A stretch of DNA of 64,000 bases from Ideonella benzenivorans (GTDB taxonomy: Bacteria; Pseudomonadota; Gammaproteobacteria; Burkholderiales; Burkholderiaceae_C), in assembly GCF_020387415.1 (NCBI RefSeq), contig NZ_JAGWCB010000008.1:263690-327689 (forward strand). Direction: 5' to 3'. This document shows, one piece after another, positions 1 to 64,000 of the stretch. Positions within the stretch are counted from its first letter, which is position 1, and each line of letters starts with the position of its first letter. The notes under the pieces were generated by a model. That model saw nothing but the letters and a program-made list of their open reading frames with translations. It was not told where the DNA came from and made no database searches. Made by a program: the position numbers and the translations under genes.

Positions 1-6
1 CACTGC

Positions 7-3000
7 ATGCGGCTCAACCAGATCAAGCTTTCCGGCTTCAAGTCCTTCGCCGAGCCCACCACCTTCCAGCTGCCGGGGCAGCGCGTGGGCGTGGTGGGCC
101 CCAATGGCTGCGGCAAGTCCAACATCATGGACGCGGTGCGCTGGGTGCTGGGCGAATCCAAGGCCAGCGAACTGCGTGGCGAATCCATGCAGGACGTGAT
201 CTTCAACGGCTCGGGCAACCGCAAGCCGGCCAGCCGCGCCAGCGTCGAGCTGGTGTTCAACAACGAGAGCGGCCGGGCCGGCGGCGTCTGGAACCAGTAT
301 GCCGAGATCGCCGTCAAGCGGGTGCTGACCCGGGACGGCAACAGCAGCTACTACATCAACAACCAGGCGGTGCGCCGGCGCGACGTGCAGGACGTGTTCC
401 TGGGCACCGGCCTGGGCCCGCGCGCCTACGCCATCATCGGCCAGGGCACGATCAGCCGCATCATCGAATCCAAGCCCGAAGAGCTGCGCCTGTTCCTGGA
501 AGAGGCGGCCGGTGTCTCCAAGTACAAGGAGCGCCGCCGCGAGACCGAGAACCGACTGAAGGACACGCGCGAGAACCTGACCCGGGTCGAGGACATCCTG
601 CGCGAGCTCAACGCCAACCTCGACAAGCTGGAGCACCAGGCCGAGGTGGCCACCCGCTACCGTGGCCTGCAGGAGCAGGGCACGCTCAAGCTGCACCAGC
701 TCTGGTTCCTCAAGCACCGCGACGCGGCGGCCGAGGAGGAGCGGGTCAAGCTGGCGATGCTGGAGGCCACCAACGCGCTGGAATCGCGCATGGCCGAACT
801 GCGCCACGTCGAGGCCCAGTTGGAGACGGTGCGCCAGGCCCATTACGAGGCGTCCGATGCGCTGCACGCCCGCCAGGGCGACCTGGCCCAGGCCTCGCTG
901 GAGGTCAGCCGGCTGGAAGAGCGCATCCGCTACGTCGTGGAAGGCCGCCAGCGGGCCGAAGCCCGGCTGGCCGAGCTGAAGGCCCAGAACGAACAGTGGG
1001 AACAGCGCCGCGAAGAGGCGCTGGCCGAACAGGACACCATTGCCGAGCAGATCGCGGCCGCCGAAGAGCAGGCCGAGATCCTGGCCGCCCAGGCCGAGGA
1101 GGAGGCCGGTGCCTCGCCCCAGCATGAAGAGGCGGTGCGCGCCGCCCAGGCCCAGGCCAATGCGCAGCGCGCCGTGGTGGCCCAGGTGCAGCAGCAGATC
1201 CAGGTGCTGGCGGCCGAGAGCCGCAACATCGACGAGCAAAGCCGCGGCCTGCGGTCCCGGCGCGAGCGCCTGGCCGGCGAGCGCCAGGGCCTGGCCGCGC
1301 CGGACAGCGAACGGCTGACGGCCCTGCGCGAAGACCTGGCCATGGCCGAGGAGGCCAGCGCCGAGGCCGAGGCCCGCCTGCAGGAGCTGGGCGAACAGCT
1401 GCCCACGCTGGACGAGCAGCGCCGCAGCCAGCAGGCGCTGGTCAACCGCGAAAGCGCGAAGCAGGCCGACCTGACCGCCCGCCTGGAGGCGCTGCGCGCC
1501 CTGCAGGACAAGGTGCAGACCGAAGGCAAGCTCAAGCCCTGGCTGGCCAAGCATGGGCTGGACGGCTTGCAAGGCCTGTGGACCCAGGTGCACATCGAGT
1601 CCGGCTGGGAAGTGGCGCTGGAATCGGCGCTGCGCGAGCGGCTCAACGCGCTGTCGGTGGGCCGGCTGGAGACCGTGCGGGCCTTCGAGCTGGACGCACC
1701 GCCGGCCAAGCTGGCCTTCTATTCGCCCCCGACCGGCACGGTGACGCCGCCGCCCGCTGCCCCCGCCGGCATGGCCCCGCTGGCCGCGCTGCTGAAGGTG
1801 GCCGACGCCGGCCTGCAGGCCTTGCTGACCGAGTGGCTGACCGGCGTCTACACCGCCAGCAGCGTGGAAGACGCGCTGGCCCGCCGCAGTCAGCTGCAGC
1901 ACGGCGAGCTGCTGATCACCCAGAAGGGCCATGCGGTCTCGCCGTTTGCGGTGAACTTCTACGCCGAGGATTCCGAGCAGGCCGGCCTGCTGGGCCGGGC
2001 CCAGGAGATCGAGAACCTGGAGCGCGGCACCCGCGCCCAGGCGCTGCTGGTGGACGAGGCCCGCAGCGCGCTGGTGCGGCTGGAGGCCGCCTACACCGAG
2101 GCTGCCCAGCGCCTGGCCCAGGCCCGGCGCGAGGCCAGTGAAACCCAGTCCCAGGCCCACCAGCTGCAGGTGCAGTGGGTGCAGCTGAGCCAGCAGGCCG
2201 AGGCCGCCAACACCCGGCGCGGTCAGCTGGAAGAGGAACTGGCCGAGGTCGATGGCCAGCTCGACGAGCTCAACGAGCGCCGTGCCACCGGCGAGGCCCG
2301 CTTCGAAGAGCTGGACATGGAACTGGCCAACACCCAGGAGCGCCATGCGGAGCTGGAAGAGGGCGTGATCCAGGCCGAGCGCAAGCTCTCGGGCGCGCGC
2401 GAACAGCTGCGCGCGCTGGAGCGCCAGGCCCAGGAGGCCCAGTTCCAGGCCCGGGCATTGGCTTCGCGCCGGGGCGAGCTGCAGCGTGCCATCGAAACCG
2501 CCCAGCAGCAGATCCAGGCCAACATCACCAGCGGCGAGCAACTGCGCGAGGAGCTCGACAGCTTCAACGACGCCGCGGCCCAGGCCGGTCTGCAGGAAGC
2601 GCTGGCCGTGCGGGCCGAGAAGGAAGAGGCCCTGGCCGCCACCCGGATGCAGTACGACGAGCTGTCGCAGCAGTTGCGCCAGGCCGACGAGCAGCGCCTC
2701 ACCTTCGAGCGCAGCCTGGACCCGCTGCGCGAGCGCATCACCAAGCTGCAGCTGGAACAACAGGCCGCCGCGCTGGGTGGGCAGCAGTACCTGGAACAGC
2801 TGACCGCCGCCGAGGTGGACCTGGAGGTCCTGGCCCAGGGCATCGAGGCGGGCCAGGTGCGGCTGCACGGTCTGCAAAGCGAGATCGACCGCATCAACCG
2901 CGAGATCGCCAGCCTGGGCGCGGTCAACCTGGCCGCGCTGGACGAACTGGCCGCCGCGCGCGAGCGCAAGACCTTCCTGGACGCGCAGAACGCCGACCTG

Positions 3001-3530
3001 ACCGACGCCATCACCACGCTGGAAGGCGCGATCCACAAGATCGACCTGGAAACCCGCGACCTGCTGATGAGCACCTTCAACCAAGTCAACGAGGGCTTTG
3101 GCCGCATGTTCCCCAGCCTGTTCGGCGGCGGCACGGCCAAGCTCATCATGACCGGCGACGAGGTGCTGGACGCGGGTGTGCAGGTGATGGCCCAGCCGCC
3201 GGGCAAGAAGAATTCGACCATTCACCTGCTCTCGGGCGGTGAGAAGGCCCTGACCGCGATCGCCCTGGTGTTCGCGATCTTCATGCTGAATCCAGCGCCG
3301 TTCTGCCTGCTTGACGAGGTGGACGCGCCGCTGGACGACGCCAACACGGAACGCTATGCCCGGCTGGTGGCCGAGATGTCCACCAAGGGCACGCAGTTCC
3401 TGTTCATCTCGCACAACAAGATCGCCATGGAAATGGCCGAACAGCTCATTGGGGTGACCATGCAAGAGCAAGGCGTGTCCCGCATCGTGGCGGTGGACAT
3501 GGAAGCCGCCGTCAACATGATGGAGGCGGC

Positions 3531-3534
<4 letters not shown>
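7..3534 (+). CDS. smc: Chromosome segregation protein SMC
   Basis: ATPase of the bacterial condensin, which compacts and segregates the chromosome by loop extrusion. The 1175-residue length is normal for the family. The Walker A motif GPNGCGKSN lies at residues 31-39. Long Ala/Glu/Gln-rich coiled coils (about 165-500 and 670-1000) flank a hinge (about 505-660). The ABC signature SGGEK starts at residue 1076 and the Walker B segment LLDEVDAPLDD follows at about 1101. The ATG at base 7 is the first codon in frame and matches the conserved SMC N-terminus, so the gene is complete. Its stop overlaps the zipA start (ATGA), which indicates translational coupling. smc-zipA-ligA is a common betaproteobacterial order. 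Confidence 0.97.
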
Positions 3535-6675
<3,141 letters not shown>

Positions 6676-6714
6676 GGTCGTCGCGGGCCGGGGTCGGTTG
6701 GCTGTCCACGACGT

Positions 6715-6750
6715 AACACCCGTATCCAAACCTTGCCACAGGCGGGTGTT
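6715..6750 (+). terminator. Possible terminator hairpin after ligA
   Basis: Perfect 8-base arms AACACCCG (6715-6722) and CGGGTGTT (6743-6750) enclose a 20-base loop. The stem is followed by a single T and then GC-rich DNA, so an intrinsic terminator is uncertain. It sits in the 159-base gap between ligA and vgrG. Confidence 0.35.
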
Positions 6751-6834
6751 TCGACGCTGACTCCCTCTGGCGGGGGATGGTGACGATGCGCGGGCTGGCG
6801 ACACTGGCGGCTTCGTCAAACGTCGGTGCCCCGC

Positions 6835-9800
6835 ATGGCCGCCTTGTCCCCTGAACTCGACGCCCTCAGCGCCTTCACCTGGCTGGAAGAGACCGAGCGG
6901 CTGATCACGCTGCGCACCGCGCTGCCGGCGCTGAACCTGGTGGCCACCCGGCTGGTGATGCGTGAAGCCGAGGGGCAGGGCTTCGAGCTGATCCTGGACG
7001 CGGTCTCCACCTCGGCCTACCTGCCGCTCAAGCGCCTGATCGGCGAGCAGATGACCGTGGGCCTGCGCCAGGCCGATGGCAGCTACGCCCCCAGGCACGG
7101 CTACGTGACCGAGGCCGCCCAGTTGGGCAGCGACGGCGGCCTGGCCCGCTACCGCCTGGTGATGGCACCCTGGCTGGCCGTGCTGCAGCTGCGCCGCGAC
7201 AGCTTCGTCTTCCAGGACAAGACGGTCCCCCAGATCCTGGACGACATCTTTGCCGACTATCCCCAAGCCCAGTGGCGCTGGGAGTTGGCCGACGCTTCGG
7301 CCCTGCGCACCCGCTCCCTGTGCATCCAGTACCGCGAGAGCGACTGGGCCTTTGTGCAGCGCCTGCTGGCCAGCGAGGGCCTGAGCTGGCACATCGAGCA
7401 TCTGGGGGAAGAGGACGCCGCCACCGCCGACGAGCAGGGCAAGGCCCGCCATGTGATGGTCATCACCGACGCCGGGGCCGAGCGCGCCGACCTGGGCCTC
7501 ATCCGCTTTGCCAGCCTGCACCCCACCGCCGTGGTGGCGGGTCTCGAAGACCCGATCACCGGCTTTGCCGCCCAACGCAGCCTCACCCCCAACGCCGTGG
7601 CCCTGGGCAGCTGGAACTACCGCAGCCTGGCCGGGGCCAGCGCCGAACTGGCCAGCGCGCTGGACCTGGGCGAAGTGCCCTGGCTTGAGCAGTACGACGG
7701 CAGCGGGGCGTATCGCTTTGCCGACACCCAAGCCGCCGAACGTGCCGCCCGCCTGGCACTGGGTGCGCTGGAACTGCAGGCCAAGCGCTTTGCCGGCCAG
7801 GGCGGTGCCCGGGTGCTGCGTGCGGGCGCGCAGTTCCAGCTGATCGACCACCCGCTGTACGGCGCCAACACCACCGCCCCGAGCTATGCGGCGGCCCTCA
7901 CCGCCAGCCACCCGCGGCCCGACAACGCCTTCACCGTGCTGGCCGTCGAACACCATGTGGCCAACAACCTGGGCGACCAGGCCGCCGAGCTGCTCAAGCA
8001 GACGGCCCTGGCCAAGGGCGGCTACCGCAACCAGTTCCAGGCCGTGCCAGCCGCCGCCCCCGTGCTACCGCGCCCCGCACGCGCGCCCACCGCGCCCTAC
8101 CTGCTCACCGCCCGGGTGGTGGGCCTGCAGGATGAAGCCCTCACCACCGAGCGCGACCACCGGGTCAAGGTGCAGTTCCACTTCCAGCGCGGCAGCGCCC
8201 CCAACCCCGGCGGCCTGCCGCATGCCTACAGTGCCGACGAGACTGGCAACGCCCCGGGCAACGACCAGAGCGGCACCTGGGTGCGGGTGGCCACCCCAGC
8301 CGCCGGGGCCAACTGGGGCGCCGTCTGGGTGCCGCGCATCGGCTCGGAAGTGGCGGTGCAGTTCATCGAGGGCGACATCGACCGCCCCATCATCGCCGGC
8401 GGCCTGAGCAACGGCGACCAGCCGCCGCCCTTTGCGGCGGGCGTGGACGCCGGCGTGAACCACCCCGGCGTGCTGGCCGGCCTGCACAGCCGCACGCTGG
8501 ATGGGCAGCACACGCAGCAATGGGTGGTGGACGACGCCCCCGGCCAGCTGCGCACCCGGCTGGCCACCACCCCATCCTCCTCAGGTGGCGGCAGCGAGCT
8601 GAGCCTGGGCCACCTGATCCACCAGAGCCCGACCAGCGCCCAGCGCGGGGCCTGGCGCGGCAGCGGCTTCGAGGCCAACACCCAGGGTTGGGCCAGCCTG
8701 CGCGCCGGAGCGGGCCTGCTGGTGAGCACTCAGGCGCGCAGCGGCACCTACGGCTCGGCCCAGGGCCCACAGATGGACGCGGCCGAGGCCCTGGCCCAGC
8801 TGCAATCGGCCAGCGAGCTGGGCCAGCGCCTGTCACAGGCCGCTCAGGCCATCGGTGCCCAGGCTCTCTCCAGCACCGAGGAGGGCCAGGACCTGGTCAA
8901 GCTGCACCAGGCCCTGGACCCGAGCCAGGACGGGCGCCACCCGGACCAGGTCAACGGGCAGGATGCCAAGATCCCCACGGACGGAAGAGACCCCAGCCAG
9001 GGCGAGCCCGTCCCGGCCTTCGCCCAACCCGCCGTGGTGCTGGACAGCGCCGCCGCCCAGCTGCTGGCCACCCCGGCCAGCGTGCAGCAGTTCAGCGGCC
9101 AGCGCCTGAGCCAGGTCGTGCAGCAGGACCTGCAAACCACGGCCGCCCACACCGCGTCCATCGCCGCGGGCCAGACCGCCAGCCTCTACGCCCACCAGGG
9201 CGGGCTGCAGGTCAAGGCCGCCAACGGGCCGGTGTCCCTGCGCGCGCACACCGATGAGCTCAAGCTGCTGGCCGACCAGAGCGTGACGATCACCAGCGTC
9301 AACGACGAGATCCGCATCAGCGCCAACAGCAAGATCGAACTCATCGCCGGCCAGTCGGGCATCACGCTCGAAGGCGGCAACATCACCGTCACCACCCCGG
9401 GCAGCTTCGCGGTCAAGGGGGCCACGCATGGGTTTCTGGGCGGGGGGAGTCAGGCGGCGAGTTTGCCGGCGCTGCCCACGGGGCAGGTTTCTCAGGCGCC
9501 CGTGTTCATGGAGCTGAACCTGCACGACGAGTGGCTGATGCCGGTCGCCGGCGCGGCCTACACCGTGGTGTTCGAAGACGGCACGCAGCGGCAAGGCCAC
9601 CTGGATGCCGACGGCCATGCCCGGCTGGAAGGCGTGCCCAATCTGCCGGCCCGCGTGTTCTATGGCGAGGACCCGGCTGAGCCTGAGGCCCGGGTGGCGT
9701 TGCCCGCCAACGACTTCCAACCCAGCGCACAAACCAATGAAGAGGCAGAGGCCAACATCAAGGCTTACCTCGAACGCGCCGAAGCCTTCTGGGCGGAGCA

Positions 9801-9939
9801 GGCGACCACCGAGCAGCGAGAGGTCCGTGCCGAACTCAACGACGAGGGCACCGACGACGCTGGCGAGAACCTCTGGCACTACCTGGACGAAGCACAACAG
9901 CAGTCGCTGCAGCAGGAACTGCAAGGAGACGGCGCATGA
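6835..9939 (+). CDS. vgrG: Type VI secretion system spike protein VgrG (TssI) with C-terminal extension
   Basis: Trimeric tip of the T6SS injection tube, which carries effectors into neighbouring cells. The 1034-residue protein has the gp27-like N-terminal region (to about residue 390), the gp5 OB-fold with 'GSEVAVQFIEGD' (about 500-515) and a DUF2345-type repetitive beta region (to about residue 880). A tail of about 150 residues follows, starting near 'ELNLHDEWLMPV', with a beta-sandwich-like part and an acidic, Gln-rich end. Such tails usually dock the cargo. The ATG at 6835 is preferred over an in-frame GTG at 6826. The stop overlaps the next gene's ATG (9936), as expected for a VgrG and its dedicated effector. 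No T6SS structural genes are in the window, so this is an orphan vgrG module. Confidence 0.93.
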   Translation: MAALSPELDALSAFTWLEETERLITLRTALPALNLVATRLVMREAEGQGFELILDAVSTSAYLPLKRLIGEQMTVGLRQADGSYAPRHGYVTEAAQLGSDGGLARYRLVMAPWLAVLQLRRDSFVFQDKTVPQILDDIFADYPQAQWRWELADASALRTRSLCIQYRESDWAFVQRLLASEGLSWHIEHLGEEDAATADEQGKARHVMVITDAGAERADLGLIRFASLHPTAVVAGLEDPITGFAAQRSLTPNAVALGSWNYRSLAGASAELASALDLGEVPWLEQYDGSGAYRFADTQAAERAARLALGALELQAKRFAGQGGARVLRAGAQFQLIDHPLYGANTTAPSYAAALTASHPRPDNAFTVLAVEHHVANNLGDQAAELLKQTALAKGGYRNQFQAVPAAAPVLPRPARAPTAPYLLTARVVGLQDEALTTERDHRVKVQFHFQRGSAPNPGGLPHAYSADETGNAPGNDQSGTWVRVATPAAGANWGAVWVPRIGSEVAVQFIEGDIDRPIIAGGLSNGDQPPPFAAGVDAGVNHPGVLAGLHSRTLDGQHTQQWVVDDAPGQLRTRLATTPSSSGGGSELSLGHLIHQSPTSAQRGAWRGSGFEANTQGWASLRAGAGLLVSTQARSGTYGSAQGPQMDAAEALAQLQSASELGQRLSQAAQAIGAQALSSTEEGQDLVKLHQALDPSQDGRHPDQVNGQDAKIPTDGRDPSQGEPVPAFAQPAVVLDSAAAQLLATPASVQQFSGQRLSQVVQQDLQTTAAHTASIAAGQTASLYAHQGGLQVKAANGPVSLRAHTDELKLLADQSVTITSVNDEIRISANSKIELIAGQSGITLEGGNITVTTPGSFAVKGATHGFLGGGSQAASLPALPTGQVSQAPVFMELNLHDEWLMPVAGAAYTVVFEDGTQRQGHLDADGHARLEGVPNLPARVFYGEDPAEPEARVALPANDFQPSAQTNEEAEANIKAYLERAEAFWAEQATTEQREVRAELNDEGTDDAGENLWHYLDEAQQQSLQQELQGDGA

Positions 9940-11360
9940 GCGGCGCAACAGTCGTGGCCAAGGGCGGCGCAGCGGTAGCCCGGGCCGATCGAGGAGGGTG
10001 GTTCGACTCGATCAAGAACGAGGCGCTGAGCTTCGTCAAAGGCGACAACAACGCCCCCTGGGCCATCCTGGCGGAGACGGTGATCGGCTGCGTGCCCATC
10101 CTGGGCCAGGTGGTGGATGCTCGGGACATCATCAAAGGGCTGGTGGATGTCAGTGGGGCACCAGCCAGCCCTCTGGCCTGGTTCAACCTCATCACCGCCC
10201 TCATCGGCCTGATCCCCGGTGGGGGCGACGCCGCCAAGCGGGCGCTGCGTTCCGTGAAAGCCGGCGCCACACAGGTGGACGATCTGCTGGCGATGATCCG
10301 AAGGATCTACAAGGGTGACCCGGAGGCCTTGCTGCGCAAGGTGCTCGATCTGTCCACACTGCGCAAGTCCCTGGACGACATCCTGGCCGATTCACGGCTG
10401 ACCAGCCGGCTCAGTCCCGAGCTCAAGCAGAGCGTCGAGGGCATCCGCACCAACCTGGCCAAGCAGTTCGACAGCTTCAAGAAGGAAGTGGACGGCTGGC
10501 TGGCCAAGGGACGCAAGACCAGCGCCGACGGGCCACCGGCGGCCAAGGCGCCCACTGGCACGCCAGCGGCCAAGCCGGAGACGCACGCCAAGGCCGGTAC
10601 GCAGGAAAAGGCACCCCACAGCGACCCGGCCCAGCCCCAGACGCCCAACGCGGCCCAGCAGCGCACGGCCCGCTTCAAGACCCTGGCCAACAAGTTCCTG
10701 GGCGTGATGGGCGAGCACATGGCCGACTACCACTGCCAGGACACCAAGGGCTGGGGCAGCAAGACCGCCCACGACGGTGGCGGCATCAACCTGGCCAAGC
10801 TCAACGATGGTGGCCACTTGGTGCAACTGTGGCCGACGTTGGTGCGAGGGCGTGGCATCGATGCGGTCTGGAAGACCACAGGGGCCACCAAGCCCTACGC
10901 CATCATCGAAGCCAAGGCCAGCTATGACCCGACCAAGTCACTCAAGGCGCTGCTGGGTGAGGCGGGGGACAAGACGGAGCGCCAAGGCGGCAACTCCGGA
11001 GGACTTCAGCGGCGTTCAGGTACGGGCGGGAAAAGTGCGAGTGGCCCCGATACCATTCGCCAGACCAACGGCAAAGTCACGCAGATGGGGCATGGGTGGA
11101 TTCAGCGGCGATTGCCCAAGGCAACCGGTGAATTGGAAGCCAAAAAAGTTGGGAAAGCAGACTACACCCGTCACGTCCTATTCTTCTCCATTCCGCAAGC
11201 CGTTGCTCATGCAGAAGCACTGATCAAGTTGATCGCCAAGCAAGACGTCTCGGCAGACTTTCATGCAGCGCACGAGGTCACCAGGGAATGGGGTGACGCG
11301 GCCATCGACAAGGTTGTCGACAATCGAGCCGGGCTTGAAGGTGCTGCCCGCAAACGTTGA
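9936..11360 (+). CDS. T6SS polymorphic nuclease effector (PD-(D/E)XK toxin, PoNe-like)
   Basis: Predicted DNase toxin delivered by the preceding VgrG. Residues 45-96 hold a pre-toxin region: the motif VPILGQVVDARD (53-64), common in polymorphic toxins, and two hydrophobic stretches. An Ala/Lys/Pro-rich linker follows (about 195-240). The C-terminal domain carries a PD-(D/E)XK-type site, D309 in 'GRGIDAVW' and E325-A-K327 in 'AIIEAKAS', then 'QMGHGWIQRRL' (383-393), a motif I associate with nuclease tips. It overlaps vgrG by 4 bases and is followed by a DUF1911 immunity gene, the pairing described for PoNe/PoNi. GC falls towards its 3' end. The exact REase subfamily is unresolved; a Tox-REase-5 (TseT) relative is possible. 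Confidence 0.8.
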   Translation: MSGATVVAKGGAAVARADRGGWFDSIKNEALSFVKGDNNAPWAILAETVIGCVPILGQVVDARDIIKGLVDVSGAPASPLAWFNLITALIGLIPGGGDAAKRALRSVKAGATQVDDLLAMIRRIYKGDPEALLRKVLDLSTLRKSLDDILADSRLTSRLSPELKQSVEGIRTNLAKQFDSFKKEVDGWLAKGRKTSADGPPAAKAPTGTPAAKPETHAKAGTQEKAPHSDPAQPQTPNAAQQRTARFKTLANKFLGVMGEHMADYHCQDTKGWGSKTAHDGGGINLAKLNDGGHLVQLWPTLVRGRGIDAVWKTTGATKPYAIIEAKASYDPTKSLKALLGEAGDKTERQGGNSGGLQRRSGTGGKSASGPDTIRQTNGKVTQMGHGWIQRRLPKATGELEAKKVGKADYTRHVLFFSIPQAVAHAEALIKLIAKQDVSADFHAAHEVTREWGDAAIDKVVDNRAGLEGAARKR

Positions 11361-11368
11361 GCAGAGCA

Positions 11369-12382
11369 ATGAACATGGAATTTCATAAGAAGCGTCGTCA
11401 GCAGTTCTTGGGGGAAGATAGATATAGGACCACTGCGCCGATCCTCGTTGATTCAATTGCCTACTTTGATACGAACCCTTATGGCAGCGGTCGCAATCAA
11501 GCAGAACGCGACATGTTGGGACGTATGTCGGCGGCGCTTGATCGATTCAACATGCTCACTTTCAAGTACACCGCCGGCGAGCCAATTGAGCCCTTGCGGT
11601 CCGAGCTTGAGCAGGTCGTTGCAGCTTACGAACGTTATGGCGAGTTGCTGTGGTCCTTCCGCAAGGACCGCAATGAAGTGGTCTTCGAGTTCACCAGCAT
11701 CGACGACTACTGCCAACTGATGCAGTTGATCGGCCTGTGTTTCCTGCTGCATCGCAGGGATCTTCTGCCCCGGTTGGCTGCGCTCCAGGACGGCGTCGAT
11801 GGCACGAATGGCGGCTGCGATGTGATCTATGAGGAGTTCATGATTCACGTGGTCGGTCCTGAAAAGCGGTATCAGACGGACCACGCCTGCCAGATCCGCC
11901 CCTACGAGAACCTGTTCTACGCCCTGACCGAAGACACGCAGGCCAAGCAGCTCAAGGAACTCGATCTGTTCCTGAAGCACTGGTACAAGGACCTGGCCGG
12001 CACCGGCTGGCACGACAGTCACAAGCCCGACGAGAACGGCAACCAAGGCGGCTACTACGGCTACTGGAGCTTCGAGGCGGGCGCGGCCGTGCTGCTGCTG
12101 GGCATTGAAGACGATTCCAGCCTGCACAAGTACCTGTACTACCCCAAGGACCTGGTGGCCTGGGCTCGCGAGCATGCCAAGCTGACTCAGGCCGATGTTG
12201 CATCACCAGGCCACTCACTGCGTCTGCGCTGCGAAGCCAACCAACCCTGCCCCAAGACCGGCTTCTGGTTCACCCCGGCACGCGCCAGCAGCCGCCAGCG
12301 CTTCGAAGCTGGACAGGTCATGCCCGAGGTCGGCGGCGACTACGGTGCGACGGTCTGGCAGTGGGACGAACTGCAGGATTGA
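11369..12382 (+). CDS. PoNi-type immunity protein (DUF1910/DUF1911) with extra C-terminal domain
   Basis: Predicted antitoxin that neutralises the upstream nuclease in the producing cell. The 337-residue protein has a helical N-terminal part (DUF1910-like, about 10-135). The typical DUF1911 block follows: 'GGYYGYWSFEAGAAV' (227-241), 'IEDDSSLHKYLYYPKDL' (246-262). A third segment (about 283-334) contains 'PCPKTGFWFTPA' (293-304) and ends in 'GATVWQWDE', resembling tails of other T6SS-linked immunity proteins. ATG 11369 is preferred; a TTG at 11357 overlapping the toxin stop is an alternative. The first third is clearly AT-richer than its surroundings, consistent with recent exchange of the toxin/immunity tip. 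Confidence 0.82.
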   Translation: MNMEFHKKRRQQFLGEDRYRTTAPILVDSIAYFDTNPYGSGRNQAERDMLGRMSAALDRFNMLTFKYTAGEPIEPLRSELEQVVAAYERYGELLWSFRKDRNEVVFEFTSIDDYCQLMQLIGLCFLLHRRDLLPRLAALQDGVDGTNGGCDVIYEEFMIHVVGPEKRYQTDHACQIRPYENLFYALTEDTQAKQLKELDLFLKHWYKDLAGTGWHDSHKPDENGNQGGYYGYWSFEAGAAVLLLGIEDDSSLHKYLYYPKDLVAWAREHAKLTQADVASPGHSLRLRCEANQPCPKTGFWFTPARASSRQRFEAGQVMPEVGGDYGATVWQWDELQD

Positions 12383-12398
12383 GCCGAAAGGACGGACC

Positions 12399-12992
12399 AT
12401 GCCAACGCAGTGCACACCTGAAGACCGTGACACTTCCCAAGCCCCGAAGGACTCGCACTTCGGCGTCAAGCGCTCCTTGCTGAGCCAGCTCTGGGAAGTG
12501 CGGCTGTACCGCCGCGGTGTGACCCACCGGCGGTGTTTCAGTGCAGCGCGCTATGGCGACATGGACCAGGCGCTGGCGGCGGCCCTGGCCTGGCGGGATG
12601 CCCGTCTGGCTGAGCTGGCTCCGTTCACCGAGCAGGAACTGTGCATGCGCCAGCGGGGCAACAACACCTCGGGCACACCGGGCGTGACACTGATGACGGT
12701 CCGCCGCAAGCGGGCCGATGGCCACGTGGCCGAGGAGCAGCATTGGGTGGCCCGGCTGGAGCGGCGGGGGCAGCGTCGGCAGGCCAAGCGGTTTTCCGTG
12801 GCCAGGTACGGGTATGAGCGGGCCTATGAACTGGCGGTGCAGGCCCGCCTGGCCATGGTGGCCACAGTCACGGGCCTGCGGCTGTGTCAAACACCGGAAC
12901 AGCTCAAGCCAGCCTCAGACGCACGGCTGACGGTGCAGGAGCAGCCACTGCCCACCCGGCCCCGGGGCGGTCGAGGGGTGCGCTTGGATTGA
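12399..12992 (+). CDS. Tandem AP2-like DNA-binding domain protein
   Basis: Unassigned 197-residue protein. Two copies of an AP2/ERF-like fold can be seen: about 20-70 ('FGVKRSLLSQLWEVRLYRRG', then 'FSAARYGDMDQALAAALAWR') and 89-155 ('SGTPGV', 'WVARLERRG', 'KRFSVARYGYERAYELAV'). Bacterial and phage AP2 domains are usually sequence-specific DNA binders, often in homing endonucleases or integrases. Here no nuclease or integrase domain accompanies them. The ATG at 12399 has a Shine-Dalgarno-like GAAAGGA (12386-12392). It lies 16 bases after the immunity gene on the same strand, so it is probably co-transcribed. It could be a regulator of the cassette, a remnant of a mobile element or a passenger gene. 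Confidence 0.65.
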   Translation: MPTQCTPEDRDTSQAPKDSHFGVKRSLLSQLWEVRLYRRGVTHRRCFSAARYGDMDQALAAALAWRDARLAELAPFTEQELCMRQRGNNTSGTPGVTLMTVRRKRADGHVAEEQHWVARLERRGQRRQAKRFSVARYGYERAYELAVQARLAMVATVTGLRLCQTPEQLKPASDARLTVQEQPLPTRPRGGRGVRLD

Positions 12993-13031
12993 GCAAGGGG
13001 TAGGCCGGCGCGCCGCCCCACCAAGCTGGGC

Positions 13032-13958
13032 TCAATACACCTCGGGGACGATCATCTCCGCGGGCACCGGCTCGCGGTGGTAGTCCTCGTGGCGCTCGCG
13101 CGCGGGCAGCACCACCGGCGGCTTGACGATCTCGTGGTAGTCGAACTGCTCCAGCAGGTGGTGGATGCAGTTCAGCCGGGCGCGCTTCTTGTCCACTGCC
13201 TGCACCACCCACCAGGGGGCTTCGGGAATGTGGGTGCGCTCCAGCATGTCTTCCTTGACCTTGGTGTAGTCCTCCCAGCGGCGGCGGCTTTCCAGGTCCA
13301 TGGGGCTGAGCTTCCACTGCTTGAGCGGATCGTGGATGCGGCTCAGGAAGCGCAGGTGCTGCTCGTCGTCGGTGATCGAGAACCAGTACTTGATGAGCTT
13401 GATGCCCGAGCGCACCAGCATGCGTTCGAACTCCGGCACCGAGCGGAAGAAGTCCTCCACCTCGTCCTCGGAGCAGAAGCCCATCACCCGCTCCACGCCG
13501 GCGCGGTTGTACCAGCTGCGGTCGAACAGCACCATCTCGCCCGCGGCGGGCAGGTGCGAGACATAGCGCTGGAAGTACCACTGGGTCTTCTCGCGGTCGT
13601 TGGGGGCGGGCAGGGCCACGGTGCGGCACACGCGGGGGTTCAGGCGCTGGGTGATGCGCTTGATCACGCCGCCTTTGCCGGCGGCGTCCCGCCCTTCGAA
13701 CAGGATCACCACCTTCTGGCCGCTGGCCTGCACCCAGTCCTGCAGCTTCACCAGCTCGCCCTGCAGGTGGAACAGGCTCTTGAAGTAGAACATGCGGGCC
13801 GAGCGCTCGTCGTCGCTGCGGATGGGGTCGTGGCCATCGGCGGTGTAGTGCCGGTCCTCGATCTCCAGTTCCAGTTCCTCGTCGTAGCCGTCAAGCAGGT
13901 CCTGGCGGATGTGGTCGACCAGGGTGCCGTGGTCCTCGGCGGGCGGAATCGGATTCAT
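13032..13958 (-). CDS. ppk2: Polyphosphate kinase 2 family protein
   Basis: Transfers phosphate between polyphosphate and nucleoside diphosphates. The 308-residue protein shows the PPK2 Walker A GRDAAGKGG (89-97), Walker B 'VLFDRSWYNR' with D146, and the lid region 'VMGFCSEDEVEDFF' (158-171), as expected for a single-domain class I enzyme. The ATG at 13958 gives the usual N-terminus; the frame runs 50 codons further upstream without homology. It is divergent from the CorA-like gene. A putative promoter with an embedded palindrome lies 44-72 bases upstream. Confidence 0.92.
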   Translation of the reverse strand: MNPIPPAEDHGTLVDHIRQDLLDGYDEELELEIEDRHYTADGHDPIRSDDERSARMFYFKSLFHLQGELVKLQDWVQASGQKVVILFEGRDAAGKGGVIKRITQRLNPRVCRTVALPAPNDREKTQWYFQRYVSHLPAAGEMVLFDRSWYNRAGVERVMGFCSEDEVEDFFRSVPEFERMLVRSGIKLIKYWFSITDDEQHLRFLSRIHDPLKQWKLSPMDLESRRRWEDYTKVKEDMLERTHIPEAPWWVVQAVDKKRARLNCIHHLLEQFDYHEIVKPPVVLPARERHEDYHREPVPAEMIVPEVY

Positions 13959-13980
13959 GGATGGGGGGAAAGGCAGTCGC

Positions 13981-13995
13981 AGACTGCACCAGTCT
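13981..13995. repeat. Short inverted repeat in the ppk2/corA intergenic region
   Basis: AGACT, 5-base spacer, AGTCT. It lies downstream of the putative ppk2 -10 and could be part of the same regulatory region or chance. Confidence 0.3.
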
Positions 13996-14001
13996 GACAG
14001 G

Positions 14002-14030
14002 AATGCATGACATCGGCATGTCATCGTCAA
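14002..14030 (-). promoter_or_regulatory. Putative ppk2 promoter with palindromic operator in the spacer
   Basis: Read on the minus strand, TTGACG (14025-14030) is followed after exactly 17 bases by TGCATT (14002-14007). The -35 matches the sigma-70 consensus at 5 of 6 positions; the -10 is weak. The spacer is almost filled by a perfect inverted repeat, ATGACAT-N4-ATGTCAT (14007-14024), the usual place for a repressor, or for a MerR-type activator site. Confidence 0.5.
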
Positions 14031-14088
14031 GAAGGGCTGGCGGCTAGGATGCAGGCCAACAGCCTGCCTTCTCCGGAGCCTCTTGCCC

Positions 14089-15135
14089 ATGACCACCGAC
14101 GCCCCCATCCAGCCGCCCGTGCCCTACCTGGTGACCGGCGAGGAGAGCCAGGGGCTGATCTGCGGCTACCAGTTCATCCCCGGCCAGGCCCCGCGCGTGC
14201 TGGACACCCTGGCCGCCGTGGACGCCGCCGGCACCGACGGCTTCTGCTGGCTGCACTTCAACCTGAACCACGTGGCCGGCATGCGTTGGCTGCAAGAGAA
14301 CGGCGGCCTGAGCGAAGCCTTCTTCGAGGCCCTGCACGAGGGCTCGCGCTCCACCCGCATCGAGCGTGATGGCGACACCCTGTTCGCAGTGGTCAACGAC
14401 GTGGCCTACGACTTCAATTTCGACGCCAGTGACGTGGCCACACTGTGGGTCAGCGTCAGCCCGGGGCGGGTCATCACGGCGCGCTGGCACCCGCTGCGCT
14501 CGGTGGACCACCTGCGCATGGTGGTCAAGCGCGGCGAGGAGCAATTGGCGTCCAGCGTGGACCTCCTGGACCAGCTGCTGCGCTTCCAGGCCGACGAGCT
14601 GCAGCGCATTGCCCGCCGCGTGGCCGACCGGCTGGAGGACATCGAGGACGAACTGCTGGCGGGCCACCACCAGCGCCACACCGCCGAACTGGCGCGGCTG
14701 CGCCGCCTGGCCGTGCGCCTGCAGCGCCTGCTGGCGCCCGAGCCCAGCGCGCTGATGCGCACCCTGGCCAACCCGCCCGGCTGGGTGCAGGCCGAAGACC
14801 GCGCCCAGCTGCACCGTGCCAGCGAAGAGTTTGCGCTGGTGCTGCGCGACATCGCGGCCCTGCAGGAGCGCATCAAGGCCATGCAGGACGAGGTGGGCGC
14901 CCGGGTGGCCGAAGAAAACAACCGCACCCTGTTCATGCTGACCATGGTGACCGTGCTGGCCCTGCCCATCAACCTCATCTCCGGCCTGTTCGGCATGAAT
15001 GTGGGCGGCATCCCCCTGAGCGAAAGCAGGGAAGGCTTCTGGCTGATGCTGGGCTTCATCGTGCTGCTGACCGCCGTCATCGCCTGGATGGCGCTGCGGC
15101 GGTTGGTGCCCCGGGGGGACGCCGAGCGGCGCTGA
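14089..15135 (+). CDS. CorA/ZntB-family divalent cation transporter
   Basis: Inner-membrane channel of the CorA superfamily (Mg2+, Co2+ or Zn2+). The 348-residue protein has a large cytoplasmic N-terminal domain, a long helix rich in Arg/Leu/Glu (about 165-280) and two C-terminal membrane segments. The signature GMN is at residues 302-304 and continues 'VGGIPL', a loop typical of the ZntB-like branch, so Zn2+ transport is as likely as Mg2+. The ATG at 14089 follows GGAG (14075-14078). An in-frame TTG two codons earlier is less likely. Confidence 0.87.
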   Translation: MTTDAPIQPPVPYLVTGEESQGLICGYQFIPGQAPRVLDTLAAVDAAGTDGFCWLHFNLNHVAGMRWLQENGGLSEAFFEALHEGSRSTRIERDGDTLFAVVNDVAYDFNFDASDVATLWVSVSPGRVITARWHPLRSVDHLRMVVKRGEEQLASSVDLLDQLLRFQADELQRIARRVADRLEDIEDELLAGHHQRHTAELARLRRLAVRLQRLLAPEPSALMRTLANPPGWVQAEDRAQLHRASEEFALVLRDIAALQERIKAMQDEVGARVAEENNRTLFMLTMVTVLALPINLISGLFGMNVGGIPLSESREGFWLMLGFIVLLTAVIAWMALRRLVPRGDAERR

Positions 15136-15159
15136 GGGCGGTGCGTTGGCGCGGGCCGC

Positions 15160-15876
15160 TCAGGCCAGGCCCAGCCACAGCACGCCCAGGCTGTACTGCA
15201 TGGCCAGGATGCCCAGCACCAGCACCGGCAGCAGGAGGGCCGACACGGCCAGCGCTGCCGGCTTGGGCAGCACCCGGGCCAGGGCCGGCTGAAGGGCCTC
15301 CAGCCCCACCGTCAACCCGGTGAGCAGCAGCAGCGCCGGCAGGTGGGCCCAGGCCAGGGCCAGCGAGGTGCCCAACGCCTGCAGCGCCGTCGTCTGCGGC
15401 GTCAGCACCAGCACGGCCGGCAACATCAGCCAGGGCAGGCCACCCAGGTACATCGCCCATTTGAAGGCCATGAAGTCCCGCGGTGCCGGGGGCTTCTCCT
15501 TCCCGAAGCGGCCAAAGAAGAAGCGTGGCGCCGCGGCGCCAGCCTTCCACCGCAGAAACGCCAAGCCCAGGCCAAAGGTCAGCAAGCTGGTGCCGGCCAG
15601 GGCCAGCACATGCCCCAGCGGCCAGTGCAGCACCCCCAGCAACTGGCCCAGCGATGGCGCGCCACCCGCTGCCGCCGTGGCAAACAACAACAGCGCCTGC
15701 GCACCCAGCACCGCACCCACCGCCGTCTTCACCACAAAGCCGATTCGCGGCAGAAACATCAGCCCCTCCACCAGCACCAGAAAGACCAGCACGAACAGCA
15801 GCCAGAAGCCGGGATGGGCCGCCAACAGATGGGCGGAGGCTAGGAGGGCGTGGGTGAAGGCGGGGAGGTCGGGCAT
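15160..15876 (-). CDS. Polytopic membrane protein of unknown function
   Basis: I do not recognise the family. The 238-residue protein has about six hydrophobic segments (roughly 26-44, 47-72, 88-110, 138-160, 168-192, 212-236) and one basic cytoplasmic-looking loop 'RFFFGRFGKEKPPAPRDF' (about 118-135). The ATG at 15876 is taken as start; a TTG two codons upstream is also in frame. It is convergent with the CorA-like gene, with a gap of 24 bases. Confidence 0.6.
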   Translation of the reverse strand: MPDLPAFTHALLASAHLLAAHPGFWLLFVLVFLVLVEGLMFLPRIGFVVKTAVGAVLGAQALLLFATAAAGGAPSLGQLLGVLHWPLGHVLALAGTSLLTFGLGLAFLRWKAGAAAPRFFFGRFGKEKPPAPRDFMAFKWAMYLGGLPWLMLPAVLVLTPQTTALQALGTSLALAWAHLPALLLLTGLTVGLEALQPALARVLPKPAALAVSALLLPVLVLGILAMQYSLGVLWLGLA

Positions 15877-16242
15877 GGGCAATGGGGCAGGTGGTTTCTG
15901 CGCTTCTGGGGCAGCCGGTTCGTCTACCTAGGTGGGCTGAGAGGGGCGCAATTCAAGACCGGTGATCCACGAGCTACGGCCATCTTCTTCTGAGGGTTTG
16001 CGCTGAATTGGCACGCTTTGCCTTGCAGGTCGCCTTCCTCACTTTGAGTGATTCGATCAATGTCCTTTTTGGAAGCTGATTTGCAGTGATGCTATATTAT
16101 GATGTCATGAAGCGACTCAATGAATATATCGATGTCGACGGTGATAATTTAATTGATAACTTCCGTTGTTGTTTTTGAATGGTGGTTGATTTTGCGGTTT
16201 TGGATTAGCCATTATGTAGATTTTTTTAGGGTGGGTGGTTTG
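15877..16242. other. AT-rich gene-poor stretch upstream of the RDD gene
   Basis: 366 bases without a convincing gene. From about 15,960 onward the DNA becomes distinctly AT-rich compared with the surrounding very GC-rich sequence. The only open frame I can describe is a 23-codon ORF at 16107-16178. AT-rich runs near 16,090-16,160 could hold promoters, but no clear -35/-10 pair stands out. Confidence 0.6.
16107..16178 (+). CDS. Possible 23-residue peptide or gene remnant
   Basis: ATG at 16107 opens a frame 'MKRLNEYIDVDGDNLIDNFR' that ends at TGA 16176-16178. No Shine-Dalgarno sequence is evident. The acidic, Asn/Asp-rich text looks like real coding sequence rather than random GC-rich translation. 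It may be the broken start of a larger lost gene. Low confidence. Confidence 0.2.
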   Translation: MKRLNEYIDVDGDNLIDNFRCCF

Positions 16243-16824
16243 ATGTATTATAAGTTTTGGCGGCGAATGGCTGCTTTTTGTGTTGATTGTATTATTCTTA
16301 GTCCATTGTTCGTTGTTTCGAATTTTGGGGATGAGAATTTTAGGCTATTCAAAGTTTATTGGTTTCTGCCGGCAAATATTTTTTGCGCCTTCTACTACGT
16401 CTACTTGCCGTACCGTTTTGGTGGTACGCCCGGGAAGCGAATTTTTGGGTTGAGGATGCTTCGGATAAATGGTGAGCCGCTGAAGTATCGAGAGGTGATT
16501 TTGAGATTCTTGACTTTCTGGCTGCCGGGGTTGGGTGTTTCTGTTGCTGGAATGATGGCTGTATGGAGTCTCACGGATGCTCAGTATTTTTCTGTTGCGT
16601 CCGCTCTTGATAGAAGCCGCTTGGTAACAATGGCGATGCCCAGTTGGTACAATCCATTGACTGTTGTTTGGGGGATGTTTCTTTGGGGTGACTGGGGTGC
16701 AATTCTTATGAACAAGAAGCGACGGGCGTTGCATGACTTCATTGCAGGAACGGTTGTCGTGAGGGATATTCCACACGGTTCCGGCGCTTCGCCTGGCAAC
16801 GCTAGGGAAAAGGATGTTGCATAG
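16243..16824 (+). CDS. RDD family membrane protein
   Basis: 193-residue integral membrane protein of the RDD family; some members are proposed ion exchangers, but the role is generally unknown. Visible signatures are 'FWRRMAAFCVDCIIL' (5-19), 'GGTPGKRIFGLRML' (60-73) after the second membrane segment, and the C-terminal 'KRRALHDFIAGTVVV' (159-173). The ATG at 16243 follows AGGGTGGG (16228-16235). Base composition and codon use (many T-ending codons, TTT, ATT) differ sharply from the flanking genes, a strong sign of horizontal acquisition. Confidence 0.8.
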   Translation: MYYKFWRRMAAFCVDCIILSPLFVVSNFGDENFRLFKVYWFLPANIFCAFYYVYLPYRFGGTPGKRIFGLRMLRINGEPLKYREVILRFLTFWLPGLGVSVAGMMAVWSLTDAQYFSVASALDRSRLVTMAMPSWYNPLTVVWGMFLWGDWGAILMNKKRRALHDFIAGTVVVRDIPHGSGASPGNAREKDVA

Positions 16825-16907
16825 CGCTTTGAGCCTGAGCTCATAAAAACTGGCCGGCACAAGAGAATCGCCTGCCATCAAGCCGCCAAGTTCGAATAGA
16901 AATTTCC

Positions 16908-17192
16908 ATGCCCTTGTGTCTCCGCCTTTCTCTATCCCTGCTGCCGCTGGCCCTGCCCCTGGGCGCTTGGAAACCGAGCTTGCTTGTCAATTCCGCGTTG
17001 GGATGTCATGCCGTGGGCAAGTCGCCCCAAGCCTGCCTGGATATGGGGGTGGATGTTCAGCCGGCTTTGGCTCTGGGGGCCTGGTGGGGCATGTTGTTGT
17101 GGGGGCCCGGGCTGGTGCTCAGCGGCTTGCTCGTGGGCCAGGTGTTGGCTGGCAAGCTGCCGCGCCCCTGCGGGCGTGGCGATGCGCGGTGA
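16908..17192 (+). CDS. Possible small membrane protein
   Basis: 94-codon frame with two hydrophobic stretches (about 3-28 and 54-82) separated by a short loop containing two Cys. No family recognised and no clear ribosome binding site before ATG 16908. GC content is back to the local norm. A competing frame overlaps it, so coding is plausible but unproven. Confidence 0.35.
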   Translation: MPLCLRLSLSLLPLALPLGAWKPSLLVNSALGCHAVGKSPQACLDMGVDVQPALALGAWWGMLLWGPGLVLSGLLVGQVLAGKLPRPCGRGDAR

Positions 17193-17217
17193 TCGGTTCT
17201 GTACAGTGCCCGCCGAT

Positions 17218-17667
17218 ATGCCCATCACCCTCGAATCCCCCAACCAACCCGACGTGATCGCCCTGATCGGCGAGCTGGATGCCTTTCAGGACAGCCTGTA
17301 TCCGCCCGAGGCGCGCTATGCGCTGGATGTGGCCTCGCTGATGCAGCCGAACGTGCGGTTTGTGGTGGCGCGGGACGCGCAGGGCGCAGCCATCGGCTGT
17401 GGGGCAGTGGTGCTGGCCGCAGACCATGGGGAGCTGAAGCGGATGTATGTGCAGCCCGGCGCCCGGGGCAGCGGCGTGGCGCAGGGCATGCTGGTCTTGC
17501 TGGAAGCTGCCGCGGCGGCAGAGGGGTGCCCGGAGATCCTGCTGGAAACCGGGCCCTTCCAGCCGCAGGCCATCGCCTTCTACGAGAAGCAGGGCTACCG
17601 CCGCCGCGCCGCCTTTGGCGAATACCCCGAACACCCAATGAGCGTGTTCATGGGCAAGCGGCTCTGA
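17218..17667 (+). CDS. GNAT family N-acetyltransferase
   Basis: 149-residue acetyl-CoA-dependent acyltransferase; substrate unknown. The GNAT core is visible: 'GCGAVVLAADHGELKRMYV' (beta strands), the acetyl-CoA loop 'PGARGSGVAQGMLVLLE' (about 80-96) and the C-terminal 'AIAFYEKQGYRRRAAFGEYP' (about 120-139). The second half resembles small stand-alone GNATs annotated as putative acetyltransferases. An in-frame ATG at 17182 is an alternative start. It is convergent with the following secreted-protein gene. Confidence 0.85.
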   Translation: MPITLESPNQPDVIALIGELDAFQDSLYPPEARYALDVASLMQPNVRFVVARDAQGAAIGCGAVVLAADHGELKRMYVQPGARGSGVAQGMLVLLEAAAAAEGCPEILLETGPFQPQAIAFYEKQGYRRRAAFGEYPEHPMSVFMGKRL

Positions 17668-17687
17668 GCCTCCTCGGTCCGGCTCGG

Positions 17688-18116
17688 TCAGGGCTGGCTG
17701 GCCGCGGCCGATGCCGCGTTCATCACCTGCTGCAGCGGCGTGGCCTGCAGCCGCCCCTGGCCGATGGGCCGGCCTTTGGCGTAGAGCTTGAAATCCGGCT
17801 GGCCGGGGGCCACGCGGAAGGGCTGGGTGCAGCGCAGGGCGATTTCGGCGGATTCGCCGGGGGCGATGCGGGAGTCGTCGGTCGGCATGCGCAGCGAGCA
17901 GGTCACCACCTCGGGCTCGCCCGAGAACTTCACCTGCGCCATGAAGCCGTGATACACGGGCTGGGCCAGGCCGCTGCGCATGCCGGGCTTCCACAGGCTG
18001 ACTTGCACGGCCACCGGGGTTTCTTGGGCGAACTGCAGCGGTGCGGCGGCCTGGGCCGCCATGCCGACTAGGCCGACCCAGGCGGCCAGGGCGCGGCAAA
18101 GGCCGGGGCGAACCAT
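17688..18116 (-). CDS. Secreted protein resembling EF-Tu domain III
   Basis: 142-residue protein with a signal peptide (about 1-24, ending AQAA). The mature part follows the layout of the C-terminal barrel of elongation factor Tu: 'QPVYHGFMAQV' (52-62), 'IAPGESAEIALRC' (84-96), 'FKLYAKGRPIGQGRL' (109-123), against EF-Tu's YRPQF, PGD...V.L and FAIREGGRTVGAG. Two cysteines (C73, C96) could form a disulfide in the periplasm. Its ATG overlaps the recJ stop (ATGA), so it is translated with recJ. Function is unknown; the EF-Tu likeness is my pattern reading. Confidence 0.6.
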   Translation of the reverse strand: MVRPGLCRALAAWVGLVGMAAQAAAPLQFAQETPVAVQVSLWKPGMRSGLAQPVYHGFMAQVKFSGEPEVVTCSLRMPTDDSRIAPGESAEIALRCTQPFRVAPGQPDFKLYAKGRPIGQGRLQATPLQQVMNAASAAASQP

Positions 18117-19864
18117 CAGGCCGCCTCCACCGCCGCTTCCACCACCATCTGCACGCGCTGCTGGCCCTGGAATTCGTCCAGGCTGATGCGGTAGGCCAGG
18201 CGCACCTTTTCGCTCACCGGCTCGGCGTGGCCGAACCAGATGGCGTCGCGCAGTTGGCCCTGGTGGCGCACGCGCAGCTTCAGGTGTTTTTCGCCGACCA
18301 GGCGCTGCTGCACCACGTCCACCACATCGCAGAAGACGGGGGCCTCGAAGCCCTGGCCCCAGACCACCTGTTCCAGCTGCGCGGCGGTGGCGGGGGTGAA
18401 GTACTCCACCGGCAGCGGGCCGTCGGTGGCCATGCGGCGCTGCAGAGCCTCGGGCGCCAGCCATTCGCGGGCCACCTGCTGCAGGGCCTGCTCGAAGGTG
18501 TCCAGGTGCTCTTCGGCCAGGGTGCAGCCGGCGGCCATGGCGTGGCCGCCAAAGCGGATCAGCACGCCGGGATGGCGCTTGCTGACCAGGTCCAGCGCGT
18601 CGCGCAGATGAAAGCCCGGGATGGAGCGGCCGGAGCCCTTGAGCAGCCCGTCCGCGCCGATGGCGAAGACGAAGGTGGGGCGGTGCAGCCGGTCCTTGGT
18701 GCGGCCGGCCACGATGCCCACCACGCCCTCGTGGAATTCGGGGTCGAAGAGCACCACCGCCTCGGGCGGCGTGCCTTCGGGCATCAGGTGTTCCAGCAGG
18801 GCCTCGGCCTGTTCGCGCATGCCGCCTTCCACCTCGCGGCGCTCGCGGTTGATGGCGTCGAGCTGGCCGGCCAGTTCGGTGGCGCGGGCGGGGTCGTCGG
18901 TCAGCAGGCACTCGATGCCCAGCGTCATGTCGGCCAGGCGGCCGGCGGCGTTGATGCGCGGGCCCAGCGCAAAGCCGAAGTCGAAGGCGCTGGCCTTGGC
19001 CGGCTGGCGAGCCGCGGCCTGGAACAGCGCCGCCACGCCGGGGTGCACGCGGCCGCTGCGCACGCGCTTGAGGCCCTGGGTGACGAGGCGACGGTTGTTG
19101 TCGTCGAGCTTGACCACGTCGGCCACGGTGCCCAGGGCCACCAGGTCCAGCAGGGCGTCCAGCCGGGGCTGGTTGGTGGGGTCAAAGCGGCCGCGGGCGC
19201 GCAGCTCGGCGCGCAGGGCCAGCAGCACGTAGAAGACCACGCCCACGCCGGCCAGCGACTTGCTCTCGAAGGGGCAGCCCGGCTGGTTGGGGTTGACGAT
19301 GACGTTGGCGTCGGGCAGATCCACCTGGCCGTCGATGACGGCGGGCAGGTGGTGGTCGGTCACCAGCACGTCCAGGCCCTGGGCGCGGGCATGGGCCACG
19401 CCGGCCAGGCTGGCGATGCCGTTGTCCACCGTCACCAGCAGCGCGGGCTGGCACTGGGCGATGGCCAGATCGACGATGGTGGGCGTGAGGCCGTAGCCGT
19501 GCACCGCGCGGTCGGGCACCACGTAGTGCAGGGTGTCGGGCCGGGCGCCCAGCATGGCCAGGCCGCGCAGCGCGGTGGCGCAGGCGGTGGCACCGTCGCA
19601 GTCGTAGTCGGCAATGACGCACAGGCGCCGGCCGGCGTCGATGGCATCGGCCAGCAGCTGGGCGGCCTCAAGCGCGCCTTTCAGTGCGGTGGGCGGCAGC
19701 AGCTTGGCCAGGCCGTCGTCCAGGGCCTCGGGGCTGCGCACGCCGCGGGCGGCAAACAGCCGGGCCAGCAGCGGGTGCACACCGCTTTCTTCCAGCGCAA
19801 AGGCGGCGCGCGGCGGCACGTCGCGGGTGAAGAGGGTGGGGGTGGCGGGGATGGGCGCGTTCAC
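18116..19864 (-). CDS. recJ: Single-stranded-DNA-specific 5'-3' exonuclease RecJ
   Basis: Processes 5' ends in RecF-pathway recombination and mismatch repair. The 582-residue protein carries the DHH-superfamily motifs: DYDCDG (86-91, motif I), the VDNG of motif II (146-149) and the DHH triad VTDHHLP (168-174). The DHHA1 region includes 'GGHAMAAGCTL' in the C-terminal half. The start is GTG at 19862-19864. The rpfE-type gene ends 15 bases upstream on the same strand, so both are probably in one operon. Confidence 0.95.
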   Translation of the reverse strand: MNAPIPATPTLFTRDVPPRAAFALEESGVHPLLARLFAARGVRSPEALDDGLAKLLPPTALKGALEAAQLLADAIDAGRRLCVIADYDCDGATACATALRGLAMLGARPDTLHYVVPDRAVHGYGLTPTIVDLAIAQCQPALLVTVDNGIASLAGVAHARAQGLDVLVTDHHLPAVIDGQVDLPDANVIVNPNQPGCPFESKSLAGVGVVFYVLLALRAELRARGRFDPTNQPRLDALLDLVALGTVADVVKLDDNNRRLVTQGLKRVRSGRVHPGVAALFQAAARQPAKASAFDFGFALGPRINAAGRLADMTLGIECLLTDDPARATELAGQLDAINRERREVEGGMREQAEALLEHLMPEGTPPEAVVLFDPEFHEGVVGIVAGRTKDRLHRPTFVFAIGADGLLKGSGRSIPGFHLRDALDLVSKRHPGVLIRFGGHAMAAGCTLAEEHLDTFEQALQQVAREWLAPEALQRRMATDGPLPVEYFTPATAAQLEQVVWGQGFEAPVFCDVVDVVQQRLVGEKHLKLRVRHQGQLRDAIWFGHAEPVSEKVRLAYRISLDEFQGQQRVQMVVEAAVEAA

Positions 19865-19879
19865 AGCAGAGGTTCAGGC

Positions 19880-20809
19880 TCAGAGGTCTTGCAGCAGGGC
19901 GGCAGCGTGGGGGCGGGCACGGGACAGCAGGCGGCGCCACCAGGGCTGGGGCTGCGGCGCCCAGTGGCGCACATGGCGCTCGCCGCACAGGCTCAGACGC
20001 AGGGGCTGGCCCTGGTCCAGCCGGGTCAGCAGCTCGGGGATGCGGCTGGCGTCCAGCGCCTGCCAGGCCTCGGCCCAGGCGGCCCAGTCGTCGGCCAGCA
20101 CGGGGCCTCGCAGGCGGTCGTCCAGGGTCACGGCATCGGTGGCGGGCGGGGGCAGGGCGGGGCCGGTGCCGCTCAGCCAGAAGGAGTTGACGGGCAACTG
20201 GCCGCGGGCCTCGCGTTCGTCGTTGAGCGGGTGGGTGTAGAGCAGCATCTGCACCTCGGCCTGCAGGCGGCGGATCTGCTTGGCGGCGGGGTGGTCGTTG
20301 AGCCACCAGTCCACGTTGCGGCCGATCACCCGGTCCAGCGACGCGGTGGGCAGGCTGGCCAGCTGCGGGTGCTGCACATACCAGCGGGTGGGCGCGCCCC
20401 AGTGCAGGCGCCAGCCGTCCTCCTCGAACAGGGGGCGCAGCACGTCGAACAGGGCACGGGCGGTGGGCTCGTCCAGGTCCAGCTCGGCCGGGTTGGCCAG
20501 CGACACCTGCTCGGTGCCCAGGTGCCAGTGGGTGGGGCTGATGAGGCCCCAGCCTTCGCCTTCGGGGGCCAGGCCATCGGCCCGGGCGCTCAGCGTGGCC
20601 AGGGGCAGCAGGCCGTCGGCCACGGGCCAGCCCCAGGCCTGGGCCAGGGCGCGTTCGTGCGGGGCGCTCAGGCTCAGCTCGTCGCCCAGGTCCTCGGCCA
20701 CCGGGGCCATGCGGGTGAGCAGGCGTTCCAGGTTCGGCAGGGTCAGGCCGCTGAGGGCCTGGGTGGCCGCGGGCGAGAGGGCGCTGGCGTGGGCGATGAC
20801 GAACTGCAT
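19880..20809 (-). CDS. RpfE-type conserved protein
   Basis: 309-residue cytoplasmic protein of the group annotated 'regulatory protein, RpfE type' or, loosely, phosphoglycerate-mutase-like. Recognisable segments are 'LISPTHWHLGTEQVSLANP' (about 89-107) and 'RNVDWWLNDHPAAKQIRRLQ' (about 163-182). In Xanthomonas the rpfE gene also neighbours recJ, which supports the assignment. Biochemical function is not established; a role in the rpf virulence circuit should not be assumed outside Xanthomonas. Confidence 0.75.
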   Translation of the reverse strand: MQFVIAHASALSPAATQALSGLTLPNLERLLTRMAPVAEDLGDELSLSAPHERALAQAWGWPVADGLLPLATLSARADGLAPEGEGWGLISPTHWHLGTEQVSLANPAELDLDEPTARALFDVLRPLFEEDGWRLHWGAPTRWYVQHPQLASLPTASLDRVIGRNVDWWLNDHPAAKQIRRLQAEVQMLLYTHPLNDEREARGQLPVNSFWLSGTGPALPPPATDAVTLDDRLRGPVLADDWAAWAEAWQALDASRIPELLTRLDQGQPLRLSLCGERHVRHWAPQPQPWWRRLLSRARPHAAALLQDL

Positions 20810-20850
20810 GGGGCGCGATTATCGGTCCCCCACCCGGTGGGCGCCGGCGC

Positions 20851-22668
20851 TCAGACCACGCTGTCCCAGGGGGCCGACAGGCGCACCGCGCCGTGGATGA
20901 TGCCGACCATGGAATAGGTCTGCGGGAAGTTGCCCCACAGTTCGCCGGTGGTGGCGTGCATGTCCTCGCTGAGCAGGCCGACGTGGTTGCGCCGGGCCAG
21001 CAGGGCCTCGAAGGACTCGCGGGCTTCCTCGCGCCGGCCGATGCGGGCCAGCGCATCCACCCGCCAGAAGGAGCAGACGTTGAAGGCCACCTCGGGCTTG
21101 CCGAAGTCGTCGGCCGCCTCGTAACGCCGCATGAAGGGGCCGTCGCACAGCGTGCGCTCCATGGCTTCGACGGTCTGGATGAAGCGCGGGTCGTTGGGCG
21201 GCAGAAAGCCGACCTCGCCCATCAGCAGCACGCTGGCGTCCAGGTCTTGGCCGCCAAAGCTATCGGTGAAGGCCTGGCGCTTGTCGCTCCAGGCGTGCGC
21301 CAGGATGTCGGCGTGGATCTTGGCGGCGCGGGCCTGCCAGAAGTGGGCCCGCTCGGGCAGACCCAGCGGGCCGGCGATGCGGGCCAGCCGGTCGCAGGCC
21401 GCCCAGCACATCAGCGTGGACGAGGTGTGCACGCGGGAGCGGGTGCGCAGCTCCCAGATGCCAGCGTCCGGCTGGTCGTGCAGGCGCCAGGCCTGTTCGC
21501 CCATGGCCTCCAGCGCGGCAAAGTCGGCGCTGTCGCCACGGCGGAACAGGCGGTGGTCATGGAAGGCCTGGGCCGCACCCAGCACGATGTTGCCGTACAC
21601 GTCGTGCTGGAAGTGCTCGTAGGCCTGGTTGCCCACCCGCACCGGGCCCATGCCGCGGTAGCCGGCGGCCTGCGGCACGATGGATTCGGGCAGGGCCCGC
21701 TCCAGGCCGATGCCGTAGAGCGGCTGCACGTGGTCGCCGGGCGTGCTGCGGATGACGTTGTAGAGCCAGTTCAGGTAGCTCTCCATCGTACCCACCTCGG
21801 ACAGGCCGTTGAGCGCCCGCACCACGAAGAAGGCGTCGCGCAGCCAGCAGTAGCGGTAGTCCCAGTTGCGGCCGCTGTTGGCTGCTTCGGGGATGCTGGT
21901 GGTCATGGCGGCGACGATGGCGCCCGTTTCCTCGTACTGGCAGAGCTTGAGGGTGATGGCCGCGCGGATCACCGCGTCCTGCCATTCCAGCGGCAGGGCC
22001 AGACGGTGGGTCCAGTTGCGCCAGTGCAGGCTGGTGGCTTCCTCGAAATCCCGGGCGGTTTCTTCGATGCCGCCGGACAGCGTCTCGTCCGGGCCCAGCA
22101 GCAGGCTGACCGGGCCATGCAGCGAGAACCAGGTGCCGTCCAGCAGGTAGGTCAGCGGCACGTTGGTGTTCAGACGCAGCGTGATGTCCGGCAGCACGAA
22201 GCGCAGGTGGTGGCTGCCGCGGGTCAGCGTGGGGGCGGTGGCACCCCAGTCACCGCGGGGCTTGACCGAGAAGCGCACCCGCGGGTGGCCGGCCAGGGGG
22301 CGCACGCGCCGGATCAGCTGGGCCGGGCGGAACACCCGCTCGCGGGTGATGAAGCGGGGCGCGAAGTCCACCACCTCGATGCCCTGGCCCTGGCCATCCC
22401 ACAGCCGGGTGCGCAGAATGGCGGTGCCGTCGTCGTACTGCTGCTCGGTGCGGGTCAGGCCTTCCAGCTCCACCGTCAGCGCGCCATCCAGCGGCAGGCC
22501 CTCGGCCGAGTGCAGCAGGGCATCGAACACCGGTGGGCTGTCGAAGCGGGGCAGGCAGGCCCAGACCAGGCTGGCCCGGTTGTCCACCAGCGCGCTGATC
22601 GCACAGTTGCCGATCAGCGCCAGATCCAGAGAGGCGGCGGGGCGGGGAGCAGCGGCGGGAGAGGTCAT
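20851..22668 (-). CDS. Glycoside hydrolase family 15 protein (glucoamylase/trehalase-like)
   Basis: 605-residue GH15 enzyme of the intracellular type often found with trehalose-phosphate synthase genes. An N-terminal beta-sandwich (about 15-230) precedes an (alpha/alpha)6 barrel with 'GRNWDYRYCWLRDAFF' (about 266-281) and the C-terminal 'LLSEDMHATTGELWGNFPQT' (about 568-587), where the acidic catalytic residues reside in the family. Substrate may be trehalose, glucan or a related disaccharide. It is divergent from otsA. The ATG at 22668 has GGAG 12 bases upstream. Confidence 0.88.
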   Translation of the reverse strand: MTSPAAAPRPAASLDLALIGNCAISALVDNRASLVWACLPRFDSPPVFDALLHSAEGLPLDGALTVELEGLTRTEQQYDDGTAILRTRLWDGQGQGIEVVDFAPRFITRERVFRPAQLIRRVRPLAGHPRVRFSVKPRGDWGATAPTLTRGSHHLRFVLPDITLRLNTNVPLTYLLDGTWFSLHGPVSLLLGPDETLSGGIEETARDFEEATSLHWRNWTHRLALPLEWQDAVIRAAITLKLCQYEETGAIVAAMTTSIPEAANSGRNWDYRYCWLRDAFFVVRALNGLSEVGTMESYLNWLYNVIRSTPGDHVQPLYGIGLERALPESIVPQAAGYRGMGPVRVGNQAYEHFQHDVYGNIVLGAAQAFHDHRLFRRGDSADFAALEAMGEQAWRLHDQPDAGIWELRTRSRVHTSSTLMCWAACDRLARIAGPLGLPERAHFWQARAAKIHADILAHAWSDKRQAFTDSFGGQDLDASVLLMGEVGFLPPNDPRFIQTVEAMERTLCDGPFMRRYEAADDFGKPEVAFNVCSFWRVDALARIGRREEARESFEALLARRNHVGLLSEDMHATTGELWGNFPQTYSMVGIIHGAVRLSAPWDSVV

Positions 22669-22698
22669 CAAGAAAGACTCCGGGTTCCGGGATGGAAC

Positions 22699-22741
22699 TT
22701 GAGATGATGGGGCTGTGGCACTATATATTTATACAAATATA
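22699..22741 (+). promoter_or_regulatory. Putative sigma-70 promoter of otsA overlapping an AT palindrome
   Basis: TTGAGA (22699-22704), 17-base spacer, TATATA (22722-22727). The -10 overlaps a perfect inverted repeat, TATATTT-ATAC-AAATATA (22724-22741), a plausible operator. This is the most AT-rich short stretch in the neighbourhood and lies between the divergent GH15 and otsA genes. Confidence 0.55.
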
Positions 22742-22800
22742 AAGAAGCGCGTTTCCAATGACCGCCAGGCACGACCGGCGGAGAAGGGTTCATCCCAGGC

Positions 22801-25200
22801 ATGTTCAAGACACTGCGACTTCAGCTTCGGTTCCTCCTGCCCCTGACGGTGACCTTGGTGGCGGCGGCGTACTTGGCGGTACCGTTGCTGGACCAGGTGA
22901 CTTTGCGCTGGTTTGCCCGCGATCTCAACAGCCGTGGGGCGCTGGTGGCCGGCACCTTGTCGGACAACGCGGCCGAGGCGATCACCAGCGGGTATTTCGG
23001 GCGGCTGCGCGCCATGATGGAACGGGTGGCGCAGGATGAGCGGCTGTTCGCCATGGGGCTGTGCAGCCCGAGCGGTGATTGGCTGGTGCGCACCTCCGGT
23101 TTCCCGGCCGACCTGAGCTGCCGGCGGGCCGAAGAGGTGGCGGCCCAGCCGGAACACCGTCTGGCGCTGGCCGGCGGGCCCGTCCACCTGGGGGTGCACC
23201 CGGTGATGGGGTTGCCGCCGGCGGCGCCGGTGGCGCAAACCCCGATGACGGCGGCCTCTTCGGCGGCCCAGGCCTCCAGCCTGTTCGTCGGGCCGCTGAT
23301 CGAACCGCGGGCGCAGCCCGAGGACACCGCGCCCATCCTGCTGGGCGAGCTGGTGCTGGTTCATGACCTCAGCTTCATCGAGCGCCGCAGCCAGGACACC
23401 CGGCGCTATCTGATCGTCTTCCTGGCGGTGCTGGGCTTCGTGATCGCGCTGATCACGATGGTGGTGGCGCAGCTGAGCTGGCGCGGCTGGGTCAACGGCG
23501 TGCGTGCCATCCTGCGGGGCGAGGGCCTGCTCACCCCAATGGTGCCGGCGCCGGAACTGGCGCCGTTCGCCAAGGAGATGCAGCTGCGCCTGCGCGACCT
23601 GGAGGACGAGTACCGTCGCCTGCAGGGGCCGGAATCCGACTGGACGGCCGAGCGGCTGCGGGCCCTGCTGCACACCCAGCTGCGGGGAGACCAGGTGATC
23701 GTGGTTTCCAACCGCGAGCCCTACATCCATGAGCGGGGCGAGAACGGCAGCGTGGTCGTGCGCCGCCCCGCCAGTGGTCTGGTCACCGCGGTGGAGCCGG
23801 TGATGCGGGCCTGCTCGGGCACCTGGATCGCCCACGGCAGCGGCAGTGCCGACCGCGAGGTGGTGGACGACCGCGACCGCGTGCCGGTGCCACCGGGGCA
23901 CGACGACTACTACCTGCGGCGCATCTGGCTGTCCCCGGACGAGGAGCGCGGCTATTACTTCGGCTTTGCCAACGAAGGGCTCTGGCCGCTGTGCCATGTG
24001 GCGCATGTGCGGCCGGTGTTCCGGGAAAGCGACTGGGAGGCCTACAAGGCCGTGAACCAGCGCTTTGCCGACGCGGTGGTGGCCGAGGCCCGCAGCGAGG
24101 ACCCGGTGGTGCTGGTGCAGGACTACCACTTCGCGCTGCTGCCGGCCATGGTGCGCGAGAAGCTGCCGCAGGCCACCATCCTGACCTTCTGGCACATCCC
24201 CTGGCCGAACCCGGAGTCCTTCGGTATCTGCCCGTGGCGCAAGGAGCTGCTGCAGGGCATGCTGGGTTCCACCATCCTGGGCTTTCACACCCGCTTCCAC
24301 TGCCGCAACTTCATGGAGACGGTGGACCGCTACCTGGAGGCGCGCATCGAGCAGGAGCACTCGACCATCTCCTACCAGGACAAGGAGACGCTGGTGGAGG
24401 CCTACCCGATCTCCATCGAGTGGCCGAGCGCCGCCACCGTGGCGAGCTGGGGCCCCGTGGCCCAGTGCCGCCAGCGGGTGATCGAACGCCTGGGCCTGCC
24501 CGAGGACGTCTGCCTGGCCGTCGGGGTGGACCGTTTCGACTACACCAAGGGCATCCTGGAGCGGCTCAACGCGGTGGAGCGCCTGCTGGAAAAGCACCCG
24601 GACTGGATCGGCCGCTTTGTCTTCGTCCAGGTGGCCGCGCCCACCCGCAGCTCGCTGGAGGAATACCGCAGCTTCCAGGAGCGCATCGAACGCCTGACCC
24701 ACCGCATCAACGAGCGCTTCGGCCGCCCGGACTACCAGCCGGTGCACCTGCTGGCCCAGCACCATGAGCCCGAGAAGGTCAACGAGCTGTTCCGCGCCGC
24801 CAACATCTGCGTGGTGACCAGCCTGCACGACGGCATGAACCTGGTCAGCAAGGAGTTTGTCGCGGCGCGCGACGACGAGCAGGGCGTGCTGCTGCTCAGC
24901 CGCTTTGCCGGTGCGGCCCGCGAGCTGACCGAGGCCCTGATCGTGAACCCCTACCACGTCGAGGAGACGGCCGACGCCCTCTACCAGGCCGCCACCATGC
25001 CCTCGGCCGAGCAGCGCGAGCGCATGGCCAGCCTGCGCAGCACGGTGCATGAGTTCAATGTGTACCGCTGGGCCGGCCACATGTTGAGCGACGCTGCGCG
25101 CTGGCGCCTGCGGGCCCGGGTCGAAGCACGGGTGCGGCGCTTCCAGAACGCCGGCCCTTCATCGAACTCTGACCTGCGTCCCGCATCGGATCACCCATGA
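22801..25200 (+). CDS. otsA: Trehalose-6-phosphate synthase with N-terminal membrane sensor-like module
   Basis: Makes trehalose-6-phosphate from UDP- (or ADP-) glucose and glucose-6-phosphate (GT20). The GT20 domain begins near residue 298 ('[10 protein letters not shown]') and shows 'DYHFALLP', '[10 protein letters not shown]', '[11 protein letters not shown]' and '[14 protein letters not shown]'. Unlike ordinary OtsA (about 460-500 residues) the protein has 799 residues. TM1 (about 8-30) is followed by an extracytoplasmic region of about 170 residues, TM2 (about 202-225) and a HAMP-like linker (226-275). This is the layout of a membrane receptor. Its stop overlaps the otsB start. Confidence 0.93.
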
Positions 25201-25967
25201 GGCATTTGTTCAGTCCGGAAGGCGAGGCGGCCCTGGTCGCCGCCCTCCAATACCAGCCCCTGCTGGCCTTCGATTTCGATGGCACCCTGGCGCCCATCGT
25301 CCCCCGGCCGGGCGACGCCCGGGTGTCCCGGGCGGTCGCGGGGCGTCTGAGCCAGCTGATGCGCTGGCTGCCGGTGGCCATCGTCACCGGCCGGCGGGTC
25401 GAGGATGTGCGCGAGCGGCTGGGCTTCGTGCCCAGCTACGTGGTGGGCAACCATGGCGCGGAGGACGAGGCCGACCCGGCGGTGGGCCAGGCCTTGTGCG
25501 AGGCGTTGGACAGCGCGCGCGAGTTGCTGCTGCAGCGTGAACCGGTGCTGAAGGCGGCCGGCGTCAGCGTGGAGGACAAGCAGCAGTCGATCGCCTTGCA
25601 CTACCGGCTGGCGCGTGACCGCGACCGGGCCAGGCAGGTGATCGACGAGGTGCTGGAAGGCCTGGGGCCGACCCTCACCGTGTTCGGCGGCAAGTTGGTG
25701 GTCAACCTGACCCCGGCCGATGCGCCGGACAAGGCCCATGCCGTGCGCACGCTGGTGGCCCGCAGCGGCGCGGGCGGGGCCTTGTTCGCCGGCGACGACC
25801 TGAACGACGAACCGGTGTTTGCCGCCGCGGCGCCGCACTGGCTGACGATCAAGATCGGTCGCGAGCCTGCCCACACCCGTGCGGCCTTCTTCCTGGAGAA
25901 CCCGGCCGAGATGGCCTTGCTGCTGGAACGCATCCTGGGCCTGGTGCCCAAGCTGCTGGCGCGCTGA
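25197..25967 (+). CDS. otsB: Trehalose-6-phosphate phosphatase
   Basis: HAD-superfamily phosphatase that converts trehalose-6-phosphate to trehalose, completing the OtsA/OtsB pathway. The 256-residue protein has the catalytic DFDGTLAP (about 24-31), motif II 'VAIVTGRR' (about 60-67), the cap region, and motif IV 'FAGDDLNDEPVF' (about 198-209). The ATG overlaps the otsA stop (ATGA), indicating coupled translation. Confidence 0.95.
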   Translation: MRHLFSPEGEAALVAALQYQPLLAFDFDGTLAPIVPRPGDARVSRAVAGRLSQLMRWLPVAIVTGRRVEDVRERLGFVPSYVVGNHGAEDEADPAVGQALCEALDSARELLLQREPVLKAAGVSVEDKQQSIALHYRLARDRDRARQVIDEVLEGLGPTLTVFGGKLVVNLTPADAPDKAHAVRTLVARSGAGGALFAGDDLNDEPVFAAAAPHWLTIKIGREPAHTRAAFFLENPAEMALLLERILGLVPKLLAR

Positions 25968-25995
25968 GTCGGCCCTGCGGGTAGCATTCGGGCCC

Positions 25996-27267
25996 ATGAG
26001 TCTACGCATATCGCTGCCCTACGAGTGGCAGATCGGCTGGCGCTACACCCGCGCCGGCCGCGCGGGCCGGCGCAACGGCTTCATTTCCTTCATCTCCTTC
26101 GTCTCGGTCATCGGCATTGCGCTGGGGGTGGCGGCGCTGATCATCGTGCTCAGCGTGATGAACGGCTTTCAGAAGGAGGTGCGTGACCGCATGCTGTCGG
26201 CCATTCCGCATGTGGAGCTGCTGTCGCCCAACGGGGACGCGCTGCCGGACTGGCAGGCCCTGGCCCGGCAGGCCCGGCAACAGCCGGAGGTGCAGGCGGC
26301 CGCGCCGTTCATCGCCGTGCAGTCGCTGCTGGCCCGGGGTGAGGACATGCGCGGCACCATGGTGCGCGGCGTGGAACCGGCCGACGAGGGCGGCGTGACC
26401 GACCTGGCCGCACAGCTCAAGCGCGAAGGCGTGCTCGACCAGCTGCAGCCCGGGTCCTGGAAGATCGTGCTGGGCAGCGAGCTGGCGCGTTCGCTGGGCG
26501 TGCGCGAAGGCGACCCGGTGACGCTCATCGCCCCGGGCGGGCAGGTGACGCCGGTTGGCGTGTCCCCGCGCCTGAAGCAGTTCACCGTGGCCGGCGTGTT
26601 CACCGTGGGCCACTTCGAATATGACAGCGCGCTGGCCCTGGTGAACCTGGACGACGCCGCCCGGCTGTACCGCGTGGGTGGACCCACCGGCGTGCAGCTG
26701 CGCCTGAAGGACGTGCAGGAGGCCCGGCGCGTGGGCGCGGACCTGGCGGCCCGCCTGGGCGACCAGGTGCTGGTGCGTGACTGGACCCGCACCAACGCCG
26801 CCTGGTACGACGCGGTGCAGATCGAGAAGCGCATGATGGCCATCATCCTGACCCTGATCGTCGCGGTGGCCGCCTTCAACCTGGTGTCCACGCTGGTGAT
26901 GACGGTGACCGACAAGCGGGCCGACATCGCCATCCTGCGCACGCTGGGGGCCAGCCCGCGCTCCATCATGGGCATCTTCGTGGTGCAGGGCGCGGCGGCC
27001 GGGGTGATCGGCACCTTTGCCGGCGTGGCCGGGGGGCTGCTGGTGGCCTTCAACATCGACATCATCGTGCCGGCCATCGAGCACCTGCTGGGTGTGCACT
27101 TCCTGCCCGGCAGCGTCTACCTGATCAGCCGCATGCCCAGCGACCCGCAGGCGGCCGACATCGTGCCGATCGCGCTCATCTCGCTGGCCCTGGCCTTCCT
27201 GGCCACCCTGTACCCCAGCTGGCGGGCCAGCCGGGTCAACCCCGCGGAGGCCCTGCGCTATGAATGA
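25996..27267 (+). CDS. lolC: LolC/LolE-family lipoprotein-releasing ABC permease
   Basis: Inner-membrane permease of the Lol system, which extracts outer-membrane lipoproteins for transfer to LolA. The 423-residue protein has the MacB/FtsX topology: TM1 (about 29-54), a large periplasmic domain (about 60-270) and three C-terminal membrane segments. Only one permease gene precedes lolD, so the complex may be a homodimer (LolF-type) rather than the E. coli LolC-LolE heterodimer, unless a second copy lies elsewhere. The ATG at 25996 is chosen; the frame extends upstream into otsB. It overlaps lolD by 8 bases. Confidence 0.93.
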
Positions 27268-27961
27268 CGTGATCCTGGAAGCCACCGGCCTGCACAAACG
27301 CTATGTGGAAGGCCCGCTGGACGTGCATGTGCTGCGCGGCGTGGACCTGCAGGTGCGCGCCGGCGAGACGCTGGCCATCGTCGGTGCCTCGGGTTCGGGC
27401 AAGAGCACGCTGCTGCACCTGCTGGGTGGGCTGGACGCGCCCAGCCAGGGCGCGGTGACGCTGATGGGCAAGCGCCTGGACACGCTGAGCGCCGCGGAGC
27501 AGGGTGCCTGGCGCAACCAGCACCTGGGCTTTGTCTACCAGTTCCACCACCTGCTGCCCGAGTTCAGCGCGCTGGACAACGTGGCCATGCCGCTGCGCAT
27601 CCGGCGCGAGAGCGTGGAGGCCGCTCAAGCTGCGGCCCGCCAGGCGCTGGCGGCGGTGGGCCTGGGCGAGCGGGTGTTGCACCGGCCGTCCGAGCTCTCC
27701 GGCGGGGAGCGCCAGCGGGTGGCGCTGGCGCGGGCGTTGGTGGCCCAGCCGGCCTGCGTGCTGGCCGATGAGCCGACCGGCAACCTGGACCGCGAAACGG
27801 CCGACCGGGTGTTCGACCTGATGCTGGGCCGCGCGCGGGAGCAGGGGCTGGCCTTCGTGCTGGTGACCCATGACCCTGCGCTGGCGGCGCGCTGCGACCG
27901 CGTGGTGCGCATGCAGGCCGGCCAGCTGCTGGCCGCAGAGGCCCCTGCCGAATACCTCTGA
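27260..27961 (+). CDS. lolD: Lipoprotein-releasing ABC transporter ATPase LolD
   Basis: ATPase driving the Lol lipoprotein extractor. The 233-residue protein has Walker [10 protein letters not shown] (about 43-51), Q-loop '[13 protein letters not shown]', signature LSGGERQR (about 147-154) and Walker B '[10 protein letters not shown]'. The Q-loop text and spacing match LolD rather than generic MacB. It overlaps the permease gene. Confidence 0.95.
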
Positions 27962-27974
27962 CCCGGCCCCCCCG

Positions 27975-28793
27975 ATGTGGATCGACACCCACTGCCACCT
28001 GGACGCCGCCGAGTTCGACCCGGACCGCGACGCCGTGCTGGCGCGTGCCCGGGCGGTCGATGTGACGATGCAGGTGCTGCCCGCGGTGGCGGTGGCCAAC
28101 TTCGATGCGGTGCGCACGCTGGCCCACCAGCATGGCCTGAGCTATGCGCTGGGCATCCACCCGCTGTACGTGGACCAGGCCGCCGACGAGGACCTGGACC
28201 GGCTGGCCGAGGCGCTGGATCGGCACCGGGACGACCCCCGGCTGGTGGCGGTGGGGGAGATCGGCCTGGACCACTTCGTGCCCGGCCTGGACCAGGGGCG
28301 CCAGGAGCGCTTCTACCTGGCGCAGCTGAAGCTGGCGCGCCAGGCCGGGCTGCCGGTGCTGTTGCATGTACGGCGCTCGGCCGATGCCTTGCTCAAGGGG
28401 CTGCGCCGGTTCGAGGGCGTGACCGGCATCGTCCATGCCTTCAACGGCAGCCACCAGCAGGCCCATGCCTTCGTGCGGCAGGGCTTTGTGCTGGGCTTTG
28501 GCGGCGCGATGACCTTCGAGCGGGCGCTCAACATCCAGGCCCTGGCGGCCGAGCTGCCGGCCGACGCGCTGGTGCTGGAGACCGACGCGCCGGACATCCC
28601 GCCGCAGTGGCTCTACCGCACGGCCGAACAGCGGGCGGCTGGCGAGCGCAGCCGCAACGAGCCCGGCGAGCTGCCGCGCATCGCCCGCACGCTGGCGGCG
28701 CTGCGCGACTGGACACTGGCGGCCACCGAGCTGGTCACCAGCACCAACGCCTGCACGGCCCTGCCGCGGCTCAAACCCTTGATTGAGGTCTGA
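27975..28793 (+). CDS. tatD: TatD family metal-dependent hydrolase
   Basis: 272-residue TIM-barrel amidohydrolase-type nuclease (TatD/YcfH group), with proposed roles in DNA repair and turnover. Metal-binding motifs are DTHCHLD at the N-terminus (residues 4-10), 'VGEIGLD' (about 93-99), 'HVRRS', 'GIVHAFNGS' and 'LETDAPDI' (about 203-210). The ATG at 27975 immediately precedes the conserved 'WIDTHCHLD'. It is 13 bases after lolD, on the same strand. Confidence 0.92.
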   Translation: MWIDTHCHLDAAEFDPDRDAVLARARAVDVTMQVLPAVAVANFDAVRTLAHQHGLSYALGIHPLYVDQAADEDLDRLAEALDRHRDDPRLVAVGEIGLDHFVPGLDQGRQERFYLAQLKLARQAGLPVLLHVRRSADALLKGLRRFEGVTGIVHAFNGSHQQAHAFVRQGFVLGFGGAMTFERALNIQALAAELPADALVLETDAPDIPPQWLYRTAEQRAAGERSRNEPGELPRIARTLAALRDWTLAATELVTSTNACTALPRLKPLIEV

Positions 28794-28797
28794 ACCC

Positions 28798-29295
28798 GTG
28801 CTGACCGGTTTCCCTCCGGTGGCCGACGCCGGCACCCGCCTGCTGGTGCTGGGCAGCTTTCCCAGCGTGGCCTCGCTGCAGGCGCAGCAGTACTACGCCC
28901 ACCCGCGCAACCAGTTCTGGCCGCTGCTCTCGGCCCTGTTCGGCCTGGACCTGAAGCCCCTGGCCTACGCCGAGCGCGTGGCCGCGGTGCAGGCCCGCGG
29001 CCTGGGCATCTGGGACGTCTATGCCGCCTGTGAGCGCGAGGGCAGCCTGGACAGCGCGATCCAGCAGGCTCAGTACAACGACTTCGCCGGCCTGATCGCC
29101 CGGCTGCCGCAACTGCGCGGCATCGCCCACAATGGCGGGGAATCGGCCCGGGCGCGGCGTTTCACCGCCTCGTTCGGCCTGCCGGTCTACCGCCTGCCTT
29201 CCACCAGCCCGGCCAATGCCAGCTGGTCCTTCGAGCGCAAGCTCGCCGCCTGGCGCGAGGTGTTCGCCCTGTGCGGTTTGCTCCCCACGACCTGA
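28798..29295 (+). CDS. DNA-deoxyinosine glycosylase (uracil-DNA glycosylase superfamily)
   Basis: 165-residue MUG/HDG-type glycosylase removing deaminated bases. The N-terminal 'LVLGSFPSVASL' and 'YYAHPRNQFWPLL' blocks and the C-terminal 'LPSTSPANASW' are diagnostic of the hypoxanthine-DNA glycosylase family. GTG at 28798 is chosen because GAGGT (28785-28789) sits 8 bases upstream; a TTG at 28783 overlaps tatD. Confidence 0.88.
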   Translation: MLTGFPPVADAGTRLLVLGSFPSVASLQAQQYYAHPRNQFWPLLSALFGLDLKPLAYAERVAAVQARGLGIWDVYAACEREGSLDSAIQQAQYNDFAGLIARLPQLRGIAHNGGESARARRFTASFGLPVYRLPSTSPANASWSFERKLAAWREVFALCGLLPTT

Positions 29296-29297
29296 TC

Positions 29298-30065
29298 ATG
29301 AAGAAGACCCGCGACGAGATGGTGGGCGCCACCATGTCCGAACTGGACGGTGTGCGCTACCTGCACCTGGACTCCATCTGGGTGCAGGGTGCCATGCGCA
29401 TCCGCAAGCCCCACGAACTGGAACTGGAATATGCCCAGCGCATGATGGCCTGGCTGCTCTGGCGCCCGCAGGAGGAGGTGGCCGAGGGCCACGCCGTGCA
29501 GCTGGGCCTGGGCGCGGCGGCGCTGACCAAGTTCTGCCACAAGGTGCTGCGCATGCAGACCACCGCAGTGGAGATCAACCCGACCGTGATCCACGCCTGC
29601 CGGCTGTGGTTTCGCCTGCCCGATGACGACGCCCGCCTGAGCGTGGTCAACGAGGACGCCGCCCGCTGGGTCAGCGACCCGGCCCACCGCCACACCGTGC
29701 AGGCCCTGAACGTGGACCTGTACGACCACGAGGCCGCCGCCCCGGTGCTGGACGACGAGGACTTCTACACCCATTGCCGCGATGTGCTGGACGAGGGCGG
29801 GCTGATGACGGTGAACCTGTTCGGCCGCCATTCCAGCTTCGCGCGCAGCGCCGGCGCCATTGCGCGGGCCTTCGGGTTGGATCAGGTCTGGAGCCTGCGG
29901 CCCACCAAGGAGGGCAACACCGTCATCGTCGCCGCCCGCCATGTAAAGGTGCCCGACCGGGAGGAATTGACCGCCCGCGCCGCTAACATCGAAGCGCGCT
30001 TCGGCCTGCCGGCTCGCAAGTGGCTGCGCATGGTGCGCCCGCTGGATCCGGCCGTGCTGGGCTGA
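29298..30065 (+). CDS. Spermidine synthase-like methyltransferase-fold protein
   Basis: 255-residue Rossmann-fold protein of the spermine/spermidine synthase superfamily. Visible elements are 'HAVQLGLGAAALTKF' (motif I region, about 64-78), 'VEINPTVI' with the acidic residue that binds the nucleoside (about 93-100), and 'LNVDLYDHEAAAP' (about 138-150). It is shorter than SpeE and lacks an obvious N-terminal beta domain, so polyamine synthesis is not certain. It begins two bases after the glycosylase stop and precedes the GspE-like gene by 13 bases. Confidence 0.75.
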   Translation: MKKTRDEMVGATMSELDGVRYLHLDSIWVQGAMRIRKPHELELEYAQRMMAWLLWRPQEEVAEGHAVQLGLGAAALTKFCHKVLRMQTTAVEINPTVIHACRLWFRLPDDDARLSVVNEDAARWVSDPAHRHTVQALNVDLYDHEAAAPVLDDEDFYTHCRDVLDEGGLMTVNLFGRHSSFARSAGAIARAFGLDQVWSLRPTKEGNTVIVAARHVKVPDREELTARAANIEARFGLPARKWLRMVRPLDPAVLG

Positions 30066-30078
30066 CGGCGCCGCCACC

Positions 30079-31884
30079 ATGACCGTTGCCGCCCCGTCGC
30101 CCGCCGAACGTCCCCACACCGCGCCGCGCGGCCGGCTGGACATGCGCCACCTGCTCAAGTGGCTGCGCGACGACGGGCTGCTGACGGCCGAGGAGGCCGA
30201 CCGCCTGCTGCGCCGCTTCGCCCAGGCCGGTTCCAGCCTGCACCCGCTGCAGCGCCTGGGCGGTGTCGGGCTGAAGGACGCCCGCACGGGCGAAGCCCTG
30301 GACACCGAGCAGCTGACCGCCTGGCTGGGCCAGCGCTTTGGTGTGCCGGTGATGCGCATCGACCCGCTGCGGGTGGAGGCCAGCCGGGTGCAGGAGGTGA
30401 TGTCCCAGGCCTATGCCGAAAGCCGCCACGCGCTGCCGGTGCTGGTGACTCCGACCGAGGTGACGATCGTCACCTGCGAGCCCTTCGCGGTGGACTGGGT
30501 GCCCGAGATCGAGGCCCACACCCGGCGCCACATCCGGCTGATGCTGGCGCCGCCGGACGAGATCGCCCGCTACACGGCCGAGTTCTACCAACTGGCCCAG
30601 AGCGTGCGCGCGGCCCGCAAGATCAACGCCGAGAGCGCGGCGGCCAACAGCTTCGAACAGCTGGTGGAGCTGAAGGCCCGCGACAACCTGGACGCCAACG
30701 ACCAGGGCGTGGTGCAGATCGTTGACTGGCTGTGGCAGTACGCCTTCGAGCAGCGCGCCAGCGACATCCACCTGGAGCCGCGGCGCGACACCGGCGCCAT
30801 CCGCTTCCGCATCGACGGCGTGCTGCACACGGTGCACCGGGTGCCCGCGCCGGTGATGGCCGCCATGACCGCCCGCATCAAGCTGCTGGGCCGCATGGAC
30901 GTGATCGAGAAGCGTCGCCCGCAGGATGGCCGCATCAAGACCCGCCGGCCCGGGGCGGGCGGGGGCGAGGTGGAAATGCGCCTGTCCACGCTGCCGACCG
31001 CCTTCGGCGAGAAGGTGGTGATGCGCATTTTCGACCCCGGCACGGCGGACAAGCCCTTCGATGCGCTGGGCTTCTCGCCCGACGAGGCCCGCCGCTGGGG
31101 CGAGCTGATCAGCCAGCCGCACGGCATCATCCTGGTCACCGGCCCGACCGGTTCGGGCAAGACAACCACGCTGTACTCCACGCTCAAGAAGCTGGCCACC
31201 GAAGAGGTCAACGTCTGCACCGTGGAGGACCCGATCGAGATGATCGAGTCGGCCTTCAACCAGACCCAGGTGCAGCCCGTGGTGGAGCTGAGCTTTGCCG
31301 AGGGCCTGCGCGCGCTGATGCGGCAGGACCCGGACATCATCATGGTGGGCGAAATCCGCGACCTGGAGACGGCCGAGATGGCGATCCAGGCGGCACTGAC
31401 CGGTCACCTGGTGTTCTCGACCCTGCACACCAACGATGCACCCTCGGCCATCACCCGGCTGGTGGACCTGGGCGTGCCGCCGTACCTGATCTCGGCCACC
31501 GTGATCGGCGTGCTGGCCCAGCGCCTGGCGCGCACCCTGTGCCCGCAGTGCAAGCAGCCCGATCCCTCGGTCAGCGCCGAGGCGGTGGGGGCGCTCTCCA
31601 AGCCCTGGCGCCTGGCCGGCCCGCTGCGGGTGCACCAGGCCGTGGGCTGCCCGGCCTGCCGCCAGACGGGCTACCGCGGCCGGGCCGCGCTCTACGAGCT
31701 GATGCAGATCAGCGAGCCGGTGCGCCAGGCCATGCACCCGCAGCTGGACCTGGCCCGTCTGCGCCGCCAGGCGGCCGAAGAAGGGCTGATGCCGCTGCGC
31801 GTGGCCGGGCTGAGCAAGGTGGCCCAGGGCCTGACCACGCTGGAGGAAGTGCTGCGCTGCACCCCGGCCTGGGAACAGGGCTGA
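30079..31884 (+). CDS. GspE/PilB-type secretion ATPase
   Basis: 601-residue hexameric traffic ATPase of type II secretion/type IV pilus systems. An N-terminal MshEN/GspE-N region (about 25-170) precedes the core: Walker A GPTGSGKTT (355-363), Asp box 'VEDPIEM', Walker B 'IIMVGEIRD', His box 'FSTLHTNDA', and a four-cysteine zinc site C488-x2-C491...C524-x2-C527. Cytosolic. No pilin, secretin or GspF gene is nearby, so the partner system must be encoded elsewhere. It follows the spermidine-synthase-like gene, probably co-transcribed. Confidence 0.9.
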   Translation: MTVAAPSPAERPHTAPRGRLDMRHLLKWLRDDGLLTAEEADRLLRRFAQAGSSLHPLQRLGGVGLKDARTGEALDTEQLTAWLGQRFGVPVMRIDPLRVEASRVQEVMSQAYAESRHALPVLVTPTEVTIVTCEPFAVDWVPEIEAHTRRHIRLMLAPPDEIARYTAEFYQLAQSVRAARKINAESAAANSFEQLVELKARDNLDANDQGVVQIVDWLWQYAFEQRASDIHLEPRRDTGAIRFRIDGVLHTVHRVPAPVMAAMTARIKLLGRMDVIEKRRPQDGRIKTRRPGAGGGEVEMRLSTLPTAFGEKVVMRIFDPGTADKPFDALGFSPDEARRWGELISQPHGIILVTGPTGSGKTTTLYSTLKKLATEEVNVCTVEDPIEMIESAFNQTQVQPVVELSFAEGLRALMRQDPDIIMVGEIRDLETAEMAIQAALTGHLVFSTLHTNDAPSAITRLVDLGVPPYLISATVIGVLAQRLARTLCPQCKQPDPSVSAEAVGALSKPWRLAGPLRVHQAVGCPACRQTGYRGRAALYELMQISEPVRQAMHPQLDLARLRRQAAEEGLMPLRVAGLSKVAQGLTTLEEVLRCTPAWEQG

Positions 31885-31897
31885 GACAGCGCCGGCT

Positions 31898-32575
31898 TCA
31901 GCGTGGGCCCATCGCCTCGGCCAGGGTCTGGGGCGTCACGCCGGTGCGGGTCTGCAGGCCGCCGCTGGCGTCCTGCCACACCAGGGCCGGGGTGGCGCGC
32001 AGGCCCAGGGCCTGCATCAGCTGGTCATTGGCGTTCAGGCGGGCGGCCCAGGCGGGCGGGATGGGGTTCAGTGGGGTCAGGCCCTGGGCCCCCAGCGGGC
32101 GGGGGTGGCCGGCGGCCAGGGTCTTGGCCACCGCGTCGACCTGTGCGCCCTCGTAGGCGGCCAGCGCCGTGGCCGGGTTGGCGGCCGACAGCAGGGCCGC
32201 GGCCTTGCCCGGGCTGTCGGCGGTCAGGATGCCGACGATCACATGGCGCAACTGCACCCGGCCAGCCCGGACCCAGGGCCGGGCGTCCGCCCAGAACTTG
32301 TTGCAGTACGGGCAGTTCGGGTCGGTGAAGACATAGACGATGCGCCGGGCGCCGATGCTGCCGTCGGCAATCCAGCTGCTGTGTTGCAGCGCCTGCCAGA
32401 CCTGCCGCACCAGGGCCTGTTCGTCGTTGTCGTGGGCGGACGGTGCGGCGGCGGCCAGCACCACGGACGCGGGTGCCAGGCTCAACGCGCCCAGGCCCAG
32501 GGCCTGCTGCAGGCAGCGGCGGCGCGCAGCCACCGAGGTCGGGGAAAGAAGGCGATCGGAACGGGAAGGGGTCAT
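31898..32575 (-). CDS. dsbG: DsbG/DsbC-like thiol:disulfide protein
   Basis: 225-residue periplasmic thioredoxin-fold protein. The active site is C88-P-Y-C91 in 'VFTDPNCPYCNKFW', the motif of DsbC/DsbG isomerases. The N-terminal segment 'AARRRCLQQALGLGALSLAP' (about 16-35) is a signal peptide with a twin-arginine-like core, so Tat export is possible. It lacks the full N-terminal dimerisation domain of E. coli DsbG. The ATG overlaps the stop of the TlpA-like gene, which suggests a reductant/isomerase pair. Confidence 0.82.
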   Translation of the reverse strand: MTPSRSDRLLSPTSVAARRRCLQQALGLGALSLAPASVVLAAAAPSAHDNDEQALVRQVWQALQHSSWIADGSIGARRIVYVFTDPNCPYCNKFWADARPWVRAGRVQLRHVIVGILTADSPGKAAALLSAANPATALAAYEGAQVDAVAKTLAAGHPRPLGAQGLTPLNPIPPAWAARLNANDQLMQALGLRATPALVWQDASGGLQTRTGVTPQTLAEAMGPR

Positions 32576-33429
32576 GGGGAGGGGAGAGAAGCGGGGGGAG
32601 ACGTGGGGGCCGCGGTGGCGCCGGCGTTCAGCCGGGCCAGCCGCTGGGCCAGGGTGGCGGGGGAGAGCTCGCCGATGCGTTGATCGACCAGGCGCCCCTG
32701 GGCGTCGAAGAAGAAGGTGGTGGGCAGGGCCCGCTGGCCCAGGCTGGCGCCCACCTCGGAACGCGGGTCGAGCAGCACCTGCTGCAGGCCCGGGGACTGA
32801 TGGGTCAGGAAGGCCTGCACCGCGTCAGCGGCTTCGCCCTGGTTGATGAACACGAAGCGGACCTCTGGGTGGGCGGCCTGCGCGGCGGCCAGCACCGGCA
32901 TCTCGCGCCGGCAGGGCGGGCACCAGCTGGCCCACAGGTTGATGACCGTGGGCTGGCCGCGCAGCGCGGGCAGCGACAGCCGGCTGCCGTCCAGACGGGC
33001 GACGCTGACGGCGGGCAGCGGCGGCATGGCGCGGGTCTGCCACAGCAGCAGGCCGGTGCCCAACAGCCAGAGCAGGCTGGCACTGCCCACCGCCGCCAGC
33101 AGCGGCCGCCGCAAGGCTGGGCGCCGCTGGACCCACACCAGGGTGGCGAGCCAGCCGGTGATCAGCCCGACCTGCGCATCCCAGCCGCCATCGCGGATGT
33201 CCAGCATGCGCAGCGGCTCGTCCAGGTAGAGGCCACGGTAAGGCCAGATGAAGCCCAGCCGCGCCGCCAGCAGGGCCAGCAGCAGCAGGCGAAAGGTCTG
33301 GGGTTCGGGGTCGACGCCGCTGGCACGGCCCACGCGGCGGCCCACCGTGTGGCCCAGCAACACGGCCAGCACGATCAGCAGCAGCGACCAGGGGAGGGCG
33401 AGGGGACCGATCTGCAGGGTGCTGCTCAT
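32572..33429 (-). CDS. TlpA-like thiol-disulfide reductase fused to a multi-TM domain
   Basis: 285-residue protein. The N-terminal part has about four membrane segments (about 10-27, 45-62, 85-100, 110-131) and begins 'IGPLALPWSLLLIVL', reminiscent of prolipoprotein diacylglyceryl transferase (Lgt), without obvious Lgt catalytic motifs. The C-terminal half is a periplasmic thioredoxin domain with C170-P-P-C173 ('LWASWCPPC') and the cis-Pro loop 'ALPTTFF'. It probably keeps the coupled DsbG-like protein reduced. The ATG at 33429 is the start. Confidence 0.82.
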   Translation of the reverse strand: MSSTLQIGPLALPWSLLLIVLAVLLGHTVGRRVGRASGVDPEPQTFRLLLLALLAARLGFIWPYRGLYLDEPLRMLDIRDGGWDAQVGLITGWLATLVWVQRRPALRRPLLAAVGSASLLWLLGTGLLLWQTRAMPPLPAVSVARLDGSRLSLPALRGQPTVINLWASWCPPCRREMPVLAAAQAAHPEVRFVFINQGEAADAVQAFLTHQSPGLQQVLLDPRSEVGASLGQRALPTTFFFDAQGRLVDQRIGELSPATLAQRLARLNAGATAAPTSPPASLPSP

Positions 33430-33584
33430 GCGCGGGATGCGGGAATTGATGCGGGGTGGGGTATGGGATGGAGCCGCCGGGGCGGGCGGAGGTTCCCTGC
33501 GGCGGGAAAAAAGAGGCCGGGGCGCGAAGAGGGCCGTGCCGAACCGCGAAGCATGACCGGGCGCCGGGCTGCGAAGATGCAGGC

Positions 33585-34514
33585 ATGCGTGTCACAGGAA
33601 TCACTTCACCCCATCCGTCCCCCATCACCCGGCCCCGCTTGGCGGACTGGCGCGGCCTGGCCCTGGCGGCGGCCGGGGCCATCGCCTTCTCAGGCAAGGC
33701 CATCATCGTCAAGCTGGCCTACCGCCATGGGGTCGACGCAGTCACGCTGATCATGTGGCGCATGCTGATCGCGTTACCGCTGTTCCTGGCGCTGGCCTGG
33801 TGGGCGGGGCGCGGTCAGCCGGCGCTGAGTGGGCGCGACCGCTGGGCGGTGCTGGGGCTGGGCTTTTCCGGCTACTACCTGGCCAGCCAGCTTGATTTCA
33901 TGGGCCTGGCCTACATCAGTGCCAGCCTGGAGCGGCTGATCCTCTACCTCGGCCCGACCATCGTGATGGCGATCTCGGTGCTGTGGTTCCACAAGCGGGT
34001 GACGGGGCGCCAGTGGCTGGCGGCCGGGCTCAGCTACCTGGGCACGGTGCTGGTCTTTGGCCATGAGGCCGCCGCCCCCGGCGCGAACACGGCCTGGGGG
34101 GCGGCGCTGGTGTTTGGCAGCGCGGTGAGCTATGCGCTCTACATGGTCGGCAGCGGGGAGGTGGTGCGCCGCCTGGGCTCGCTGCGCCTGACCGGGCTGG
34201 CCTCCAGCGTGGCCTGCGGCTTCTGCCTGCTGCAGTTCGTGCTGCTCAAGCCCCTGGCCGCCGCCGCGGTGCCGGCCCCGGTGCTGTGGCTGTCGTTGCT
34301 CAACGCGACCGCCTGCACGGTGGCGCCGGTGCTGATGGTGATGATGGCCATCGAGCGCATCGGCGCGCCACTGGCGGCCCAGATCGGCATGATCGGGCCG
34401 CTCAGCACCATCGGCATGGGCATCATGTTGCTCGGCGAGCCCTTCACGCCGCTGCTGCTGGTGGGCACCGCGCTGGTGTTGGGCGGCGTCTGGCTGCTGG
34501 CGCGCTGGCGCTGA
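33585..34514 (+). CDS. EamA-family (DMT) transporter
   Basis: 309-residue inner-membrane transporter of the drug/metabolite superfamily with ten predicted membrane segments arranged as two EamA repeats (about 22-150 and 170-305). Substrate unknown. The ATG at 33585 precedes a polar start 'MRVTGITSPHPSP'; the frame is open further upstream without hydrophobic character. It is convergent with a second EamA gene, with a 15-base gap. Confidence 0.87.
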   Translation: MRVTGITSPHPSPITRPRLADWRGLALAAAGAIAFSGKAIIVKLAYRHGVDAVTLIMWRMLIALPLFLALAWWAGRGQPALSGRDRWAVLGLGFSGYYLASQLDFMGLAYISASLERLILYLGPTIVMAISVLWFHKRVTGRQWLAAGLSYLGTVLVFGHEAAAPGANTAWGAALVFGSAVSYALYMVGSGEVVRRLGSLRLTGLASSVACGFCLLQFVLLKPLAAAAVPAPVLWLSLLNATACTVAPVLMVMMAIERIGAPLAAQIGMIGPLSTIGMGIMLLGEPFTPLLLVGTALVLGGVWLLARWR

Positions 34515-34529
34515 GGCGGGTGCGGGCGC

Positions 34530-35456
34530 TCAGCCCGCCTTGCCCCGGCGCGAAGAGATCACGATGCCGCCGACGATCAGCACGAAGGCCACGATGTGGA
34601 ACCAGCGCGGCGCCTCGCCCAGCAGCGCGGCCGACATCAGCGCCGCGAACAGCGGCATCAGGTTGACGAAGAAGCCGGCCACCGCCGGCCCGACGGCCGC
34701 CACGCCGCGGCCCCAGCAGAAGAAGGCCACCAGCGAGGGGCCGATGGCCACATAGGCCAGGCTGGCGAAGACCGTCGGGCTCCAGCGCCAGCGGGGATCG
34801 GACACCAGGGCCTCGCCGCCGCTGCCCAGCGCGCACCAGAACAGGCCGAAGCCGATCTGCAGCGAGAGGAAGCCGGCACTGTCCCAGGCCGGCCGCGCCG
34901 CGCCCTGCATCGAGGCCGGCGGGCGGGCCAGCAGCCAGCTGTAGAGGCTCCAGGTCAGCATGGCCAGCAGCATCAGCAGGTCGCCGGGCGAGAAATGCAG
35001 CGTGCGCAGCCGCGCCGGGTCGCCCTGGGTGATGACCAGGGCCACGCCCAGCAGCGAGGCGGCCGCCCCCATCAGGTCCTGGGCCCGGGGCCGCACGCCG
35101 TAGAGCAGCGCGCCCACGCCCAGCATCCAGACCGGCGAACTGGCGCCGATCAGCGTGACGTTCAGCGGCGTGGAGGTGTGCAGCGCCAGGTACTGCAGCG
35201 CGTTGTAGCAGCCGATGCCGAACAGCCCGAGCAGGGTCAGATAGCCCCACCGGGCGCGGATGGCCGCCCGGTCACGCCAGGCGGCACGGCCCATCGGCCA
35301 GAGCACCGCAAAGGCCAGCAGCCAGCGGATCAGGTTGAGGGCGAACGGGGGCGCGGCCCCCACCACCATCCGGCCGACGATCACATTGCCCGCCCAGAGC
35401 AGGGGCGGCAGGGTGAGCAGCAGGGCGGTGCGGGGCGTCAGGGAGGCGTGGGACAT
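34530..35456 (-). CDS. EamA-family (DMT) transporter
   Basis: 308-residue ten-TM transporter with two EamA repeats; 'PPLLWAGNVIVGRMV' (about 17-31) and 'LRWLLAF'-like text mark the first repeat. Substrate unknown. Its sequence differs clearly from the convergent EamA gene, so this is not a recent tandem duplication. The gap to the upstream histidine kinase on the same strand is 11 bases, so the two may be co-transcribed. Confidence 0.87.
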   Translation of the reverse strand: MSHASLTPRTALLLTLPPLLWAGNVIVGRMVVGAAPPFALNLIRWLLAFAVLWPMGRAAWRDRAAIRARWGYLTLLGLFGIGCYNALQYLALHTSTPLNVTLIGASSPVWMLGVGALLYGVRPRAQDLMGAAASLLGVALVITQGDPARLRTLHFSPGDLLMLLAMLTWSLYSWLLARPPASMQGAARPAWDSAGFLSLQIGFGLFWCALGSGGEALVSDPRWRWSPTVFASLAYVAIGPSLVAFFCWGRGVAAVGPAVAGFFVNLMPLFAALMSAALLGEAPRWFHIVAFVLIVGGIVISSRRGKAG

Positions 35457-35467
35457 CAGGCGGGCCG

Positions 35468-37423
35468 TCAGCGGCCGATCGAACCGAACAGGGTGCTGAG
35501 TGTCTGTCGAAATGCGGAGAAATCCAGCGGCTTGGTCCAGTAGGCCGAGAAACCCTGGGCCAATGCGGCCTCGATGTCATTGGGCAGCGCGTTGGCCGAC
35601 AGCGCGATGCAGGGAATGTCGCGCGTGGCCGGATCGGCCCGCAGCCGGGCCAGCACCTCGTGCCCGTGCAGGTCGGGCAGCTGCATGTCGGTCAGGATCA
35701 GCCGGGGCTGCAGCTCGCGGGCCAGCCGCAGCCCGGTCTGGGCATCGTCCGCGCCGACGAAGCGGATGCCCGGGTGGCGGGCCACCAGCTCGGCCACGAT
35801 GGTCATGTTGACCGGGTTGTCTTCGATGTAGAGCAGGCAGGGGGTGGCGTTGGCTTCTGCCGCAGGGGGGGCGAGGGGCTCCGGGCTGGCCGGCGCGGGC
35901 TCGCCCGCGGCCAGGCGGATCTCGAAGGTGCTGCCGACGCCTGGCTGGCTGTCGATGCGGATCTCGCCCCCCATGCGACGCACCAGCGTCTTCACGATGG
36001 CCAGGCCGATGCCCACGCCGTCCACCTCGGCCGCGCTGGGCAGGCGCCGGAAGGGCTCGAAGGCGCTGGCCTGGTCCTGGGGCGCGATGCCGACCCCGCT
36101 GTCGCTGACCTGTAGCACCGCCTGGTCGCCTTCCTGCCGGGCCCGGACCTCGATCCAGCCGCCATCGCGGTTGTACTTGACGGCATTGGTCAGCAGGTTG
36201 AGCAGCACCTGGCGCAGCCGCACCGGGTCGGCCTGCACTTGCAGTTGCACCGGCACGTCCAGGCGCCAGGACAGCTGGTGTTGGCGGGCGGCGGCCTCGA
36301 CCATCGGCAGCACGGTGCCCAGCACCTCGGCCAGCGGGACCGGTTGCAGCGGCGGGCGGTCAGCCGTCGTGTCCTCCGGCCGGGCCAGTTCCAGCACGTC
36401 GTTGATCAGCGAGAGCAGGTGCACGCCGGCGTGTTCGATCTGCTGCAGCTGCTTTTGCCGCTCCACCGCGCTCATGCGGTCATGGTCGGCCAGCAGCAGC
36501 TGGGTGAAGCCGAGCACCGCATTCAGCGGCGTGCGCAGCTCGTGGCTGAGGCGAGCCAGCAGCTCGGACTTGGCCTCGCTCTCGCGCTGGGCCAGCTCGC
36601 GGGCATGGCGTTCGGCCAGGGCCTGGTGGGTGTCGGTCACGTCCCAGTTCACCCCCACCTCCTGCAGCGGCTGGCCATGCTCGTCGCGCACCACCATCAT
36701 CCGCGAGGCCAGCCAGTGCACCGAGCCATCCGGCCAGACGACCCGGAACTCATGCTGGCGGTCGCGGTCGCATTCATGCTGGTCTTGACGGGCCCGGCAG
36801 CTGGGGCGATCATCCGGGTGCACCATGGCCAGCAGCTCGTCGCCGGTGGGGGGCACCGGGCGGGGCGACAGGCCGCGCAGCTGCCACATCTGCGGATCCC
36901 ATTCCTGGTACTGGGTGGCCACGTCCAGCACCCAGGTGCCCATGCCCACGCCGCGGGCTGCCAGGGCGATGCGTTCGCTGGCCGCCTTCAGCTCGCTGGC
37001 CAGACGCTGCTGCTGGGTGACGTTGAAGGCGATGCCCTGCAGCACCGTGGGGTGTCCTTCGGCGTTGCACTGCACCACACGCCGCGTCAGCAGGTACACC
37101 CAGCGGCCGTCCTCGCCACGCACCCGCACGGTGGCGTCCACCGGACCGTGGGTGGCCAGCGCCAAGGCATTGGCTTCGCGCAGGGATTCCAGGTCGTCCG
37201 GATGGACACGGGCGGTGAACTCCGCGGCCGGCCAGCCGCCCGGCCGGGTGGGCGTCCCGAGCAGGCCGTACCCTTGCTGGTCGGTGGTCAGCAGCCGCGT
37301 CTCCAGCGCCAGTTGCCAAGCGATGATGCCGGCCAGATCGTTGATCAGCCGGGAGTCAAGCGTCGGTGGCGCGGCAGCGTCGGACGCCGGTGGCGTTCTG
37401 GGCGGTGACGGGGGTTGTGACAC
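35468..37423 (-). CDS. Soluble hybrid sensor histidine kinase (PAS-PAS-HisKA-HATPase-REC)
   Basis: 651-residue kinase without a membrane segment, therefore cytoplasmic. Two PAS-like domains (about 28-140 and 145-265) carry 'RVHPDDLESL' and 'MVHPDDRPSC'. The phosphoacceptor is H294 in 'LSHELRTPLNAV'. The ATPase boxes are 'NLLTNAVKY' (N), 'DSGVGI' (G1) and 'GVGIGLAI' (G2). The C-terminal receiver has 'YIEDNPVN' and phospho-acceptor D579 in 'LILTDMQLP', plus K631. The start is GTG at 37423. No partner regulator is adjacent. It is divergent from the dioxygenase gene. Confidence 0.92.
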   Translation of the reverse strand: MSQPPSPPRTPPASDAAAPPTLDSRLINDLAGIIAWQLALETRLLTTDQQGYGLLGTPTRPGGWPAAEFTARVHPDDLESLREANALALATHGPVDATVRVRGEDGRWVYLLTRRVVQCNAEGHPTVLQGIAFNVTQQQRLASELKAASERIALAARGVGMGTWVLDVATQYQEWDPQMWQLRGLSPRPVPPTGDELLAMVHPDDRPSCRARQDQHECDRDRQHEFRVVWPDGSVHWLASRMMVVRDEHGQPLQEVGVNWDVTDTHQALAERHARELAQRESEAKSELLARLSHELRTPLNAVLGFTQLLLADHDRMSAVERQKQLQQIEHAGVHLLSLINDVLELARPEDTTADRPPLQPVPLAEVLGTVLPMVEAAARQHQLSWRLDVPVQLQVQADPVRLRQVLLNLLTNAVKYNRDGGWIEVRARQEGDQAVLQVSDSGVGIAPQDQASAFEPFRRLPSAAEVDGVGIGLAIVKTLVRRMGGEIRIDSQPGVGSTFEIRLAAGEPAPASPEPLAPPAAEANATPCLLYIEDNPVNMTIVAELVARHPGIRFVGADDAQTGLRLARELQPRLILTDMQLPDLHGHEVLARLRADPATRDIPCIALSANALPNDIEAALAQGFSAYWTKPLDFSAFRQTLSTLFGSIGR

Positions 37424-37479
37424 CCTGAAACGGTAGCATGGCGCATGCCGTCTGCGTCAACGCAAGTGCGTGGCGTGCA

Positions 37480-37491
37480 TGTCGCGCGACA
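37480..37491. repeat. Perfect 12-base palindrome in the kinase/dioxygenase intergenic region
   Basis: TGTCGCGCGACA lies between the divergent histidine kinase and dioxygenase starts, next to an AT-rich run (TATACA at 37493). It is a candidate operator; if the dioxygenase started at ATG 37479 the palindrome would be inside the coding region. Confidence 0.35.
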
Positions 37492-37499
37492 ATATACAA

Positions 37500-38243
37500 A
37501 TGATGCTTGCTCCTCCGCTGACCCCTGTTGCGGGTCTGGATGCCGCCCTGGCCGACCAGGGCTTTGCGGTGATCGACGCCCAGGGCCTGCGGGGTCTGCT
37601 CGGAGCCCGTCCCGAGGATCTGGCCGACTGGCCGGCCTACTGGGATCGGCTGCCCGCCGACCACTACCTGCGCGATGGCGGGCACTACCGCTACCGTCGG
37701 CACAGCTGTTTCATCGTCGAAGGCAGCCATGTCACCCAGGTGGCGCATCGTCCGCACTGGCAGCCGGTGTCGTACAACGCGCTGCACGGCGGGATTGAGC
37801 GGCATTTCGAGCCGATCGAACCCACGCTGGTGGCCGACCCGTTCTGGTCACGTTGGCTGGTGGCCCTGGCGGCGCGGGCCACTGCGCTGCGAGGGCCGCG
37901 CGCCTGGTATGTGGAGGCCCACCCGTTCCGCATCGACACCACCGACGGCATCGGCCGGCCGACGCCCGAAGGGGCGCACCGGGATGGCGTGGACCTGGTC
38001 ACGGTGACGTTGATCAACCGCGTGGGCATCAAGGGCGGGGAGACCCGTGTCTTTGCGGCCGAGGGGCGGGAAGGGCAGCGTTTCACCCTCAGCGAGCCCT
38101 TCAGCACCATGCTGCTGGACGACACGCGGGTGATCCATGAATCGACCCCCATCCAGCCGCTGGACCCGGGCGTGCGCGGCCACCGCGACACGCTGGTGCT
38201 GACCTTCCGCGCCGGCAGCTTCCAGGGCCCGGACAACAGCTGA
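37500..38243 (+). CDS. 2OG-Fe(II) dioxygenase family protein
   Basis: 247-residue protein of the 2OG-Fe dioxygenase family that includes bacterial amino-acid hydroxylases (isoleucine dioxygenase/BsmA group). The iron site is visible as 'EGAHRDGVDLV' (H-x-D) and 'DDTRVIHESTPI' (second His), with a basic 'HRDTLVLTFRAG' near the C-terminus for 2-oxoglutarate. Amino-acid substrate cannot be predicted. The start is uncertain: ATG 37500, 37503 or 37479 and GTG 37470 are in frame, and none has a clear ribosome binding site. Confidence 0.82.
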   Translation: MMLAPPLTPVAGLDAALADQGFAVIDAQGLRGLLGARPEDLADWPAYWDRLPADHYLRDGGHYRYRRHSCFIVEGSHVTQVAHRPHWQPVSYNALHGGIERHFEPIEPTLVADPFWSRWLVALAARATALRGPRAWYVEAHPFRIDTTDGIGRPTPEGAHRDGVDLVTVTLINRVGIKGGETRVFAAEGREGQRFTLSEPFSTMLLDDTRVIHESTPIQPLDPGVRGHRDTLVLTFRAGSFQGPDNS

Positions 38244-38310
38244 GGCGGCGGCTGCGGCGCCGCCGTCCGGCCGTCATGGGGGCGACCGGAGGCCGGTGTA
38301 TCGTTGCCGG

Positions 38311-39387
38311 ATGCACATCGGTATCCTGACCGGGGGCGGCGACTGCCCCGGACTCAACGCGGTGATCCGCGCCGTCACCCTGGCCTTGATCAACGAGGCG
38401 GGCGCCAGCGTCACTGGCATCGAGCGGGGTTTTCTGGGCCTGTGCCGGCCGGCGATGCGGCCGCTGCGCGTGCCGGACGTGGAGGGCATCCTGTCCCTGG
38501 GCGGCACCATCCTGGGCACGCACAACCGCTGCGACCCCTTTCATTTCTTCGGTGCCAACGGGGGCGATGTCTCGGCCGAGGCCGTGGCCACCCTGAAGCG
38601 CGCGGGCATCGAAGGCCTGGTGGTGATCGGCGGTGACGGCACGATGGTGATCGCCGAGGGCTTTGCCCGCCTGGGCGTGCCGGTGGTGGGCGTGCCCAAG
38701 ACCATCGACAACGACCTGATGCACACCGACCGCAGCTTCGGCTTCGACAGCGCGGTGGCGGTGGTGGCCGAGTCGCTGGACCGGCTGGCCACCACGGCCA
38801 AGAGCCATGGCCGGGTGATGATCGCCGAGACCATGGGCCGCTACGCCGGCTGGATCGGCCTGGAAGGCGGCATGGCCGGCGGGGCCGATGTGATCCTGCT
38901 GCCCGAGCTGCCGTTCTCGGTCGAGGCGGTGGCCGAGGTCTGTCGCCTGCGGGAGGCGCGCGAAGGCGACACCCTGATCTGCATTGCCGAAGGCGCCCAC
39001 GCCGTGGACCACGAACAGGTGGTGCGGGCCCGTCTGGCGGACAGCCCGGAGCCGGTGCGCCTGGGCGGGGTGGGCCAGTGGCTGGCCCAGGCGCTGCAGC
39101 CGCGGGTGGGCAGCGAGGTGCGCAGCACCCAACTGGGCCATGTGCAGCGCGGCGGTTCACCCACGCCGTTCGACCGGGTGCTGGCCACGCGCTTTGGCTA
39201 CCACGCGGCCCAGTTGGTGCGCCGTGGCGACTTCAACCGCATGGTGGTGCTGCAAGGCGACACCTGCACCAGCGTGCCGCTGGCCAGCGTGGCCGGGCAG
39301 AGCCGCCAGGTGCCGCTGGACCACCCGCTGCTGGCGGCGGCCCGGGGGCTGGGCCTGTCCTTGGGCCAGCCGGGCGCGCGCATCTGA
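38311..39387 (+). CDS. pfkA: 6-phosphofructokinase (ATP/PPi type to be determined)
   Basis: Phosphorylates fructose-6-phosphate in glycolysis, or works reversibly with PPi. The 358-residue protein begins 'MHIGILTGGGDCPGLNAVIR'. The phosphoryl-donor site reads GGDGT (107-111) and PKTIDND (129-135). Glycine in GGDGT is the ATP-type residue, while lysine K130 is typical of PPi-linked and group III enzymes, so donor specificity is mixed in appearance. Substrate motifs 'MGRYAGWIGLEGGMAGGAD' and 'GHVQRGGSP' are intact. ATG 38311 is chosen over an in-frame codon 15 bases earlier. Confidence 0.9.
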   Translation: MHIGILTGGGDCPGLNAVIRAVTLALINEAGASVTGIERGFLGLCRPAMRPLRVPDVEGILSLGGTILGTHNRCDPFHFFGANGGDVSAEAVATLKRAGIEGLVVIGGDGTMVIAEGFARLGVPVVGVPKTIDNDLMHTDRSFGFDSAVAVVAESLDRLATTAKSHGRVMIAETMGRYAGWIGLEGGMAGGADVILLPELPFSVEAVAEVCRLREAREGDTLICIAEGAHAVDHEQVVRARLADSPEPVRLGGVGQWLAQALQPRVGSEVRSTQLGHVQRGGSPTPFDRVLATRFGYHAAQLVRRGDFNRMVVLQGDTCTSVPLASVAGQSRQVPLDHPLLAAARGLGLSLGQPGARI

Positions 39388-39496
39388 TCCTGGTCAAAGC
39401 CCGGCCCGGATGGGCCACAGAAATTGCGCTGGCGCATATGGGCCTGAGGGGCTCTGCGGTCTGATGGTGCCACTGATCCAACCGAGGAGAGACACC

Positions 39497-39661
39497 ATGC
39501 ACGCCCTTCGCGATTTCTTCACGACCGACTATGGCCTGATGAGTGCTGCCGGCATCCTGTTCATGCTGGGCATGCTGGGCTACTACGTCTACTACTTCAT
39601 CCACCACATGCATGTGGATGAGCAGGCCGAGCAGGCGCGGCTGGCTGCGGCCCGCAAGTAA
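39497..39661 (+). CDS. DUF3149 small membrane protein
   Basis: 54-residue protein with one membrane segment (about 13-35) and a charged tail 'VDEQAEQARLAAARK'. The N-terminal 'LRDFFTTDYGLMSAAGILFM' matches the DUF3149 family of short betaproteobacterial proteins of unknown role. GAGGAGA (39484-39490) gives a good ribosome binding site for ATG 39497. Confidence 0.8.
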   Translation: MHALRDFFTTDYGLMSAAGILFMLGMLGYYVYYFIHHMHVDEQAEQARLAAARK

Positions 39662-39670
39662 GACCAGCGT

Positions 39671-41470
39671 TCAGTCCATGCTGGCCTCGGTGGCCAGTTG
39701 CTGCAGTTCGACGAGGCGGCGGTAGATGCCGCCCTCGCGGGCCATCAAGGCTTCGTGCGGGCCCAGTTCGGCCACCCGTCCCTGTTGCAGCACCACGATG
39801 CGGTCCGCATCGCGGATGGTCGACAGCCGGTGGGCGATCGAGATGATCGTCAGCTGGCCGTGCAAGGCGGCCAGCGCTTCTTGCACCACCCGTTCGGTGG
39901 CACTGTCGATGTGGGATGTGGCTTCGTCCAGCAACAGGATGCGCGGCTGCACCGCCAGGGCGCGGGCGATGGCCAGCAACTGCTTCTCGCCCACCGCCAG
40001 GCGGGCGCCACCTTCACCCAGCACCGTGTCGTAGCCCTGGTCCAGGCGGGCGATGAAATCGGCCGCGCCGGCCGCCTGCGCGGCGGTGTGGATCTGCGTG
40101 TCCGTGAGCGGGCGGCCCATCGCGATGTTCTCGCGCACCGTGGCAGCCAGCAGGAAGGGCTCCTGCGGCACCAGGCCGACCGCATCGCGGAACTGCGCCT
40201 CGTCCAGTTCACCAATGGGCTGGCCATCCACCGCCAACTGGCCGGGGGTGATCGGGTAGAAGCGCAGCAGCAGCGACAGCAGCGTGGACTTGCCGCTGCC
40301 GGTGGGGCCAACGATGCCGATGAACTCGCCCGGTGCGATGTGCAGGTCCACGTTCTTGAGCACCGGTGTCCCGTCCCCGTAGGCAAAGCTCAGGTGGTGC
40401 AGGTCGACGGCGCCGGCGGTCACCACACCGTGGGCGCTGGGCCGTTCTGCCTGCGCCTCGTCCAGCAAGGTGTTGACCCGGGCGGCCGCGATGACGGCTT
40501 GCTGCAGCTGCGAGAACTGCATGGTCAGCTGGATCAGCGGCTCCACCACCCGGCCGATGTAGGCCACGAAGGCGTAGAGCACGCCCACCTCCAGGGTGCT
40601 GAGCGAACCGCCGGTCTCGCGCAGGCCGTAGACGGCGATCACCAGGGCCAGCATCAGCACATTGAGCAGGTCCAGCGCGGGGCGCAGCAGCAGGGCGTTG
40701 GCCCGCAGCTCGACCCGGCGCGAGGCATAGTGGGCCTGGTTCACCTCGGCATAGCGCGCGCCGTAGCGGGCAGCGGCCCCGCTGGCCTGCAGCACGGCCA
40801 TGCCGGCGATCGATTCGGCCGTCTGGGCGTTCAGCCGGCTGCGCAGCTCGCGGGTGCGGGCCACGGCCGGGGCCGAGAGCCGCTGGTAGACATAGACGAT
40901 CACAAACACCGCGGGCACCAGCGTCGCGACGATCAGCATCAGGTGCCAGTCCAGCAGGGTCATCGTGAACAGCACGCTCAGCAGCATGATGACCGCGTCC
41001 AGCATCACGAACAGCACCTGCACGTAAAGCTGCTTGACGGCCTCGGTGTCGTTGGTGACCCGGCTGACCAGCTGGCCGGTGATGGCGGTGTCGAAGAAGC
41101 GCATCGGCAGCCGCAGCACGTGGCCGTACACCTGTTCGCGGATGCGCTGCACCGCGCGCATGGCCACGCCGGCGAGCCGGCTGAGCTGGCCGTAGCGCAG
41201 CAGGCTGGCGGTGCTGCCGGCCAGCAGCGCGCCGCCCAGCAGTCCCAGCATCGCGGACAGGCCCGGCTGGTGCGGCACCAGGTGGCGGTCGATGAAGGCC
41301 TTGCCCAGCACCGGCCCCAGGGCGTCCAGCGCGGCGGCCAGCGCCAGCCAGGCGAGACCCAGGCCGATCTGCCGGCGGTCCGGCTGGACGGCCTGCCACA
41401 GCAGGCGCGCGGCGCGGCGGGCGGCCGAGGCGGACGGCGTCTGTGGCGGGTCGGATTCAGGCGGGGTCAA
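39671..41470 (-). CDS. ABC transporter half-exporter, subunit 2 (MdlB-like)
   Basis: 599-residue type I exporter half: six membrane segments (about 25-310) then an ATPase with Walker A GPTGSGKST, Q-loop 'GLVPQEPFLL', signature-region 'GGARLAVGEKQLLAIARAL' and Walker B 'ILLLDEATSHID'. The signature reads LAVGEKQ instead of LSGGQ, a degenerate form seen in one half of heterodimeric exporters. The start is TTG 41470, within the end of the previous gene, with GGAGAT 7 bases upstream on the minus strand. The frame opens further upstream only as overlap with subunit 1. Confidence 0.88.
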   Translation of the reverse strand: MTPPESDPPQTPSASAARRAARLLWQAVQPDRRQIGLGLAWLALAAALDALGPVLGKAFIDRHLVPHQPGLSAMLGLLGGALLAGSTASLLRYGQLSRLAGVAMRAVQRIREQVYGHVLRLPMRFFDTAITGQLVSRVTNDTEAVKQLYVQVLFVMLDAVIMLLSVLFTMTLLDWHLMLIVATLVPAVFVIVYVYQRLSAPAVARTRELRSRLNAQTAESIAGMAVLQASGAAARYGARYAEVNQAHYASRRVELRANALLLRPALDLLNVLMLALVIAVYGLRETGGSLSTLEVGVLYAFVAYIGRVVEPLIQLTMQFSQLQQAVIAAARVNTLLDEAQAERPSAHGVVTAGAVDLHHLSFAYGDGTPVLKNVDLHIAPGEFIGIVGPTGSGKSTLLSLLLRFYPITPGQLAVDGQPIGELDEAQFRDAVGLVPQEPFLLAATVRENIAMGRPLTDTQIHTAAQAAGAADFIARLDQGYDTVLGEGGARLAVGEKQLLAIARALAVQPRILLLDEATSHIDSATERVVQEALAALHGQLTIISIAHRLSTIRDADRIVVLQQGRVAELGPHEALMAREGGIYRRLVELQQLATEASMD

Positions 41471-43208
41471 ACGAGATCTCCAGTTGCTGGATGCGCCACT
41501 GCTGGGCGTACCAGCTGCCGGCCACACCGCGGGCCAGCAGTTGTTCGTGCGTGCCCAGCTCGGCCAGGCGCCCCTGGCGCAGCACCGCGATGGCATCGGC
41601 ATCCATCACCGCCGAGAGGCGGTGGCTGACCACCACCACCGTGCGCCCCTCGCGCTGGGCCCGCAGGTGCTGCAGGATGCGGTGTTCGGTCTCGGTGTCC
41701 ACGGCCGACAGCGCGTCGTCCAGCAGCAGCAGCGGGGCGTCGACCAGCAAGGCGCGGGCGATGGCCACCCGCTGGCGCTGCCCGCCCGACAGCGTCACGC
41801 CGCGCTCGCCCACCGGGGTGTCGTAACCCTGGGGCAGGCGTTCGATGTCCTCGTGCACCGCGGCCAGGCGGGCCGCGACCGCGATCTCGTCGCGCGTGGC
41901 GTCGGGACGGCCCAGCGCGATGTTCTCGGCCACGCTGGCGGAAAACAGGATCGGCTCCTGCGGCACCCAGGCGATGCCGGCGCGCAGCGCCTCCAACGTG
42001 TAGTCCGCCAGGGCCACGCCGCCCCAGCGGATCTGGCCGGCCTGTGGCGTCCACTGCCGCAGCAGCAGCCGGATCAGCGTGCTCTTGCCCGCGCCGGTGG
42101 GCCCCACCAGGCCCAGCGTGCTGCCGGCCGGAATGTCCAGGTCCAGATCGCGCAAGGCTGGCTGGCTGCTGCCAGGGTAGTTCAGCTGCACGCCCCGCAG
42201 GGTCAGATTGCCGGGCTGCAGCGGGCTGACTGTGCCGTCGTCGTCGATGGCCAGCGGTTCCTCCAGCACGGCCGACAGCCGTGCCCAGGCGGCGCGCCCG
42301 CGTTCCCACAGGGCCAGCACCCAGCCGGCGGCGAACATCGGCCAGACCAGTTGCCCCAGGTAGAGCCCGAAGCTGGTGAGCTGGCCGATGCTGAGCTCGC
42401 CTTGCCAGACCAGCCAGCCGCCCAGGCCCAGCGTCAGCGCGTTGGCCACCGCCAGCGTGATGCCAACGGCCGGCTCATAGCGCGCCTCCCAGCGCTGGGC
42501 GCGAAAGCTGGCATCCGCCGCGGCCTGCGCCAGTCGGCCGAAGTGGGCGTCGCTGCGGGCCTCCAGCCCCAGGGCGCGCAATGTGCGCACCCCCGAGAGG
42601 GTTTCCTGCACCTGGTCGTTCAGCGCGCCAAAGCGTTCCAGTGCCTCGTGCGAGGCATCGTGCACCCGGCGGGAGATCCACCAGAACGCGGCGGCCATGA
42701 ACGGAAATGGCAGCAGTGCCACCGCGGCCAGCCGCACATCCACCGCCACCGCCATGGTGGTGACGACCATGACCAGGGTCAGCGTGCCGTCGAAGCCGGC
42801 CAGCACTGCTTCGCCGGCCGCCATTTCCACGGCGTCCACGTCGTTGGTGGCCAGCGCCATCAGGTCGCCGGTGCGCCGGGTCTGGAAGAAGCGGGGGCCC
42901 TGGTCGGCCAGGCGCTGGTAGAGCCGGGCCCGCAGTTCCACCCCCATCTGGTAGGCCGCGCCAAACAGCTGCAGGCGCCAGACCACGCGCAGGCCGTAGA
43001 TCACCGCGCCGGCCAGCAACAGCCGGCCCAGTTCCCAAAGCAGGGCGTTGCGGTCCAGCCGGTGCTGCACCAGGCCATCCACCAGCAGCCCGATCTGGCG
43101 CGGAATCCAGACCGTCAGCAGGGCGATGCCCGCGAGCATCAACCCGGCCGAGGCATAGGCCAGGGCATGGCGGCGGATGAAGGCGAGGATCAGGCGGGCA
43201 AGCTGCAT
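41457..43208 (-). CDS. ABC transporter half-exporter, subunit 1 (MdlA-like)
   Basis: 583-residue type I exporter half with six membrane segments and an ATPase domain. Walker A is GPTGAGKST, the Q-loop '[14 protein letters not shown]', the signature canonical LSGGQRQR and Walker B '[12 protein letters not shown]'. The switch DDALSAVD (Asp-Asp where Asp-Glu is usual) may mark the degenerate catalytic site that complements the partner. The two subunits overlap by 14 bases, consistent with an MdlA/MdlB-like (LmrCD-like) heterodimer for multidrug or lipid export. ATG 43208. Confidence 0.88.
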
Positions 43209-43270
43209 GGGGGCGCCGGATTCTAGGCGGCCGGCGGCACAATGGGCCGTTGACTTATCAGGAGTGGGCC

Positions 43271-43810
43271 GTGGCCGTGCGCGAGATTCTGAAGATGGGC
43301 GATGCCCGCCTGCTGCGGGTGGCGCAGCCGGTCGCTGCCTTCGGGACGCCCGAGTTGGCCGCGCTGATCCAGGACCTGCACGACACCATGGCCGCGGCCG
43401 GCGGCGTGGGGCTGGCGGCGCCGCAGATCGGGGTCGATGCGCAGCTGGTGGTGTTCGGCTTCGACCGCAACGAGCGCTATCCGGAGGCGCCGGCCGTGCC
43501 CGCCACCGTGCTGCTGAACCCGGTGATCACGCCCGACGAGGCGGCCGGTGAGGAGGACGGCTGGGAAGGCTGCCTGTCCGTGCCCGGGCTGCGGGGCCAG
43601 GTGCCGCGCTGGCGGCGCATTCACTACCAGGGCGTGGACCCGGCCGGGCAGCCCATCGACCGCTGGGCCGAGGGCTTTCATGCCCGGGTGGTGCAGCACG
43701 AGTGCGACCACCTGATCGGCCGGTTGTACCCGACCCGCATGCGGGATCTGCGCCAGTTCGGCTTCACCAGCGTGCTGTTCCCCGATCTGGACCCCGGCGC
43801 CGACGAGTGA
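43271..43810 (+). CDS. def: Peptide deformylase
   Basis: Removes the formyl group from nascent protein N-termini. The 179-residue protein has all three metal motifs: [18 protein letters not shown] and QHECDHLIG. The GTG start at 43271 is supported by AGGAG (43260-43264) and gives the standard '[14 protein letters not shown]' N-terminus. It is monocistronic and divergent from the ABC exporter. This is likely a type 1B enzyme rather than the fmt-linked copy, so another def gene may exist. Confidence 0.95.
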
Positions 43811-43883
43811 GCCGCCCCGGCGGGAGAACCCGGTCAGCCGGGGGGAAGGCTGCCGCGTTGAGGCAGCACAGGAGATTGTGTCC

Positions 43884-45863
43884 ATGCAGGAAGTGAAGGC
43901 CATGGGAACCCGACTGATCGATGCGAGCCGCTGGCTGTCACGCCTGCTGCTGGCCGGGCTGTTGCTGGGGGCCCTGGTGGGGGCCCGTGCTGCAGAGGAT
44001 CCGCCGGGCCGGGTCGGCCGGGTGGCCGAGCTGGATGGCAGCGGCTGGATGCGACGCGGCGGCGTGGGCGAATGGTTCAGCCTGCAGCGCAACCAGCCGG
44101 TCACCACCGGCGACTGGCTGAGCACCGATGCCGGCGGCCGGGCCATGCTGCAGATCGGCTCGACCGTGCTGCGCCTGGATGCCGGCACGATGCTGCAGGT
44201 GCGCCGCCTGGACGACCAGCGCATCGACCTGTGGCTGCAGGCGGGCGGCGCCTCGGTGCGCCTGCGTGCACCGGAGGTCATCCGCGAACTGTCGCTGTCC
44301 TGGGCCCAGGGCAGCCTGCAGCCCACCAGCACCGGGGCCTACCTGGTGCGACAGGGCGATGAAGGTTCCAGCCTGACCGTGCTGGCCGGCGAGGCCCGCT
44401 TCAACAGCAGCGCCCGCAGTTTCAGCTTGCGGGCGGGCCAGTCGGTCGGGCTGGCCCAGCAGCCGGGCAGCCGCCAGCTGGACATCACCTGGACGGACGT
44501 GCCCGAGGACGATTTCACGGCCTGGGTGCGCGACGAAGACCTGCGCAACGACTGGGCCCGTGACAACCCGCCCGTGCCGGTCGAGATGACCGGCAGTGAG
44601 GACCTGGACCGCTATGGCCGCTGGGAACAGAGCCCCGAGTACGGCACGGTCTGGCAGCCGCTGATCGTGAGCGCCGGCTGGGCACCGTACCGTTACGGGC
44701 GCTGGACCTGGGTGGCCCCCTGGGGCTGGACCTGGATCGACGATGCCCCCTGGGGCTTCGCGCCGTTCCACTACGGGCGCTGGGTCTACTGGGGCACGCG
44801 CTGGGTCTGGGTGCCGGGCCACTATGTGCGCCGGCCGGTCTATGCGCCGGCGCTGGTGGGCTGGGTCGGCGGGCCGGGCTGGAGCGTCACGGTCAACACC
44901 GGGGCTCCCACGGTGGGCTGGGTGCCGCTGGCCCCGCGCGAGGTCTATGTGCCGGTCTATGGCTACTCGCCGCTGTACTACCAGCGCATCAACGTCGGCC
45001 AGCCCCTGCCGCCGCAGCGCCATCCGCTGCCGGGGGCACGGCCGCCGATCGACCTGCGCAACCGCTGGGCGCCGGGCGGCTACACCGCGGTGCCAGCCCC
45101 AGTGATCCAGGCCCAGCAGCCGGTCTGGCGCGCGCTGCGCCCGCAGGAGCCGGACGCCGCAGGCCGTGGCGCCCTGGTGCCGATGCAACCGCCACCGCGC
45201 CCCTCCCAACCGACCCCGGTCCCGGGACGTGGCGAAGGGCATGGCCGTGCACCCAGCCTGCCACCGAACTGGAAACCCGTGCCCTGGCCCGGCAGTGGCC
45301 AGCCGCCCTCGGGCGGCAGTGGTGAGCGCACGCCACCCGTGCGCAAGCCCTTGCCGATCCCGGTGACGCCAACCACGCCCTCCGTGCCGGCCCAGCAACC
45401 GGCCTGGCCCAGCGCGCCGATCCACGATCGGCCTGCGGCCCCCCAGCCCACCGCGCCGGGGCCGCGCTTCCATGAAACGCCGCGTGAGGACACCCACCGT
45501 CCGCCCCCCCGGCCGACGGTGCCGGCGCCGTCGGTCGCGCCGTCGCCCCGGGCCGAGCAGCCGGCCTGGCCCGGCACGGTGAATCGCCCGGGGGGGCCGT
45601 CGGGCGAGCGCGACCTTCCTGCTGAAGACCGGGGGAATGTCCGCCAGCCGCAGCCAGTGCGGCGCCCACCCCAGCCCGTACGACCGGTGCCGATGCAGCC
45701 ACCGGCTGCGCAGCCGCCGGTCCGGTCGCCGGCGCCGGCCTACCAGCCGGTGCCCGTCCGTCCGGCCCCGCCGGCCAACAACGGGGCCAACCGCGATGGG
45801 CTCGGCGGCAAGGCGCCGGGGCGGAGTGACGAAGACAAGCCCCGCGACCCGGCGCAGCGTTGA
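43884..45863 (+). CDS. FecR/DUF6600-type secreted proline-rich protein
   Basis: 659-residue exported protein. A signal peptide (about 1-36, ending AR-AA) is followed by a FecR-like beta region (about 43-200) and a Trp/Tyr/Gly-rich DUF6600 block (about 260-345) with repeated 'YGRW', 'PWGWTW' and 'PWGFAPFHYGRW' motifs. The rest (about 380-659) is very Pro/Arg-rich and likely disordered. The function of the family is unknown; an envelope or cell-wall association is an inference. AGGAG (43869-43873) supports ATG 43884; ATG 43902 is an alternative. Confidence 0.78.
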   Translation: MQEVKAMGTRLIDASRWLSRLLLAGLLLGALVGARAAEDPPGRVGRVAELDGSGWMRRGGVGEWFSLQRNQPVTTGDWLSTDAGGRAMLQIGSTVLRLDAGTMLQVRRLDDQRIDLWLQAGGASVRLRAPEVIRELSLSWAQGSLQPTSTGAYLVRQGDEGSSLTVLAGEARFNSSARSFSLRAGQSVGLAQQPGSRQLDITWTDVPEDDFTAWVRDEDLRNDWARDNPPVPVEMTGSEDLDRYGRWEQSPEYGTVWQPLIVSAGWAPYRYGRWTWVAPWGWTWIDDAPWGFAPFHYGRWVYWGTRWVWVPGHYVRRPVYAPALVGWVGGPGWSVTVNTGAPTVGWVPLAPREVYVPVYGYSPLYYQRINVGQPLPPQRHPLPGARPPIDLRNRWAPGGYTAVPAPVIQAQQPVWRALRPQEPDAAGRGALVPMQPPPRPSQPTPVPGRGEGHGRAPSLPPNWKPVPWPGSGQPPSGGSGERTPPVRKPLPIPVTPTTPSVPAQQPAWPSAPIHDRPAAPQPTAPGPRFHETPREDTHRPPPRPTVPAPSVAPSPRAEQPAWPGTVNRPGGPSGERDLPAEDRGNVRQPQPVRRPPQPVRPVPMQPPAAQPPVRSPAPAYQPVPVRPAPPANNGANRDGLGGKAPGRSDEDKPRDPAQR

Positions 45864-45872
45864 AGGGCAGGG

Positions 45873-46523
45873 TCAGCGCAGCAAGGGCTGCAGCGCCGGC
45901 CAGACGTTGTCCAGCAGCAGCGGGTGCGCCTTGGCCAGCGGATGGATGCGGTCGGCCTGGAACCAGGCATCGGCATCGGGCCGGTCGGCCACGCCCTTGA
46001 GCAGAAAGGGCACCAGCGCGGTGTGGCGTTCGCGGGCCACGCTGCCGAACACGCCCGCGAAGTCGCGGGTGTAGGCCGCGCCATAGTTGGGCGGCACCTG
46101 CATGCCCAGCAGCAGCACCTTGGCCCCGGCGCTTTGCGCGGCCTCGGTGATGTGCAGCAGGTTGTCGCGCGTGCCGGTCAGCGGCAGGCCGCGCAGCGCA
46201 TCGTTGCCGCCCAGCTCCACCACCACGATCCGGGGTCGGTGCTTTTGCAGCAGCGCCGGCAGGCGGCTGCGACCACCCGCGGTGGTGTCGCCGCTGATGC
46301 TGGCGTTCACCACCTGCCAGGGCTTGCCCGCCTGGGCCAGGCGCTGGGCCAACAAGGCCACCCAGCCGGTGCCGCGGGCCAGGCCGTATTCCGCCGACAG
46401 GCTGTCGCCCAGCACCAGCAGCGTGCCCGGTGCCTTGGCCGCCAGCGCCGGCCAGGGCAGGGCCGCCGCCACCAGCAGGCTACAGTGCATGCTCAGCCAC
46501 CTGCGACGTGTCACGCCGCCCAT
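45873..46523 (-). CDS. tesA: TesA-like arylesterase / lysophospholipase
   Basis: 216-residue SGNH hydrolase exported to the periplasm (signal peptide about 1-29, 'ALPWPALAA'). The blocks are GDSLS (39-43, nucleophile S41), 'SISGDTTAGG' (Gly), 'ELGGNDALRG' (Asn) and 'DRIHPLAKAH' with the Asp-His pair near the C-terminus. It cleaves thioesters, esters or lysophospholipids. It is divergent from the YbbA-like ATPase, as in E. coli tesA-ybbA. An upstream ATG at 46547 would overlap that gene's start codon; 46523 is preferred. Confidence 0.9.
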   Translation of the reverse strand: MGGVTRRRWLSMHCSLLVAAALPWPALAAKAPGTLLVLGDSLSAEYGLARGTGWVALLAQRLAQAGKPWQVVNASISGDTTAGGRSRLPALLQKHRPRIVVVELGGNDALRGLPLTGTRDNLLHITEAAQSAGAKVLLLGMQVPPNYGAAYTRDFAGVFGSVARERHTALVPFLLKGVADRPDADAWFQADRIHPLAKAHPLLLDNVWPALQPLLR

Positions 46524-46545
46524 CCTGTCGTTCCGACCTTGCCTC

Positions 46546-47238
46546 ATGAATTCACCCATCATCGCCGTCGAACACCTCACCAAGCGGGTGAGTGATGCCA
46601 CCGGAACCCTGACCATTCTCCACGACATCAGTTTCACGCTGCAGGCGCGGGAATCGGTGGCCATCGTCGGGGCCTCCGGTTCGGGCAAGAGCACCTTGCT
46701 GGGGCTGCTGGCCGGCCTGGATGTGCCCACCGAAGGCACGGTGCGCCTGGGCGGTGAGGATCTGTTCGTCCTGGACGAGGACGCCCGTGCTGCGCTGCGG
46801 GCCCGGCAACTGGGCTTCGTGTTCCAGAGCTTTCAGCTGCTGTCCAACCGAACCGCGCTGGAGAACGTGATGCTGCCACTGGAACTGGCGGGCCGGCGCG
46901 ATGCGCGCGCAGCGGCGGCGGACATGCTGCAGCGTGTGGGGCTGGGGCAGCGCCTGGGGCACTACCCCAAGCTGCTGTCCGGCGGCGAGCAGCAGCGGGT
47001 GGCGTTGGCGCGGGCCTTCGTGGTGCAGCCCAAGGTGCTGCTGGCCGACGAGCCCACCGGCAGCCTGGACCACGCCACGGGCGAGACGGTGATGCAGCTG
47101 ATGTTCGAGCTCAACCGCGAGCGGGGCACGACGCTGGTGCTGGTGACGCACGACCGCAGCATCGCTGCCCGTTGCGACCGGCAGCTGCTGATCGACGCCG
47201 GCCGGCTGGTGGCCCAGGGCGAAACCCTGCAGGCCTGA
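46546..47238 (+). CDS. ybbA: YbbA-like ABC transporter ATPase
   Basis: 230-residue ATPase of the MacB/LolD/YbbA class. Walker [11 protein letters not shown]-loop 'GFVFQSFQLL', signature LSGGEQQR and Walker B 'LLADEPTGSLD' are intact. Position divergent from tesA matches E. coli ybbA. The expected large FtsX permease (YbbP) does not follow; the next gene is DUF808 on the other strand, so the permease is elsewhere or lost. Confidence 0.87.
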   Translation: MNSPIIAVEHLTKRVSDATGTLTILHDISFTLQARESVAIVGASGSGKSTLLGLLAGLDVPTEGTVRLGGEDLFVLDEDARAALRARQLGFVFQSFQLLSNRTALENVMLPLELAGRRDARAAAADMLQRVGLGQRLGHYPKLLSGGEQQRVALARAFVVQPKVLLADEPTGSLDHATGETVMQLMFELNRERGTTLVLVTHDRSIAARCDRQLLIDAGRLVAQGETLQA

Positions 47239-47254
47239 GAGCCGACCGGATCCG

Positions 47255-48184
<930 letters not shown>

Positions 48185-48253
48185 ATCGGGGCAGAGGAAG
48201 GGAGAGGAGTCGGGATGCTAACCGGCGGGACGGGCCCGGCGGCCGCGCACCGC

Positions 48254-48283
48254 CAAAAAACAAGGCACCCGAGGGTGCCTTGC
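48254..48283 (-). terminator. Rho-independent terminator of the PpiC gene
   Basis: On the minus strand, AAGGCACCC, a 3-base loop and GGGTGCCTT form a 9-bp stem followed by GTTTTTT. It sits 19 bases after the PpiC stop and is the clearest intrinsic terminator in the window. Confidence 0.9.
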
Positions 48284-48301
48284 GCAGGGGGGGCCGGGGG
48301 C

Positions 48302-49102
48302 TTATTCGCCGGCCGAGAACTTGTAGTCGGTCTTGGCCGCGTTCTTCAGATCTTCCTGGTACTTCTGCAGCTTGGTCTGGGCCAGGCGCTGCAGGATCTG
48401 GGGCTTCACTTCTTCGAAGGCCGGGAACTTGGCTTCGCGGGTGTCTTCCAGTTTGATGATGTGGTAGCCGAACTGGGTCTTCACCGGGGCCTGGGTGTAT
48501 TCACCCTTCTTCAGCGTTGCCAGGGCCTGGCCGAATTCCGGCACATAGGTCTCGGGCTTGGCGAAGTCCAGGTCGCCGCCGTTCTCGGCCGAGCCGGGGT
48601 CCTTGGAGTTCTTCTTGGCCAGCTCTTCGAAGCTGGCGCCGGCCTTCAGCTGCTCGATCAGCTTCTTGGCTTCGTCCTCGGTTTCCACCAGGATGTGGCG
48701 GGCGTGGTACTCGGTGCCGGAAGAGGCCACCTTGATCTTCTCGTACTCGGCACGGGCCTCCTCATCGGTGGGCTGGTGCTTCTTCTGGTACTCGGTGAAC
48801 AGCTCGCGGATCAGCACGGTCTGGCGCAGCAGTTCCAGCTGGGCCTTGTAGTCGGCGGTGGCGGCGATGCCTTGCTTCTCGGCGGCCTGGGCGAAGATCT
48901 CACGCAGCACCACTTCATCGCGGGCGCGGGATTCCATTTCCGGCGTGACCGGCTGGCCGCCGCGGTTGGCCTGCTGCAGCAGGGTGGTCACGCGGGCCTT
49001 GGGGACCGGCTTGCCATTGACGATGGCGATGTTCTGGGCCTGGGCCGCCAGCGGCAGGATCACGGCCGTGGCCGCCAGCAGGACAGTGGACTTCAGCTTC
49101 AT
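48302..49102 (-). CDS. Parvulin-type peptidyl-prolyl isomerase (PpiC/PrsA-like)
   Basis: 266-residue periplasmic foldase. A signal peptide (about 1-22) precedes a SurA_N-like helical region (about 25-125), then a rotamase domain (about 128-225) with 'YHARHILVETEDEA', 'NSKDPGSAENGGDLDF' and 'VKTQFGYHIIKLED'. ATG 49102 follows GAAAGG. The frame is open further upstream but only the part from 'MKLKSTVLLAATAV' has signal-peptide character. Confidence 0.93.
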   Translation of the reverse strand: MKLKSTVLLAATAVILPLAAQAQNIAIVNGKPVPKARVTTLLQQANRGGQPVTPEMESRARDEVVLREIFAQAAEKQGIAATADYKAQLELLRQTVLIRELFTEYQKKHQPTDEEARAEYEKIKVASSGTEYHARHILVETEDEAKKLIEQLKAGASFEELAKKNSKDPGSAENGGDLDFAKPETYVPEFGQALATLKKGEYTQAPVKTQFGYHIIKLEDTREAKFPAFEEVKPQILQRLAQTKLQKYQEDLKNAAKTDYKFSAGE

Positions 49103-49232
49103 GGTGGATGTCGCCTTTCGGGGGACTCTTGTCTTCAGGAAAAGGAATGACAGCAGAGGAGGGCGCGAAGCGGTACGGCAGGTCGACGTGAAACCCACGT
49201 GAAGTCCGTCCGATGCCTGAAGCGCCCGGGGC

Positions 49233-49502
49233 TCAGTGTTCGCCCGGTGCGCGGGTGTCCAGCGCCAGCGCGTGGATTCCCTGGGTCATCAGGTCGCGCA
49301 GGGCATCATACACAAGGCGGTGACGGGCCACCCGGCCCACCCCCACGAATCGTTCGCTGACGATGCGCACGCTGAAATGGCTGCCCTCTCCGGCACCGGC
49401 GTGACCGGCATGGGCGGCGCTGTCGTCGCGCACCTCCAGCGCCTGGGGCGCCAGCGCGGCTTGCAGGGCGGCTTCGATGCCGGCGGCGGTGGGATGGCTC
49501 AT
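49233..49502 (-). CDS. bolA: BolA family protein
   Basis: 89-residue class II KH-fold protein that, with monothiol glutaredoxins, handles [2Fe-2S] clusters or acts in stress morphology. 'HFSVRIVSERFVGVGRVARH' and the C-terminal 'LVYDALRDLMTQGIHALALD' are the BolA core. Its ATG overlaps the yciB stop (ATGA), so it is translationally coupled to the upstream genes. Confidence 0.9.
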   Translation of the reverse strand: MSHPTAAGIEAALQAALAPQALEVRDDSAAHAGHAGAGEGSHFSVRIVSERFVGVGRVARHRLVYDALRDLMTQGIHALALDTRAPGEH

Positions 49503-50161
49503 GGGGTGCTCTGGTGGGAATCGGCCGCGGCGCCATCTTCCGGTACGGATTCCGGCAGGTGGCGGCTGATGTAGACCCCCTGGGCCAGCATGAACAGCAG
49601 CATCAGGCCGGTGGCGCCGAACAGCTTGAAGTCCACCCAGGTCTCGGTCGTGAAGCTGTAGGCCACCCACAGGTTGAGCAGACCCATCAGCGCGAAGAAG
49701 GCGATCCAGGCGAAGTTCAGGCGGCGCCAGAGGGCGTCGGGCAGCGGCAGCTCCTGGCCCAGCGTGCTGCGCAGCAGGTTCTTGCCGAACAGCGCCTGGC
49801 TGGCCCACAACGCCAGACCGAAAGCCCAGTACAGGCCGCTGGGCTTCCACTTGATGAAGGTTTCGTTGTGGAACCAGATGGTCAGCCCGCCCAGGCCGAC
49901 GACCAGCGCCAGGCTGAACCACAGCATCAGGTCGACCTTGCGGCCGCGGGCCTTCAGGTAGACCACCTGGGTCAGGGTGGCGACGATCACGACCAGGGTG
50001 GCCAGCAGCACCGGCGCTTCCTTGGGGGCGACCACGCCACCGGAGACCAGGCCCCCGAAATACTGCGTGGCAAAGGCTCCGGCCCAGTCCTGGTGCCCAT
50101 CCGCATAGCGGAAGGTGGCAAAGAACAGAACGATGGGCAACAGGTCGAACAGAAGTTTCAT
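49499..50161 (-). CDS. yciB: Septation/cell envelope protein YciB (IspZ)
   Basis: 220-residue inner-membrane protein involved in envelope integrity and septation. '[17 protein letters not shown]' at the N-terminus and '[20 protein letters not shown]' in the middle are diagnostic; about five membrane segments are visible. It overlaps msrB upstream and bolA downstream, forming a tight msrB-yciB-bolA unit. Confidence 0.95.
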
Positions 50162-50607
50162 GGCGTTCCGGAATCCGGCGCAAAGTGTATCGCTGCCGAA
50201 TTGATGCAGAAGCGCTCACCGGTGGGGGCGGGGCCGTCATCGAACACATGCCCCAGGTGCGAGCCACAGTGGGCGCAGCGCACCTCGACCCGGGTCATGC
50301 CGTGAGAGGTGTCGACCACGCGCTCGACCCGGCCTTCCTCGATGGCTTGGCTGTAGCTGGGCCAGCCGCAGCCGGCGTCGAACTTGGTGTCCGCGCTGAA
50401 CAAGGCCTGGCCGCAGCCCACGCAGCGGTAGACGCCAGGCTCCCAGTGGTTCCAGTAGACGCCAGTGAAGGCGCGCTCGGTGGCCGCCTGGCGGGCCACG
50501 GCAAACTGCACCGGATCCAGCTGGGCGCGCCATTCGGCTTCGGTCTTGTGGACCGGGTAGCGGGCGTCGTCATGGTCGTGTGGGTCGTCGCGAGAAGAGT
50601 CGTTCAT
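50158..50607 (-). CDS. msrB: Peptide-methionine (R)-S-oxide reductase MsrB
   Basis: 149-residue enzyme reducing methionine-R-sulfoxide in proteins. Zinc ligands are C62-x2-C65 and C111-x2-C114; the catalytic Cys is C134 in 'RFCINS'; C80 in 'DAGCGWPSY' may act as resolving Cys. It overlaps selO (upstream) and yciB (downstream), so the four genes are probably one operon. Confidence 0.95.
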
Positions 50608-52139
50608 GAGGAGCAGGACACGGAAAGTTGCTGCGCCCAGTCGGGCGGGAAACCGGCATCGGCAGCCGTGCCGCTGTCGTCGTCAAAGGGGCGGCTCAGC
50701 ACCGCCAGCAGGCGTTGGACCTCGCTGAAGTCACCTTGTTCCGCGCGCTGGATCGCGGTCTCGGCCAAGTGGTTGCGCAGCACCACCCGCGGGTTGGCCC
50801 GGCGCATTGCGGCCTGGCGCGCGCTGTCCACACTGTGCTCGGCGGCCAGCCGGGCGGCATAGCGCGCGGCCCAGGGATCGAAGGCGCTGCGGTCCAGGAA
50901 CACGTCGCGCACCGACCCGACCGCCTGGGGCGAGAACTCGCACAGGCGCCGCATCGCGATGGTGTAGTCCGCCTTCTGTGCCTCCAACAGGCGCAGCCAG
51001 TCGTTGACGAGGTCCTGGTCCTCGGCATGGGTTTCCCGCAGGCCGAGCTTGGCGCGCATCTGGGCGGCCAGGGCCTCGCCGAACACCGGCTCGAAGGCGG
51101 CCAACTCGGCGCGGATGGCGGCCACGTCTTCGGGCGTGCCCTGGCCGTCCCCCACCAGCGGCACCAGCGCCTGGGCGAAGGCATGCAGGTTCCACCAGGC
51201 CACCTTGGGCTGGCGGGCGTAGGCATAGAGGCCACCTTCGTCCGAATGGTTGCAGATGTGCTGCGGGTCGAACGCATCCAGGAAACCGAAGGGGCCGTAG
51301 TCGATCGTCAGGCCCAGCAGCGACATGTTGTCGGTGTTCATCACCCCGTGGCAGAAGCCCACCGCCTGCCACTGGGCCATCAGGCGGGCGGTACGCCGGG
51401 TCACCTCGCCCAGCAGGGCCAGCACCGGCTGGGCGGCCTCGCGGCAGGCCGGAAAGTGGTGCTCGATCGCATGCTCGGCCAGTTGCCGCAGCTCGTCATA
51501 GCGACCCTGGTGGTAGAAGTGCTCGAAGTGACCGAAGCGCAGGAAGCTGGGGGCCACGCGGGTGACCACGGCCGCGCTTTCCACCCGCTCGCGCCGCACC
51601 GGCAGGGTGGAGCCGGTCAGGCACAGGCCCCGGCTGGTCGGGATGCCCAGGTGGTGCATGGCTTCGGAGCACAGAAATTCGCGGATCGACGAGCGCAGCA
51701 CCGCCCGCCCGTCGCCCATGCGCGAGTACGGCGTGCGCCCGGCACCCTTGAGTTGCAGTTCCATGGGGCCCTGCGGTGTCTCGACTTCGCCCAGCAGCAA
51801 GGCACGGCCATCGCCCAATTGACCGGCCCAGACACCGAACTGGTGGCCGCTGTACACGGAGGCCAGCGGCGCCATGCCCGCCCAGGTGGCGTTGCCGCTG
51901 AAGACCTGCAGGGCCTCCGGCCACCGCTGCCACCAGTCGGCAGGCCAGCCCAGCAGGGCGGCGCAGTCTTCGCTGGTGGCCACCCAGTGCGGATCTGGCA
52001 GGCCAGCGCCGTGCATCTGGGTGTGGAAGGTCGGGCCCAGCGCCGCAAAACGGTTGGGCCAACGCGCCGCCTCCGGCGGCGGCGGCAGGCGCGACGAGAG
52101 GGGAGGGCTGCGGTCGTTCATTTCCGGCAGTGTAGGCAT
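50604..52139 (-). CDS. selO: Protein adenylyltransferase SelO (YdiU)
   Basis: 511-residue pseudokinase-fold enzyme that AMPylates proteins in redox stress. The catalytic segment is '[16 protein letters not shown]' and the N-terminal lobe has '[19 protein letters not shown]'. The protein ends 'SVSCSS': the third-last residue is the Cys that replaces the selenocysteine of eukaryotic SelO, so the redox tail is intact. Start ATG 52139 or 52121 (18 bases later); neither has a strong ribosome binding site. It overlaps msrB by 4 bases. Confidence 0.94.
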
Positions 52140-52241
52140 GGCGGGGGAGCCCGACCGGAGGTGGGGCTTTCCGCGTCCGGCGGCACCACGGCTGCCGTCC
52201 TGGGGAGGGTGCGGGCTCAGGGTTTGCGAGAAGATGCCCGC

Positions 52242-52673
52242 ATGAGCCACCCCGTTCCGACGCCCCAGGCCTTCCCGATCCCCATCCCCTTCGCCCATCA
52301 CCTGGGCCTGCAGTTCTACGGTTGCACCGAGGACACCGCCGAGGTGAGGGTCTGGCTGCAGCCACCGCACCTGAACGGCTGGGGCGTGGCGCATGGTGGG
52401 CTGCTGCTGACGATGATGGACATCTCGATGGCCTTGGCCGCGCGCAGCGGTCACATGGAGGGACCGGGCGTGGCCACCATTGAGCTCAAGACCAGCTTCC
52501 TGCGGCCGGCAGAGGGCGAACTCCGGGGCATCGGGACCGTGCTGCAACGCACCGTGAGCATGGCCTTCTGCGAGGGGCGGGTGCTCAACGCCCAGGGGGA
52601 TTTGTGCGCCCATGCCACCGCCACCTTCAAGTTCCTGGGCGGTGCCACGCCGCCGGCCCGTCCGCCGCGCTGA
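52242..52673 (+). CDS. PaaI-type hotdog thioesterase
   Basis: 143-residue acyl-CoA thioesterase of the PaaI group. The hotdog core '[18 protein letters not shown]' carries the conserved HGG, followed by '[13 protein letters not shown]'. Substrate unknown. It is divergent from selO with about 100 bases between. ATG 52242. Confidence 0.88.
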
Positions 52674-52715
52674 AGGACGGGAAGGGCGGGCCTGCGGTGG
52701 ACAATCCCGTCCACG

Positions 52716-53213
52716 ATGACGACGAGCCTGCCTGACATCCGCTGGACCTGGTGCCGCTTTCCCGACCTGGGTCTGCAGGATCTTTACGACGCGCTGCAAC
52801 TGCGCGCCCGCGTGTTCATCCTGGAACAGGGCCCCTATCTGGATCCGGACGGCCTGGACCAGCACAGCTGGCACCTGCTGGGGCGCCTGGGCAGCGACTG
52901 GAACGGCCTGCCGGCCGGCACATTGGTGCTGTATCTGCGGGCGGTGGAGCCAGGGCAGAAGTTCGACGAGCCGGCCCTGGGCCGGGTGGTGAACCACCCT
53001 GCGGTGCGGGGCCTCGGCCTGGGCCGGGTGCTCGTGGGGGAGGGCGTGCGCCGCTGCGACCTGACCTGGCCCGGCCAGGCCAACCGCATCAGCGCGCAGG
53101 CCCATCTGGGCGATTTCTACGGCAGCTTCGGCTACCAGCCGGTGGGCCCGGTCTACCTGGAAGACGACATCCCGCACCAGGAGATGCTGCGGCCGGCTGC
53201 GGCTTGGGCATAG
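52716..53213 (+). CDS. ElaA-family GNAT acetyltransferase
   Basis: 165-residue GNAT of the ElaA family. '[21 protein letters not shown]' (about 23-43), '[19 protein letters not shown]' (acetyl-CoA loop) and '[18 protein letters not shown]' are diagnostic. The biological substrate is unknown. It follows the thioesterase by 42 bases on the same strand. Confidence 0.9.
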
Positions 53214-53313
53214 GCCAAGGTCGCCGGCGCTGCTTCAGCACCTTGTCACGGATTCTCCCTACAACGGGAGGGCGGGGCCGGATGTCCCAGTGCCCGCTGC
53301 TGTGGAGACTCCG

Positions 53314-54405
53314 ATGACCAGCCTTCCCCGTATCCGTGTTGCGCGCGCCCTGGCGGCGGGCGCCTTGTCGGCTGTTGCGCTGAGTGCCTGCGCCACCGGC
53401 CTGGGCGACTATGAAATCGGTCTGTGGGGTGATATGCCCTATTCGGACCTGCAGGCCCAGGTGGGCGTGCCCAACCTGATCGCCGACATGAACGCCCATG
53501 CCCTGGCCTTCACCGTGCATGACGGTGACCTCAAGGCCGGCAACAGCACCGCAGGCTCCGTCACGCCCACCACCTGCAGCGATGCGCTCTACACCCAGGG
53601 CCTGGGCTACTTCAACGCACTGCGGGCGCCGGCCATGCTGACGCCGGGCGACAACGACTGGACGGACTGCGACCGCTCGTCGAACGGGGGCTACAACGCG
53701 CTGGAGCGTCTGGACCATGAGCGTCAGGTCTTCTTCTCGACGCCGTATTCGATGGGACAGCGCCGCCTGCGCCAGGAGGTGCAGACCGACAGGCTGTGCC
53801 TGGACCACAACGGCGCGGCCACCGCCTGCGTGGAGAACCGCCGCTGGACTTACCGCAACGTCACCTACGTCACCGTGAACGTGCAGGGCTCGTGCAACAA
53901 CCTGTGCGACACCGCACCGGATGCCGCCGAGTGGACGGCGCGCAACAACGCCAACATCGTCTGGCTGCAGCAGAGCTTCGCGCAGGCCAAGGCGCGGGGT
54001 TCGGCGGCCATCATGCTGATTTCGCAGGCCAACCCGGGCTGGGACCAGGCCGACCCGACCCGCGCGCCGCTGCGCGACCCCAAGACGCTGGCCGAGACCG
54101 ATGGCCAGCCCGATGGCTTCCAGGCCTACCTGCTGGCCCTGCGCGACCTCACCATCGACTTCCAGAAGCCGGTGGCCTATGTGCACGGCGATTCGCACTA
54201 CCAGCGCATCGACAAACCTTTCCTGGACGCCCAGGGCCGCCGCCTGGAGAACTTCACCCGCGTGGAAACCTTCGGTGACAACGCGGGCAATGGCACCAAC
54301 GACGTCCACTGGCTGCGGGTGCGGGTGCGCCCCGAGACGCGCGAGGTGTTCTCCTACCAGCCGATGATCGTGCCGGCCAACCGCGTGGCCGTTCCCGCGC
54401 CCTGA
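53314..54405 (+). CDS. Metallophosphoesterase-like lipoprotein
   Basis: 363-residue protein with a lipoprotein signal peptide: lipobox L23-S-A-C26, then A27, so outer-membrane sorting is likely. The mature part has calcineurin-type motifs in order: 'GLWGDMPYS', 'VHDGDLKAG', '[10 protein letters not shown]' and '[10 protein letters not shown]'. Several cysteines could form disulfides. Substrate unknown; such proteins are often annotated as phosphoesterases of unknown specificity. ATG 53314 is preceded by GGAG (53304-53307). Confidence 0.83.
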
Positions 54406-54425
54406 AAGAGGCGCCGGGAAAGGCG

Positions 54426-54459
54426 CCGCGGCCGGTCGCGGACCGAGGTCCGGCCGCGG
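54426..54459. repeat. Strong GC-rich inverted repeat between the phosphoesterase and tex
   Basis: Perfect 10-base arms CCGCGGCCGG (54426-54435) and CCGGCCGCGG (54450-54459). A nested GGACC-GA-GGTCC (54440-54451) competes with them. A separate GGCGCC palindrome pair sits just upstream (54411-54427). There is no T-tract, so an intrinsic terminator is doubtful; a transcript-stabilising hairpin or protein site is possible. Confidence 0.5.
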
Positions 54460-54521
54460 ATCTGGCACACTGCCGCGCTTTCCCGGTCTCTTGCGCGGGC
54501 GGCAGCCTGCGCCTTCAGGTT

Positions 54522-56852
<2,331 letters not shown>

Positions 56853-56868
56853 GCGGGCGGCGCCGGGC

Positions 56869-57969
56869 ATGGCGATGAAGGCCCTGCGTGTCCTGGCCGG
56901 TCCGGCCGCGCTGGCACGCCTGCGCCAGGGCCCGCTCACGTCGGCCGAGGTGCGAGTGGTACCGGGCGCCGCCGGTGGCCCCAAGGGCCTGATCCTGGGC
57001 CCGCTGGACCAGTTCCTGTTCGGCGATTGGCTGCCGCGCGGCGGCCACACGGTGCATCTGCTGGGCGCCTCGATCGGCTCCTGGCGCATGACGGCCGCCT
57101 GCCTGCCCGACCCGGTGGCTGCCCTGCGGCGGCTGAGCGAGGACTACATCACCCAGCGCTACGAGCATGCACCGGGCCAGCCGCCGCTGCCCAGCCATGT
57201 CAGCACGGTGTTTGGCGCCAAGCTGCAAGAGCACTTTGGCGGCCAGGAGGCGGCGTTGCTGGCCCACCCGCGGTACCGGCTGCATGTCTTCACCAGCCAC
57301 GGCCGCCGTTGGCTGCGGCGCGAGACCACCCGCTGGCGAACCAGCCTGGGCTATGGCGCGGCCTTTGCCAGCAACCTGGTCACCCGCTCGGCCCTGGGCG
57401 GCTGGCTGGAGCGGGTGGTGTTCTCCGACCCGCGCGACGCGCTGCCGCTGCCACTGAACGACCTCCGCGGCGTGCAGGTGCCACTGACGCCACAGAACCT
57501 GATCCCCGCGGTGCTGGCCAGTTGTGCGATCCCGTTCTGGCTGGATGCGGTGCATGACATCCCGGGCGCACCCGCCGGTGCCTACTGGGACGGTGGCATC
57601 ACCGACTACCACCTGCACTTGCGCTACGACCGACTGCTGGCCGGCGAGGGGGGCGATCCGGGCTGGGTGCTGTACCCGCACTTCCAGCCCACGCTGGTGC
57701 CGGGTTGGTTGGACAAATCCCTGCGTTGGCGCCATCGGGCCACCGGCGCATTGGACCGTGTGGTGGTGCTCGCGCCCCGGCCCGAGTGGCTGGCCACGCT
57801 GCCTGGGGGGCGCCTGCCCAGCCGCGAGGACTTCAAGGTCCACCTGGACGACGATGCGGCACGCGAGCAGGCCTGGCGCCGCGCGGTGGCCGAGAGCCAG
57901 CGCCTGGCCGACGAGTTCCAGGCCTGGGTGGACGGCAGGGCCACGCCCGAGCTGCAGCTCTTGCCCTGA
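56869..57969 (+). CDS. Patatin-like phospholipase
   Basis: 366-residue lipid acyl hydrolase. The oxyanion hole is in 'VPGAAGGPKGLIL' (31-43), the nucleophile elbow GASIG (66-70, S68) and the catalytic Asp D241 in 'YWDGGITDYH'. The Ser-Asp dyad of patatins is complete. No signal peptide is evident. It begins 16 bases after the tex stop, so it may be co-transcribed with tex; the frame stays open upstream into tex. Confidence 0.87.
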   Translation: MAMKALRVLAGPAALARLRQGPLTSAEVRVVPGAAGGPKGLILGPLDQFLFGDWLPRGGHTVHLLGASIGSWRMTAACLPDPVAALRRLSEDYITQRYEHAPGQPPLPSHVSTVFGAKLQEHFGGQEAALLAHPRYRLHVFTSHGRRWLRRETTRWRTSLGYGAAFASNLVTRSALGGWLERVVFSDPRDALPLPLNDLRGVQVPLTPQNLIPAVLASCAIPFWLDAVHDIPGAPAGAYWDGGITDYHLHLRYDRLLAGEGGDPGWVLYPHFQPTLVPGWLDKSLRWRHRATGALDRVVVLAPRPEWLATLPGGRLPSREDFKVHLDDDAAREQAWRRAVAESQRLADEFQAWVDGRATPELQLLP

Positions 57970-57979
57970 GCCGGACCGG

Positions 57980-59662
57980 TCAACCCGCGGGTTCGACCTC
58001 CGGCTGGGGCGGCGCCGCAACGGTCACGTCCTGCCGGCCCTGTCGCGCCGCCACCATCCACGCAGCCGCCCGCTCGGCCATCATGATGACCGGGGCGTTG
58101 GTGTTGCCGCTGACGATGCGGGGCATCGCCGAGGCGTCCACCACCCGCAGGCCCGACAGGCCGTGCACCTTCATCTGGGCGTCCACCACCGCCAGCGGGT
58201 CGGCGCCCATGCGGCAACTGCCCACCGGGTGGTAGATGGTGTCGGCGTGGTTGCGGATGAATTCGGCGATGGCCTGCGGGTCTTGCGCCTGCGCCAAGGG
58301 GCCGCGTTCCTGGCCCCCGAGGGCCGCCATGGCGGGCTGGGCCAGCAGGCGGCGGGTCTGCTGCACGCCACTGACCAGCCGGTCAAGGTCGTCACCCTCG
58401 GCCAGGAAGGCCGGGTCGATCACCGGGGCGGCCTGCGGGTCGGCGCTGGCCAGCGTCACCCGCCCACGGCTCTGGGGCCGCAGCAGGCACACATGCACCG
58501 AGTAGCCGTGGCCCCACACCGCGCTGCGCCCGTGGTTGACCAGTTGGCCCACCACGAAATGCCACTGCAGGTCCGGCACGGCCTCGTCCGGCCGGCTGCG
58601 GAAGAAGCCACCCGCTTCGGCGAAGTTGGAGGTCAGCAGGCCGCGCCGCTCGCGCCGCCACTGGCCGATGGCGCGGGCGATGTCCCAGCCACCCCCCAGG
58701 CTCAGGCCGAAACTCTCGCGCGCCTGGGGCGCCTTCAACACCATCACCACGTCCGGGTGGTCGTGCAGGTTGCGGCCCACGCCGGGCAGGGCGTGGCGCA
58801 CTTCGATGCCATGGCGCTGCAGCTCGATCGGGTCGCCCACGCCCGAGAGCATCAGCAGCTGCGGCGACTGGAAGGCGCCGGCGCACAGGGCCACCTCCTG
58901 GCGGGCCATCAGCCGCAGGCGCTGACCGCGCTGCAGCAGTTCCACGCCGCGCACCTGCCGGCCGTCGAGAATCAGCCGCTCGGCCCGGGCTTCGGTGAAG
59001 ACCTGCAGATTGGGGCGGCCCAGATGAGGGCTCAGGTAGCCTTTGGCGGCGCTGAAGCGCTCGCCGTTCTTGTGCGTGACCTGGTACATCCCCACGCCTT
59101 CGAACGTGGCGCCGTTGAAGTCCGGGTTGACCGGCCAGCCAGCTTGGCGGCCGGCTTCGACGAATCGGCGCGACAGCGGGTTGGGGTCGCACAGGTCCAT
59201 CACATGCAGTGGGCCGCCCTGGCCATGCCAGGCGTCGGCGCCGCGCGCGTTGTCCTCGGCCCGCTGGAACCAGGGCAGCACGCTGCCCCAGTCCCAACCG
59301 GGGTTGCCGGCGGTGGCCCAGGCGTCGTAGTCGCTGCGGTGGCCACGGATGTAGATCATCGCGTTGATCGAGCTGGAGCCCCCCAGCACCTTGCCGCGGG
59401 GCTGGTAGCCGCGCCGGCCATTCAGTCCGGGCTGGGGTGTGGTCTCAAAGCACCAGTTGGCCTGGCCGGTGCGGGCCATCACGCCCAGGCCTGCCGGGCA
59501 GTGGATCAGCACGCTGTGGTCGGCCGGGCCGGCCTCCAGCAAGGCGACGGACACCGAAGGGTCTTCACTGAGCCGGCCGGCCAGCACCGAGCCGGCGCTG
59601 CCGCCACCGACGATGAGGTAGTCGAAGGTCTGGGACGGGGGAAGGGGAGTCATGGGCAACAT
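57980..59662 (-). CDS. GMC-family FAD-dependent oxidoreductase (choline/alcohol dehydrogenase-like)
   Basis: 560-residue flavoprotein. The FAD-binding motif 'YLIVGGGSAGSVLAGRL' is at about residues 15-31, GMC signature 1 is 'GKVLGGSSSINAMIYIRG', signature 2 is 'GAFQSPQLLMLSGVG', and the active-site His lies in 'IYHPVGSCRMG'. Choline dehydrogenase and aliphatic alcohol dehydrogenase both fit; substrate is undecided. ATG 59662 or 59653. It is divergent from the AraC-type gene, which probably regulates it. Confidence 0.88.
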   Translation of the reverse strand: MLPMTPLPPSQTFDYLIVGGGSAGSVLAGRLSEDPSVSVALLEAGPADHSVLIHCPAGLGVMARTGQANWCFETTPQPGLNGRRGYQPRGKVLGGSSSINAMIYIRGHRSDYDAWATAGNPGWDWGSVLPWFQRAEDNARGADAWHGQGGPLHVMDLCDPNPLSRRFVEAGRQAGWPVNPDFNGATFEGVGMYQVTHKNGERFSAAKGYLSPHLGRPNLQVFTEARAERLILDGRQVRGVELLQRGQRLRLMARQEVALCAGAFQSPQLLMLSGVGDPIELQRHGIEVRHALPGVGRNLHDHPDVVMVLKAPQARESFGLSLGGGWDIARAIGQWRRERRGLLTSNFAEAGGFFRSRPDEAVPDLQWHFVVGQLVNHGRSAVWGHGYSVHVCLLRPQSRGRVTLASADPQAAPVIDPAFLAEGDDLDRLVSGVQQTRRLLAQPAMAALGGQERGPLAQAQDPQAIAEFIRNHADTIYHPVGSCRMGADPLAVVDAQMKVHGLSGLRVVDASAMPRIVSGNTNAPVIMMAERAAAWMVAARQGRQDVTVAAPPQPEVEPAG

Positions 59663-59789
59663 CGGTTGGGGGTTCCAGGCGAGGGCAGTGTCCGAAGCCC
59701 GGCTGCGTGCTTCCACCGATGGCCATGACAGCCGATCGTCCTAAAGTGACAAGCGCGGGTTTGTCCGGCCTGCTGTCCGACGTTCCACC

Positions 59790-60857
59790 ATGTCTGCTGC
59801 CGCCCGCCTGCCCGAAACCGATGCTCTGATCCATCCGGTCTATGCCCGGATGCTGCGGCGTCTGCTGTTGCAGACCGCGGTGGATCCGGCGCCAGTGCTG
59901 GCGGCGGCGGGGCTGTCGGCCGAGACCCTGGATCAGGAGGACCGGCCCCTTTCGTTGGACACCACCCAGCGGCTGGCACAGGCGGCGATGACCGCCACGG
60001 GGCGCCCCTGGTTGGGGCTGGACCTGGGCGGGCAGACGCCCGTGTCCATGCATGGGTTGATCGGCTATGCGGCGGTGACGGCGCCGGACCTGGGCGCGGT
60101 GTTGCAGGTGTTCGCGCGCTACAGCACGGTGCGCAATGAGGCCTTGGTCTGGTCGCTGGAATCGGGCGAGGCCGGGGGCGCCGTGCTGCGCGGGCGCGAA
60201 TGCGCGGACTGGGGCGCTGCACGCGGCTTCTACCTGGACGCCGTGGTGAGTGCGACGCTGCGCTTGGTGGAGGCGGCACTGGGGGAGTTGCCCGACGGGT
60301 TGTGGGTGGACTGGCCGCTGCCGGCCCCGCCGTGGTTGGCGCAGTACCAGCGCTTTGCGCCGGTGCGCTTCCGTTTCGCGGCGGCAGCGCTGGCGGTGTC
60401 TGCCGAGGCCCCTGCGCTGGCCTGGCCCTGCCTGGGGGCGGATCCACGCGCTCATGCCGCGGCCTGTCGGGCCTGTGAGGCCGAGTTGCGCACCTTGGCC
60501 GAACGCAGCCTGTCCCGGCGCGTGGCCGGTTTGCTGCGCAGCCAGCCGGCCGGGCGCTATCCCAGCCTGACCGAGGTTGCGGTTCATTGCGCACTGGGGC
60601 GCCGAACCCTGATGCGTCGCCTGGCGGCCGAAGGCACCTCTTTTCAGGCGCTGCTGGACGAGGCCCGGCAGGCGCGGGCACTTTGGCTGCTGCGCCGCAC
60701 CCGCCTGCCGGTGGAAGAGGTGGCGGCCCAACTGGGGCTGGCCGACACCTCGAACTTCAGCCGCACCGTCCGACGCTGGTTTGGGTGCACGCCGGGCGAA
60801 CTGCGTCGGCAGGCACCCGCTGCTGCCGGTGAAGCGGTGCAGCCGGGCTATACTTGA
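59790..60857 (+). CDS. AraC-family transcriptional regulator
   Basis: 355-residue regulator. The N-terminal half (about 20-205) resembles the arabinose-binding-like (Arabinose_bd) domain of regulators beside oxidoreductases. The C-terminal double helix-turn-helix (about 258-340) shows 'LTEVAVHCALGRRTLMRRLA' and 'EEVAAQLGLADTSNFSRTVR' followed by 'FGCTPGELR'. It is divergent from the GMC oxidoreductase by 127 bases, the common arrangement for a local activator. ATG 59790. Confidence 0.9.
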   Translation: MSAAARLPETDALIHPVYARMLRRLLLQTAVDPAPVLAAAGLSAETLDQEDRPLSLDTTQRLAQAAMTATGRPWLGLDLGGQTPVSMHGLIGYAAVTAPDLGAVLQVFARYSTVRNEALVWSLESGEAGGAVLRGRECADWGAARGFYLDAVVSATLRLVEAALGELPDGLWVDWPLPAPPWLAQYQRFAPVRFRFAAAALAVSAEAPALAWPCLGADPRAHAAACRACEAELRTLAERSLSRRVAGLLRSQPAGRYPSLTEVAVHCALGRRTLMRRLAAEGTSFQALLDEARQARALWLLRRTRLPVEEVAAQLGLADTSNFSRTVRRWFGCTPGELRRQAPAAAGEAVQPGYT

Positions 60858-60903
60858 TGCCTCAATCACCCACAGCACAGAACCGGGAAAGGCAGCACGG
60901 GTT

Positions 60904-60945
60904 ATGACACCGCGAACTCGCTCGATCTTCTTCCAAGAGGTCTGA
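60904..60945 (+). CDS. Possible 13-residue leader peptide of thrS
   Basis: Short frame [13 protein letters not shown] with two Thr codons (ACA 60907-60909, ACT 60916-60918), ending TGA at 60943-60945. It lies just before a structure that can switch with the terminator-like hairpin at 60988. Weak ribosome binding site (AAAGG, 60887-60891). Speculative. Confidence 0.35.
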
Positions 60946-60947
60946 TC

Positions 60948-61019
60948 GGCCGCGGTGCACTTCTGCGTCTTTCGTTTGTGCTTTCGCAACGCGGCCCCGG
61001 TGGCCGCGTTTTGCTTTTC
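60948..61019 (+). terminator. Putative attenuator hairpin upstream of thrS
   Basis: AACGCGGCC (60988-60996), 5-base loop, GGCCGCGTT (61002-61010), then TTTTGCTTTT: a good intrinsic terminator shape. The segment GGCCGCG (60948-60954) can instead pair with CGCGGCC (60990-60996) and would prevent the terminator. It could simply end the AraC-type transcript, but the alternative pairing and the preceding short frame suggest regulation of thrS-infC-rpmI. Confidence 0.55.
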
Positions 61020-61126
61020 TGCGCCGGCCGCTTCGGACCTCGCCCGACACAGGCTCTGCCTTTGGCAGGGCGTCCCCTCTGAAAAATTCAGCACGGCACC
61101 GGTTGGTGCCCCATGAGGAGTTCCTG

Positions 61127-63046
61127 ATGCTCACGATCACCTTGCCCGATGGCTCGAAACGCGAATACCCGGCCCCGCTGACGGTGGCCGAGGTGGCGGC
61201 GTCCATCGGCACCGGCCTGGCCAAGGCCGCCCTGGGCGGCAAGGTCGGCAGCGGCGAGGCGGCCAAGCTGGTCGATACCAGCTACCGCATTGAGGCGGAC
61301 ACGGCGCTGGCCATCATCACCGACAAGCAGCCCGAGGGGCTGGAGATGATCCGCCACTCGACGGCCCACTTGCTGGCCTATGCGGTCAAGCAGCTGTTCC
61401 CCGAGGCCCAGGTGACCATCGGCCCGGTGATCGAGAACGGTTTCTATTACGACTTCGCCTACAAGCGCCCGTTCACGCCGGAAGACCTGGCCGCCATCGA
61501 GAAGAAGATGGCCGAGCTGGCCAAGAAGGACGAGCCGGTGGTGCGCCGCGTGCTGCCGCGTGACGAGGCGGTGGCCCACTTCAAGGGCATGGGCGAAGCC
61601 TACAAGGCCGAGATCATCGGCAGCATCCCGACCGATCAGGACGTCTCGCTCTACCGCGAGGGCGACTTCGAGGACCTGTGCCGCGGCCCGCACGTGCCCA
61701 GCACCGGCAAGCTCAAGCACTTCAAGCTGATGAAGGTGGCCGGCGCCTACTGGCGCGGCGATCACCGCAACGAGATGCTGCAGCGCATCTACGGCACGGC
61801 CTGGGCCAGCAAGGACGAACTGCAGCAGTACCTGCACATGCTGGAAGAGGCCGAGAAGCGCGACCACCGCAAGCTCGGCCGCGAACTGGATCTGTTCCAC
61901 ATCGACGAGCATTCGCCGGGCACCGTGTTCTGGCATCCCAAGGGCTGGTCGGTCTGGCAGGAAGTCGAGCAGTACATGCGCCGTGTCTACCGCGACAACG
62001 GCTACCAGGAGGTCAAGGGCCCGCAGATCCTGGACAAGGGCCTGTGGGAGAAGACCGGCCACTGGGACAAGTACCGCGAGAACATGTTCACGACGGAATC
62101 GGAAAAGCGCGACTACGCGCTCAAGCCGATGAACTGCCCGGGCCACATCCTGATCTTCAAGCAGGGCATCAAGAGCTACCGCGACCTGCCGCTGCGCTAT
62201 GGTGAATTCGGCGCCTGCCACCGCAACGAGCCCACCGGCGGCCTGCACGGCATCATGCGGGTGCGCGCCTTCACGCAGGACGATGGCCACATCTTCTGCA
62301 CCGAGGACATGATCCTTGATGAGTGCGTGGCCTACACCGAGCTGCTGCAGAAGGTCTACAAGGACTTCGGCTTCACGGACATCCTCTACAAGGTCGCCAC
62401 GCGGCCGGAAAAACGCATCGGCGCCGAGGAGATCTGGGACAAGGCCGAACATGCCCTGATGGAGAGCCTGCGCCGCTCCGGTTGCGATTACGTCATTGCC
62501 CCGGGCGATGGCGCCTTCTACGGCCCGAAGATCGAATACACGCTGAAGGACGCGCTGGGCCGCCAGTGGCAGTGCGGCACGATGCAGGTCGACTTCTCGA
62601 TGGCGCAGCGCCTGGACGCCGAGTACGTGGCCGAGGATGGTTCCCGCAAGCACCCGGTGATGCTGCACCGCGCCATCGTCGGCAGCCTGGAGCGTTTCAT
62701 CGGCATTCTGATCGAGCAGCACGCCGGTGCGCTGCCCGTCTGGCTGGCGCCGACGCAGGTCGTGGTGTCCTCGATCACCGATGCCCAGGCGGACTACGTG
62801 GAAAGCGTGGTGAAAGCGCTGCAAAAACAAGGAGTTAGGGCGCTGGCGGATTTGCGTAACGAGAAAATTACGTATAAAATCCGCGAGCACTCGTTGCAGA
62901 AGGTTCCGTACATCCTCGTCGTGGGTGACAAGGAGAAGGCAAGCGGGGCCGTCGCGGTGCGCGCCCGAGGCAACCAGGACCTGGGTGTCATGTCCCTCGC
63001 AGAGTTCCAAGAGAAGCTCGCGAACGACATCGCCACCAAGGTTTGA
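61127..63046 (+). CDS. thrS: Threonine--tRNA ligase
   Basis: Charges tRNA-Thr and edits Ser-tRNA-Thr. The 639-residue protein is full length: TGS domain (about 1-62), editing domain with H77-STA-H81, class II catalytic core with zinc ligand C337 in '[10 protein letters not shown]', and anticodon-binding domain (about 535-639). ATG 61127 follows GAGGAG (61115-61120). First gene of thrS-infC-rpmI. Codon use relaxes abruptly at about 62819-62884 (see the promoter entry). Confidence 0.97.
62852..62878 (+). promoter_or_regulatory. Putative internal promoter for infC-rpmI inside thrS
   Basis: TTGCGT (62852-62857), 15-base spacer, TATAAA (62873-62878), overlapping CGTAA-N8-TTACG. The spacer is short, but the stretch is the only AT-rich, rare-codon part of thrS. 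E. coli also places infC promoters inside thrS. Confidence 0.45.
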
Positions 63047-63127
63047 GGCAACCTCGGTTTTTTGCGTTCCAGTCTTTTCTAACGGGGTTTTCCTCTTGCC
63101 GGAAAGCCCGCATGAGGGGTTTTCACC

Positions 63128-63676
63128 ATCGCTACCTTTGCCGACCGTCGGATGCCGAACGTCGAGCGCAAGCATCGACTCAACCGCGAGATCACCGCAC
63201 TCCAGGTGCGACTGAATGGCGTGGAGAACGAGCCGTTGGGCATCGTCAGCATTCAGGAAGCCTTGCGGCTGTCAGCCGAGCACGACGTCGATCTGGTCGA
63301 AATTGCTGCCCAGGCCGATCCGCCGGTATGCCGGCTGATGGACTATGGCAAGTTCAAGTACCAGGAGCAAAAGCGCGCTGCCGAGGCCAAGGCCAAGCAG
63401 AAGGTCATCGAGGTGAAGGAAGTCAAATTCCGTCCGGGCACGGACGAAGGCGACTACAACATCAAGATGCGCAATCTGCGCCGCTTCATCGCCGAGGATG
63501 GCGACAAGGGCAAGGTCACGCTGCGCTTCCGCGGACGTGAAATCACCCACCAGGACATCGGCATGCGCTTGCTGGAACGCATTCGCGACGAGCTGGCCGA
63601 TGTGGCGGTGGTGGAGCACATGCCCAAGCTCGAAGGTCGCCAGATGATCATGGTGCTGGCCCCGAAGAAGAAGTAA
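63128..63676 (+). CDS. infC: Translation initiation factor IF-3 (non-AUG start)
   Basis: IF-3 discriminates start codons and keeps 30S subunits apart. The frame from ATG 63152 gives 174 residues, but the ATC codon at 63128 is the better start. It is preceded at 7 bases by GAGGGGT (63114-63120), whereas ATG 63152 has no ribosome binding site. It adds 'ATFADRR', giving 182 residues. Unusual AUU/AUC/AUA starts in infC are the known basis of IF-3 autoregulation. Domains: N-terminal (about 10-85) and C-terminal (about 95-180; '[20 protein letters not shown]'). Confidence 0.93.
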
Positions 63677-63689
63677 GCGTTTTCAAGGT

Positions 63690-63722
63690 TTCACCGCCCG
63701 GTCTGGTCATCGGGTGGTTGAA
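63690..63722 (+). promoter_or_regulatory. Hairpin in the infC-rpmI spacer
   Basis: TTCACCGCCCG (63690-63700) pairs with CGGGTGGTTGAA (63711-63722): 11 pairs with one bulged base and a 10-base loop. It stands 14 bases after the infC stop. In E. coli ribosomal protein L20 represses rpmI-rplT through structures in this region; whether this hairpin does the same is inference. Confidence 0.4.
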
Positions 63723-63799
63723 GAGAAGCCACTGCAGGCCATCAAGTGCAGCGTAGCCGCGCTGCCGCCCAGCAGAGGTGTCATAAAAGGAGCATTCAC

Positions 63800-64000
63800 A
63801 TGCCCAAGATGAAGACCAAGAGCAGCGCGAAGAAGCGTTTTCGCGTCCGTCCGGGTGGCACCGTCAAGCGCGGTCAAGCCTTCAAGCGTCACATCCTGAC
63901 CAAGAAGTCCACCAAGAACAAGCGTCACCTGCGTGGTGCAGTGACTGTGCATGAGACCAACATGGGTCACATGGCGCAGATGCTGCCGTTCGCCGGCCTG
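63800..64000 (+). CDS. rpmI: 50S ribosomal protein L35 (3' end at window edge)
   Basis: Small basic protein of the large ribosomal subunit. All 67 codons visible, beginning '[20 protein letters not shown]' and ending 'MLPFAGL' at the last base; the stop codon lies outside the window. AAAAGGAG (63786-63793) is a strong ribosome binding site. rplT (L20) is expected to follow. Confidence 0.96.

Follow-up and report, generated by a model that had tools for sequence, protein, structure and literature searches.

The gene at positions 22801 to 25200 of the window (the whole analysed stretch of 64,000 nucleotides from Ideonella benzenivorans) encodes a protein in which, as computation shows, a sensor-kinase-type input module is fused to, and conserved together with, a GT20 enzyme. 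The best explanation for this arrangement is a membrane-bound, receptor-gated trehalose-6-phosphate (T6P) synthase, a reading favoured here with modest confidence. A preliminary description of this DNA had claimed about 300 extra N-terminal residues carrying TM1, an extracytoplasmic region of about 170 residues and TM2 ahead of the GT20 domain, and the open reading frame, the PF00982 match, hydropathy and conservation confirm this layout. Taken as a whole, that reading is partly supported, being right in form; its idea that envelope or osmotic stress is sensed and directly switches trehalose synthesis stands as a hypothesis on function. In the window protein, 296 residues (TM1, the extracytoplasmic part, TM2 and the HAMP-like linker) precede the GT20 domain. 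The stretch between the two TMs comprises approximately 175–178 residues, about 40 of which form the loop at residues 138–178. The features of the locus are the following.

20851–22671, − strand: divergent GH15 trehalase-like protein (PF00723 and PF19291 TREH_N over cut-off)
22672–22800, no strand: divergent intergenic region with an AT-rich stretch (sequence composition)
22801–25200, + strand: receptor-like OtsA (sensor–GT20 fusion), 799 aa, ATG start (open reading frame and relatives)
22819–22875, + strand: TM1, residues 7–25 (hydropathy; helix 2–63 in the models), with the N-terminus probably inside
22891–23400, + strand: PAS-like (Cache) extracytoplasmic sensor domain, predicted, residues ~31–200 (AlphaFold pLDDT, Foldseek, VIA-align)
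23062–23064, + strand: Cys88, invariant in 61 of 61 rows, end of strand 82–88
23119–23121, + strand: Cys107, invariant in 61 of 61 rows, start of helix 107–115, possible disulfide partner of Cys88
23212–23334, + strand: Ala-rich, poorly ordered loop, residues 138–178, present in near relatives (pLDDT, alignment gaps, dN/dS)
23410–23466, + strand: TM2, residues 204–222, continuous with helix 191–238 (hydropathy and AlphaFold)
23479–23625, + strand: HAMP-like two-helix linker, residues ~227–275 (helices 191–238 and 251–274; kinase profile match; without a Pfam HAMP match)
23641–23688, + strand: stretch with invariant W281, L286 and G296 and helix 283–292 (alignment and model)
23692–25098, + strand: GT20 (OtsA) domain, residues 298–766 (PF00982)
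23713–23778, + strand: predicted N-loop R305–G326 (alignment to 5jij, assigned via the NR and GGL motifs)
25197–25967, + strand: otsB, trehalose-6-phosphate phosphatase (PF02358 and TIGR00685 over cut-off)

The TM positions derive from hydropathy on the trimmed stretch, renumbered to the window protein. Directly after the start codon lies the motif TLRLQLRF, whose conservation in near relatives supports the ATG start; a wrong start codon was rejected on this conservation and on the retention of the extension in the best 80 relative loci.

The extension is a recurrent feature. A contig scan using a profile of the extension plus the first GT20 residues yielded at least 466 coding relatives, the best 80 of which constitute the loci named here. 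In these 80, the alignment covers the extension wholly or for the most part, with some matches starting at residues 26–31 and one ending at residue 282. By record title, their hosts are Betaproteobacteria (Ideonella, Rubrivivax, Ramlibacter, Roseateles and others), Geobacter, Syntrophus, Smithella and one Lysobacter, in addition to metagenome bins labelled Acidobacteria, Gemmatimonadetes, Oligoflexia and Verrucomicrobia, some of which may be mislabelled. Thus, within the best 80 of at least 466 relatives, the layout recurs mainly in Betaproteobacteria and Geobacter-like bacteria. Two TMs are predicted by hydropathy in all 76 rows from these loci with a GT20 part of at least 380 residues. The alignment used throughout contains 61 rows, i.e. 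the window protein and 60 of the 80 loci, the other 20 being truncated, near-identical or with a start unrecognised by the pattern. Within the window's order, 399 genomes were searched, and the extension profile is found in 29 of the 66 that have a GT20 gene over cut-off. In a spread of genomes of the class, the first profile matches 11 of 274, including the window's own: six carry the window class, four carry only a sister class of sensor–GT20 proteins and one match is weak (L108). This sister class comprises six rows (L104–L107, L113 and L211), and its own query finds six clear and three weak genomes of 369. One further extension-profile match, in G567, was discarded, being on reading a protein of the sensor–GGDEF–EAL type and not a GT20 enzyme.

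Since all 50 matches listed for the whole model in the fold search are T6P synthases (GT20), the extension was also folded alone. The AlphaFold model of residues 1–296, built on the 61-row alignment, has a mean pLDDT of 86.9, with block means of 93–98 at residues 31–140, 98 at 181–190 and 60–84 at 141–180. The predicted order is helix 2–63 (including TM1), helix 67–79, strands 82–88 and 94–97, and helix 107–115, followed by strands 120–123, 126–137 and 179–189, helix 191–238 (including TM2), and helices 251–274 and 283–292. The long first helix of the predicted extracytoplasmic fold is a continuation of TM1. According to the Cache census, a long N-terminal helix directly extending TM1 is the hallmark of Cache domains (PMC4822843); the window model has it, and likewise shares the C-terminal helix running into TM2. 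The modelled fold of the extension is therefore a Cache arrangement, an extracytoplasmic PAS-like domain between two TMs.

Comparison with solved sensors by VIA-align gives a Z of 11.8 for CitA (109 aligned residues, rmsd 2.5), followed by WalK (10.8), LuxQ (10.7), DcuS (10.5), DctB (10.5) and CusS (9.7), values of 10–12 being less telling here in that a Z below approximately 13 can be common for helix-rich models. Two points count against this caveat: periplasmic sensor domains make up nearly all of the 50 structural matches listed, and the alignment to CitA spans most of a PAS-like domain. In Foldseek, the extension alone has one match at E ≤ 0.001 (a WalK model), then CitA and DctB at 0.05, and its top matches are sensor kinases. 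Searched alone, the window extension matches no Pfam family at E ≤ 10, Cache models included, and no NCBIfam model; CHASE4 is touched by two of the 61 rows in Pfam (best E 0.007); and the 61-row profile, run against PDB sequences, gives two matches only, at E 0.28 and 0.34.

Twenty-three residues of the extension are invariant in the 61-row alignment, including W37, D41, R45, D79–E80–R81, C88, C107, D189 and R196. Compared with L018, the extension has a dN of 0.101 and a dS of 0.623 (dN/dS ~0.16), and the GT20 part has a dN of 0.052 and a dS of 0.35 (dN/dS ~0.15); the extension is under about the same dN/dS as the enzyme part. The loop at residues 138–178 changes faster (dN 0.261, dS 0.676, dN/dS ~0.39, against the same relative). 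It is gapped in most of the alignment rows shown, and L066 carries a different insert at this site. A genome of the same genus (G015) contains two sensor–OtsA genes (L008 and L015), one with this extra loop and the other lacking it.

The extension also shows kinship with sensor kinases. The heavy-metal sensor kinase model TIGR01386 (NCBIfam) is matched by 10 of the 61 members at E ≤ 0.001. When 20 N-terminal parts were scanned alone against it, eight matched at E ≤ 0.1 (five at ≤ 0.001) and 12 did not match. The matches fall in the input half of the kinase, roughly positions 3–190 of 457, and in L072 extend through 232; the best N-terminal part scores 27.4 bits, which does not reach the curated kinase cut-off of 292.55. 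In a direct profile–profile comparison, the extension matches a profile of 17 kinases (30 loci fetched, 19 taken, two dropped for stops in the cut stretch) with a probability of 93, an E of 2.5e-7 and a score of 53.7 over 208 columns, collinear from TM1 to HAMP. The reversed control has a probability of 0.5, and the scores of 100 full shuffles and 100 TM-preserving shuffles stay at or below 27.6 and 31.7, respectively. Split into parts, TM2 plus linker matches the kinase profile at E 3e-5 and the cytoplasmic linker at 4.5e-4, and the periplasmic part reaches only 0.012. The chemoreceptor or sensor-kinase layout given in the preliminary description is borne out on the kinase side by the fold, the shuffle-controlled profile match and the phylogeny described below; on the chemoreceptor side, no MCP signalling domain is among the Pfam matches listed for the window protein or the 61 rows. 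A kinase domain is likewise absent from the Pfam matches of the window protein.

The linker is modelled as two helices after TM2 (191–238 and 251–274 in AlphaFold), with pLDDT block means over residues 231–280 of 60–90 in the extension model and 47–65 in the full-length model. In the window class it bears the motif WRGW...RGEGL...PELxPF...LRDLEDEY. PF00672 (HAMP) is matched in Pfam by none of the 61 rows at E ≤ 1, and an hhalign comparison of the linker with 27 of the 38 HAMP matches of its own genome is insignificant (probability 1.3). The sister class has a more ordinary linker, starting with ERPL, which matches the 27 own-genome HAMPs at E 3.2e-5, shuffle controls being available only for the kinase comparison of the window class. 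The sister class further matches the kinases at E 4.2e-10 and the window class at E 6e-15, both values being without a shuffled control. The window linker is read here as a HAMP whose connector has become shorter and whose first helix has eroded. The term HAMP-like is apt as a description and weak as a domain call, the linker being degenerate, shortened and invisible to Pfam; in the sister class, the HAMP is recognisable.

The preliminary description had named as fatal to it a lack of any sensor-fold or HAMP signal, with homologues keeping only two random hydrophobic segments; instead, a sensor fold, a profile match and conservation among homologues were found. A chance pair of hydrophobic segments is excluded by conservation in the best 80 loci, the invariant residues, the fold and the shuffled controls. 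An artefact in the wider sense, with unrelated hydrophobic segments or a misplaced start ahead of an ordinary OtsA, is a negligible prospect, with nothing found in its favour, against the same conservation, the two TMs, the confident fold and a profile match that beats its shuffles.

The GT20 domain itself is recognised by Pfam: PF00982 covers residues 298–766 with 422.5 bits (cut-off 32.5, E 2.7e-126). The OtsA equivalog model TIGR02400 gives 433.1 bits, under its cut-off of 564.85, so that the protein is termed a GT20 relative of OtsA and not called an equivalog. R305, G326, R578, K583, D677 and E685 are invariant in the 61 rows and are presumably N-loop or substrate-site residues, with roles assigned by analogy. 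The window enzyme probably makes T6P. The GT20 part might instead use another acceptor and yield a different phosphorylated glucoside, in which case the system would not be about trehalose. A branch of length 1.09 does set its clade clearly off from the soluble OtsA rows and the TIGR02400 score does fall short, whereas the same score of 433 exceeds that for glucosylglycerol-phosphate synthase (304, NCBIfam), an otsB over cut-off adjoins, the other neighbour is trehalase-like and the listed fold matches are T6P synthases, making a different product very unlikely. No other GT20 gene was found in the assembly, and TreS and TreZ have no own-genome match over their curated cut-offs; with this single GT20 gene, the window gene may consequently be the main trehalose route of its genome. 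Own-genome genes at G000:C9:205313-210296 match the TreS/TreZ models below cut-off and are probably GH13 relatives.

The otsB reading frame starts inside otsA with a 4-base overlap (25197–25200), and its product passes the T6P phosphatase cut-off. The GH15 neighbour carries a trehalase-type N-terminal domain, with a TreH1 score of 266.9 bits, below the cut-off of 820. By tblastn with the proteins of the window, otsB lies directly downstream in 56 of the 70 relative loci with room for it, the 14 loci without it being mostly from Ramlibacter and its kin, and the GH15 gene is in the locus of 28 of 58 relatives, in 17 arranged as in the window. An ordinary OtsA–OtsB fusion was considered and rejected as the identity of the window protein. 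The intergenic region between the GH15 gene and otsA is GC-rich apart from an AT-rich stretch (22720–22745), a possible regulatory site; a sigma-70 consensus scan of this divergent region found no promoter.

A GT20 tree was built from 87 rows picked by hand, 34 of which are of the window class. In this tree, a phylogeny of the kind suggested in the preliminary description, one clade (SH-aLRT 100) unites all 39 sensor-bearing rows and also takes in four forms with a single TM and one that is soluble. Outside it fall the remaining soluble rows as well as the phosphatase–GT20 fusions. A topology in which the sensor-bearing rows form a clade without the five anchor or soluble rows is rejected (AU p 0.0206). 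Four rows (L196, L197, L203 and L205) have one TM and approximately 90–110 residues before GT20 and are nested among the sensor-bearing rows; apparently they have lost the sensor and kept the anchor. A fifth (L012, genome G021) has no TM, lies in the same clade on a long branch with a support of 85, which makes its placement less sure, and is apparently a second sensor loss. One gain and two losses (three changes) are the cheapest reading of the sensor distribution. The tree program warns that the whole sensor clade meets another clade on long branches; given this warning, the long branch of L012 and the hand-picked rows, any depth read for the origin is provisional.

Some rows deserve separate mention. 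L110 (G252:C53), a relative of the window class outside the 76 rows with two TMs, and also L101 have lost approximately 40 residues in frame, among them TM2 and the beginning of the linker, while the GT20 frame stays open; the enzyme topology of L110 would change, and a sister-class copy, L113, is present in its genome too. L145, L146, L153 and L194 were considered as further fusions and set aside, as on reading they begin with a HAD-phosphatase-like stretch and are without a TM. Seven others (L147, L148, L159, L161, L163, L169 and L192) are assigned a phosphatase-like N-terminal part by length and tree position. Eleven tree rows are labelled 'HAD', mostly by length, and the label of L185, with its first Met two residues before GT20, is doubtful, which leaves the sensor clade unaffected.

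The members with a single TM or none indicate that the sensor is dispensable for the GT20 enzyme of this clade, and simple membrane tethering is the main rival to receptor gating. As a tether only, the module would keep T6P production on the inner membrane, close to OtsB, the substrate supply or an exporter, and its sensor would no longer signal. The nested single-TM rows, the less surely placed TM-free L012 and a HAMP so degenerate that Pfam misses it in 61 of 61 rows are consistent with such a role. However, a mere anchor would need neither a dN/dS equal to that of the enzyme nor two TMs kept in 76 of 76 rows, and the sensor residues listed above, among them W37 and R196, vary in none of the 61 rows, which come from several phyla. 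Tethering alone is thus regarded as unlikely, though the most serious competitor.

For the favoured receptor-gated synthase, a fuller scheme can be outlined, in which a periplasmic Cache sensor controls the N-loop of the T6P synthase directly by way of TM2 and a degenerate HAMP, with neither phosphorelay nor second messenger, in several phyla and from one ancient origin; it is advanced tentatively and could go either way. The protein would be a homodimer or a dimer of dimers. A periplasmic cue (a small ligand, an ion or the redox state of Cys88–Cys107) would shift the TM2 helix, which is predicted to run on as a single helix, 191–238, into the HAMP-like linker. Helix 251–274 and the short helix 283–292 may relay the change to the N-loop, R305–G326. 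In the models, the last helix before the enzyme ends approximately 13 residues ahead of R305; this proximity and the continuity of TM2 with the linker are the geometry from which the coupling idea arises. The W281/L286 stretch is also found in sensor-less members of the clade (L203 and L012), which makes it a property of the GT20 clade and not proof of coupling. In E. coli OtsA, the N-loop Arg9–Gly22 touches both substrates and is mobile during catalysis (PMC5685639). By alignment to 5jij, R305–G326 is its predicted counterpart, and by this analogy it would have to close over glucose-6-phosphate and UDP-glucose, so that repositioning of the helix could open or close the active site. Within such a scheme, T6P output would be set at the membrane by one protein, OtsB would complete the trehalose, and its removal would fall to the trehalase-like enzyme, requiring no kinase, response regulator or transcription step.

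The cysteine pair bears on the nature of the cue. Both cysteines were found by pattern in 92 of 94 rows, some of them copies of the same gene, and the pair is visible on reading in both misses. With such an invariant pair, redox sensing is plausible, as is a pocket stabilised by a disulfide. In the redox case, a Cys88–Cys107 disulfide might report the oxidative state of the periplasm with no small ligand, as the position of the cysteines at the end of strand 82–88 and the start of helix 107–115 would allow. Nevertheless, the four sister-class rows that were read (L104, L105, L106 and L113) have the same layout and no such pair, and an ordinary structural disulfide accounts for the pair equally well; redox gating as the entire signal is quite unlikely.

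Kinases, chemotaxis, second-messenger enzymes and transcription are known outputs of transmembrane receptor modules. In this conserved and widespread family, a sugar-making enzyme occupies the receptor output position. If the gated reading is true, a transmembrane receptor has a glycosyltransferase of primary metabolism as its output, giving a one-protein receptor–enzyme for osmolyte synthesis. Trehalose synthesis could then be raised or lowered at the membrane with no need for new gene expression, and, the output reaction being simple and measurable, the coupling of receptor to enzyme could be assayed directly. Furthermore, the architecture lends itself to a chimera with a sensor of known ligand. 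No paper on a sensor-fused GT20 was found in the open PMC literature, the body of work covered by this search; the architecture may already be known to annotators.

The phosphatase–GT20 fusions share the GT20 domain and approximately 250–350 extra N-terminal residues with the window protein; they differ in a HAD-like N-terminal part (L145, L146, L153 and L194), the lack of a TM and their position in another GT20 clade, and are perhaps of the glucosylglycerol-phosphate synthase/phosphatase type. In Table 1 of the Cache census, the outputs are histidine kinases, chemoreceptors, c-di-GMP enzymes, nucleotide cyclases, Ser phosphatases, Ser/Thr kinases, ion channels and transcription factors; unlike the window output, no glycosyltransferase or primary metabolic enzyme stands in the columns available (PMC4822843). 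The OtsA of Arthrobacter is described as an osmotic stress sensor acting via T6P and self-assembly, and the word 'transmembrane' has no occurrence in that text (PMC5685639). In Ramlibacter tataouinensis, a trio of otsB, a GH15 trehalase candidate and otsA (Rta_36480-36500) resembles the window locus; the synthase is named as an ordinary one and the sensor module goes unmentioned in the available portion of the genome paper (PMC3164672). The Ramlibacter sensor loci of this study carry the extension, yet none has otsB or GH15 nearby by tblastn, and the Rta_36500 otsA may therefore be another gene.

With the heavy-metal sensor kinases (TIGR01386, cztS_silS_copS; CusS type), the window protein shares the collinear module of TM1, periplasmic PAS-like domain, TM2 and HAMP, and differs in being without a kinase domain and in having a glycosyltransferase as output, metal binding not being indicated. 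The extracytoplasmic sensors of CitA, DcuS, WalK, DctB and LuxQ have the same predicted fold as the window protein, with an identity of 6–18 % over the aligned parts. Classical OtsA (E. coli 1gz5, M. thermoresistibile 5jij) has the GT20 fold, the motifs and the otsB partner in common with it. Compared with the soluble rows fetched, mostly of approximately 460–540 aa, the window protein possesses 296 additional residues, two TMs and a predicted sensor fold, and belongs to a separate clade.
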